A stretch of 49,385 nt of DNA. Source: Planctomycetes bacterium RIFCSPLOWO2_12_FULL_50_35. GTDB lineage: Bacteria > Planctomycetota > Brocadiia > Brocadiales > Bathyanammoxibiaceae. The notes under the pieces were generated by a model. That model was not told where the DNA came from, searched no databases, and was given only the letters and a program-made list of their open reading frames with translations. The DNA lies in contig MHZB01000064.1 in NCBI GenBank assembly GCA_001828605.1, positions 1 through 49,385 on the forward strand, written 5' to 3'. Shown here piece by piece: positions 1 through 49,385 of the stretch; the stretch's first letter is position 1, and every line of letters begins with the position of its first letter. Both the position numbers and the translations under genes were made by a program.

Positions 1-2
1 TG

Positions 3-311
3 GGTTCGCAGCTCTACGGTCTCTTCAAGAAAACCAGCGGGCATCTGCCAATCGTAGGTCCTGTCCTCGGCGCCTATGCAATCTTTACTCAGACAGACGG
101 CAACCCAAGCGGTATAGAAAGGGAGTACGTTGAGATGTGGTTCTGGCATCACCTGTCGGGCTACAAGGGTACGGCGCATTCCCAGCAGGATGTAAGCTGG
201 TGGTGGGGCGCCTCACAGACGATAGGCAGCTCGGCAAGGATACATGACAGGGCTCTTGAACTAAAACGACTTGGCGGACTTGAGCAGGCCCCGACAGCAC
301 ACAAACAATAA
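3..311 (+). CDS. C-terminal fragment of a possible multiheme cytochrome / hydroxylamine oxidoreductase-like protein (5' truncated by window)
   Basis: Frame 3 is open from the window start to TAA at 309-311: ...GIEREYVEMWFWHHLSGYKGTAHSQQDVSWWWGASQTIGSSARIHDRALELKRLGGLEQAPTAHKQ*. The 'YKGtAH..qDvsWWWG' pattern resembles octaheme HAO-family C-termini; no CxxCH in the visible part. Confidence 0.4.
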   Translation, partial: GSQLYGLFKKTSGHLPIVGPVLGAYAIFTQTDGNPSGIEREYVEMWFWHHLSGYKGTAHSQQDVSWWWGASQTIGSSARIHDRALELKRLGGLEQAPTAHKQ

Positions 312-391
312 AGGCTTGAAACCACTACAAAAATAACTTCGGTACCCTCTGTCGTTGTGGGCGAAGCGAAAAAGCTAGCTTTTTTGTCTTA

Positions 392-803
392 TGTAGCGTG
401 GTAGCTTGCTGCCACGTTAAACGTGCGAGACAAACTCGCACGCTACAATTTTTTTCTGGATGTAGTGTCGGGTCTCCGTACCCGACGTAAGCCGTCCGAT
501 GCGGGGATCGGACGCTACACCTGGCGTAATACGTCTGCCTGTAGTTGCCCCATTTATGGGGCAACATGAGCCTGATAAATCAGGCGACTACATCGGGGAT
601 GTAACATGTGTATCGAGATACCAAGGGTAGACAACGACCTTTATCCGCCTCAGGCGGATTGAATCAACGAAATAAATTTCGTTGTCTACCACTAAAATAA
701 TACTCCGGGTAGGTCGTGGTCATACCATGACCCCGCAATGGTCCGTCTGTTTCCTGTATTATCACCTCTGCTGATTTATAGTCAAGGCGTGGCCTTGACC
801 TAC
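392..803. repeat. Cluster of four successive GTAG...CTAC palindromic units (392-519, 540-592, 627-689, 709-803)
   Basis: TGTAGCGTGG...CGCTACA; TGTAGTTGCCCCATTTATGGGGCAAC...GGCGACTACA; GTAGACAACG...CGTTGTCTAC; GTAGGTCGTGGTC...GGCCTTGACCTAC, read directly. Confidence 0.8.
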
Positions 804-856
804 CCATTCTGTGGATGGAATAGCACAGGTAATTGAAGCAACTCTCGCAAAAGTCT

Positions 857-984
857 AATTAGAGACCTCTGGAAAATACAAAATTTTGGTGTGGGGGCGT
901 AATATATTACGCCCCCACAGTGACCAGCGCCCCGCCTGCGGTGAACCGGACTCCAAAGAAGACAATTTTGCAGAGCTCTCAATT
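857..984. repeat. MITE-like cassette with terminal inverted repeats enclosing a palindrome
   Basis: Left end AATTAGAGACCTCTGGAAAAT; right end ATTTTGCAGAGCTCTCAATT (inverted). Core TGTGGGGGCGTAATATATTACGCCCCCACA (890-919) is a perfect palindrome. Confidence 0.7.
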
Positions 985-1106
985 AACAAGTAAACTTACT
1001 TCCTGGAGAAAATTCTATGCAGCAGGCAGTCTATCTCAAATAATTCTAAATGATTGCAGACAAGAATGCTAAGGCGTGGTTTGAAGAGGGGGTCAACAGC
1101 AAAAAA

Positions 1107-1853
1107 CTATAGCTTATGGGCGGCCCTGAGGTGCACCCTTCTTTTCACTATGCCCAAAAATCCGGCGGCGATGTAGCCGGTGAAGATTAAGGAAGGAACT
1201 ACCTGAGGTACCCAGGCAAAAAGGAGGACTCCTCCTGATAGGATTGAGGCGTATAGGGGCGACCTGAATTGCCTATCGGCAAAGTCCATAGTGTTCGGAA
1301 ATCTCATCCTCGAAACCATCAATAGTGACAATACGACTGTGACGACTGGCATGAAATCTATTACCCTGCCGGCATTAAAACTGCCGGTGAGATATCCGTT
1401 AAGGATGACTAATGCCGCTATCATACCACCTGCCCCGGTAGTCGCCAGGCCGGTATATTCATGGTGCGGATCCCCATCCGCCTGCATTACATTGAATCTC
1501 GCCAATCGGTACACTGCTGCCAGAACAAAAGTGAATCCCAAGACCCAACCCATGATAGGATGGTCTTTACTGATGATCCCCCCTATCAGTAAGGCCGGTG
1601 CGATGCCAAACGTGGTGACGTCACAGAAGGAATCCAGCTCACAACCCAGCTTGCTCGTGGCGTTCAGATAGCGCGCCAGTTTACCGTCGTAAGCATCGAA
1701 TATCATGGCTATCATAATAAACCACGGCGCTATGTCAAACCGCCCATTTACAACGGCAATAGCCGCCCCAAAACCACAGCCCAAGTTTGCCATGGAACAT
1801 ATGTTGGGCACAGCCATCTTTAACATGTGAAATATTTTTCGCATATAGAACAC
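1107..1853 (-). CDS. pssA: CDP-diacylglycerol--serine O-phosphatidyltransferase
   Basis: CDP-alcohol phosphatidyltransferase signature D-A-Y-D-G-K-L-A-R...G-C-E-L-D-S-F-C-D; multi-TM protein. Confidence 0.85.
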   Translation of the reverse strand: MFYMRKIFHMLKMAVPNICSMANLGCGFGAAIAVVNGRFDIAPWFIMIAMIFDAYDGKLARYLNATSKLGCELDSFCDVTTFGIAPALLIGGIISKDHPIMGWVLGFTFVLAAVYRLARFNVMQADGDPHHEYTGLATTGAGGMIAALVILNGYLTGSFNAGRVIDFMPVVTVVLSLLMVSRMRFPNTMDFADRQFRSPLYASILSGGVLLFAWVPQVVPSLIFTGYIAAGFLGIVKRRVHLRAAHKL

Positions 1854-2037
1854 ACTATCAATTTTTGTGCCAGAAAATCAAATAAAGTGGTATACACCTA
1901 AGTGTCATAACTGTAATATCTTAGGGATTTTTGGCCAATAAGCGGCCACGCATTGTTTTAACTCCTATGAACAAAAAATATTGCACCTCTGACCTTTGCG
2001 AACGACATCCCCAAGAATCCGACTCTTGCAGAGGTCC

Positions 2038-2511
2038 CTATATAATTGTACCCTGAGACATGTCGTAAATCCATGGGTTATCCACGGCATCATACTCCAA
2101 TATCTCATCTGTCCCAAAAAATATGTCTATTTCGGCCTCTGCAGCCTCTTGGGAGTCAGAGACATGAACCAGGTTGAATCGGCTTGAAGTGGCGTAATCT
2201 CCGCGGATAGTTCCGGGTTCGGCCTTTGTACCAAAGGTAAAGCCTGCCATCTTCCTGGTTGTTTCAACCACTTCCTTTCCCTTGAGAACCATGGCCACAA
2301 CAGGACCGGCGGTCACATATCGAATCAACGGCTCGAAAAAGTCCCTCCCCTTGTGCTGCCTATAGTTTTTCCTGGCCAGTTCCTGGGTCATCCTGATGAA
2401 TTTCATACCGACAATCTGCAGTCCCTTCTCTTCAAACCTGGAGATGATTTTCCCTATAAGTCTACGCTGTACGGCGTCGGGTTTGAGAATTACTAACGTC
2501 TTCTGCAACAT
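2038..2511 (-). CDS. ndk: Nucleoside diphosphate kinase
   Basis: MLQKTLVILKPDAVQRRLIGKII...RGDYATSSRFNLVHVSDS with catalytic-His motif. Confidence 0.93.
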   Translation of the reverse strand: MLQKTLVILKPDAVQRRLIGKIISRFEEKGLQIVGMKFIRMTQELARKNYRQHKGRDFFEPLIRYVTAGPVVAMVLKGKEVVETTRKMAGFTFGTKAEPGTIRGDYATSSRFNLVHVSDSQEAAEAEIDIFFGTDEILEYDAVDNPWIYDMSQGTII

Positions 2512-2531
2512 GGAGGCACCTCTATTTTGGG

Positions 2532-3080
2532 TTATGTCCCTACAGCTTGTTTTTTAAGCTTATCCAGATAAAGTTCTCTGAGTCTTGAGAAGAATTCCAG
2601 GTATTCCTTAGTCCTATAGTCAGGATACGTCCAGGGCAGCGGCTCAAACCGGCCACTAATGTATCTGGACGTTACCTCTGCGTAGATACCTTCTCCAAGA
2701 AAGATGCGGTGGGCGTTGTCCTTTGTGGAGGCCAACACCAGTTTGCCGCCGCCTATATAGCCCGGGTCTAAATTTATGGGGCGGCTCACCGGGAAATGCA
2801 TCTTGCTGAAGTCCTCTTCCATACGGTTCGTAAAGACCTTTATAGGGGCTATTCTGCCCGGTTCTATCAGCCTCTCAAAACTGATGAATTTGCGCCTTAT
2901 ATTCCTTCCCATTTCCTTTTCGTAGTGGTCAGTGAAATTAAACGGGATGACGTCACTCGTCAGGTCTACAGGCCCGAATTCTTCCTCCAGCCTTCTCTCA
3001 ACCGACTGGAAGAGATTTTCATCGTAGGAAAGCATCCCTACGAAAAGGTTTACTGCCAACGACGGCTGTATTCTGCCCAT
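2532..3080 (-). CDS. DUF4416-family protein
   Basis: 182-aa ORF (KLFVGMLSYDENLF...LDPGYIGGGKLVLASTKDNAHRIFLGEGIYAEVT) recognised as DUF4416-like; adjacent to ndk and proS. Confidence 0.7.
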   Translation of the reverse strand: MGRIQPSLAVNLFVGMLSYDENLFQSVERRLEEEFGPVDLTSDVIPFNFTDHYEKEMGRNIRRKFISFERLIEPGRIAPIKVFTNRMEEDFSKMHFPVSRPINLDPGYIGGGKLVLASTKDNAHRIFLGEGIYAEVTSRYISGRFEPLPWTYPDYRTKEYLEFFSRLRELYLDKLKKQAVGT

Positions 3081-3099
3081 AGATTAAACCTTTACAATT

Positions 3100-3133
3100 G
3101 TCATTGCGAGGAGCGGAAGCGGCGAAGCAATCT
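3100..3133. repeat. GTCATTGCGAGGAGC(G)...GCGAAGCAATCT interspersed repeat word
   Basis: gtcattgcgaggagcggaagcggcgaagcaatct in the DUF4416/proS gap; resembles a repeat word dispersed in many bacterial genomes. Confidence 0.6.
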
Positions 3134-3155
3134 TGTATATAAATACGCCCGACTT

Positions 3156-4853
3156 TTAGGAGCCGAACAGCTTCTTTATCTCCGGTACTATTCTGTCAAG
3201 CGTCACAAACAGTGCCTCACCGCCCCCCCTGAACTGCACCTCGACCTGGCCAACGTCCTGGTATTTCTTTCCCACTACCACCCTATAGGGTATGCCAATA
3301 AGGTCTGCATCCTTGAACTTTATTCCAGGGCGCTGGTCCCTGTCGTCCAAGAGCGTCTCAACACCGGCCCCTTCCAGTTCATCATGGATCCTCAACGCCG
3401 CATCGAGACACCACTTATCTTTCACGTTGAGGGGAAGCACAAGCACCTGATACGGCGCCAGTTCAGGTGACCAGATAATGCCGTCTTTATCGTGAGAACA
3501 CTCTATAAGTGCGGCAATAATCCGGTTTACGCCTATTCCGTAACACCCCATCAACATCGGTTTTAGCACGCCATCTGAGTCAAGGAATTTCGCATCGAGG
3601 GCCTTACTGTATTTGGTACCCAGCTTAAAGACGTGACCAACCTCTATCCCGCGGGATATAACGAGTTCCTCTCCGCACTTTGGACAGGTATCGCCTTCCA
3701 CAACGTACCTGAGGTTTTCCACACGGTTAATCTTGAAGTCACGCCCCGGATTCACGTTTACGAGATGGGTATCCGCCTTATTTGCCCCGGTAACGCAGTT
3801 TTTAACCACCGAGACGGCCTGGTCTGCTATGATTTTTATATTAAGCCCCACCGGCCCGGTAAAACCCATGGGCGCCCCTGTTACGTTCGTGATAGTCTCC
3901 TCATCCGCAAGGCTGATACCGTCCTGGCCAAGTACCTTTGCCAGCCGTATTTCATTGACCTCATGGTCTCCTCTGACGAGGACTGCTACCGGTTCTCCTC
4001 CCACCTTATAGATAAGGGTCTTAACCAGTTTGTTAGGTTCTATTTTTAAAAATTCACTTACCTGCCCTATGGTGGTCACCTTGGGAGTAGGGACACTTCT
4101 TATGACCTGCTGCACGTCCTGTACGGCAGGCAGGGGTGCCGGCTCTGCCTTCTCCATGTTGACACTATAGTCACAGCCCTTACATCTTGCCAGTAAGTCC
4201 TCTCCCACCTCGGAAGGGACCATAAACTCATGGGATACGTCTCCTCCCATTGCCCCGGTGTCAGCCTCTACCGGTATGTACTTGAGCCCGCATCTGTCAA
4301 ATATCCTGCAGTAGGCGTTGTACATCGCCTTATAACTCTTATCCAGCCCCGCCTCATTTATTTCAAAGCTGTAGGCATCTTTCATGAGGAATTCCTTACT
4401 CCTTAGGACGCCGAAGCGGGGGCGGACTTCGTCCCTGAATTTCATCTGTATCTGATACAACGTTATCGGCAACTGCCTGTACGAACTTATCTCGTTACGC
4501 ACCAGATGTGTGACGACCTCTTCGTGAGTCGGCCCAAGGGCCAGCGTTCTACCGTGACGGTCCTCAAATCGAATGAGGTCTTGTCCGAAGACGTCTATCC
4601 TGCCGCTTGCCTCCAGCAGTTCCAGCGGCTGAAGGGCAGGCAAATAGACCTCAATAGCCCCGGCCCTGTCCATCTCTTCTCTAATAATGCCTACTACCTT
4701 GTTCAGCACCCTCGTCCCCAGCGGCAGATATGAATAGGCGCCCGAAAGGAGCTTCCGAATCATACCGGACCTTATCATAAGCTTATGGCTGGTAATCTCT
4801 GCCTCAGTGGGGTCTTCTTTCAGCGTCGGTATTAGGGTTTGTGACCACTTCAT
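3156..4853 (-). CDS. proS: Prolyl-tRNA synthetase (bacterial type with editing insertion)
   Basis: MKWSQTLIPTLKEDPTEAEITSHKLMIRSGMIRKLLSGAYSYLPLGTRVL...; class II aaRS motifs and INS/YbaK-like domain. Confidence 0.95.
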   Translation of the reverse strand: MKWSQTLIPTLKEDPTEAEITSHKLMIRSGMIRKLLSGAYSYLPLGTRVLNKVVGIIREEMDRAGAIEVYLPALQPLELLEASGRIDVFGQDLIRFEDRHGRTLALGPTHEEVVTHLVRNEISSYRQLPITLYQIQMKFRDEVRPRFGVLRSKEFLMKDAYSFEINEAGLDKSYKAMYNAYCRIFDRCGLKYIPVEADTGAMGGDVSHEFMVPSEVGEDLLARCKGCDYSVNMEKAEPAPLPAVQDVQQVIRSVPTPKVTTIGQVSEFLKIEPNKLVKTLIYKVGGEPVAVLVRGDHEVNEIRLAKVLGQDGISLADEETITNVTGAPMGFTGPVGLNIKIIADQAVSVVKNCVTGANKADTHLVNVNPGRDFKINRVENLRYVVEGDTCPKCGEELVISRGIEVGHVFKLGTKYSKALDAKFLDSDGVLKPMLMGCYGIGVNRIIAALIECSHDKDGIIWSPELAPYQVLVLPLNVKDKWCLDAALRIHDELEGAGVETLLDDRDQRPGIKFKDADLIGIPYRVVVGKKYQDVGQVEVQFRGGGEALFVTLDRIVPEIKKLFGS

Positions 4854-5074
4854 GTGATATTTACTCGGATTGAGCCGCCTCTCATTACTGTCCAGTTGAC
4901 GTAAGTTGAGTACATTATATTCCGTCTGGCGCTTTTTTCAAGGGCGGCAAGTTGCCCGTGAGAAATGAAGCGTTTTCCATTGATTTGGAGGCGATAAATT
5001 AGTAACATCTTCCATTCCTTTCTTTGGGGCCGCACGGATGTAGTTAGTAAACTTAAGAGGAGGACCAACCCCTT

Positions 5075-5584
5075 ATGTGTTCAGGAATGAGCATAAAGAG
5101 TAAAAGTTTTTACACAATCATCCTCTTAACCATATCCGTCTTCATGTCCATAATCCCTCTTGCTGGTCTCTCGCACGCCGACGAGAAAAAAGAGGTGGAG
5201 GACCCAAAAAAGAAGGAATTGCAGGAATTAATGAAAAAGATAGACACACATTATAAGGAAGCTCAAGAGAGGATGGGTTACTATAACCTTTCAGAGAGCG
5301 ATTGGGACACGTACGTCAAGGCGGGCGAGGTCATTTCAAAGCTATCAGACAGGGTGCGGAAGGAGTTTGCACCGCCCGACGATGAGGAATACCTGAAACT
5401 CACTAAGGAAATGAAGAAGCACGCTGACGATATTCACAAGTCTGCCAGTGAAAGATACTTGGGTGCATACGAAGACATACAGTACTCTTTCGGCAGGCTT
5501 CGCAACAGCTGTAAAAACTGCCACAATCACCTGGGAATACAGATATATTCGGAGCTGTACCCCGGTGAGGCTCCCCCAGAATAA
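5075..5584 (+). CDS. Small secreted c-type cytochrome (cytochrome c'-like, C-terminal CxxCH)
   Basis: Signal peptide followed by helical domain and C-terminal SCKNCHNHLG heme motif. Confidence 0.75.
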   Translation: MCSGMSIKSKSFYTIILLTISVFMSIIPLAGLSHADEKKEVEDPKKKELQELMKKIDTHYKEAQERMGYYNLSESDWDTYVKAGEVISKLSDRVRKEFAPPDDEEYLKLTKEMKKHADDIHKSASERYLGAYEDIQYSFGRLRNSCKNCHNHLGIQIYSELYPGEAPPE

Positions 5585-5804
5585 ACAAAATAGGGGACAA
5601 GCTGAGGAATCGTACCCAAATTTTTTCTTGACTACCTTGTTTAATGATGTTAGAGTCTTTGACCGTTTTATCACTTGCCTTCTGGAGTCCGTTAACTGTC
5701 CGTGGGAAGGGAGGTGACAAAACTAGTTTCATCCGGTTAATACCGTCGTAGGGTTAGAGTATAAGGAAAGAGGAGGGTTCTTAAGTCGAAAAGGAGGAAG
5801 ATAA

Positions 5805-6230
5805 ATGTTGCTGAAAAGGCTGGTTATAGCAAGCACGGCCTTGCTTTTTGTTTGTGCCATATCTGTAAATAGCTATGGTGCGAATTCAGTTAGGGAACTC
5901 TGCGCCTCTTCGGCCAAGGAGTTCCAGAAGATTAACCGTCTAAAGGGTTATTTCCCGGAAGAGCTGACCGACGCAGATTATGAAACCATCGGTAAGGCCG
6001 GGGGAACCATAAAGGCAAACGAAATCGAGCGTGTTCAAAAGTTTAACGTAGACGCGAACACAAAGGTAATAAGCGAGCTCGTACAGACCCACGCCGGTAA
6101 TATAGAGGTAAGGGCCAAGGGCGATAAGGTTGGACTGATAGAAGAGGTAGGACATTCCTACAGGTTCCTCTTCCTTTCCTGCAGGAGCTGCCACCAGGTA
6201 TACATGACAGAGGCAGGTCTTGCTCCCTAG
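5805..6230 (+). CDS. Small secreted c-type cytochrome (cytochrome c'-like, C-terminal CxxCH)
   Basis: Signal peptide; LTDADYETIGKAGG... similar to the preceding protein's LSESDWDTYVKAGE; LSCRSCHQVY heme motif. Confidence 0.75.
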   Translation: MLLKRLVIASTALLFVCAISVNSYGANSVRELCASSAKEFQKINRLKGYFPEELTDADYETIGKAGGTIKANEIERVQKFNVDANTKVISELVQTHAGNIEVRAKGDKVGLIEEVGHSYRFLFLSCRSCHQVYMTEAGLAP

Positions 6231-6286
6231 GCTTTTCCCTAATCTTCATAAGAAATTTCGCGCCATTTAGAGGAGGGTTTTAAGAT

Positions 6287-6676
6287 ATGAAAAAAGTGTT
6301 CTTACTCGGCATTCCCGTCTTGGTCTTCTGTCTTGCTATCTGTCCTTTAGCTCTGGCGGACGAAGACATTGGAGCAGCAAGTAATCCGGAAAAGAGCGTA
6401 TTCTACATCTTCGGCAGCGGTTCAGTTCAGGGCTCATTTGCCCCCCAGGAGACATGCTGTTACTGTCATGGAAACGGCGGTAAAGGCACAACTTTTGGGA
6501 AGCAGGCCGGCGTGCCCGACTTTACGGACGCAAAGTGGCAGGCATCCAGGACAGATGAGCAGCTTATGGAAACCGTACTGAGCGGGAAGGATAAGATGCC
6601 CAGCTACAGAGGTAAACAGACTGATAATATGATGAAGAAACTGCTCCAGGTTGTAAGGAATTTCGCTAAGAAGTAA
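6287..6676 (+). CDS. Class I-like c-type cytochrome
   Basis: Signal peptide; ETCCYCHGNGGKG heme site; DKMPSYRGKQTD distal Met segment. Confidence 0.8.
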   Translation: MKKVFLLGIPVLVFCLAICPLALADEDIGAASNPEKSVFYIFGSGSVQGSFAPQETCCYCHGNGGKGTTFGKQAGVPDFTDAKWQASRTDEQLMETVLSGKDKMPSYRGKQTDNMMKKLLQVVRNFAKK

Positions 6677-6710
6677 TAAGCTTCCCTTTCTAATACAAGT
6701 ACTGCTTCTA

Positions 6711-6750
6711 AAGGCTCACTGTGCACAGCTTGCACAGTGAGCCTTTTTAG
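6711..6750 (+). terminator. Rho-independent terminator
   Basis: aaggctcactgtgca-cagct-tgcacagtgagcctttttag: long perfect stem followed by T-run, downstream of the cytochrome genes. Confidence 0.85.
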
Positions 6751-6820
6751 TTTACAAAGAGCCCCTTCGCGCCCCCCCAATCCCGCGGAATGATAACAGA
6801 ACAGGGATTCTTCAGAAATT

Positions 6821-7408
6821 TCAAGAAGACCTAAAGGTCTTAAGCGTCTCGCTAATCTGCCTCATGGCGAACCTGTGGTCAGCGGCCCTCAGTGCGGTAA
6901 CACAATCCTCCGGTACGCTTACCTCGTAACCCCGCATGTAGGCATCAACGGCGGTATAAAGTATGCAGATGTTAGTTACAACACCCGTTAATATAAGGCG
7001 CCGCACCCCAAGCTCCTTGAGGGTCTTATCCAGTGAGGTACGGAAAAATCCCGAGTAAGTACCCGTACGTATCACAATATCCCCTTCACGAGGCTTCAGT
7101 TCGTCTATTACCTCTGCGCCGAGTGTCCCCTTTACGGCATGTGGAGGCCATATCGCAAATTCCCTGTCGTCCTTCAAATGGCTGTCACAACTGTATATGA
7201 TAGGGATATTGTTGCGCCGAGCCTTGTTTATCTCTCTCCTTATATTGGCGACAATACCCCGCGCCTTGGGTACTTCCAGGGGTGCTCCCTTTTCCACGAA
7301 GTCCCTTAACATGTCTATTACCAATAACGCCGTTTTATTTTTGTCGGGCAAATTAATCACCCCCTTTTTGTTTAAGACCTCTGGAAAAGTGTGCTTTACA
7401 GGGTTCAA
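6821..7408 (-). CDS. Isochorismatase/nicotinamidase-like cysteine hydrolase (true start may be internal)
   Basis: KTALLVIDMLRDFVEKGAPLEVP...GVVTNICILYTAVDAYMRGYEV. The first ~12 codons overlap a repeat terminus. Confidence 0.85.
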   Translation of the reverse strand: MNPVKHTFPEVLNKKGVINLPDKNKTALLVIDMLRDFVEKGAPLEVPKARGIVANIRREINKARRNNIPIIYSCDSHLKDDREFAIWPPHAVKGTLGAEVIDELKPREGDIVIRTGTYSGFFRTSLDKTLKELGVRRLILTGVVTNICILYTAVDAYMRGYEVSVPEDCVTALRAADHRFAMRQISETLKTFRSS

Positions 7409-7572
7409 AACAAGTTTTCACTCCCCTTGAGAGGGTGGGGTGATTTTTGCCTGATCATATCTATTTATATCAGGCAGGCTTAGGAGATTAGGGCATCACC
7501 CGCCCCTATTCCCCTCCCCTCTAGGGAGAGGAACATTAAGTAAACCCATGGGCTTTTTCAGGGGTCTTCATT
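7373..7572. repeat. MITE-like cassette with GAGACCTCTG-type terminal inverted repeats
   Basis: Left TAAGACCTCTGGAAAAG; right CTTTTTCAGGGGTCTTCA; interior carries inverted CTCCCCTTGAGAGGGTGGGGT / CCCCTCCCCTCTAGGGAGAGG words. Confidence 0.65.
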
Positions 7573-7576
7573 TATT

Positions 7577-8368
7577 TTACAATAAAAATTCCATTAAATC
7601 CTCTGCCAGGATTATATTTCCATTATAAAAGCTCCGGCATTCACGTAAAATATCACGCCCTTCCCACTGAGGATAAAAATGGCTGAGCGCAAGCACCTTA
7701 CATCCCGACTCCTTGGCAATCTTGGCACAAAGAGAAGGTACTAAATGACCCTCTACCCTAAGGTCGTCGGGAAAGGAGCATTCCAGTATCAAGACATCAG
7801 CCCCCTTCGCCAACTCTACAATGTTCTCGCAGTAGTCCGTATCACCCGAATAGACGAGGACCTTCCCGCTCGAAAACTCCAAACGATACCCTATGGTGGG
7901 GATCATATGCGCCATTTGCCGTGTCCTTACCTTCCATCCATCAAAGACAGTCTCATCATTCCACAGCTCCGCAAGACTCAACTCATAAGATTTGGGGGAC
8001 AGGACATTACCGTACAAGCTGTTCAGACCCTGATAAAATTCCTTCAAGCCGGGTGGCCCAAAGACTTGCAAGGGCTTCACCCGTCTCGGTTCGGCATTCC
8101 TCATGGCGAAGAGGATGGACGTCATGTCCGCAGAGTGGTCAGGATGCAGATGGGTATAAAAGACCTTATCTATGTCGGCGTAAGTAATGCCTTTGTGGAG
8201 CAGTCTCGCCAGGGTGCAGGGCCCCGTGTCCAGCAGCATAATCTCACCCTCCGCCCTGACAAGAATCCCGGGATAACCGCGGGTCAGCGAAGGGACTCCC
8301 GTACCGGAGCCTATCACAGTCACCCTGGGTTGGTCACGCTCTGGAGAGGCCTTGTCTTGGGTTGGCAT
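7577..8368 (-). CDS. MBL-fold metallohydrolase (ribonuclease Z-like)
   Basis: FYTHLHPDHSADM (HxHxDH), VYSGDTDYCENI, LILECSF, LALSHFYP motifs. Confidence 0.85.
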   Translation of the reverse strand: MPTQDKASPERDQPRVTVIGSGTGVPSLTRGYPGILVRAEGEIMLLDTGPCTLARLLHKGITYADIDKVFYTHLHPDHSADMTSILFAMRNAEPRRVKPLQVFGPPGLKEFYQGLNSLYGNVLSPKSYELSLAELWNDETVFDGWKVRTRQMAHMIPTIGYRLEFSSGKVLVYSGDTDYCENIVELAKGADVLILECSFPDDLRVEGHLVPSLCAKIAKESGCKVLALSHFYPQWEGRDILRECRSFYNGNIILAEDLMEFLL

Positions 8369-8615
8369 GTCGAGGAGAAATTCTAATCATATTGTCGCTG
8401 CAGCGTCAAGACCTATATTCGCCGTGCGACGGTAGGTCTTATCTGCTGTCATCAGACAAGATTCCGTCAACAAGTGGAAGCATGCTGCTGAGACGTACCT
8501 CACATTATGAAAGCTGTGGGAAAGCCACTTCAATACCTATGTCATTCTGAGCGAAGCGAAGAATGACCGTTGCACAGATTCCTGAGAGCTCTCGTTGTTT
8601 CAGATAGGACAATGC

Positions 8616-9560
8616 CTAGTAGGGCAGTTCTTCTTTCGTGGACTCCAGGATTCTCAGGTAGCTTTCATGGCGCCTTTCGTCAAGCGAGCCCTGTTCTACG
8701 GCGGCCTTTACCGCGCAATGCGGTTCGTGACTGTGGGTGCACTTTGAAAAGCGACAGCCCTTTCCCATCTCCCAGATATCCCGGAAGAACTCTGCAACGT
8801 CACATCCCCTGACATCCCAAAGTCCGAGTTCCCGTATGCCGGGCGTATCTACCACGTACCCGCCGATGTCTATCTTGAACAGGGTTGCCCAACTGGTGGT
8901 ATGTTTGCCCTTCCTTGCGGCCTTCCTTATGTCTTGGACTCTGAGACCGAGTCCCGGCTGAATCTGATTAATAAGAGACGACTTGCCTACGCCCGACTGT
9001 CCCGCCAGAACTGTCTTCTTGCCCTTCAGCACGCCTGCAAGGCCATCTATGCCTACACCTTTAACCGCACTGGTATACAGTACCGGGTATCCCAGTCTGC
9101 TGTACAAATTTCCGACCCAGGACACCTCATCTTCGCTTACCAGGTCTACCTTGTTCACACAGACTGCCGCACTTAAACCACCGTTTTCTGCAGCAATTAT
9201 ATAGCGGTCAATAACACCGGCCTTTAAAGGCGGGTCCTTTGCGGACACCACGATAAGCACCTGGTCCATATTAGCCACCACCACATGCTCTTTACCGGGC
9301 GCCCACGGGGCAAGGCGGGATAGTTTGGTACGTCTATCCTGTATTCCTTCGATTACCCCTTCCCCTGGAGACGTCTCGCTAAACTGAACCAAATCCCCCA
9401 CAACCACGGGACTCGTCCGCTTGTCGGACACTGTCTTGAGCTTTTTCCTTAGACTGCACCTGTAGTTGTGTCCGTTAGTCTCGACCTGACACCAGGGTCC
9501 TTCTACCTTGAGCACGCTGCCTTGTTTCACATCTTTATGCCTCGGAATAATGGAATTCAA
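8616..9560 (-). CDS. rsgA: Ribosome small subunit-dependent GTPase A
   Basis: OB fold, circularly permuted GTPase: NKVD, GQSGVGKSSLIN, DTPGIREL, Zn-binding C-x-H motif GCRFSKCTHSHEPHCAV. Confidence 0.93.
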   Translation of the reverse strand: MNSIIPRHKDVKQGSVLKVEGPWCQVETNGHNYRCSLRKKLKTVSDKRTSPVVVGDLVQFSETSPGEGVIEGIQDRRTKLSRLAPWAPGKEHVVVANMDQVLIVVSAKDPPLKAGVIDRYIIAAENGGLSAAVCVNKVDLVSEDEVSWVGNLYSRLGYPVLYTSAVKGVGIDGLAGVLKGKKTVLAGQSGVGKSSLINQIQPGLGLRVQDIRKAARKGKHTTSWATLFKIDIGGYVVDTPGIRELGLWDVRGCDVAEFFRDIWEMGKGCRFSKCTHSHEPHCAVKAAVEQGSLDERRHESYLRILESTKEELPY

Positions 9561-9563
9561 CCT

Positions 9564-9691
9564 GTAGTGGTCGAGCTTGCTCGACCGTTCATGGGGGCAA
9601 CCCTCTGTGGTTACCCTTCTTGTGGGGGCAGGTACGGGGACCTTGCCCCTATCATAAAATAATGTGCTGGCAGAGCAAGCTCTGCCACTAC
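9564..9691. repeat. GTAG...CTAC palindromic unit
   Basis: TGTAGTGGTCGAGCTTGCTCGACC...GCTGGCAGAGCAAGCTCTGCCACTACA. Confidence 0.7.
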
Positions 9692-9720
9692 AATAACATA
9701 AACATAAATTATACTAGAAG

Positions 9721-11646
9721 TTAAAGCTTGAGGGCCGCCTCTGCCCCTTCCGCCACCGCCTCCAGGGCCGTACGCCCCTCGCGGGCGTCACCGACGACGT
9801 ACTGCTCCTTTACTATGCCATCCAGGGCCTCTGCAAGGTCTTTGTTGGGTTTGTGAAGGCTTGCCATAACAATGCCGTCAAATCCGTCTAACCTCTCATT
9901 GCCTTCACTCCTCTTATTAATTACCAAAAATCCCGGCCCCACCTCAACCACCTTTGCACTCATAAGGATGTTGGCGCCGCCTTTTTTCAGCCTCTCTGAG
10001 ACGTGAAAACGGGGGTGCGCCACCAGGCCTATGCCCAACATCCTTCTCATCTCAATGACGGTCACCTTCTTGCCCCTGGTTAAAAGAAAGTCTCCCAGCT
10101 CACAACCCTCCGGACCGCCTCCCACTATGGCCACGTTTTCACCCAATGCGTCAGGCCTGTTAAAGGCATCCTTCACGTCAAAAAGATTATTGCCTGTGGT
10201 GCCCGGAATGTTCACGAATTCGTCCTTGGCTCCACACGCCAGGATGACGACGTCCGGCGCAAATTTCTTTATGGCGGCGGCCGTTGCCTCTTTGTTGCAC
10301 TGTATGTCTTCAGTATATTTTTTCGCATGTCTCACAAGGTAATCAAGAAACTTACCCATATTCTCCTTCTTGGGCGCCATGGTTGCATAACGATACCTGC
10401 CACCAAGGTCTGCGCCCTTCTCCCAGAGCCACACCTTATGACCTCGTTCCCCGGCAGTGGCCGCGGCAGAAAGCCCTGCAGGGCCGCCGCCCACTACAAG
10501 GACACGCCTTGGCTTGGTTTGTGGCATCTTTTCAATTTCCCATTCTTTTCCGATGAAAGGGTTCACGGTGCATATAAGTTTTCTTTCAATAATACTCTCT
10601 ATACAGCGATTACAGGAGATGCACGGCCTGATTTCGTCTAATCGCCCATCTTTCGCTTTAACTGGAAGGTGTGGGTCTGCAATAAGGGCCCTGCCCATGC
10701 TGACAAGGTCCGCCTTGCCCTCTTTGAGCGCCTTTTCTGCCATCTCCGGCCCTAGAATACGTCCCACCGTAATTATAGGCACACCTACCACGGACTTTAT
10801 GCCGGCCGCCAGGTGCACAAAACAACCCTCTTCCAAGTAGTAGCAAGGGATATTGTAGACTGCGGACGAGCTGTTACATGCCGATACGTGGAGGGCGCTT
10901 GCGCCGGCACGCTCGAGTATCTTTGCGATGACCTTGCTCTCCTCCAGCTTAAGGCCCTCGTCCGTATATTCATCGGCGCTTATCCTGCAAATAACGGGAA
11001 AGCCGTCCGGTACCCCGTCCCTTATCGCCTCCACTATCTCACGTGCAAACCTCGACCTTCTGTCGGTGTTACCGCCGTAGTCATCCAGTCTTTTATTAGT
11101 CTCCGGAGAAAAGAACTGGTTTACGAGATAGCCATGGGCCATGTGTATCTCAACGCCGTCCGCCCCGGCACGCACAACCCTTTCCGCCCCATCGGCGAAT
11201 CTCTTGATTATCTCCCCTATCTCCGCGGCAGACAGTTCTCTGGGCATTGTCCTGGTCAGCGGGCTGGGGATGGGGGACGGCGCAACAGGGGCAACACCCG
11301 TACAGAACTTAAGGGCCTCCTTGCCTGCATGGTTCAGTTGAATAACTACCTTGCCCCCTACCTTGTGGACCTCATCTGCAAGACGTTTCAGGCCGTCTAC
11401 GTACTTGTCGTCATGAATGCACATCATGCCGTCATTAATCCTGCCCTCAGGGTCAACAGAGATATTTTCAACCGTCACGTACCCGGCTCCGCCTTTCGCC
11501 CTCTCGCGGTAATAGGAGATAACCTCATCGGTAACGAAGCCATCCTTGTCGCAAAGATGGGTCTCCATCGCAGGCAATACAATGCGGTTTTTTATCTCCA
11601 TGGAACCTATGCGGAAGGGACTAAAAAGCCTAGGAAACGACTCCAT
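9721..11646 (-). CDS. NADH:flavin oxidoreductase / 2,4-dienoyl-CoA reductase-like (OYE domain + FAD/NAD domain)
   Basis: N-terminal OYE TIM barrel, CISCNRCI...CTVNP cluster motif, GGGPAGLSAA and GGGPEGCELG nucleotide-binding motifs. Confidence 0.88.
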   Translation of the reverse strand: MESFPRLFSPFRIGSMEIKNRIVLPAMETHLCDKDGFVTDEVISYYRERAKGGAGYVTVENISVDPEGRINDGMMCIHDDKYVDGLKRLADEVHKVGGKVVIQLNHAGKEALKFCTGVAPVAPSPIPSPLTRTMPRELSAAEIGEIIKRFADGAERVVRAGADGVEIHMAHGYLVNQFFSPETNKRLDDYGGNTDRRSRFAREIVEAIRDGVPDGFPVICRISADEYTDEGLKLEESKVIAKILERAGASALHVSACNSSSAVYNIPCYYLEEGCFVHLAAGIKSVVGVPIITVGRILGPEMAEKALKEGKADLVSMGRALIADPHLPVKAKDGRLDEIRPCISCNRCIESIIERKLICTVNPFIGKEWEIEKMPQTKPRRVLVVGGGPAGLSAAATAGERGHKVWLWEKGADLGGRYRYATMAPKKENMGKFLDYLVRHAKKYTEDIQCNKEATAAAIKKFAPDVVILACGAKDEFVNIPGTTGNNLFDVKDAFNRPDALGENVAIVGGGPEGCELGDFLLTRGKKVTVIEMRRMLGIGLVAHPRFHVSERLKKGGANILMSAKVVEVGPGFLVINKRSEGNERLDGFDGIVMASLHKPNKDLAEALDGIVKEQYVVGDAREGRTALEAVAEGAEAALKL

Positions 11647-11657
11647 GACTCTCCTCT

Positions 11658-12821
11658 CTAGCTGGTAACCTTAACACAGTCCTCTGACCTGCTCTCTGCC
11701 GGATGCCAATCGTGGTCAAACCTGCCGTTTGGCCTTACTATCTCTCTATAAAGCGTATCTCTCTCCACCGGACTCCGCCCCGCCTCTTCAATGAGTCTTA
11801 CAATCTCGGTCACCGACAACTCCTCAGGCGTATCGGCCCCTGCCGAATGGGTTATCCTCTCCACCACCACAGTGCCATCTATATCGTCTACCCCGAAGCT
11901 CAGCGATACCTGGGCAAGCTTTATGCCCAGCATAATCCAGAAGGCCTTTATGTGGGGGAAATTGTCCAGCATCAACCTGCCGATGGCCAGGGTCTTTAGG
12001 TCAAGAGCGGCAGTAGTCCGAGGAAGCCCCTGCAGAAAGGTGTTATCGGAGTGAAACGCAAGCGGGATAAACGCCATAAATCCGCCGGTCTCGTCCTGGA
12101 GCCTTCTGAGCGCAAGCATGTGGTCTGTCCTCTCCTCGGCAGACTCCACGTGTCCGTACAGCATGGTGGCGTTGCTCCTCAGACCGAGACGGTGAGCCTC
12201 GCGCATAACACCCAGCCAGCCCTCTCCCGCCAGCTTGTCGGGACACAGCTCCTTCCTTACCCTGGATGAAAAGACCTCTGCCCCTCCCCCGGGGATAGAC
12301 CCTAGGCCGGCCCGCCTAAGCGCCGTCAGTGTATCCCTTAGCGAAAGACCCGCCCTCTCGGCCAGATGGGCAATCTCCACGGCAGTAAAGGCCTGGAGAT
12401 GCACCTGGGGATAACGCTCATGCAGTCTGCCAAGCATCTCAAGGTAGTAATCAAATCCCAGTTTAGGGTGCAGTCCACCCACAATGTGTATCTCCGTAGC
12501 CCCCTGCTCTACGACACCGTCCGCCTCATTCATCACCTCGTCCACGCCCATTGCATAACTGCCATCTTCTCCCTCCTCCTTAGAAAAGGCGCAGAACTTG
12601 CACTGATTCTTACAGACGTTGGAATAGTTTATGTGGCGGTTTACTATATAAAAGGTTTTGTTGCCGTTTTTGCGCTCCCTGACAATATTGGCCATGTGAC
12701 CGATTTGAAGGACATCATTCGAGGCATACAACCTGAGCCCGTCCTCCCGGCTTAACCTTTCACCGTCAACTACCTTTTTGTATATGTCTTTGAGACTGGA
12801 GGAGTTGAGTGTCTTCTTCAT
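11658..12821 (-). CDS. mqnE: Radical SAM aminofutalosine synthase (menaquinone futalosine pathway)
   Basis: HINYSNVCKNQCKFCAFSKEEGE (CxxxCxxC), IHIVGGLHPKLGFDYY, GGGAEVF...; MqnE/MqnC family, MqnE favoured. Confidence 0.82.
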   Translation of the reverse strand: MKKTLNSSSLKDIYKKVVDGERLSREDGLRLYASNDVLQIGHMANIVRERKNGNKTFYIVNRHINYSNVCKNQCKFCAFSKEEGEDGSYAMGVDEVMNEADGVVEQGATEIHIVGGLHPKLGFDYYLEMLGRLHERYPQVHLQAFTAVEIAHLAERAGLSLRDTLTALRRAGLGSIPGGGAEVFSSRVRKELCPDKLAGEGWLGVMREAHRLGLRSNATMLYGHVESAEERTDHMLALRRLQDETGGFMAFIPLAFHSDNTFLQGLPRTTAALDLKTLAIGRLMLDNFPHIKAFWIMLGIKLAQVSLSFGVDDIDGTVVVERITHSAGADTPEELSVTEIVRLIEEAGRSPVERDTLYREIVRPNGRFDHDWHPAESRSEDCVKVTS

Positions 12822-13012
12822 CTTTTTTCCTTATCAAACCCTAAGTTAGCGGAAAATTGCCGTAAAATCAAGGCAATATCAGTACTGCACCTTGATGACG
12901 ATTGTTTTATTGTACACTGCAAAAACCGGACGGGGGACATGAAGACACACAGTAAAGTCAAAATTGTTTGATTAAGTCTGCGTTATAAATTAGAATCTGT
13001 TTTAACGTTACC

Positions 13013-14281
13013 ATGGGCATAGAAGAGGCAAAAAAAGAGATTGCAAAGTGTGCAAAGTGCGGCAAGTGCCGCTCGGTCTGCCCCGTATTTCTTGAAACCG
13101 GCGACGAGACGCGCGTCGCAAGGGGCAGGATAAGCCTGGCGGAGGCCATATTCCAGGGAGAGATTTACTACAGCCCGGAACTCCGGGACTACATCTATTC
13201 CTGCAAAAAATGCCTGCGGTGTCAGGCCATTTGCCCCTCCGGAGTGGACTTTAGTACGATTATGGATGCGCTGTTAGAAGGTATAGAACAAAACATGGGT
13301 ATACCACCCCTGGCGCGCCTTATCCTCAGGCACGTGCTGCCCAGACGCGGCCTATTTGACTTCGTACTCAATCTGGTCTCCTTCGGCCAGAACTTTCTCC
13401 CAGGCGAGCGGCGGGGGAGTCTGCGACACCTGCCTCTGTTTTTTATGGGCAGGAGATGGGTGCCGCCCCTCGCCAGGCAGACTGTGCTGAATAAACACAG
13501 ACACACAAAAAAACTCGCTAACCCCAGGATGCGGGTGGGGTTCTTTGTGGGTTGCCTTACGAACTACGTATACCCCAATATGGCAGATTCCCTGATAAAC
13601 GTACTCAATAAGCTGGACATCGAGGTAGTCGTTCCATCCAAACAGGTGTGCTGCGGTATCCCCGCCAAGTCTCTGGGGGACACTACCGCGGCCAAGAAGC
13701 TGGCGCAGAAGAACAGGGAGGTCTTTGAGGCCGAAGACCTGGACGCCATCGTCTCCGGATGCGGCACCTGTACCCTGACAATAAAGAGGGATTACCTCAA
13801 GATGCTGGGTGACTCGTGGAGACCCATGCACGACAAGATTTACGATATCAACGTATTCCTCGAAAAATTTACCCAATACGAGACTGCTCCTATAGACTCT
13901 ACGGTTACCTATCACGACCCCTGTCACCTACGCTGGGGGCAGGGTATAATTAAAGAGCCCAGGAACGTAATCAAGCGGTGCGCCACGCTTAAGGAGATGG
14001 AGACCCCGGAAAGATGTTGCGGCGGAGGGGGCGTCTTCAGCCTGATATACCGTGACCTGTCCATGATGATTGGCGACCATAAGATAAAGGCCGTAGAAAA
14101 ATCCGGAGCGGAAAAGGTGGTAACGTCTTGCCCCGGATGTATGCTTCAACTGTCGGACCTTGCCGCCGGCAAGAACCTGCCCGTGGAGACGCTGCACGTG
14201 GTAGAACTCCTGGACAGGACACTCAAGAAAAACGGCAAAGAAGGCGTCGTCGCAGGACAAACGGTGGAGGTCAGCACTTGA
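13013..14281 (+). CDS. (Fe-S)-binding protein, GlcF/LutA-like with two CCG domains
   Basis: Two ferredoxin CxxCxxCxxxC(P) clusters (CAKCGKCRSVCP; CKKCLRCQAICP) and CCG motifs VCCGIPAK, CCGGGG. Confidence 0.85.
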   Translation: MGIEEAKKEIAKCAKCGKCRSVCPVFLETGDETRVARGRISLAEAIFQGEIYYSPELRDYIYSCKKCLRCQAICPSGVDFSTIMDALLEGIEQNMGIPPLARLILRHVLPRRGLFDFVLNLVSFGQNFLPGERRGSLRHLPLFFMGRRWVPPLARQTVLNKHRHTKKLANPRMRVGFFVGCLTNYVYPNMADSLINVLNKLDIEVVVPSKQVCCGIPAKSLGDTTAAKKLAQKNREVFEAEDLDAIVSGCGTCTLTIKRDYLKMLGDSWRPMHDKIYDINVFLEKFTQYETAPIDSTVTYHDPCHLRWGQGIIKEPRNVIKRCATLKEMETPERCCGGGGVFSLIYRDLSMMIGDHKIKAVEKSGAEKVVTSCPGCMLQLSDLAAGKNLPVETLHVVELLDRTLKKNGKEGVVAGQTVEVST

Positions 14282-14320
14282 CCTCAAACCTTTTCTCAGG
14301 GACACAGGTATCTAATTTCA

Positions 14321-14534
14321 ATTTGAGACCCCTGAAAAACCTTACGTAATGTCATTCTGAGGGAGTGAAGCGACCGAAGAATCTAAAAGTGTAGCGTCCG
14401 ATCTCCGCATCGGACGCCGCTCGCAGCGGTCGCACCGCCGTCGGGTGCGGAGACCCGACGCCACCGTAACCGATTGGATTCTTCGCTTCGTTCAGAATGA
14501 CATCATGTCACTGCAAGATTTTTGCAGAGACGTC
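14321..14534. repeat. Nested inverted-repeat cassette, three concentric layers
   Basis: Outer TTGAGACCCCTGAAAAAC / GATTTTTGCAGAGACGTC; middle GTCATTCTGAG...GAAGAATC / GATTCTTCGCTTCGTTCAGAATGAC; inner GTAGCGTCCGATCTCCGCATCGGACG. Confidence 0.75.
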
Positions 14535-14560
14535 GGTTTATGCACAAAGGGACAGCGGCC

Positions 14561-14962
14561 ATGCATGACAAGGTAGTGATTTCCACCAAGAATGCGCCTC
14601 AGGCCATCGGGCCGTACTCTCAGGGCATCCGAGCAGGCCCTCTCGTTTTCGTCTCCGGCCAGATACCCATTGACCCTGCCACGGGAGACGTCATCAAAGG
14701 CGACATACGCACGCAGACCCACCGGGTGCTTGAAAACCTTAGAGGTGTGCTGGAGGCTGCCGGTACGTCCCTGAAAGGGGTGGTAAAGACCACCATATTC
14801 CTGGCAAACATGGAGGACTACGGTGCGGTCAATGAGGTGTATGCCGAATTCTTTAAGGACTCCAAACCCGCACGCGCAACTGTTGAGGCATCGAGACTGC
14901 CCAAGGACGTGGGTGTGGAGATTGAGGCCATCGCCATAGTAGATACCGGGGGCAAAACATGA
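14561..14962 (+). CDS. ridA: RidA family reactive intermediate/imine deaminase
   Basis: [42 protein letters not shown]...; start adjusted from the ORF track's 14522. Confidence 0.93.
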
Positions 14963-15861
14963 TACTTGTAACGGGCGGTACGGGCTTTGTTGGACGCAAT
15001 ATTGTAAGGAAGCTGGTACAGGAAGAGAAACAAAAGGTGAGATGCCTGGTAAGAAAGGGCGGGCGGCGAGAGGTGCTGGAAGGTCTCGACGTGGAATTAG
15101 TTGAGGGGGACATAACCTCTCCGGTAACGCTTGCCGGGGCAATGAGGGGCGTAGACGCGGTCATCCATATTGTGGGCATCATCAGAGAGATTCCCCCAGA
15201 CGTAACCTTTGAGAAGATACATGCGGAGGGCACGGCAAACGTGGTGGAGGCCGCCAAAAGGGCCGGGGTAAAGAAGTTTGTACACATGAGCGCCATGGGC
15301 TCACGAGCGGACACACCCAGCCGCTACCACACGACCAAATGGGCGGGGGAAGAGGCCGTCCGCTCAAGCGGGATCCCCTTCGTCATATTCCGTCCGTCAA
15401 TAATATGCGGCAAGGACGACGAGTTCGTGAACATGTTCGCACAGATGGTCAGACAGACGTGGTTCCTGCCCGTCTTCAATGTCATAGGCTCGGGGAAGGT
15501 AAAGATGCAGCCTATATACGTGGGCGACGTGGCGCACTGTTTTGTAAAGGCTGCCCTCAGCGCGGATATTGTAAACAAGACGTACGAACTGGGTGGGCCG
15601 GAACGGTTGTCCATAGATGAGATGCTGGATACCATTTTCAGGGTGATGGGAGTATGGAAGAGGAAGGTACACATGCCTATCACCGCCGCATGGCCAATGG
15701 CCTTCGTGATGGAGAAGACCTGTACGAAGCCCATGCTTACCCGCGAACAGCTCATTATGCTGAAGAGCGACAACGTGGGTGACATAACGGAGATGAAAAG
15801 GGACTTTAAACTGATGCCGATGCGGTTCGAGGACGCCATCAGAACCTACTTACAGGTTTGA
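14959..15861 (+). CDS. NAD(P)-binding SDR protein, complex I NDUFA9-subunit-like
   Basis: [34 protein letters not shown]... Rossmann motif; overlaps ridA stop by 4 nt. Confidence 0.85.
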
Positions 15862-15865
15862 AGAC

Positions 15866-16846
15866 GTGAACATGGACAAGCTTCTTCGGCAGTTGGTCTG
15901 CTGCCCCGATTGTAAGTCTGGGCTGTCTGAAAAGGATGATGCCCTCGAGTGCAAAGGCTGCAAAGCCGCATTCGCACTGGAAGACGGCATCCCTTTGCTC
16001 TTCTCACAAAAAATATCCCAAGACCCCCTGTACCAATCGTACAAGAACCAATACGACGAAGACCTGGCGGGGCAGCATGAGCATGATTCCAAGCACATCA
16101 AATATATGGAGATGGGCTTGTTGGAAAAACTAAGTTATCACGTCTCAGATTGCCGCGTAGCCATGCACACGTGGAACTCCGCAAGAAAACTCTCAAAACA
16201 CTTATCAACCTGTACAAGATTCATCGGCCCCACCGCCGGTCTTACGGTACTCGACATTGGGGCAAGCGAAGGCATCCTGCTGTCCGCTCTGGGAGGCAAC
16301 AGGGTGGCATTCGACATCTCCCCATCTCATCTGAAGCACATAAGGGGAAAAGACATACTGCGCGTATCCGGCTTCGCCGAGAGGCTCCCGTTTAAGGATG
16401 CGGTATTTGACAGGGTGGTATCAATCTTTCTTTTCGAACACGTCCTCAGGCCGGAGGAATTGGCCGGCGAGATAACCAGGGTGCTCAGACCGTCGGGCAA
16501 GGCAATACTGGGCGTACCGTTCAACGAGGACCCGGAAAGGTTGTTTGAATTAGAGGAAGATCCTGCGAAAGGGGCGGCTCTGGAAACGCAACCACGAGGG
16601 GATAGGAAGAGCCACAAACCGCCAACCCTGCATTTTCGCAACTTCGAAAGAGTAGAAGACCTTACACGCTTTTTCCCGGAGCTTCATTTGACGAAGACAC
16701 AATATTATTTTTACAAAAGAAAGAGACACTTCCCAAAATGGTTTAAGACGCTTTTAAGGCCGCTCCGCTGGGCGCCAGACTCTTTTAAGAAAACCTTCCC
16801 GTCCGCCTTCGCCCCCTCCCTGCTGCAGATAGAGCTGACACGCTGA
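15866..16846 (+). CDS. Class I SAM-dependent methyltransferase with N-terminal Trm112/zinc-ribbon-like segment
   Basis: LVCCPDCKSGLSEKDDALECKGCKAAFALEDGIPLLF then VLDIGASEGILLSAL and VSIFLFEHVLRPEELAGEITRVLRPSGKAI. Confidence 0.8.
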   Translation: MNMDKLLRQLVCCPDCKSGLSEKDDALECKGCKAAFALEDGIPLLFSQKISQDPLYQSYKNQYDEDLAGQHEHDSKHIKYMEMGLLEKLSYHVSDCRVAMHTWNSARKLSKHLSTCTRFIGPTAGLTVLDIGASEGILLSALGGNRVAFDISPSHLKHIRGKDILRVSGFAERLPFKDAVFDRVVSIFLFEHVLRPEELAGEITRVLRPSGKAILGVPFNEDPERLFELEEDPAKGAALETQPRGDRKSHKPPTLHFRNFERVEDLTRFFPELHLTKTQYYFYKRKRHFPKWFKTLLRPLRWAPDSFKKTFPSAFAPSLLQIELTR

Positions 16847-16925
16847 GAAAAAGAGGCAGATTCTACAAGCCAAGGATTATGCCGGGGAGCCAATAATTGT
16901 AAAGCACATTGTGCAAGTATATATC

Positions 16926-17142
16926 TTACAGATGGTTATCAGGATTCTCTTTATCTAATTTCCACTTCAGGGAATGTTGATTATGTATTCACTGGTTTCA
17001 TTCAAGTCCTGTTCATTGCGTATAACGTGTTCGTAGTAATTGCGCTGCCAGATGCGGTTTCCTGGGGTATTGAATGTTTGATTAATCGATCTAGTTGTCC
17101 AATATTTGGAATATGCAACAATTTGTCCCAATGTGGATTTTT
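16926..17142 (-). pseudogene. C-terminal remnant of a REP-associated tyrosine transposase (RAYT, IS200-like Y1_Tnp superfamily), frameshifted
   Basis: Minus-strand translation KSTLGQIVAYSKYWTTRSINQTFNTPGNRIWQRNYYEHVIRNEQDLNETSEYIINIP* (TGA at 16967-16969). The next frame continues LKWKLDKENPDNHL* with stop at 16926-16928. WQRNYYEHVIRNE-DL...YI-NNP-KW-LD-ENP is the classic RAYT C-terminus. Confidence 0.85.
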
Positions 17143-17169
17143 GTAGGGGCGAGGTCGCCTCGCCCCTAC
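17143..17169. repeat. GTAG-footed palindrome abutting RAYT remnant
   Basis: GTAGGGGCGAGGTCGCCTCGCCCCTAC. Confidence 0.85.
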
Positions 17170-17200
17170 GATTTTATATGCACTGTTTACAAGACCTGCG

Positions 17201-18259
17201 TTACACAATCTCCACCAGGCGTTTGCCCTTTATTACCTTCCCTATGACCACGGCGTCCTGACCCTCTGCCCGGAGAATCCGTATTACCGAATCCCCGTAA
17301 CAGTCTCCCACGATAAGCACCATGCCTATGCCCATATTGAATACCTGGTACATCTCATCTTCCGGCACGTCTCCCAGTCTCTTGATAAGCTTAAAGACGG
17401 GATAAGGCGTCCAGCTATTTTTTTCTATCCTAACCGCCGTACCCTGGGGCAGGATACGCGGTATGTTCCCGGGGAACCCCCCCCCGGTAATGTGTGCGAT
17501 ACCTTTCACCACGCGTTTTACCTTGTAGTGCTCCAACACCCTCTTCATGGCCTTAACGTAAATCTTTGTGGGCCTCAACAGTTCCTCTCCCAGTGTCACG
17601 CCAAGCTCCTCAACCTTCTTCCTGACGGACCACTTCTGTTTCTGGAAAAAGATTTTTCGTACAAGAGAAAAGCCGTTGCTGTGCAGCCCGCTTGAGGAAA
17701 GACCCACCACCACATCCCCCGGTACAATGGTCTTGCCGAGTATCAGGCCCTTCTTTTCCCTGACCCCTACCGCAAACCCGGCGAGGTCGTATTCGCCATT
17801 GTGATAAAAATCCGGCATCTCAGCGGTCTCCCCTCCGAGTAAGGCGCATTCGGCCTCCTTACATCCCGCGACTATACCTTTGATTACCTGATGTAACCGG
17901 GAAGGCACTACCTTGCTGGACGCAATGTAGTCGAGAAAAAAGAGGGGGTCGGCACCCATGGTCAAGACGTCGTTAACGCACATGGCTACGAGGTCTATGC
18001 CAACCGTATCGTGCTTATCCATCATAAACGCTATCTTAAGCTTTGTCCCGACACCATCGGTTGAGGCGACCAGCACGGGTTGACGGTATTTCTTGAACAG
18101 GCGGTTTTCGTAATGAAGGCTGAAGAGTCCACTAAAGCCGTCGGGGCATTCGATGACCCTTGGACCAAAGGTCTTTCGCATATCCGCATGTATGTCCCCG
18201 GTGAATTTCTCCTTGGTGGATATATCCACACCTGCATCTTTATAAGATATTGGGGACAT
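17201..18259 (-). CDS. purM: Phosphoribosylformylglycinamidine cyclo-ligase
   Basis: MSPISYKDAGVDISTKEKF...STDGVGTKLKIAF...GGETAEMPDFY; start moved in from 18349 to avoid overlap with purF. Confidence 0.93.
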   Translation of the reverse strand: MSPISYKDAGVDISTKEKFTGDIHADMRKTFGPRVIECPDGFSGLFSLHYENRLFKKYRQPVLVASTDGVGTKLKIAFMMDKHDTVGIDLVAMCVNDVLTMGADPLFFLDYIASSKVVPSRLHQVIKGIVAGCKEAECALLGGETAEMPDFYHNGEYDLAGFAVGVREKKGLILGKTIVPGDVVVGLSSSGLHSNGFSLVRKIFFQKQKWSVRKKVEELGVTLGEELLRPTKIYVKAMKRVLEHYKVKRVVKGIAHITGGGFPGNIPRILPQGTAVRIEKNSWTPYPVFKLIKRLGDVPEDEMYQVFNMGIGMVLIVGDCYGDSVIRILRAEGQDAVVIGKVIKGKRLVEIV

Positions 18260-18309
18260 AACATGAGACCCTTTTAGAGGTTTGTGAGGCGAGACACGAT
18301 CTTTAAAGA

Positions 18310-19722
18310 CTACACCACAATTATGTGTTCCCCGGCCTTTTCTTCCCACTCTTCCAAGTCCGCAGGAACCTTCTTAACTACCTCTGCCGGCACGGGGTAC
18401 TTACCTGCGAAACAGGCAACACAGTAGTCCTTCGGGGGAGAAGTACAGCTCAAGAGGCCCTCTATACTGAGATAACCCAGACTGTCTACCTCCAGGAACT
18501 CAGGTATCTCCTCCAGCGGGCGGACGGCCGCTATAAGTTCCTCCCTAATCTGAAAATCTATACCGTAATAACACGGATAGCGATGCGGCGGACAGCTAAT
18601 CCTTACGTGGATCTCCTTTGCACCGGCCCTCCTCAGCAGCCCGAAACGGCTCTTGGAGGTGGTACCCCGTACGATTGAGTCGTCCACCACTATAACCCTT
18701 TTGCCTGCGACCACGCTTGAGATGGCGTTTAGCTTAATCTCTGCCTTTTGATGCCGCTGCTCGACCCGGGGCAGAATAAAGGTGCGGCCTACATAATGGT
18801 TACGTACAAAGCCCCTCTCCAAAGGGATTCCAGAGACCTGTGAATAGCCAATGGCCGCAGAATTTCCCCCCTCGGGCACAGGGACCACTATATCCGCCTC
18901 TACCGGACACTCCTCAGCCAGCTTGGCGCCCAACCGCTTGCGAAAGAGGTGGACGTTCTCTCCGTATACGACACTGTCCGGTCTGGAAAAGTATATCAGC
19001 TCAAAGATACAATAGGACGGCTTCGCCGCAGCAAAGGTCTCCGTCCTCAGGCCGTCCTTGTTTATGTGGACTATCTCGCCGGGAGAAACCTCTCTAAGAT
19101 ATTCCGCCCCAACCTGGTCAAGGGCGCAACTCTCCGAGGCCACGGCGTAGCCGTCCTTCAACTTACCGATGCATAACGGCCTGAAACCGTTGGGGTCTCT
19201 GACGGCAATCAGCTCTTCCGGAGTAAGGATTAAGAGCGAAAATGCCCCCCTAAGGTCTCCCAGAAGGCCGGGGAGATTCTCACAGTACTCAGGCCTTGCC
19301 ATCAGATGCAAAATCGCCTCGCTGTCACTGGAGGTTTGGAATACGGCGCCGCTCCTCTTAAGGGACCTTCTAAGCGATACGGCATTAACCAATTGCCCGT
19401 TGTGCGCAATCGCAACCGGACCCTTGGAGTACTCGGCCACAAATGGTTGTGCGTTTTGCCGTTCGCTCCTGCCAACGGTAGAATAGCGGATGTGCCCTAT
19501 GGCAGCGGAGTTCCTCAAGAGTTTAAGGTCTTGCAAATTGAAGACGCTGCTGACCAGGCCCATGCCCTTGTGCCAGACTATATCGCTGCCGTCTGTGGAA
19601 GCTATACCAGCGCTTTCTTCGCCGCGATGTTGAAGGGAATAAAGTCCATAGTAAACCTTCTCCGCAGCGTCCACGCTACCATAAACACCAAAAAGCCCGC
19701 ACTCGTGCTTTATCGCATCCAT
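18310..19722 (-). CDS. purF: Amidophosphoribosyltransferase
   Basis: ECGLFGVYG...YYGLYSLQHRGEESAGI; VDDSIVRGTTSK PRPP-binding motif. Confidence 0.95.
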   Translation of the reverse strand: MDAIKHECGLFGVYGSVDAAEKVYYGLYSLQHRGEESAGIASTDGSDIVWHKGMGLVSSVFNLQDLKLLRNSAAIGHIRYSTVGRSERQNAQPFVAEYSKGPVAIAHNGQLVNAVSLRRSLKRSGAVFQTSSDSEAILHLMARPEYCENLPGLLGDLRGAFSLLILTPEELIAVRDPNGFRPLCIGKLKDGYAVASESCALDQVGAEYLREVSPGEIVHINKDGLRTETFAAAKPSYCIFELIYFSRPDSVVYGENVHLFRKRLGAKLAEECPVEADIVVPVPEGGNSAAIGYSQVSGIPLERGFVRNHYVGRTFILPRVEQRHQKAEIKLNAISSVVAGKRVIVVDDSIVRGTTSKSRFGLLRRAGAKEIHVRISCPPHRYPCYYGIDFQIREELIAAVRPLEEIPEFLEVDSLGYLSIEGLLSCTSPPKDYCVACFAGKYPVPAEVVKKVPADLEEWEEKAGEHIIVV

Positions 19723-19983
19723 CGAACTATTATCCTCGATTGGGACTATTCCTGTCTTCCTGACAAACGGTCAATAAAAGGGTAGGATTATATAGGTATG
19801 CCTCATACATGCAGATTCTTGATGCCTCCATAGAAAACTTAATTATAGCATCCTTGCCATACCAGTCAATACATTCTCTGCCGGTGCTAAGGGGCGGAGC
19901 CTTACTCTAGTGCATATTATACAAGGACTTCAGATAAAAACCTTGAAGGCAAAACTATATTATGATAATGATACATCCTGCAG

Positions 19984-20631
19984 ATGGCGATGAGTGACAA
20001 GGATTTGCGAAAGGCCATTAAAGAAGCAAGACTTTATGTCTTGCTCACAATCAACCTATGTAAACTGTCCGTGCTTGACACTGCAAGGCTTGCCATATGT
20101 GGAGGGGCAGATGTCCTGCAGCTTAGAGGCAAGGATGTGCCGGAAAAGGAACTCCGCAGGCTTGCTTTGGAACTCAGGGCGTTGACCAAAGAGCTTGGCG
20201 CTATATTTATCATAAACGACCGCCCGGACATCACCATAGAGGCCCAGGCAGACGGACTGCATATAGGTCAGGAAGACATGCCGATAGAAGAGGCCAGACG
20301 CCTGGTCGGTAACGACAAACTAATAGGGATTTCAGCCCACAGTATCCAACAGGCTCGTCAGGCACAGGCAAACGGGGCGGATTACCTGGGAATAGGTCCA
20401 ATCTTTCCCACGAATACCAAGGCACGAGTAAACCCCGTGGGGGCACAACTAATACAGCAGGTTGTAAAGGAGATTACCATACCGTTCTTCGCCATCGGAG
20501 GCATCGATACATATAACGTCCGGCAGGTCTTGGCCGCAGGAGCCACACGCATAGCCGTCTGTTCTGCGATTGTCTCTCAGGAAGACGTGCTGGACGCTGC
20601 GAGAGGCCTCTGCCGTGAGCTAAGCAGATGA
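19984..20631 (+). CDS. thiE: Thiamine phosphate synthase
   Basis: GADVLQLRGKD...FIINDRPDI...ADGLHIGQEDMP...YLGIGPIFPTNTK...FFAIGGID. Confidence 0.93.
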   Translation: MAMSDKDLRKAIKEARLYVLLTINLCKLSVLDTARLAICGGADVLQLRGKDVPEKELRRLALELRALTKELGAIFIINDRPDITIEAQADGLHIGQEDMPIEEARRLVGNDKLIGISAHSIQQARQAQANGADYLGIGPIFPTNTKARVNPVGAQLIQQVVKEITIPFFAIGGIDTYNVRQVLAAGATRIAVCSAIVSQEDVLDAARGLCRELSR

Positions 20632-20716
20632 ACCTGTTGAGGTCTGACATCAGAACGCACAACCCCTTAATCATTAACACTGCACATTCAAGCAGTCCTT
20701 TAGACGGTAGACGACG

Positions 20717-22351
20717 TTGCCCAAGCACTCTTTTATAAGGTCTGCCAGCACCATAAGCCTCTGTACCCTGCTCAGCCGAGTGCTGGGCCTGGCCCGTGAC
20801 GTCCTCTGTGCCAGCGTTTTCGGCACCGGCATGGTCTGGGACGCATTTGCGGTGGCCTTCCGTATACCAAATCTATTCCGCAGGCTGTTCGGCGAAGGAG
20901 CCCTCACAGCGGCCTTTGTGCCGGTATTCACCGAATACATGGAAAAGCGGGGGGCGCGTGAATCCTGGATACTGGTAAGCGTGATTGCAACGGTATTGAC
21001 CGTCTTCCTTGGTTTGGTGGTAATCGTGGGGGAGGTCGTTTTCTATACAGTCCCAAGGCTCACACCAATAAGCGAAAAGTGGCAACTAGTGCTGGAACTC
21101 TTGGCCATAATGTTCCCGTACATGCCGCTTATCTGCCTGGCCGCCCTGGCGTCTGCCGTACTCAACTGCCTCCGCCATTTTCTCATGCCGGCCCTCTCAC
21201 CCGTGGCGCTGAACGTGTGCTGGATAATGGGCATCCTCGTCTTGTCCCCCGCCCTGGGTGACACCCAAAACGAGAAGATCTTCGCCGTCGCCCTGGCCGT
21301 TGTTGTTGGCGGTATCTTACAACTCGGCATGCAGCTATTGGTGCTTAAGAATAGAAGTACCGGCCATAATATAAGCCCTGTCTTGGAACTCTCCCATCCG
21401 GGACTCAGACAGGTTATAAGGCTGATAGGACCGGTTGTTTTTGGTCTGGCGGTGGTGCAGGTAAACGTCCTGGCAGACAGTCTGATCGCCGTGGGGCTGG
21501 CGGCTTCACCGGGAGGGGCCGGCTCCTTCACGCTGCTGGGGAATACTTATGAATACCCCCTTCGGAGTGGGGCCGCATCGGTATTATACTATGGAGACCG
21601 TATAATCGAATTCCCACTGGCGCTTGTGGGCATCGCAATGGCTACCGCAATGTTCCCCGCCCTCTCAACATATGCAGTAAGGGAGGACTGGGAAGAGTTT
21701 TCCGCCACCCTGCACAAGGTACTGAGGATAGTAATATTTACAAGCATACCGGCGTCTTTTGGACTTATGGTGCTGGGCGGGCCGCTTGTGGAACTCTTTT
21801 TTGAGAGAAACGCCTTCACTCATGAGTCCGCACTTCGCACCGCCTCAGTAATACTCTTCTATGCCACGGGGATATGGGCATACTGCTCCCTGCACATATT
21901 GATACGGGCCTTCTATTCGCTGCAGGATACGTCAACCCCCGTAAAGGTGGGTGCGAGTATGGTAGTCCTTAATCTGACCCTCAACCTCACTCTCATCTGG
22001 TTCTTAAAGGAAGGCGGTCTGGCGCTGGCCACGGCCATCTCCGCCATGGTACAGACATCCATACTGTTTATTATCCTGAAAAAAAGGCTTCATCTGAAGG
22101 GCTTTGGGGGTATATCAGCAACCGTGATAAAGACGGTAACAGCCTCAGCCGTAATGGCGTTTGTGTGTATAATCACACTGAATCTGCTGCCCGAACATCA
22201 TGGGAGTCTCGCCCTGAAGACGGCAAGACTCTTCGTGCCGTTACCCATTGCAGTGATTACTTTTCTGATAGCGGCACGCATGCTGAGGTCTGAGGAGTTT
22301 CAGTACCTGTATGACACTTTGGTCAAGAAGGTAAAAGCAAAAGAAGACTAG
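20717..22351 (+). CDS. murJ: Lipid II flippase MurJ/MviN (TTG start)
   Basis: STISLCTLLSRVLGLARDVLCASVFGTG...DAFAVAFRIPNLFRRLFGEGALTAAFVPVFTEY. Confidence 0.92.
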   Translation: MPKHSFIRSASTISLCTLLSRVLGLARDVLCASVFGTGMVWDAFAVAFRIPNLFRRLFGEGALTAAFVPVFTEYMEKRGARESWILVSVIATVLTVFLGLVVIVGEVVFYTVPRLTPISEKWQLVLELLAIMFPYMPLICLAALASAVLNCLRHFLMPALSPVALNVCWIMGILVLSPALGDTQNEKIFAVALAVVVGGILQLGMQLLVLKNRSTGHNISPVLELSHPGLRQVIRLIGPVVFGLAVVQVNVLADSLIAVGLAASPGGAGSFTLLGNTYEYPLRSGAASVLYYGDRIIEFPLALVGIAMATAMFPALSTYAVREDWEEFSATLHKVLRIVIFTSIPASFGLMVLGGPLVELFFERNAFTHESALRTASVILFYATGIWAYCSLHILIRAFYSLQDTSTPVKVGASMVVLNLTLNLTLIWFLKEGGLALATAISAMVQTSILFIILKKRLHLKGFGGISATVIKTVTASAVMAFVCIITLNLLPEHHGSLALKTARLFVPLPIAVITFLIAARMLRSEEFQYLYDTLVKKVKAKED

Positions 22352-22384
22352 GTCGTTAAGAACATTAATCTAAGGAGGACGCTC

Positions 22385-22663
22385 ATGGACATGGATTGGA
22401 AGGTTCTCATTACCACCTTTGGCGCCATTTTCGCTGCGGAATTCGGGGATAAGACACAGCTGGCGGCAATATTTCTGGCCAGCCAGACCGAAAAGCCCCT
22501 GGCAGTTTTTATCGGTGCAGCCCTGGCCTTGGCCGCGGTGACGCTGATAGGTGTAACCCTGGGAGCTGAGATTGCGCAGGCCGTGCCTGTAAAATACATC
22601 CGCAGCGGAGCCGCCATCGCCTTTATCGGGATCGGGGTGCTGATACTCCTGGGGAAGTTGTAG
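22385..22663 (+). CDS. TMEM165/GDT1 family small membrane protein
   Basis: TTFGAIFAAEFGDKTQLAAIFLA: E-x-G-D-K-T-Q signature. Confidence 0.88.
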   Translation: MDMDWKVLITTFGAIFAAEFGDKTQLAAIFLASQTEKPLAVFIGAALALAAVTLIGVTLGAEIAQAVPVKYIRSGAAIAFIGIGVLILLGKL

Positions 22664-22728
22664 ACATTTTGCTGGTAGGCTAATTCGGGGAGTCTTCGAC
22701 TGCCATGTAATCCTCTGTTAACTGAAGT

Positions 22729-24609
22729 TTAGTTCTTTTCAAGCTGATAATTTGCAGCAGAGACCAAATTATTGAACTTAACCTCCCTTTCTTTCGGATC
22801 AAGTAAAGGTCTAAGTCTAATTCTACATATAAAGCCATCTTGGTCCAGGGAGAATTCTACCAAATCGAATATGCGAGAGTGGCTTTGCCAGTCTATCGTC
22901 GCGTTTATCTTAAGGGAATCCATGTTCTTAACCTCGCCTCGGTTATAAGCAGATTGAACTTTAAATATCCATTCACGTATAGCGTGGGTGAGGTATAAAT
23001 CCATATCTATTTCCTTTGGACATGTTGCTTCATCTAAGATATTTATAAGTTCACCGTATCGCGCATGAATTTCTCCCTCAGTTAAATTACTCTCTAAAAT
23101 AAAATCTCGCTCTTGTTCAAAGGTTCTTACTTTGGCGGCATCTGAAATTGTGTATTTGTCGTCCTTATATTCAGGTAAATAGTGTTCAAGTTCGCCATTA
23201 GACAGAACATGCACTCCAGAACGTTTAAAAGCCTCAATTATTTTTTGGAGTCTCCCTTCGAGAAAGCTCCCTTCTTTTGTATTGCTTGAAATGAGACTCT
23301 TAATTTGCTCTCTAAGATATCTTAATCCAAGCAAGTAAACATAGCGTTTTTTATCCAATTCACTTGCTTTACAAAGCGCATCTCGGAAGTTTTGAAGATT
23401 TGACTCGGAGGTATCAGCTAACTTTGGTTCAAGTTCACTCAGGCACGCACTTATTGCCCTTTCGGCATCCCCTATCACCTGCATAAGATCTCTCCCTATA
23501 CCTTCCGTTTGCAAATATGCTCTACAGCGGTCATCTTCAGATACAGACTGCCTTAGTTTGCCTTTGGTTAATACGTCTAAATCAGCCACAAACTTAGCAT
23601 CAATGTTCAATTTCTTGCATATTTTGAAAAACAAATCTAATTCTTCTTTGCCGGTAACGTCAATAATACAAGCCACTAACGCCCCTAAAGGCTTGCCTCT
23701 TTTCTCTTGGATTAGACTGAAGACCTGTTGGTCAGAATAGCCTTCTACAAAAATTGGACGAGAGGCAAAGAAGAATTGTTTGTGATGCGTATTGAGCCTT
23801 GGCAATAGACGCTTTATTCTTCGCTCGTCTTCGCTATCTATTTGATCAATAAATGAAGGAGGCTTATCAGGCTGGAAAACGACACAGTGCTTCAAATCTT
23901 CAAGTGTGCGTATATCAACGTAATAAGGAGAATGCGTAACGATAAAAAATATTTTCTTCTCTGGAGAGTTAAGCGGATTGCCCGCAATCTTTCTAAGTTC
24001 TTGCAAAAAGAATGTTTGAAATTGTGGATGCAGATGCAACTCTGGCTCATCAATAATGAGGCAATTATAATCGTCATTATAGAGGAAGGTTAAAAGAGTA
24101 AGCAGTTCTTTGAGCCCATGGCACTCACTCTCCTTTAGACCATATTCTGGACCATATTCGTTTCCCACATCTATTTTCTGGATTCTAGGCTTGAGGAATC
24201 CGCCTTCTTCTACCAATCTTATTCGTCTACCAAACAACTGGGATAAGGTTGCTTCAATTTTTATCTTAATATCCAGTTTTTCTTTCAGAGTTACAAAGGC
24301 ATCGGCAGATAAGCCATAGTTCGTTCCAAAATTTTTAAGAACAGCAAATTGTCCCATATTTAACCCGCTCTCTAGGGCGCTATAGCCAAAATACTCATAT
24401 CTCTGCCTTTCAAGACCAGCGAGACGTTCCGAGCTCAAATATCGAACTTTGATGTTTTGGTTTTGACACTGTTGCTTTAATTGTTCAACAAATCGTGTTT
24501 TCCCAGTTGCATTAGGACCTACGAGATAGTTTATATTACCCCATTCATTCTTTTGGAACTTCTTGTTACCCCATAAGTCTGGAATCGAAATATTGATGTC
24601 GAGCTTCAT
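22729..24609 (-). CDS. OLD-like AAA ATPase with C-terminal TOPRIM-type nuclease domain (putative defence)
   Basis: Walker A VGPNATGKTRF; Walker B CLIIDEPELHLHPQFQ; THSPYYVD; TOPRIM-like FVEGYSDQQVF and KFVADLDVL. Noticeably more AT-rich than neighbours. Confidence 0.75.
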   Translation of the reverse strand: MKLDINISIPDLWGNKKFQKNEWGNINYLVGPNATGKTRFVEQLKQQCQNQNIKVRYLSSERLAGLERQRYEYFGYSALESGLNMGQFAVLKNFGTNYGLSADAFVTLKEKLDIKIKIEATLSQLFGRRIRLVEEGGFLKPRIQKIDVGNEYGPEYGLKESECHGLKELLTLLTFLYNDDYNCLIIDEPELHLHPQFQTFFLQELRKIAGNPLNSPEKKIFFIVTHSPYYVDIRTLEDLKHCVVFQPDKPPSFIDQIDSEDERRIKRLLPRLNTHHKQFFFASRPIFVEGYSDQQVFSLIQEKRGKPLGALVACIIDVTGKEELDLFFKICKKLNIDAKFVADLDVLTKGKLRQSVSEDDRCRAYLQTEGIGRDLMQVIGDAERAISACLSELEPKLADTSESNLQNFRDALCKASELDKKRYVYLLGLRYLREQIKSLISSNTKEGSFLEGRLQKIIEAFKRSGVHVLSNGELEHYLPEYKDDKYTISDAAKVRTFEQERDFILESNLTEGEIHARYGELINILDEATCPKEIDMDLYLTHAIREWIFKVQSAYNRGEVKNMDSLKINATIDWQSHSRIFDLVEFSLDQDGFICRIRLRPLLDPKEREVKFNNLVSAANYQLEKN

Positions 24610-24630
24610 TACATTTTACCTCAAAGTAAT

Positions 24631-24678
24631 ACCATATTGTCCCTGCGCACCACCTCGTCGTACGGTTTGGAGCCCAGT
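24631..24678 (-). pseudogene. Duplicated 3' tail of proB (gene remnant; direct repeat copy 1)
   Basis: accatattgtccctgcgcaccacctcgtcgtacggtttggagcccagt matches 25462-25509 at 46/48; encodes KTLGSKPYDEVVRRDNMVLL* versus proB RILGSKPYDEVVHRDNMVLI*. Confidence 0.88.
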
Positions 24679-24720
24679 GTTTTTCTCCACTGTGGAATTG
24701 GAGGTCTCTTGTCTCGTATT

Positions 24721-25077
24721 TTACTTTAAGCTGATTCTATAACCCTTCTTTGTCAAAACCACCAACTTCCCTTTTAAGTCATCAAAGTTTGATTCTTTGA
24801 AAAATCTGTCTAGAGCCTTTGTTACATCTTCCCAAATAGAAGGATGGATCCTGACGACGATTATTCCACAGGTTTCTCTGGGTGGGTATTGCAAAATGTT
24901 TGCAAAATGTTTATCAAACGTTATAAGCGCCCTCTCTTGCTTTTTAGCAAGATTAACAACCTCGTTATCGGAGATCCTGGAAGCATTCAATTCTTTGACG
25001 TCTACAACATCGTGACCGGTTTCTACAAGGTGGGATACTATCCTGGAAGGAACATTTTCATCCGCAAGAAATCTCAA
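24721..25077 (-). CDS. DUF5615 PIN-like protein (putative toxin)
   Basis: MRFLADENVPSRIVSHLVETGHDVVDVKE...ALITFDKHFANILQYPP: D-E-N/D-x-F PIN-like acidic motifs. Confidence 0.85.
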   Translation of the reverse strand: MRFLADENVPSRIVSHLVETGHDVVDVKELNASRISDNEVVNLAKKQERALITFDKHFANILQYPPRETCGIIVVRIHPSIWEDVTKALDRFFKESNFDDLKGKLVVLTKKGYRISLK

Positions 25078-25311
25078 TTAAACAACTTCCTCAAAGGGTA
25101 TAAACTCCTGTTCTTTTATCAGGAAAGCAGCGTAATCAAGGCAGGCCTTAATGTCCTCTACGGCAAGATTTGGGTAATAATCTCTTATAATATCTTCTGG
25201 CGTCAGTCCCTCCTTCAATAGTTCAAGTATAAGATAGACCATAACCCTTGTACCCTTAATACAGGGTTGGCCGTGGCAGACGTTTGGGTCTATCTCAATA
25301 CGTTCTTTCAT
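25078..25311 (-). CDS. DUF433 family putative antitoxin
   Basis: IEIDPNVCHGQPCIKGTRVMVYLILELLKEGLTPEDIIRDYYPNLAVEDIKACLDYA; abuts the DUF5615 gene. Confidence 0.9.
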   Translation of the reverse strand: MKERIEIDPNVCHGQPCIKGTRVMVYLILELLKEGLTPEDIIRDYYPNLAVEDIKACLDYAAFLIKEQEFIPFEEVV

Positions 25312-25451
25312 AGTCGTGAACCAATAATATTGTGATCTAGATGCCGGAAAACACCTTCAGCCTACAATTTTACACAAATAAAAGGTTATGTCAATAAACG
25401 CGTTTAACCCCATAAACAGGTGGGCAACAAGCCCCACCCTCCGGTAATGTC

Positions 25452-26579
25452 TCAGATAAGCACCATATTGTCTCTGTGCACCACCTCGTCGTACGGTTTG
25501 GAGCCCAGTATCCTCTTTATTGACGTGCTGGACTGTCCTTGGATCTTCATAAGCTCTGCAGAGGAATAATTGGTGAGTCCCCTTGCAAACTCGGTGTTAT
25601 TGCCTGTGGCAAATACAGAGACCACGTCGCCTCTCTCAAAATCTCCGTCCACATCGGCTATCCCCGATGCCAGGAGGCTCTTGCCCCTCTTCGAGAGCGC
25701 ATCGTAGGCGCCGTCGTCCACGTATATCTTGCCCTTCGGCCTCAACGTAAAGCCAATCCAGCGCTTGCGGCTGGTGAGCTTTTCGCGCACGGGAATAAAG
25801 AGTGTGCCCAGCTCCTCACCTTCCATTATCTTTATCAGAACGTCCGGCGCCCTGCCGTTCGCTATGACAACCGCCCCGCCGGAATTTGTCGCTATGCGCG
25901 CAGCCCTTAGTTTGCTCTCCATACCACCCATACCGAGGTGTGTCTTTGACCTGGACGCAAGCCCCTCTATGTCTGCAGTAATCTCCTCCACCAGTGGTAT
26001 AAGCTCCACACCCTTATCCGGCCTCCTGTAAAGTCCGTCCACGGACGAGAGCATCACCAGCAGCTCCGCCCTCAAAAGATTGGCCACCAGGACGGAAAGG
26101 GCATCGTTGTCGCTAAAACTTATCTCCTCCACCGAAACGGTGTCGTTTTCGTTAATCACGGGTATGACCTTGAGACCGAACAGGGCGCTGATGGTGTTGC
26201 AGGTATTCAGATAACGGTGACGCCCTTCTAAATCCTCTCTGGTAAGCAGTATCTGGGCGGCATGATAGCCCTCCATCTTGAAACAGTCATCGTAGGCCCC
26301 GATTAACTTGCTCTGACCCACGGCGGCGGCCGCCTGTATCTCCGGGAGCGTGGTCGGCCTCTTGCGCATGCCAAGCTCGCCCATCCCCGCACCCACGGCG
26401 CCCGAACTCACCACAGCCACCTCGTAGCCGCGCCTCCTGAGACCCACTGCCTGTCTGGATATGCTCGCCACCTGCGTCATATCCAGAAGCCCGTCCTTCG
26501 TGGTAATCACGCCGGTGCCGACCTTTACCACCAGCCTTTTAGTCTTCGATATAATCTCTTTCCTGTAATTTTCTTTCAT
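25452..26579 (-). CDS. proB: Glutamate 5-kinase (with PUA domain)
   Basis: RLVVKVGTGVITTKDG...VINENDTVSVEEISFSDNDALSVLVANL...YDEVVHRDNMVLI. Confidence 0.94.
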   Translation of the reverse strand: MKENYRKEIISKTKRLVVKVGTGVITTKDGLLDMTQVASISRQAVGLRRRGYEVAVVSSGAVGAGMGELGMRKRPTTLPEIQAAAAVGQSKLIGAYDDCFKMEGYHAAQILLTREDLEGRHRYLNTCNTISALFGLKVIPVINENDTVSVEEISFSDNDALSVLVANLLRAELLVMLSSVDGLYRRPDKGVELIPLVEEITADIEGLASRSKTHLGMGGMESKLRAARIATNSGGAVVIANGRAPDVLIKIMEGEELGTLFIPVREKLTSRKRWIGFTLRPKGKIYVDDGAYDALSKRGKSLLASGIADVDGDFERGDVVSVFATGNNTEFARGLTNYSSAELMKIQGQSSTSIKRILGSKPYDEVVHRDNMVLI

Positions 26580-26724
26580 AAAGTTTTTCTATCAACCCTA
26601 TTGACATTTAGTTCCCGTGTGCTATTATCGGCCTTCGTTTGCCGTATATGCGGGCGGGTTTAATACCTTAGATTATAGTGCCGTCCATTACAAACTCAAC
26701 TGGTCTTTCCCAAAGGAGATGAAA

Positions 26725-26904
26725 ATGGCCAAGGAGATTCTGGTAGTAGGAAGTAAGATAAAGGAATACATAAAGTCTAAAGATTGCATGACATCTGGAG
26801 AGCTTATTCCTGCGCTGAGCGAGAAGGTCGAGTGTCTTCTGGATAAGGCCATTGAAAGGGCAAAGGCCAATAAGAGGAAAACTGTAGGTCCGCAGGACGT
26901 GTAA
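26725..26904 (+). CDS. Putative bacterial histone-fold protein, 59 aa
   Basis: MAKEILVVGSKIKEYIKSKDCMTSGELIPALSEKVECLLDKAIERAKANKRKTVGPQDV; RKTV-P-DV resembles histone L2/alpha3. SD-like aaaggag ~7 nt upstream; ORF track start at 26617 is probably too long. Confidence 0.7.
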   Translation: MAKEILVVGSKIKEYIKSKDCMTSGELIPALSEKVECLLDKAIERAKANKRKTVGPQDV

Positions 26905-26971
26905 TGTCGGCCTCTCTGTTGTGCTGCCCGCACCAATTCTTTAATTTGCTAATATGTAAATTTAGGGGGGA

Positions 26972-28411
26972 CTAGTTTGTCTTCAGCTTCTGTATGAGGA
27001 CTTCGTTGACCATCTTAGGGTTTGCCTTGCCTGTAGACTGACGCATTACTTGGCCGACAAGGAAGCCCAGGGCCGTCTTTTTCCCTTTTTGATAATCGCT
27101 GACTGCCGACGGGTTATCATCCAGAACCTTTAGTACAAGCCGTTCCAGTTCTTCCCTGTCGCTTATCTGAAGAAGCCCTTTTTCCTCCACTATCTTAGCG
27201 GCATCACTGCCCGAGCTGGCCATGTCAGCAAATACCTCTCGGGCAGTGGGCATGCTTACGGTGCCCTTTTCGACCATTACTACCAGCCCAACCAGGGCCT
27301 CGGGGCGCACCTTAAAGTCCCTTATTCCTAACCTCCTCTCCTTAAGCTCCCTGAGCACGTCATTTGTTATCCAATTACACAGGGACTTGGGGGCGGCATG
27401 GAGTTCCACACACCGCTCAAAATAATCCGCCACTGCCTTGTCTTCCGTAAGGACCCCTGCGTCATAGTCCGAGAGGGAGTATACCTCCACAAAGCGATTC
27501 CTTCTAGTAAGCGGAAGCTCCGGAAGCATAGACCTCAGTTCGCCCAGCCAACGCTCTTCAATTACCATTGGCACAAGGTCCGGCTCCGGGAAGTATCTGT
27601 AGTCATGTGCCTCTTCCTTGGTGCGCATCCTCTCGGTCCGTTCCCTAACCTCGTCCCACAGCCTGGTCTCCATATCCACCTTTCCCCCAGAGTCTAAGAC
27701 GCCTGTCTGGCGGTTTATTTCATACTCCAGGGCCTTGAGCACGGCCTTCATCGAGTTGAGGTTCTTCATCTCCACCCTGCTGCCCAATTTCTTCTGCCCC
27801 ACGGGCCTCAGTGATATTGACGCCTCAAACCTTAGAGACCCTTCCTGCATCTTACAGTCCGACACCTCGTTATACAGCAGAATGTTTCTCAGGGTCTGCA
27901 TAAACTGCTCAACCTCTTCCAGACTGCGCATGTCAGGTTCCGTGACTATCTCAAGGAGCGGGACACCGGCGCGGTTGAAGTCCACGAGGCTGTAATCTGC
28001 CGACGCATCCTCCGGGTGGACGAGTTTGCCGGCCTCCTCTTCCAGGTGCACGTTGTTGATGTTTATCTTCTTCACCCCGCCATTTGATCTTATTTCGACA
28101 TACCCGCCCACGCCCAGGTTTAGATGGTTCTGCGATATCTGATAGTTCTTGGGCAGGTCGGGGTAGTAGTAGTTTTTCCGGTCAAACGTACTGAAAAGGT
28201 TTATCCTGCAGTTAAGCGCAAGAGATGCCTTCAGGCTGTATTCCAGGGCCTTTTTGTTTAGTACCGGAAGCACACCCGGCATTCCCAGGCACACGGGACA
28301 GACCTGGGTATTAGGGGGTGCGCCAAAAACAGTAGGACAACTGCACCAGAGCTTGGACGCAGTCGCCAGCTCCGTATGCGTCTCAAGACCTATAACTACC
28401 TCGTATTTCAT
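26972..28411 (-). CDS. gatB: Aspartyl/glutamyl-tRNA amidotransferase subunit B
   Basis: MKYEVVIGLETHTELATASKLWCSCPTVFGAPPNTQVCPVCLGMPGVLPVLN; start adjusted from 28459. Confidence 0.95.
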   Translation of the reverse strand: MKYEVVIGLETHTELATASKLWCSCPTVFGAPPNTQVCPVCLGMPGVLPVLNKKALEYSLKASLALNCRINLFSTFDRKNYYYPDLPKNYQISQNHLNLGVGGYVEIRSNGGVKKININNVHLEEEAGKLVHPEDASADYSLVDFNRAGVPLLEIVTEPDMRSLEEVEQFMQTLRNILLYNEVSDCKMQEGSLRFEASISLRPVGQKKLGSRVEMKNLNSMKAVLKALEYEINRQTGVLDSGGKVDMETRLWDEVRERTERMRTKEEAHDYRYFPEPDLVPMVIEERWLGELRSMLPELPLTRRNRFVEVYSLSDYDAGVLTEDKAVADYFERCVELHAAPKSLCNWITNDVLRELKERRLGIRDFKVRPEALVGLVVMVEKGTVSMPTAREVFADMASSGSDAAKIVEEKGLLQISDREELERLVLKVLDDNPSAVSDYQKGKKTALGFLVGQVMRQSTGKANPKMVNEVLIQKLKTN

Positions 28412-28483
28412 TATCTTGTAAGATTTTCCGACTGTTAGAACGTTGCAGCAAGCTGCCACGCTACATTAGATCCTGCCCTTAAG

Positions 28484-28881
28484 CTAAATTGGTTCCTTGT
28501 GAATCAGACCAGATATTTCAGCTAACTTAGCACGAGTTTCAGTAAATTTTTGGTCTAAGGTACCAAGCTGGGTTTCAAGGGCTTCTAGCCTCTCAATCAA
28601 TTTGGGTATCTCTGGACTAGGTTCCAATTGCTCTGTTGACTCTAAATGTTCCTTCCAGCTTATTAATGCATCAACTGTGGTCCCTATTCTCACTATTTTA
28701 GAATCTAAGTCACCAATTCTAGAACTCAAAGCAGTAATTTTGCCTTCGTTAGCGATTCCTTTTCCAACTTTTTCTTCTAATACCGATACTTTTCCATATA
28801 GATAATACCCCCCCCACAGAGTGCAATGAGGGCAGTACTGATAATTATAAAAAATGCGCTCGTTAGATCAGGTTTTCCCAT
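28484..28881 (-). pseudogene. TM-anchored coiled-coil small protein, apparently split by a G8 homopolymer
   Basis: Minus strand ATG (28879-28881) gives MGKPDLTSAFFIIISTALIALCGGG; a frame jump at the tract (28808-28815) is needed to reach YYLYGKVSVLEEKVGKGIANEGKITALSSRIGDLDSKI... which the ORF track starts at 28729 (TTG). Confidence 0.6.
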
Positions 28882-28927
28882 TTCAAGAACCTCCAAATTA
28901 AGTAAACAATGTAAAATTTAAGTTACT

Positions 28928-28953
28928 GTAGCGTGGGAGCTTGCTCCCACGCT
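28928..28953. repeat. GTAGCG-type palindrome
   Basis: GTAGCGTGGGAGCTTGCTCCCACGCT. Confidence 0.75.
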
Positions 28954-29044
28954 AAGCCTTTACCCAAAACTATCCATCAATCCACAAAAGGGATAATCCT
29001 GCTAACTCTTAACTAAACCTTTTCTAACGGAGGTCTCCAGAATG

Positions 29045-29171
29045 AGCGCTCTGCAAAAATAGTCTAAGCATCAATTTAAGAGTAGCCGCAGGCTTTAGCC
29101 TGCGTTATACGCACCCTAAAGGGTGCGGCTACATTTACCTCTTCAATTTGATACTTTTACAGAGGTCTCAA
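29045..29171. repeat. Nested inverted-repeat cassette
   Basis: Outer AGCGCTCTGCAAAAAT / ACTTTTACAGAGGTCTCAAT; then ATCAATTTAAGAG / CTCTTCAATTTGAT; inner GTAGCCGCAGGCTTTAGCCTGCG...GGGTGCGGCTAC (29082-29132). Confidence 0.7.
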
Positions 29172-29261
29172 TATGGGCAAACTTGGGAATAATTGAAATT
29201 CTTTAGTCTTAACGTCCTGTTTTTACCATACGTTTTATATCTGCTCGTTTTCACTCTACAG

Positions 29262-29287
29262 AACGTGGCAGCAAGCTGCCACGCTAC
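29262..29287. repeat. ACGTGGCAGCAAGCTGCCACGCTACA half/compact repeat
   Basis: Palindromic core GTGGCAGCAAGCTGCCAC with CTACA foot. Confidence 0.65.
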
Positions 29288-29325
29288 ATTAAAAATATAG
29301 CACCAGACGCTGCACCAACGAGAAC

Positions 29326-30033
29326 TTAGAACTTTCCATGTCTCAGTTTCTTGGAAATAGTCTCAATCAAATCGTAGCGCAAGCGTGTTTCCTTCAGGGC
29401 CTTGACGGTCTCGTTAATGTCGTAATCCACCTTCTTAAACTCGACGTTACCGTCTTCCCATATAACATAGGATGCCTTGGGACTGTAACCGCTGGGGAAA
29501 CCCACACTGCCCGGATTAATGATAGTCGTCTTGCCTAGCTTCCTCTGCATGGGCATATGGGTATGACCTATAAACACAAAATCGGCGTCCACCCCCTTCA
29601 GCTCCCTGTTCATAACCTTGTCCGGGGTGTCGGGCGGAAGGAACGTACAATTATTTCCCCTTGGTGAGCCGTGGGATAATAAAATTTTGCAGCCGTCCAA
29701 CACTATCTCTTCCACCAGTGGAAGTCCCCTCAAGAACTCCTTTTCTTCTTCACTTAAAACGCTTCGTGTATACTCTTTCCCGGGCTCGGCCAGCTCAGCA
29801 TACTCCGGCGGACAGCAGCAGTCATCACGCAGCCCGCTTGCCGCGTCGTCATGGTTACCCCTTACAATCTTGTCGGAGATTGAACGCACAAGCTCAATGC
29901 ACTCCTTCGGGTTAGGCCCATAATTTACCAGGTCACCCAGACAGAATACCTTATCAACCCCCTTTTCATTCTCACGCACGGCGGACAGCGCCTGTATGTT
30001 TGAATGTATGTCAGATATTATCAGTATCTTCAT
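29326..30033 (-). CDS. YfcE/Ap4A-type metallophosphoesterase
   Basis: [16 protein letters not shown]...[10 protein letters not shown]...VRGNHDDA...FIGHTHMPM: full calcineurin-like motif set. Confidence 0.9.
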
Positions 30034-31520
30034 AGGTAGTCTCCCGGCCTCTTCAAATGATAATCGGTCTCTCTCTCGAAGGCACGGGCTACCTTCAGGA
30101 GCGTTGCCTCGTCAAAATGCTTACCCATTATCTGCATCCCAATGGGAAGATTGTCGCGTGTAAAACCGCATGGTATAGAAATCCCAGGTATCCCTGCCAG
30201 ATTTGCGGGAATTGTGAAGACGTCGGAAAGATACATCTCCAGGGGATTTTCGATACGTTCCCCAAGCCTGAACGCAGGCGTAGGCGAAGTGGGACATAAA
30301 ACAACGTCTACTTTCTCGAACGCCGACAAGAAGTCCTGTCTTATAAGATTCCTTACCTTGGACGCCTTGAGGTAATAGGCGTCATAATAGCCGGAGCTCA
30401 GTGCGTACGTGCCGAGCATAATCCTGCGCTTTACTTCGCTGCCGAAACCTTCGGCCCTGGAACGGCTGTACATACTAATAAGCCCATCCGACGACGCCCT
30501 GTACCCGTAGCGAACACCGTCGTACCTGGCCAGATTCGAGCTGGCCTCGGCAGTGGCGATTATATAATAAACGGCCACCGCATACATCGTGTGCGGCAGA
30601 GAAATCTCGACCACATTAGCACCAAGGCCCTCGTAGGTCCTGATAGTCCCTTCTACCGCCTGATGCACCTCTTTATTAAGTCCCTCCGCAAAATATTCCT
30701 TCGGCACGCCGATGCGCACGCCAGCTATTGGGTCATCGAGCGTTGACAGATAATCAGGTGCAGGCGCCGCAGCGCATGTAGAGTCCCTCCGGTCGTGCCC
30801 TGCAATCACCTGGAGCAAAATGGCTGCATCCCTGACATCTTTTGTGATGGGACCTATCTGGTCAAGCGATGACCCGAAGGCAACCAGGCCGTAGCGGGAT
30901 ACCCTGCCGTAGGTTGGTTTCAAGCCCACCACACCGCAGAGACACGCAGGCTGCCTCACGGAACCACCTGTGTCACTGCCAAGGGCCATATAGGCCATCC
31001 CTGCGGCAACCGCTGCAGCAGAACCGCCGCTGGAGCCGCCCGGAATACACCTCACATCCCAAGGGTTCTTGGTTGGCTTAAAACCAGAATTTTCTGTCGA
31101 GGAACCCATGGCAAATTCATCGAGGTTTGTCTTACCCACTATAATGGCGTCTTCCGCCCTCAGTCTCTCTACAACATGTGCGTCATATGGTGGAACGAAG
31201 TTACCCAAAATCTTTGACGCACAGGTGGTCCTCAGACCCCTTGTGCAGATGTTGTCTTTTACGGCAACGGGCACGCCCATAAGAAGCCCCGGTCTTTCAC
31301 CCCTCTTCACACGGGCATCTATCTCCTCGGCAGTCTTGAGGGCGCCTTCTTTGTCGAGTGTCAGGTAGGCACCTATCAGAGGTTCTTTCTCTTCTATCTG
31401 GGCAAAGAGTTCTTCTACAACCTTTTTGGCCGTCAGCTTGCCGGAAAGGGTCTTTTCCCTAAGTTCAAAAGCAGTAAGTTTACAGATAGTAGCTGTGTCC
31501 ACGTTTTTAGAATTAATCAA
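30030..31520 (-). CDS. gatA: Aspartyl/glutamyl-tRNA amidotransferase subunit A
   Basis: Amidase signature [32 protein letters not shown]; stop overlaps the downstream start by 4 nt. Confidence 0.95.
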
Positions 31521-31803
31521 TCACCTTCGGCACCTTGAAAAAGTCCCCGGCCCTGGACGGGGCGTTCTTCATGGCCTCTTCCAGGTCTATGGACGGCCTC
31601 GGCTCATCCTCGCGAAATACGTTTCTTGCAGCGGCGGCATAGGCCATAGGCTCTACCCGGGATGTGTCTAGTTCTTTGAGCTTTTCTATGTATTTCAATA
31701 TGTCCTCAAGCTGAGTGGTAAAGATCTCTCTCTCTTTATCGCTGAGTTCCAGTCTGGCCAAGAGGGCCACGTGGTCTATGGTTTTTCTGTCGATAATGGA
31801 CAT
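31513..31803 (-). CDS. gatC: Aspartyl/glutamyl-tRNA amidotransferase subunit C
   Basis: [53 protein letters not shown]. Confidence 0.93.
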
Positions 31804-31831
31804 GAATCTACTCAAGAAAAATCAGGTTAAT

Positions 31832-31896
31832 GTAGCGTGGCAGCTTGCCGCCACGTTCGGACTATAACGCCAACGTGCGAGCAAGCTCGCACGCTA
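31832..31896. repeat. GTAGCG...CGCTAC paired palindromes
   Basis: GTAGCGTGGCAGCTTGCCGCCACGTT...AACGTGCGAGCAAGCTCGCACGCTAC. Confidence 0.8.
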
Positions 31897-31945
31897 CACC
31901 CCAATTCTACAGCTGCTCAAGCGGCAACAGCCGGCCACCTCTAAC

Positions 31946-32866
31946 CTACAAAATCCTCTCTACCGGAATGCCTCCCTTAACCTGCTCAATGACATCCAGG
32001 GGCTCACTCCCATATTTCTCCGCAAGTGCGTGTGCAGCCCTCACTTCAGACTTATCCTGCGGGCACACCTCCTCGAACTCCCCCAGCGGCATCTCCAGCA
32101 TAGCGGTTGAAAGGTACGTACACAGACCTTCCTCGCAGTCGGCAATGCTACGGCCTATCCTGTCCCGGTCTGAGGCCCTAAGCTCTTCTACCAGGAATTC
32201 TCCATACTCAAACCCCAAAAACGCCGTAAAGAGTTTGGCCTCATCCAGAGTAGAAAAGCCGACCCTCTCGTGGAATACGGACTTCCCCATGAGTTGGAAA
32301 TAGTCGAGTCCTTCTCCCAGCTTCTCCGCCGCCAGCCTGCAATACTTATTTACGGAATGAGTAACCACACCCCTGGTGCAGCGGCTCTCTCCTACGCCCC
32401 ACGCTGCCCAGGGCTTGTCCTTCAGTATACAGCACACACCGTGTTTTATTTCGTCTATGTATTCCAGAGAAAAACCGAGTTCCCAACCCTCCACCTTCCA
32501 GTCGGCTATAAACTCCCTGACAAGACGATGCATCTCAGGATTGTCACTATAAGGGTTGTGAAATGCCTGCCATGATATGAGACAGTGGAAGTATTCGTGT
32601 AAGAGCAGACAGTCAAGAAGCGTCTCGTCGAGATCGAAGACATCGTCGGATAGAAGACTGAGATTATAAAATGGTCTGGGCCTTCCGGAGACATCGAAGC
32701 CCTTGGGGAACACCAATACGTCGAAATCAGAGAGCGTCAGGCCATACTTGTACCCTACTATTTCCAGCCGACTGAGTGCGCCTTGGATAATTTCCTGTCT
32801 GCGGCTGGTCAACTGACTGCAGGCAGTGCGTAAGGAGACCGTCCTTATCGTATGACAGGGGCTCAT
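31946..32866 (-). CDS. Uncharacterised protein with HExxH zincin-like motif
   Basis: 306-aa ORF, LLHEYFHCLISWQAFHN...EFIADWKVEGWELG; family not recognised. Confidence 0.7.
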   Translation of the reverse strand: MSPCHTIRTVSLRTACSQLTSRRQEIIQGALSRLEIVGYKYGLTLSDFDVLVFPKGFDVSGRPRPFYNLSLLSDDVFDLDETLLDCLLLHEYFHCLISWQAFHNPYSDNPEMHRLVREFIADWKVEGWELGFSLEYIDEIKHGVCCILKDKPWAAWGVGESRCTRGVVTHSVNKYCRLAAEKLGEGLDYFQLMGKSVFHERVGFSTLDEAKLFTAFLGFEYGEFLVEELRASDRDRIGRSIADCEEGLCTYLSTAMLEMPLGEFEEVCPQDKSEVRAAHALAEKYGSEPLDVIEQVKGGIPVERIL

Positions 32867-32869
32867 TGC

Positions 32870-33112
32870 CTAAGCCGCCTTCACCACCTTCACCACCTTA
32901 CCGGCCTTGAGGCATCGGGTACAGATTTTTATCCTCTTTATGGTCCCACCATTAAGCCTGGCCCTGATTGTCTGAAGATTGGCTAAATACGTCCTTCTGG
33001 TCTTACCCGTTATCTTACGGCCCACGCCGCCCTTTTTCTTGGCCAAACCTCGGCGTTCGATGGCATTGCCGGTCGTGGTGCCCTTACCACATATGTCACA
33101 AACCCTGGACAT
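32870..33112 (-). CDS. rpmB: 50S ribosomal protein L28
   Basis: MSRVCDICGKGTTTGNAIERRGLAKKKGGVGRKITGKTRRTYLANLQTIRARLNGGTIKRIKICTRCLKAGKV. Confidence 0.92.
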   Translation of the reverse strand: MSRVCDICGKGTTTGNAIERRGLAKKKGGVGRKITGKTRRTYLANLQTIRARLNGGTIKRIKICTRCLKAGKVVKVVKAA

Positions 33113-33327
33113 TTCAAACCTCCAAAACGGTAAATATTTAGATACGTGTTTTCTTACTATGTACTACAAATCCAATATTTTAGCAAGAAAAATACCACAC
33201 ACACCCGCCCGTGTACTCTAACAAGATTTATTTGCCTTCAAAACATATTGACAGGATACAAGATTTATGGAAACATAGGGTTGCTGTTACTCAACAAGCA
33301 TAGACGCCATTAATGGAGGTATCGTAA

Positions 33328-33768
33328 ATGGAAAGGCTTCATTCTATTCTGTTGAGTGGTGTACTTATCCTGCTTACGCTCTGCACCGGAGCGCCTGCCT
33401 TTGGAAAGGAGATATACGAATCCCCCGAAAGTGAGCAAAAGGTCAAGGATACCATGACCGTACTGCAAGACGGACTCGATGACCTCGAAGACGCCGTACT
33501 GCAAGGGGATATAGACCTGGCAGTCAAGTTGGCGCGCGAAATAGACGAGGCATCTCACCTTATCTGTAATATTGACCTCAGTCGTTCCGCACTATCAAAA
33601 GATGAGCAGCAAGAATTTGAAAGGCTGAGAAAAACCCTGCATTTTCGGACAAACAAGCTGACCCAGGCGGCAAATAAAGGTAATAACGATGAGATTCTGG
33701 ACCAATCCTACAAGGTAAGGGAGGCCTGTGATACCTGTCACGCCGAGTTTAAGAAAAAGAAGAAATAA
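33328..33768 (+). CDS. Small secreted c-type cytochrome with C-terminal CxxCH
   Basis: Signal peptide; helical domain; EACDTCHAEFKKKKK. Confidence 0.75.
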   Translation: MERLHSILLSGVLILLTLCTGAPAFGKEIYESPESEQKVKDTMTVLQDGLDDLEDAVLQGDIDLAVKLAREIDEASHLICNIDLSRSALSKDEQQEFERLRKTLHFRTNKLTQAANKGNNDEILDQSYKVREACDTCHAEFKKKKK

Positions 33769-33823
33769 CCTTTACAGGTATCCTAATGGTTCAGATAGTT
33801 GTACTGTGAGTCTCAGACGGTTA

Positions 33824-35197
33824 CTATTCAAGCAGCACGTATCTGGCAATAAAGGCTGCGGAGATGATATGAAAGGCCCAGTGGACTTCGAGTCCCTTCC
33901 CTTTTACCGCCTTTAGTATCGAATAAGACACGAAACCGAAGGCCATGCCCTCGGTTATGCTCATGCTGTAGGGGATTATGCTTATCGTAAGGAATGCCGG
34001 AATGGCCTCGCTGGGGTCATCCCAATTAATCTTCTTGGTGCCTCCAAGCATAATGCTGCCCACGATTATCAGCGCCGGAGCAATGACTGGGTAGAGGTAC
34101 CGCCCCCCTTCTACCTGATAACCGCCCCCCACCGCCTCAACCAGTGGGAAGAAGAACAACGAAATGAGCATAAGGAAGGCCGTTACCATATTGGCCAGCC
34201 CCGTCCTGCCGCCTGCCTGGATGCCTGCGGTGCTCTCTATGTACGAGCTCACGGTGGAAGTGCCCAGAACGGCCCCTATTACCGTCCCTATAGCATCCGA
34301 CAAGAGCGCCCAGTTCGCCCGGGGCAGCTTCCCGTCCCTCATAAAACCGCCGTACTCCGACACACCTATCAAGGTCCCTACAGTGTCAAACAAGTCCAGA
34401 AAGAAAAAGACAAAAATAACCGTTATAATTTCCGGGTCCTTAAACATATCTAAGAAGTTAAACTTGAAAAATGTTGGAGCCAGCGACGGCGGCAGGCTTA
34501 CGACTCCATGATACCTTATAAGTCCCAGCGGCACGGCTATACCGGCCGTAACCGCAATCCCGATGAGTATCGCCCCCTTAATCCTCCACACGATGAGAGA
34601 ACCCATAAGTATGGTGCTTAAAAGAGTGAGCCATACCTCAGGAGACTTTGGGTTACCCAGACCAACTATGGTCCCAGGATTAGGTACAACCACCCCTCCG
34701 TATTGAAATCCCACCAGGGCGATAAGCAGCCCAATACCCACGGCAAGGGAGTGTTTTATGGCGTCTGGGATAATCTCCATTATATACTCTCTGAACTTGA
34801 TACCCGTTGCAGAGAAGATAACGAATATCAGGCCGGCTATCAGGTTTGCGCCAAGCGCTGTCTGCCAGGTAAATCCCAATCCCCCTGCGGCAACGGGGGC
34901 GGCCACGATGAATGAGAAATAGAAATTGTGCCCCATTACCGGGGCAAGGGCAATCGGATAGCGAGCCAAGACACCCATTAAGATAGTAGCCACAGCAGAG
35001 GCAATACAGGTGGCGGTCATTACCGCACCAAAATCCATCCCCGTGGCAGAGAGCACTGTAGGCTGGACGAAAATAATGTAGGAAAGGCTTAGAAAGGTGG
35101 TGACACCGGCGATAACCTCGGTAAGGACCGTGGTATTAGACTCTCTTAGGGGGAAAATCTTGCTTAAGGGGCGTTTTTTGTGCTTAGCCTGTTCCAC
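33824..35197 (-). CDS. NCS2-family nucleobase permease (AzgA/PbuG-like)
   Basis: ESNTTVLTEVIAGVTTFLSLSYIIFVQPTVLSATGMDFGAVMTATCIASAVATILMG...PYSMSITEGMAFGFVSY. Confidence 0.9.
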   Translation of the reverse strand: MEQAKHKKRPLSKIFPLRESNTTVLTEVIAGVTTFLSLSYIIFVQPTVLSATGMDFGAVMTATCIASAVATILMGVLARYPIALAPVMGHNFYFSFIVAAPVAAGGLGFTWQTALGANLIAGLIFVIFSATGIKFREYIMEIIPDAIKHSLAVGIGLLIALVGFQYGGVVVPNPGTIVGLGNPKSPEVWLTLLSTILMGSLIVWRIKGAILIGIAVTAGIAVPLGLIRYHGVVSLPPSLAPTFFKFNFLDMFKDPEIITVIFVFFFLDLFDTVGTLIGVSEYGGFMRDGKLPRANWALLSDAIGTVIGAVLGTSTVSSYIESTAGIQAGGRTGLANMVTAFLMLISLFFFPLVEAVGGGYQVEGGRYLYPVIAPALIIVGSIMLGGTKKINWDDPSEAIPAFLTISIIPYSMSITEGMAFGFVSYSILKAVKGKGLEVHWAFHIISAAFIARYVLLE

Positions 35198-35408
35198 CCG
35201 ATATACCTTATAAAGAGATTATTCTTCTCTATCAGAATATTCCACCCCAGTTATAACGTAAATTGCACAAACCACAAGCCACTTATTACATATCAAGTAA
35301 AATCAAGTACTTAAGTCAGTGGGTAGTCCCCGGAAGCGACCTTGTCTTCCAGACAAATATTTGATATAAACCGGAGGCTTATTACATCATCCTGAAAGGA
35401 GAGCATAG

Positions 35409-35858
35409 ATGCCTCTAGAAGAAAAACTGATTGGCCTCAGCGGCTGTTTCCCTGCCAAATTTGAGAAACAAAAGGATGGTTCCCTTGTCGCCGATTTCAA
35501 GGTTGCCGAGAGGAAGGTGTTCCTGTCTAAAAAGACGCTGACGTACAGGTGCCATCTCAGGGTCAACGAACCCGAAAAGGCCGTGACATACTACGAGAGA
35601 CTGACTGAAAAGGGCCTTGGCATCCCGGTCTCTTCCTCTCTTTCCGGCGACGACCTGACCCCCGGATTCGGATTCAAAAAGGAGGTCTACAAAATCAGCG
35701 GAAAGGAGAGGGGAGGAACCATCGAGGAACAATCAAAGCTGTTTGGCAAGGACTATAAATACGCATTTGACTGGCAGAAGGTGAGAGAGACCGTCAAGAA
35801 AGAGGCACAGGACGCAGGCTACTCATTTTCCGTTTGCCTTGCAGAACGCTCAGTCTGA
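35409..35858 (+). CDS. Hypothetical protein
   Basis: 149-aa ORF with RBS-like aaaggag upstream; no family recognised. Confidence 0.55.
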   Translation: MPLEEKLIGLSGCFPAKFEKQKDGSLVADFKVAERKVFLSKKTLTYRCHLRVNEPEKAVTYYERLTEKGLGIPVSSSLSGDDLTPGFGFKKEVYKISGKERGGTIEEQSKLFGKDYKYAFDWQKVRETVKKEAQDAGYSFSVCLAERSV

Positions 35859-35930
35859 GACTTTTGTATAAGCTTGTAGGAGTGCGGTTTATCGCACCCA
35901 TAAATCAAACCCCACAATCGTTCAACGATG

Positions 35931-36001
35931 GTAGGGGCGCAATTTATTGCGCCCGACAATCCACATATTGAATCAGTGGGCTTGATAAATCAAGCCCCTA
36001 C
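35931..36001. repeat. GTAGGGGCG...CCCCTAC palindromic unit
   Basis: GTAGGGGCGCAATTTATTGCGCCC...GGGCTTGATAAATCAAGCCCCTAC. Confidence 0.75.
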
Positions 36002-36021
36002 AAAATATTTAAAAACGGAAC

Positions 36022-36351
36022 GAGACTGCTGCAAAAGTTTATTAATTTCGCCAGATTTTCCCCCTCCCTTGAGGGGAGGGGGAAGGGGGAGGGTGGTCAT
36101 CCTACCTGCTAAGATTGTAAGGTGCGTCCAGACGCACCTTACATACCTGCAATATTTAAACGCAGCGGCCTTACTGGTAGGGGCACGACACGGCTTAGGC
36201 GGCTGATGTAGCGTTGGAGCCGTGCCAGAGGTCGTGGCCCGTAGGCAGATCCGCCTCTGGCGGACTTCCGCAGGAATGACAATTGATACTTCTGCGGGAA
36301 TGACACTTGAAGCCTTTCAGGGGTCTTAAATTATGGTTTTGTAGAGGTCTC
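36022..36351. repeat. Composite repeat region bounded by GAGACC-type ends
   Basis: Left GAGACTGCTGCAAAAG; right CCTTTCAGGGGTCTTAAA and TTTTGTAGAGGTCTC; interior CCCCCTCCCTTGAGGGGAGGGGG and GCGGGAATGACA words. Confidence 0.55.
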
Positions 36352-36397
36352 GAAGTAAAAGTGAGAGCAATAACTCGCAGGCGCTCGCCGCGAGAGA

Positions 36398-39300
36398 CTA
36401 CCCGATACCTGCCAGTTCCGAGTAGTATTCCTGCAGCGGCCGGACCTCTATCTGCCCTTTCAGCATGGCCTCTATTGCCAGGGCGGCCGCCATTGCGCCA
36501 GAGAGGGTTGTAAAGTAGGGGATGCGGTATACCAGTGCGGTGCGTCTTATGGGGAAGGAGTCCTTTTCCGTGACATTCCCTTCGGTGGTGTTTATTACCA
36601 GGTTTATCTCGCCTCTCTTAAGGTAGTCAACCACGTTTGGGCTGCCCTCAAACACCTTGAGCACTTCCTGTACAGGGAGACCTTCCCTGGATATGGCGGA
36701 GGCGGTGCCCCTGGTGGCCATGATTCTGAAACCCAGTTCATGCAGTGTCCTGGCAATATCTACAGCGTGTGGCTTGTCCTTCTCCTTGACACTGATGAAG
36801 ACCGTCCCCTTTGTAGGCAGGCAGCCATCCTGCCCCATCTGGCTCTTTGCGTAGGCCTTGCCAAAATTCCTGTCAAGCCCCATGACCTCGCCCGTGGACT
36901 TCATCTCAGGCCCCAGGATTGTATCTGCGCCTGGGAATTTTATGAATGGTAGGACGGCCTCCTTGACGGCGGTATATGGGAACGTGCGTCTTGAATGGAG
37001 TTCCATTTCCCTCAGCGTTACACCCATGATTGCTTTGGTTGCCACCTTCGCGAGCGGGATGCCGATAGCCTTGCTGACAAAAGGCACGGTTCGGGATGCC
37101 CTGGGGTTTACCTCAAGCACAAAGACCTCGCCGTCTTTCACGGCGTATTGTATATTTACCAGACCTTTTACGTTCAGTTCGAGTGCGAGCACTCTGGTCT
37201 GTCTCTCCAGTTCTTCCAGTATGTCGGCCTTTAGTGAATGCGGCGGTATGGCACAGGAGCTGTCGCCGGAGTGGATACCTGCGGCCTCTATATGCTCCAT
37301 AACCCCGCCGATAAGGACGTCTTCCCCATCCGCAACGGCGTCTACGTCAACCTCCACGGCGTCCTCGAGGAATTTGTCTACCAATACGGGATGACTGGGC
37401 GAGACCTCGGCAGCCTTGTGGATGTACTTCTTGAGGGATTCCCTGTCAAACGCCACCTGCATGGCGCGGCCGCCCAGTATGTAGGAGGGTCGCAATAGAA
37501 TCGGATACCCGATGGCCTCTGCAATCCTAACGGCCTCTTCCAGCGAGCGGGCGCTGCCATTTTCTGGTTGCTTCAGGTCCAGTTTTTTGAGGAGCCGGGC
37601 AAACCGCTCCCTGTCCTCTGCGCGGTCTATGTCGTCGGGAGACGTTCCTAATATCTTGATGCCCTCTTTTTCTAATGGGACTGCCAGTTTGAGGGGCGTC
37701 TGGCCGCCAAACTGCACAATCACCCCAAGTGGATTTTCTTTTGCCGTTATTTCCAGTGTGTCTTCCAGCGTCAGAGGCTCGAAGTAGAGTCTGTCGGATG
37801 TGTCGTAATCGGTGCTTACGGTCTCAGGATTACAGTTGACCATTATCGTCTCGTAGCCCATCTGCCTCAACGCCATCACAGAATGGACGCAGCAGTAGTC
37901 GAATTCTATTCCCTGTCCTATGCGATTGGGGCCGCTGCCAAGGATTATTACCTTCTTCTTGTCCGTAGGCTCCGCCTCGCACTCCGTCTCGTAGGTGGAG
38001 TAGAGGTATGGGGTGTAGGCCCTGAACTCTGCGGCGCAGGTGTCAACGCGCTTGAATACCGGCCTTATGCCGTGTTTATGCCTTATGGTTCTGACGGAGG
38101 ATTCCGTAGAGTCTGTGAGTTGGGCAAGGCGGTTGTCCGAGATACCGGTGGCCTTTGCCTCACGGAGGGTTTCCGGGTTTAACCCGTCAGACCTTACCCG
38201 GTCTTCTACGTCTATAATCTCTTTTATGTTGTGCAGGAACCACGGGTCTATCTTTGTCAGCCCGTACAGTTCGTCTATACTGATGCCGGACCTAAGCCCC
38301 TCCGCTACGTACCAGAGCCTGTCCCACCTGGGCGCCGACAGGTTATCCCTGACGGCCACCCTCTTCTGGTGGTCTGTCATACTGCGGAAAGATTCCAGCG
38401 CCAATCCATCCAGGTCTATTTCCAGAGACCTTACGGCCTTACCCAACGCCTCCTTGAAGGTGCGCCCGATGGCCATTACCTCACCCACGGACTTCATCTG
38501 TGTGGTGAGGCGTTCGTCTGTGCCGGGGAATTTCTCAAAGTTGAAGCGAGGGTATTTCACCACGCAGTAGTCTATCGTTGGCTCGAAGGAGGCGGGCGTA
38601 TAGCGCGTGATGTCGTTGGGTATCTCGTCCAGGGTATAGCCCACGGCAAGCTTTGCCGCTATCTTGGCTATCGGGAAACCGGTGGCCTTGGATGCAAGGG
38701 CGGAACTGCGCGATACCCTGGGGTTCATCTCGATGGCCAGCATCTCACCCGTATCTGGGTTGACCGCAAACTGTATGTTGGAACCCCCCGTATCTACCCC
38801 GATCTCACGGATAATCTTTATTGCGGCGTCCCTCATGTGTTGGTATTCCCGGTCGGTAAGAGTTTGTGCGGGCGCTACCGTGATGCTGTCACCTGTATGG
38901 ATACCCATCGGGTCAAGGTTCTCAATAGAGCAGATGATTACCACGTTGTCACGCCCGTCCCTCATCACCTCGAGCTCGTATTCCTTCCACCCGAGGATGG
39001 AGCGTTCTACCAGAATCTCATGGACCGGGCTGAGGTCAAGTCCGCGCGTTATCAATTCCTTGTACTCTTCGATATCCATGGCTATACTGCCGCCAGTTCC
39101 GCCAAGCGTAAAAGACGGGCGTATTATTGCGGGGAAGCCTATGTTCTTGACCGCATCTATCGCCTCTTCCAAGGTCTTTACGTAATAGCTTTCCGGTACT
39201 CCGATGCCTATCCGGAGCATAGCTTCCTTGAACAGGCTGCGGTCCTCAGCCTTCTTTATGGCCTCCAGTCCGGCGCCTATAAGTTCGACGTTATATTTCT

Positions 39301-39625
39301 TCAGCACCCCGGATTCCGCCAGGCTTACGGCTAGATTGAGGGCCGTCTGTCCGCCCAAGGTGGGCAGGAGCGCCTGGGGGCGTTCTTTTTCGATGATTCG
39401 TTCCAGTACGTCGGGGATCAACGGCTCGATGTAGGTGGCGTCTGCCAGTTCCGGGTCGGTCATGATGGTAGCGGGGTTGGAGTTGACCAGGACTATCTTG
39501 AACCCTTCTTCCCTAAGGGCCTTACACGCCTGTGTGCCCGAGTAGTCAAACTCGCAAGCCTGTCCTATCACGATAGGTCCCGAGCCTATTATCAGTATCT
39601 TCTGTATATCTGTTCGTTTTGGCAT
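36398..39625 (-). CDS. carB: Carbamoyl-phosphate synthase large subunit
   Basis: [41 protein letters not shown]...; full 1075 aa with both synthetase halves and MGS domain. Confidence 0.97.
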
Positions 39626-39638
39626 TTTTCTGTTTTAT

Positions 39639-39759
39639 GTAGCGTCGGAGCTTGCTCGACTGTTTGTAGGGGCGACCCGCCGGGTCGCCCCTACCTAATT
39701 TTTATGTAGCGTGCGAGTTTATCTCGCACGTTCAACGTGCCAGCAAGCTGGCACGCTAC
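39639..39759. repeat. Tandem GTAG...CTAC palindromes in the carA-carB gap
   Basis: GTAGCGTCGGAGCTTGCTCGAC...GTAGGGGCGACCCGCCGGGTCGCCCCTAC (39666-39694)...GTAGCGTGCGAG...GCACGCTAC. Confidence 0.85.
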
Positions 39760-39769
39760 ATTTTGTTTA

Positions 39770-40903
39770 TCATTTTGATTGTTTTATCATCTCCGTAAAC
39801 CTCTCAAACATATACCCGGCGTCGTGCGGGCCGGGGGAGGCCTCAGGATGGTGTTGGGCGGAGAATGCCGGGATGTCCAGGCACCTCAACCCCTCTACGG
39901 ATTTGTCGTTAAGGTTTGTATGACTGACCTCAACCTTCCCGAGCGGCGTATCACAGGCACCGCCGTTTGCCTCTACTGCAAATGAATGGTTTTGGGTAGT
40001 GATTTCCACCTTCCTGGTAGAGAGGTCCATGACCGGGTGGTTGCTGCCGTGGTGTCCGAACTTTAGCTTATACGTCTTGAGTCCGAGCGCCAGGGCCATG
40101 AGTTGGTGTCCCAGGCAGATTCCCATCAGCGGCCTCTTGCCGAGGAGGGCGCGGACATTGTCTATCATATACGCTACGGCCTCCGGGTCGCCTGGACCGT
40201 TTGAGATAAGGATTCCGTCGGGTTCCATAGACAGCACCTCTCCCGGACCGGTTGTAGCAGGGACAACCGTTACCTTTGCGCCCAGTTTATCCAGACTCCT
40301 GAGGATGTTATATTTTACGCCGCAGTCGTAGACGACTATATGGTATGCAGGGGCGACCCGGCGGGTCGCCCCTACAGAAATCTTTGAGGTGGAATCCCAG
40401 TCATACACCCTCGTGGTGGTAACATCTTTAACGAGGTCGCATCCCGCCAGTCCGGGTGCGTCTTTTGCCTTTGCCTGGAGGCTCTTGGGGTCGAGGTCTT
40501 CGGTGGAGATTACCCCTACCTGCTCGCCGTAGTCCCGGATGTGCCTTGTGAGCGCGCGGGTGTCTATACCCTGTATGCTTACTATACGGTGTGCCTTCAA
40601 GAGTTCGGCCAGGTTTACCTTGGAGCGCCAGTTACTCGGATGGTTGCAATACTCTTTAACAATGAAACCGCTTAGGTACAGTTGGCAGGATTCGTTATCT
40701 TCCAGATTAACGCCGTAGTTTCCTATGAGCGGGTAGGTCAGTGTTACAATCTGACCCTTGTAAGAGGGGTCGGTGAGGACCTCCTGGTACCCCGTGATGC
40801 CCGTATTAAAAATAACCTCCCCCCTGGTCTCTCCCTCTGCCCCAAAGGACCATCCTTCGTAAAGGGCGCCGTCGGCGAGTACTAGCAAGACCCTTTTTTT
40901 CAT
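39770..40903 (-). CDS. carA: Carbamoyl-phosphate synthase small subunit, with in-frame repeat insertion
   Basis: LADGALYEGWSFGAEGETRGEVIFNTGITGYQEVLTDPSY...ILISNGPGDPEAV...GICLGHQLMALA. Confidence 0.95.
   Translation of the reverse strand: MKKRVLLVLADGALYEGWSFGAEGETRGEVIFNTGITGYQEVLTDPSYKGQIVTLTYPLIGNYGVNLEDNESCQLYLSGFIVKEYCNHPSNWRSKVNLAELLKAHRIVSIQGIDTRALTRHIRDYGEQVGVISTEDLDPKSLQAKAKDAPGLAGCDLVKDVTTTRVYDWDSTSKISVGATRRVAPAYHIVVYDCGVKYNILRSLDKLGAKVTVVPATTGPGEVLSMEPDGILISNGPGDPEAVAYMIDNVRALLGKRPLMGICLGHQLMALALGLKTYKLKFGHHGSNHPVMDLSTRKVEITTQNHSFAVEANGGACDTPLGKVEVSHTNLNDKSVEGLRCLDIPAFSAQHHPEASPGPHDAGYMFERFTEMIKQSK
40347..40375. repeat. Palindromic repeat inside carA coding sequence
   Basis: GCAGGGGCGACCCGGCGGGTCGCCCCTAC; same word as intergenic 39666-39694 and 45750-45778; encodes VGATRRVAPA in carA. 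Confidence 0.9.
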
Positions 40904-41000
40904 GCTGTTATAATGTGGGGGGTCATCGTATCCAAATTACGTTAATATTATCGCCGCAAGGCGTCTCTGTCAAGGTCGGGTTTTCTGGACAGACGGTATT

Positions 41001-41173
41001 AAGCTCTGGAAAAGTCTCTTACACCAGGTTGTCATTCTGAGCGATTTGTAGGGGCGGGGCGGTGCAACCGCTGCGAGCGGCCCCGCCCTTATCGTGGGCG
41101 AGGCGACCTCGCCCCTACGTTTCCGGCAGAATGATCCGCCTAAGGCGGATGCTTGGTTTTGCGGGGGTCTTGA
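41001..41173. repeat. Nested inverted-repeat cassette
   Basis: Outer AAGCTCTGGAAAAG / GGTTTTGCGGGGGTCTTGAT; middle GTCATTCTGAGC / GCAGAATGAT; inner GTAGGGGCGGGGCGG...GGCGAGGCGACCTCGCCCCTAC. Confidence 0.75.
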
Positions 41174-41285
41174 TAAACATGTCTGCGGCTGCGATGGTAT
41201 TCGGCCTTGACAGGGGGTGCAATATTAATGTTTAATATATTTTCTGGTTTTTCAAGCTGTGCCTTATACAGTCCCCGGGACGCAC

Positions 41286-41879
41286 ATGACGCTAGCCAAC
41301 AAGGTTACAATAGGACGGATTCTTCTCACGCCGTTTCTCATTATATGCCTCTTTGAGGTTGCAAGCGCCGAATGGTGGCGGTATCTTGCGGCGAGCCTCC
41401 TCTTTTTGGTTGGGATTGGCGATGTCGTTGACGGGTATCTGGCGAAGAAGAGAAATGAGGCTACGAGGCTGGGCGGGTTTCTTGACCCTATTGCAGACAA
41501 GTTCGTTGTTATAAGCCTTTGTATAATTTTGTATTCCCGTTTTTGGCCGGGGCCGCACCTGCCGTTTTGGTTGTTTGCCTTAATACTGTGCAGGGAGCTG
41601 CTTGTGATTGCCGGGTTTTTGTCGTTGTCTTTTACCAATGTCCAGCCGAATCCCTGGCCGTGTCTGCTGGGTCGTGTGAACAACAACGGCCAGCAGATTA
41701 TGTACGGCATTGTCATTGTCGGAAACGTAATGCCGGATTTTGTAATCAAGTTCTTTTGGTTTGGAGTGGGCGTTACTTCGCTCATCTCTTTTTTGGCATA
41801 CATGTGGCTTTTTGTCGGTATTCTTAGACGTCAAGCCGTTAAGCCGGGCGTTGGCCAACGTGCCCAGGAAGTGACCTGA
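41286..41879 (+). CDS. pgsA: CDP-diacylglycerol--glycerol-3-phosphate 3-phosphatidyltransferase-like
   Basis: MTLANKVTIGRILLTPFLI...GIGDVVDGYLAKKRNEATRLGGFLDPIADK. Confidence 0.85.
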   Translation: MTLANKVTIGRILLTPFLIICLFEVASAEWWRYLAASLLFLVGIGDVVDGYLAKKRNEATRLGGFLDPIADKFVVISLCIILYSRFWPGPHLPFWLFALILCRELLVIAGFLSLSFTNVQPNPWPCLLGRVNNNGQQIMYGIVIVGNVMPDFVIKFFWFGVGVTSLISFLAYMWLFVGILRRQAVKPGVGQRAQEVT

Positions 41880-41892
41880 TAGGAGTTTGCAG

Positions 41893-43125
41893 ATGGTATA
41901 CAATTCTATTTCATCGGTTTTAGAGGACCTCAAGCAGGGCAAGATGGTTGTGGTGGTGGATGACGCCAGCAGGGAGGACGAAGGCGACCTTACCATGGCC
42001 GCAGAGAAGGTCACCCCAGAGGCCATAAACTTCATGCTCAATCACGCCCGTGGGATTATCTGCCTTGCCATATCGTCGGAAATGGCAGAAGCACTCAACC
42101 TCCCGCCCATGGTCACTAATAATAACGCAAAGTTTGAGACGCCTTTTACGGTGTCTATAGACGCCAGGAAGGGAATAACTACAGGCGTGTCTGCCGAAGA
42201 CCGTGCCAAAACGATACTTACGGCCGTGAGTGAGGACTGCAAGCCCGACGACCTGGTGAGACCCGGTCACATCTTTCCTCTCAAGGCCCGCTTAGGTGGT
42301 GTGCTGGTAAGGACGGGGCACACTGAGGGGGCCGTAGACCTGGCCAGGATGGCCGGCCTTCGCCAGGCGGCAGTCATCTGCGAGATTATGAACGCCGACG
42401 GAAAGATGGCCAAGCTCACCGAGCTGAAGAAATTTGCCGAAGAACATAATATAAAGGTCTGTACAATAGCCGATATAATCAAATACCGTCATGAGAAAGA
42501 GCGCCTTATAGAGAAAAAGGTTAGAGTAAGGCTGCCTACCGTGTACGGTGAGTTTATGGTGCACCTCTACCGTTCGTTTGTGGATGAGTATCTGCATATA
42601 GCGTTCTGCAAGGGCGATATTGGGGCTGAGGGCGACGGTCCAGCCCCTCAGCACAACGAGCCTGTGTTGGTCAGGGTGCATGACGAATGTCTTACGGGTG
42701 ATATATTCGGGTCACTGAGGTGCGACTGCGGTGAGCAGCTCAATAGTGCCCTGGAAATGATTCAGCAGGAGGGCAAGGGAATTTTACTGTACATGCGGCA
42801 GGAAGGCAGGGGTATCGGACTTGAGAACAAGCTTCATGCGTATGCCCTGCAGGAAAAAGAGGGACTCGATACTGTGGAGGCAAACGAAAAACTGGGCTTC
42901 CTCCCGGATAAAAGGGACTATGGGATAGGTGCCCAGATCCTCAGGGACCTCGGCATAACCAAGATGAGGCTCCTTAGCAACAATCCTAAGAAATTCAAGG
43001 GTCTTGCAGGGTATGGGCTGGAGATTGTGGAGAGGGTTCCCATCGTCGTTACTCCTACTAAGGAGAACGCCCGGTATCTCCAGGCAAAGAAGAACAAACT
43101 AGGTCATTTACTAGACGTGATATAG
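41893..43125 (+). CDS. ribBA: Bifunctional 3,4-dihydroxy-2-butanone 4-phosphate synthase / GTP cyclohydrolase II
   Basis: VVVVDDASREDEGDLTMAAEKVT...RPGHIFPLKA...HTEGAVDLARMAG; GTP cyclohydrolase II GDIFGSLRCDCGEQL...RQEGRGIGL. Confidence 0.95.
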   Translation: MVYNSISSVLEDLKQGKMVVVVDDASREDEGDLTMAAEKVTPEAINFMLNHARGIICLAISSEMAEALNLPPMVTNNNAKFETPFTVSIDARKGITTGVSAEDRAKTILTAVSEDCKPDDLVRPGHIFPLKARLGGVLVRTGHTEGAVDLARMAGLRQAAVICEIMNADGKMAKLTELKKFAEEHNIKVCTIADIIKYRHEKERLIEKKVRVRLPTVYGEFMVHLYRSFVDEYLHIAFCKGDIGAEGDGPAPQHNEPVLVRVHDECLTGDIFGSLRCDCGEQLNSALEMIQQEGKGILLYMRQEGRGIGLENKLHAYALQEKEGLDTVEANEKLGFLPDKRDYGIGAQILRDLGITKMRLLSNNPKKFKGLAGYGLEIVERVPIVVTPTKENARYLQAKKNKLGHLLDVI

Positions 43126-43138
43126 AGGAGGGCGGCGA

Positions 43139-43651
43139 GTGGCTCAAATTCTTAAGCTTATTAATGACGATGAGGCCCTGAGAATTGCCTCCAATCTGGA
43201 GAAGGAGGGTTACAGTTTTTATACTGCGGTCGCAAAGAATACAAAGGACAGCGACTCAAAGCGTATGTTTACGCAGCTGGCCGAGGCTGAAAAGAAACAT
43301 CTGGCGGTCTTCGAAGAGCTCCGCGCCAACCTGCATGCCAGGAAAGGGCAGATACCTTGGGGGGAAGAGGACGATTTGGTGAGTGCCTATCTTCGGAACC
43401 TGATTGATACGGGCATTTTTACCGGTTCCGAAAAGAAGTCGGCTGTAAAGAAGAAGGACATTACCGAGACAGAGGCGTGTAGGGTAGGCATTCAGACCGA
43501 GAAAGATTCCATACTGTTCTTCGGCGAGGCGTCCAGGCTGTGCAGGGACCGCAGGGGCAGGAAGATGTTTAAGTCCCTGATAGACGAGGAGAAACAACAC
43601 CTGACGGACCTGGCTAGACATCTCAGGCATTTAAGGCAGAAAAAGGGCTAA
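43139..43651 (+). CDS. Rubrerythrin/ferritin-like di-iron protein (GTG start)
   Basis: ASNLEKEGYSFYTAVAKNTKDSDSKRMFTQLAEAEKKHLAVFEEL...GIQTEKDSILFFGEASRLC...LIDEEKQHL: two E...ExxH-type repeats. Confidence 0.85.
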   Translation: MAQILKLINDDEALRIASNLEKEGYSFYTAVAKNTKDSDSKRMFTQLAEAEKKHLAVFEELRANLHARKGQIPWGEEDDLVSAYLRNLIDTGIFTGSEKKSAVKKKDITETEACRVGIQTEKDSILFFGEASRLCRDRRGRKMFKSLIDEEKQHLTDLARHLRHLRQKKG

Positions 43652-43670
43652 GTGTAGGAGGGAAATATAG

Positions 43671-43787
43671 ATGACGGAAGCCGATGAGATATATTATTGT
43701 GAGGTCTGCGGGGCGGAGGTGAAGGTAATAAAGGGTGGCGCCGGGACGCTCGTTTGCTGCGACCAGCCGATGACTCTAAAGTCTTAA
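43671..43787 (+). CDS. Stand-alone desulforedoxin-like rubredoxin-fold protein, 38 aa
   Basis: MTEADEIYYCEVCGAEVKVIKGGAGTLVCCDQPMTLKS*: CxxC...CC ligand pattern; agtgtaggaggg RBS; below the ORF-track length cutoff. Confidence 0.85.
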   Translation: MTEADEIYYCEVCGAEVKVIKGGAGTLVCCDQPMTLKS

Positions 43788-44010
43788 AAAGTTTTTGTGG
43801 TTAAGCAATTTTATGAAGAAGTTAGAGAGCTGGTCAGGCCATTATCCGCTTATGTTTTATTGTCCTCCTTACATTCCCGCTTCATTGCGAAGACAGACTC
43901 CGAGTAAGGCATTTTGATATTGCATTCTTATTCCTTTTCCTTGGGAGTAAGCAGGTTGTGCGGGCATATGGGCGGTATGGCCGCCTTGCCCATTTTTTAC
44001 TCTAGGTATT

Positions 44011-44148
44011 AATTGAAACTTTGCAAAACCCCTGCGTGATTGACATTCTGACCGAATTGTAGGGGCACGTTGCAACGTGCCCCTACTAGATTCTTCGCTC
44101 CGCTCAGAATGACATATGGTGTTCGTGTACTTTTGCAGGGCTCTCAAT
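44011..44148. repeat. Nested inverted-repeat cassette with perfect 28-nt core palindrome
   Basis: Outer AATTGAAACTTTGCAAAAC / ACTTTTGCAGGGCTCTCAAT; middle GACATTCTGA / CTCAGAATGAC; core GTAGGGGCACGTTGCAACGTGCCCCTAC (44059-44086). Confidence 0.85.
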
Positions 44149-44192
44149 GTAGCGTGGCGGCAGCAGAACGTGGCAGCAAGCTACCACGCTAC
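44149..44192. repeat. GTAGCG...CGCTAC unit
   Basis: GTAGCGTGGCGGCAGCAGAACGTGGCAGCAAGCTACCACGCTAC. Confidence 0.75.
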
Positions 44193-44351
44193 ACCTGTGG
44201 AACGCCATTCCTGCGAAAGTCACTTGTCCAGTCTGTCATTCCTCCGAAAGCGGGAATCCATGGATTCCGCATTTAATGCGAAATGATGTGCGTGACGAAG
44301 CCTGCACATAACCGAGACTTAAATTAATATTGGTGGAGATTTTTGAGGATA

Positions 44352-45521
44352 ATGCGAAAGATAATCCATGTAGATATGGACGCCTTTTACGCCTCCGTGG
44401 AGGAGTTGGATAACCCAGGGCTCGGTGGTAAGGCGGTGATAGTGGGCGGGAGCCTGGAGGGCAGGGGCGTAGTTTCTTCCGCCTCGTATGAGGCAAGACG
44501 TTACGGTGTCCGCAGCGCTATGCCGGTCTCAAGGGCAAGGAGGCTCTGTCCACACGGCATCTTTGTGGAGGCGCGGATAGAACGGTATGCAGAGGTGTCA
44601 GAACAGCTCCTGCGCATCTTTAAGGAATATACTCCCCTGGTTGAGCCTGTGTCGCTGGACGAGGCATATCTTGACGTGACGGGTCTAGAAGAGACACTGG
44701 GCGATGCGGGGCATATCGGAAGGCAGATAAAAAAGAGAATAAAGGACGAGTTGGGGCTTATCGCCTCCGTGGGTATCGGACCTAACAAATTCCTTGCGAA
44801 ATTGGCGTCAGGGTTAAAGAAACCGGACGGCTTTGTGGTTATAAAGGAGGAGGAGAGGGAAGAGTTTTTAACAGATCTTCCCGTCTCAAAGATAATCGGT
44901 GTCGGCCGCGTTACGGAAAAGGCCCTTTACAAGATGCGTATCTATACCATTGGCGAACTCAGGCAGCGCCCTCTCGATGAATTGGTGGAAAATTTTGGGA
45001 AGTGGGGGAACGCCCTTTACTATCTGTCGCGAGGCATAGACGAGAGCCCCGTTGTGGCCGAGTGGGACCCCAGGTCTGTAAGCAGGTCTTTTACGTTTGA
45101 GAGGGATGTAAAAGACCTGCTTGCGATACGCAGGGAATTGTACAGGCTTACCGAAGACGTAACGGGCCACCTGAAAGATACCGGCGTTAAGGCCAGAACG
45201 ATTACCGTCAAGATACGGTACAGTAATTTCAAGACCATCACCCGCAGTATTACGATCGTCCCTCCGACTGACCTGACGGAAATGGTGTGGCGACATGTTG
45301 ACACACTCTTAAAGGAGAAGGTAACTCTAAAGGACAAGGCCGTGAGGCTTGTGGGTGTAACGCTGTCTAATCTTGCCCCGGCTGTGACTGAAGAGTTTGA
45401 ACAACTATGTCTCTTTAAAGGCTTGAACACCAGTTTAGATGAAAAGCTGCAGCGCGCCGCCGACCGGATTACCAAGAAGTACGGCAGCGGGTCTCTGAAG
45501 AAGGGCCTGCTGCTGCCTTAG
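44352..45521 (+). CDS. dinB: DNA polymerase IV (Y-family)
   Basis: MRKIIHVDMDAFYASVEELDNPGLGGKAVIVGGSLEGRGVVSSASYEARRYGVRSAMP...SLDEAYLDVT. Confidence 0.96.
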   Translation: MRKIIHVDMDAFYASVEELDNPGLGGKAVIVGGSLEGRGVVSSASYEARRYGVRSAMPVSRARRLCPHGIFVEARIERYAEVSEQLLRIFKEYTPLVEPVSLDEAYLDVTGLEETLGDAGHIGRQIKKRIKDELGLIASVGIGPNKFLAKLASGLKKPDGFVVIKEEEREEFLTDLPVSKIIGVGRVTEKALYKMRIYTIGELRQRPLDELVENFGKWGNALYYLSRGIDESPVVAEWDPRSVSRSFTFERDVKDLLAIRRELYRLTEDVTGHLKDTGVKARTITVKIRYSNFKTITRSITIVPPTDLTEMVWRHVDTLLKEKVTLKDKAVRLVGVTLSNLAPAVTEEFEQLCLFKGLNTSLDEKLQRAADRITKKYGSGSLKKGLLLP

Positions 45522-45536
45522 GCTGCTGCATCAAAC

Positions 45537-45612
45537 GGGTTCGATAAATCGAACCCCTACTGCAAGATATTTTGTAGGGGCGTGATTTATCACGCCCGGG
45601 GCTTAATAAATC
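45537..45612. repeat. Repeat words with GTAG/CTAC feet
   Basis: GGGTTCGATAAATCGAACCCCTAC and GTAGGGGCGTGATTTATCACGCCC. Confidence 0.7.
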
Positions 45613-45749
45613 CAGTAGCTGCATTAGGTTTGTAGCAGCTGGTCTCCGTACTAGATATAAGGCGTATATAACACGGGTTTCGCAGGGCTGAAGCCCTGCG
45701 AAACCTGCAAATGTTTTTGGTAGACAGCCACCTTTATGGTCATTGACCT

Positions 45750-45778
45750 GTAGGGGCGACCCGGCGGGCCGCCCCTAC
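45750..45778. repeat. GTAGGGGCGACCCGGCGGGCCGCCCCTAC palindrome
   Basis: One mismatch from perfect symmetry; same word as in carA. Confidence 0.85.
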
Positions 45779-45800
45779 TTTATAATATCGGAAGCAAGAC

Positions 45801-45916
45801 GTCCGATACGAAGGCTTCGGCGGTGAGCCCTTCGGTTGACTCAGGGGCTGAGGCTTCGACGGTGAGCTCAGCCGAACCGCTTGTCGAAGCCTCAGCCGAA
45901 CCGATCGGACGCTACA
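45801..45916. repeat. Composite of GTCCGAT...ATCGGACGCTAC unit and GGCTTCGAC/GCTCAGCCGAACC words
   Basis: gaaggcttcggcggtgagcccttcggttgactcaggggctgaggcttcgacggtgagctcagccgaaccgcttgtcgaagcctcagccgaaccgatcggacgctac. Confidence 0.65.
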
Positions 45917-45966
45917 CCATTTTTTGCAGCGTTGGGTCTCTGTACCCAACGTTTTTCTCCGTACCG

Positions 45967-46674
45967 TCACCTCGCCCTTCTAAACCAGACGCAGGGATGC
46001 AAGAGACTTACATCCTCCTTTCTGAATATCAATGGGTCATGGTCTTGTGTGTTAAACGATTCCAATACTAAAACACTATCTGTGCGTCTTAGCTGTTTTA
46101 CATATACCTTCCCTGTTGTCCTCTCACGGCAGATGACAACGTCCCCCGCCTTGGCGGGAGTGTTGGTTACAACCACAACGAGAGAATCTTCGGGTAGAAA
46201 GGGTGCCATACTGTTACCTTTTACGAACAGGGCATAGGCGTTGGGGTCGGTAACTCCATCAGGTCTTCTAATTTCGTCTATGCCGTATCCTACAGGATAA
46301 CCGGCATCTCCATAGGGCACTTCTATTTCACCAGCGGAGACGTAGGAAATGATGGGTATAGTTTCGAGTGTTTCCCTAACTTCCTCTGCCTGTTTAATGC
46401 CGACCCTCCGGGGTATTCTGTTCAATTTATCCCCTGGTTGAGGCGGAAAGTAGTCCGCTCTAAGGAGATAGTCAACCGTTACCCCAAATGCCCTGCTTAA
46501 CTTCAATAATTCATTGTCGTCGAAGGAACCCTGTCCGGTATTTACGCGCCAAAGTTTAGTTCTAGAAATACCTGTTTCTTTGGCGAATTTGTGGAGTGTC
46601 CATTTATCACGTTTCAGAAAGGCGTAGATTTTCTCTGTTATGTTCACGGGACTAAACATACGAATTTGCAACAC
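45967..46674 (-). CDS. XRE-type HTH + S24 (LexA/CI-like) repressor
   Basis: HTH WTLHKFAKETGISRTKLWRVNTG; YVSAGEI cleavage-like site; VKGNSMAPFLPEDSLVVV peptidase S24 motif. Confidence 0.85.
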   Translation of the reverse strand: MLQIRMFSPVNITEKIYAFLKRDKWTLHKFAKETGISRTKLWRVNTGQGSFDDNELLKLSRAFGVTVDYLLRADYFPPQPGDKLNRIPRRVGIKQAEEVRETLETIPIISYVSAGEIEVPYGDAGYPVGYGIDEIRRPDGVTDPNAYALFVKGNSMAPFLPEDSLVVVVTNTPAKAGDVVICRERTTGKVYVKQLRRTDSVLVLESFNTQDHDPLIFRKEDVSLLHPCVWFRRAR

Positions 46675-46721
46675 TTACGGCAACCGCACATGTATTATGA
46701 TTCAATAAAGGAACAAAAAGC

Positions 46722-46749
46722 TTGACAGCGAGATGCAATATTATACAAT
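46722..46749 (+). promoter_or_regulatory. Predicted sigma70-like promoter between the S24 repressor and TPR gene
   Basis: TTGACA (46722-46727), 16-nt spacer, TACAAT (46744-46749). Confidence 0.5.
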
Positions 46750-46884
46750 TTGTGTCAAATGTGATACATCTGTAGCCGGCACATGCGGGCCGAGGGCAAA
46801 CAGGAATGAAAATATTTAGTCTCGCCGTGGAACGGCTAGAAAGGCTCTTCCTAACACAAAAATTCTTTTTGGGAAAATAATCTC

Positions 46885-47256
46885 ATGCCAGAGGCGAGTT
46901 CAGCCGCGACGAATTTGTCTCCGTCCAATAATAACGCTGAGACAGGAATGGCTGCCGGTCACATCAAGCGTGGATGCGACTTATTGAAAAGAGACGATGT
47001 CAGGGGGGCAATAAGTGAGTTCAGGCAAGCGACTGAACTTGATCCAAAATCTTCAGAGGCGTATGGCTATATGGGTAGGGCTTATGAGGAATTGGGCCAG
47101 TGGGATGAGGCGGTGCAGGTATATAAGCAGCTTGTCCTCCTCAAGCCGGATGACGCAAAGGCACTTTATTGTCTCGGTACTGTTTACAAGAATCTTTGTC
47201 AGTGGGAAGAGGCGGTGAGATCTTTCGAAGAAGCACTTCGTCTTACCTCCAAATAA
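46885..47256 (+). CDS. Tetratricopeptide repeat protein
   Basis: GDLLKRDDVRGAISEFRQATELDPKSSEAYGYMGRAYEELGQWDEAVQVYKQLVLLKPDDAKALYCLGTVYKNLCQWEEAVRSFEEAL. Confidence 0.85.
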   Translation: MPEASSAATNLSPSNNNAETGMAAGHIKRGCDLLKRDDVRGAISEFRQATELDPKSSEAYGYMGRAYEELGQWDEAVQVYKQLVLLKPDDAKALYCLGTVYKNLCQWEEAVRSFEEALRLTSK

Positions 47257-47334
47257 TCCTTACAGAAAGCTCTGAAAAACTATATTTTTGAGACCTCTGG
47301 AAAACCCTGTATTTTCGTATATCCCGTCTCGATT

Positions 47335-47426
47335 GTAGGGGTGCCCCCCGGTTAAATCAGGGGTATCGCACCCACTAGGTAGGGGCGAACGGCCGTTCGC
47401 CCCTACTTGATAAATCAAGCCACTAC
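47335..47426. repeat. GTAG...CTAC palindromic units
   Basis: GTAGGGGTGCC...GTAGGGGCGAACGGCCGTTCGCCCCTACTTGATAAATCAAGCCACTAC. Confidence 0.75.
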
Positions 47427-47811
47427 AGGGGGTTTAGTCTATGTCATTCCGTGCTTGCCCCTGATTTAATCAGGGAATCCTGCTTTCGCGGGAATGACAA
47501 TTCCTGTCATCCATAGGCAGGTCTCCGCCAGAGGCGTACCTGCCTCCAGCATGACGGCCTGCCTGTAGGGGTAGGTCTTGCGTCTACCCTGGGCCACCCG
47601 CCACCTGGGCATTTTACAGGGGACCCTGTAACTATGTGGTGCGGATATTAAATCTGTTGCCAAAGCGGCCATTTTGGTATAATTTGCCACATACTAACAG
47701 CAGGAAGGCAGTCTCCTGTTCCGAAACGATATAGAGGGCCACGCATTAAAAAATTAAAGGAACATTTAGACTCTTCATGACATAAAAAGCCGGAAAGGTG
47801 TTGGTGATGTC

Positions 47812-49385
47812 ATGGACATTAATGCAGATATAAAAGGTCTTGCCAGCCGCATCCAGAAGGCCGTAGCAACCTACCCCATTCCAGAGGTCTTTCACGAGAT
47901 TTCAAGAGAACTTAAAGAAATCTTTCGCGCTGATCGCCTTTGTCTCGTCTTGATAAGAGAGGATAAACACTCTGCCATAGACTACTTCGTATATACTACT
48001 CACGGGAATTCTTTCCTTCCAGTAGGCTCCGTTTTTTCCTTAGAGGGCAGTATAACAGGGGAGATTTTAAAGACCCGCAACCCCGTGATTGTAGAAGATA
48101 CGACAGAAGGCAGGTACTCTACCGATAGCCTCCTCCTGAAAGAAGATATACGCTCCAGGCTTGGCCTGCCTTTATTTTACGGCGGCGAGGTTATTGGCGC
48201 CCTTTGCATGGGGAGCTGCATGGTTGGAAATTTTTCAGCAGAACACGTTGCGGTTTGGATGAAGATTTCCCCGTTCATCTCGGTTGTGGCAGAAAATGCC
48301 CGGCTTATACAGAGATTGAAGGATTCGTCGGAAGAACTTACAAAAGAAATCAATGAGCGCAAACGAATGGAAGAGGAGTTGAAGGCGCTCAACGAATCTC
48401 TGGAGCAGCGCGTGGCCAGACGTACGGCGGAACTGGCGGAAAGTGAGGAGAAATTCCGAAAGATCAGCGCTTCAGCTCAAGATGCCATCATTATGTTGGA
48501 TAACGAAGAAAGGGTTTCATATTGGAATGAAGCCGCTGAGAAGATGTTTAATTGTTCAAAAGAAGAAGCGGTTGGAGAGAATTTACATAAGTTAATCATT
48601 CCCGATAGGTTTTGCGGACGCCATTTAAAGGGATTCAAGATATTCCAGAATACGGGGCAGGGTCCTATTATCGGAAAGACAATTGAAGTGATGGCGCTCA
48701 GGAAGGGCGGGACAGAATTCCCAATAGAACTTTCCCTCTCGGGAGTACAGATAAAAGGCAAATGGAACGCGATAGGGATAGTAAGGGATATAACCGAGCG
48801 CAAGGGAGCGGAGGAGGTGCTGAGAAGAACTGTGGAAGAAAGGAATGATAGTATCAAGGAGATGAAACATCTTATGGACTTCTCCACCCTTATGAGGGAG
48901 GAGACACGGAAGGATGAGTTGATTGAACATATGGCACAGGTCTTAAAAAATATCTTCGACCCGGATATTCTGGCGGTATTGATGCTGGACAAAGAGAAGA
49001 ATGTGCTTGATGTGGCCCTCAGAGACCCCCCGATACCTGTGGATGAACTTATCAGAGCAGAAACTATTCTGGACCCCTCACTATGCCGTGTAATGCGTAC
49101 AGGACACGAGCACATTGTAAGAGACATCAATAGAGACCCCTCCTGCAGCTGCCTCCTTTATAAAATCGAAAGGGGTGGTTACGTGTGCTTTCCCATAATA
49201 GCAGGCGGAGCCACAGCGGGGGTGGTTCTGATGATTAAAAAAAGAGAGGACCACTGGGGCAGTGAAGAAAGACTCAGGCTTGTCTCGACCTATGTAGGTA
49301 TGGCGGCGGCAGCCCTGCACAGGGTACAGCTTATGGATATCACCAGGCGTGCGGCCGTAACAGATGCGCTTACAGGGGTATACAA
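47812..49385 (+). CDS. GAF-PAS-GAF signalling protein, likely diguanylate cyclase (3' truncated by window)
   Basis: Open frame to window end: MDINADIKGLASRIQKAVATYPIPEVFHEISRELKEIFRADRLCLVLI...; PAS ISASAQDAIIMLDNEERVSYWNEAAEKMF...GIVRDITERK; final RRAAVTDALTGVY is a typical GGDEF N-terminus. Confidence 0.85.
   Translation, partial: MDINADIKGLASRIQKAVATYPIPEVFHEISRELKEIFRADRLCLVLIREDKHSAIDYFVYTTHGNSFLPVGSVFSLEGSITGEILKTRNPVIVEDTTEGRYSTDSLLLKEDIRSRLGLPLFYGGEVIGALCMGSCMVGNFSAEHVAVWMKISPFISVVAENARLIQRLKDSSEELTKEINERKRMEEELKALNESLEQRVARRTAELAESEEKFRKISASAQDAIIMLDNEERVSYWNEAAEKMFNCSKEEAVGENLHKLIIPDRFCGRHLKGFKIFQNTGQGPIIGKTIEVMALRKGGTEFPIELSLSGVQIKGKWNAIGIVRDITERKGAEEVLRRTVEERNDSIKEMKHLMDFSTLMREETRKDELIEHMAQVLKNIFDPDILAVLMLDKEKNVLDVALRDPPIPVDELIRAETILDPSLCRVMRTGHEHIVRDINRDPSCSCLLYKIERGGYVCFPIIAGGATAGVVLMIKKREDHWGSEERLRLVSTYVGMAAAALHRVQLMDITRRAAVTDALTGVY

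Follow-up and report, generated by a model that had tools for sequence, protein, structure and literature searches.

A bacterial histone gene of probable face-to-face type at a conserved locus of one planctomycete order

To our knowledge, few bacterial histones have been studied so far. HLp of Leptospira perolatii (PDB 9QT0-9QT2) is tetrameric and wraps ~60 bp of DNA (PMC12701072), with a reported MNase protection of 35-72 bp; HBb (Bd0055) of Bdellovibrio bacteriovorus (PDB 8CMP, 8FVX) is a dimer that bends DNA (PMC11317129, PMC10627809); and the archaeal nucleosomal histones HMfA and HMfB assemble into hypernucleosomes on DNA (PMC12701072). Within the alpha3 histones, the face-to-face (FtF) subfamily is recognised by a profile in which R48, N52, R54, T56 and D61 are the most strongly conserved residues, and bacterial dimer histones lack R48 and N52 (PMC11390915). 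The equivalents in HLp are the tetramer residues R49, N53 and R55, together with the “RD clamp” R55-D62 (PMC12701072). FtF histones are known in Planctomycetota already (PMC11390915, PMC12701072), and the bacterial members come mostly from uncultured organisms (PMC12701072). The protein described here is a further example of this known family in a planctomycete.

The gene lies in a 49,385-nt stretch of DNA that was analysed as a whole and is referred to below as the window; its features are collected in the table. A preliminary description, made from the letters of the window, had proposed a small stand-alone gene with a good ribosome-binding site, and this agrees with what we find: the 59-residue translation that it quoted is the exact product of the ORF, proB is divergent upstream and gatB convergent downstream, and the Shine-Dalgarno motif is graded ideal. 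An in-frame ATG at 26719 abuts this motif and is a less likely start than the ATG at 26725. A 95-aa reading from GTG 26617 was rejected, the codon lying inside the conserved promoter and the upstream stretch varying in length among relatives.

Table. Features of the histone locus (positions are those of the window)
Feature	Coordinates	Strand	Basis or remark
Bacterial alpha3 histone gene, probable face-to-face type, 59 aa	26725..26904	+	ORF, phmmer, motif residues, AlphaFold2 model
Sigma-70-like promoter TTGACA-16-TATTAT, TG before the -10 hexamer	26601..26628	+	11/12 consensus matches
Shine-Dalgarno AAAGGAG	26712..26718	+	6 nt before ATG
alpha1 helix, residues 9-18; predicted DNA-contact residues G9, S10, K11, K13, K17	26749..26778	+	Model; HLp contacts PMC12701072
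alpha2 helix, residues 27-48; dimer core L31, V35, L38, I43; tetramer residue R45	26803..26868	+	Model; PMC12701072
N49 of the tetramer contacts; RD clamp R51-D58 and DNA-contact K52/T53 in the L2 loop; alpha3 truncated, last residue V59	26869..26901	+	PMC12701072, PMC11390915
proB	25452-26579	-	Divergent, upstream of the histone gene
gatB	26972-28459	-	Convergent, downstream of the histone gene

Among solved structures, the best phmmer match of the protein is HLp (PDB 9qt0; E 9e-14, 54 bits), followed by HBb (E 2e-8, 37 bits) and then by HTkC of Thermococcus (E 8e-7). A family profile built from 15 relatives hits HLp at 1e-23 and the archaeal HMfA at 3.5e-4. The Pfam family PF00808 scores 21.0 bits, just below its cut-off of 21.4, so that a survey using that cut-off alone would miss the protein; the NCBIfam score is likewise below its cut-off. 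Pfam and NCBIfam are thus insufficient alone for the assignment, which depended on the search of the PDB and on the family profile.

The AlphaFold2 monomer (pLDDT 90.9) has helices at residues 9-18 and 27-48, in keeping with the helix-loop-long helix-loop spacing noticed earlier, and no separate alpha3 helix is assigned. The model was run without templates and may draw on related folds learnt in training, so it supports the fold rather than proves it. It gives a histone fold, which leaves the histone reading standing, and it superimposes on the HLp crystal structures at 0.6 Å rmsd (TM 0.92-0.97), ahead of HBb (TM 0.87-0.90 by query length) and HTkC (0.85-0.88 by query length). The chain carries a single histone fold, with an alpha2 of 22 residues, a truncated alpha3 and an end at residue 59, as in the FtF subfamily; DUF1931 pseudodimers have two histone folds per chain.

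The likeness to HLp extends to ~52% identity without gaps (29/56), the R/N/R tetramer residues, the RD clamp and a chain that ends one residue past the clamp aspartate. The FtF profile residues occur here, at equal spacing, as R45, N49, R51, T53 and D58 (matched via R49, N53, R55, T57 and D62 of HLp), and lysines K11, K13 and K17 lie in alpha1, where the profile has K16, of which any of the three may be the counterpart. The positions of HLp that contact DNA (A13, S14, K15, K17, K21, T27, G29, T56, T57) correspond to G9, S10, K11, K13, K17, T23, G25, K52 and T53, position 56 of HLp being lysine here and not threonine. The two proteins differ at tetramer contacts, where the hydrogen-bonding S52 and T61 of HLp are replaced by A48 and Q57, and the final F63 by V. 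Most bacterial FtF histones have a positively charged N-terminal tail, which is almost missing here, with three residues preceding E4. The genomic settings differ as well: the neighbours are proB and gatB here, versus smc and map for HLp, and an HU/IHF gene is present in the window genome but missing from L. perolatii (PMC12701072).

The other described histones stand further off. HBb is also a singlet bacterial histone and shares the RKTV motif and, in alpha1, the S-K motif, but S and D replace the tetramer R and N, loop 1 is one residue longer and the C-terminus has extra residues. HTkC of Thermococcus kodakarensis (PDB 9F2C, PMC11390915) is also of the FtF subfamily and has a short N-terminus, but it is archaeal, shares fewer identities (23/49) and has a loop 1 longer by two residues. 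HMfA and HMfB have the common fold and the RxTxxxxD motif, HMfA being reached by the family profile only; unlike the window protein, they have a longer alpha2 and a full alpha3.

To compare the two bacterial types more broadly, we split the 57 sequences collected, among them the window protein, by residue 49; this split was our own choice, and N49 itself is therefore no evidence for the type. What counts as evidence is that residue 45 and the chain end go along with the split. In the N49-type (43 of the 57), R45, R51, T53 and D58 are invariant (43/43), and the chain ends exactly at residue 59 in 41 of the 43 proteins. In the D49-type, which is HBb-like (14/57), residue 45 is K, N or R, with K or N in 13 of the 14, and every chain runs 1 to 16 residues past position 59 (14/14). 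The chain end of the N49-type agrees with the FtF structures, where the counterpart of the last residue contacts the counterpart of R45 in the opposite dimer (PMC12701072, PMC11390915).

That the frame arose by chance or is non-coding has a negligible probability. The ORF is short and its protein stays under both family cut-offs, but the dN/dS ratios against three close relatives (those with computable dS) are 0.08-0.13, rough values given a dS of 1.0-1.8, and they place the protein under purifying selection; the Shine-Dalgarno motif, promoter and gene order are all conserved, and the local alignments with HLp, HBb and HTkC score 17-30 standard deviations above those of shuffled copies (1000 shuffles). 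The protein or a homologue is encoded in 30 of the 40 searched genomes, its own counted. The ORF is a real gene encoding a true single-domain bacterial histone. It could be argued that this histone bends DNA as a dimer in the manner of HBb, to which its pairwise alignment also gives 29/56 identities, equal to the HLp count, and whose structures the model matches closely. We consider this very improbable, because R45 and N49, reported missing in bacterial dimers (PMC11390915), are both present, the extra loop 1 residue and C-terminal extension seen in HBb-like paralogues of the same order are not, and the phmmer score is clearly higher to HLp than to HBb. The sequence and the predicted fold thus point to a nucleoid histone that very probably belongs to the FtF subfamily of alpha3 histones. 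The bacterial histone reading of the preliminary description is borne out by sequence, predicted fold and motif residues, and its comparison with the Bdellovibrio type is refined: among characterised histones, the protein comes closest to HLp, of the FtF type, and not to the dimeric HBb.

For an FtF histone of this kind, we infer by analogy that the protein may form a tetramer, wrap DNA and be abundant. As in HLp (PMC12701072), two chains would pair head to tail via alpha2 into a dimer, and two dimers would join at both ends via R45, N49, R51 and the C-terminal residue, giving a ring tetramer. Approximately 60 bp of DNA would wrap this ring, held by the alpha1 lysines and the L1 and L2 loops, presumably without sequence specificity. 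Perhaps the protein does not organise DNA generally and is instead, for example, a regulator acting at few sites or the partner of another protein; with an HU/IHF gene in the same genome, the main nucleoid protein could be another than the histone, and the net charge is a modest +2.5 at pH 7. Nevertheless, all the mapped DNA-contact positions are conserved, similar or more basic, and the near-consensus promoter is conserved at every compared locus, so that such a restricted role seems very unlikely to us.

A counterpart of the promoter was found at all 16 aligned loci (the window and 15 relatives), with the TG in 15 of them and 9-11 of the 12 consensus letters matched; each copy is the top hit of a scan, and all occupy the same aligned columns of the upstream alignment. 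A conserved promoter this close to consensus, with its TG ahead of the -10 hexamer, suggests strong expression of the histone, which may accordingly serve, next to HU, as a general protein of the chromatin.

Gene order is also stable. In short stretches around the FtF histone, proB, the histone gene and gatB occur together in 13 of 14 relatives, namely in 7/7 of the window's own family (f1), 1/1 of f2, 4/4 of f3 and 1/2 of f4; at the remaining f4 locus (L034) gatB is present and proB was not found within 1.5 kb. In the short gatB stretches of six f5 genomes, gatA adjoins gatB and neither proB nor the FtF histone was found, which may reflect either loss or a different ancestry. The FtF histone gene thus has a stable order and a strong-looking conserved promoter across four families of one planctomycete order.

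Histone matches were detected in 37 of the 63 genomes of the order: 8/9 in f1, 1/1 in f2, 17/17 in f3, 2/2 in f4 and 9/34 in f5. The f1 genomes with matches have one each, always N-type, and a second, HBb-like histone was not found in this family. Ten genomes of f3 and one of f4 have two matches; ten of these eleven were read, each with one N-type and one D-type protein. In f5, all five proteins read are D-type (HBb-like). The window genome contains one histone and one HU/IHF gene; since it is ~90% complete, a second histone is probably, though not certainly, lacking. A sample of the whole phylum gave a match, unsorted by type, in 168 of 393 genomes. It seems quite possible, if somewhat less than probable, that the FtF histone of the order is a strongly expressed, general chromatin protein working with HU, that several sister families have a two-histone system with a wrapping FtF and a bending HBb-like protein at separate loci, and that the window's family has the wrapping type only. 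With the stable FtF locus, the HU/IHF gene of the window genome and the dimer-type histone of several sister genomes, this order lends itself naturally to comparing chromatin that has one histone, two or none.

The second, HBb-like histones of f3, f4 and f5 (L047-L055, L057-L061) have D49, the extra loop 1 residue and an RDF or KDF end followed by further residues; in the two neighbourhoods searched (L047 and L057), neither proB nor gatB was found beside the gene. A further HBb-like copy of one f3 genome (L056, G019:C72:4420-4593) contains a TGA in frame close to its end and may be decayed or reflect an assembly error. A contig labelled Candidatus Kuenenia stuttgartiensis (L003) encodes an N49-type histone whose N-terminus is lysine-rich over 20 residues and which groups with HLp in the tree; it is unlike the D-type histones of f5, and the contig may be mislabelled or come from a mixed bin. 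In the tree of 60 homologues, the order's FtF-like sequences are separate from its HBb-like ones. Its columns are too few to settle origin or transfer and its deepest forks are weak (67); hence we claim no transfer from or to archaea.

Several other genes of the window deserve mention. At 24721-25311 (-), a DUF433 gene is followed by a DUF5615/PIN-like gene, an arrangement that, on Pfam matches, resembles a putative toxin-antitoxin pair. An 81-aa ORF with no Pfam match (28484-28729, -) lies on the same strand as gatB and upstream of it. The gene at 22729-24609 (-) encodes a 626-aa AAA ATPase with an OLD-like TOPRIM domain (Pfam), a make-up known among anti-phage defence proteins.
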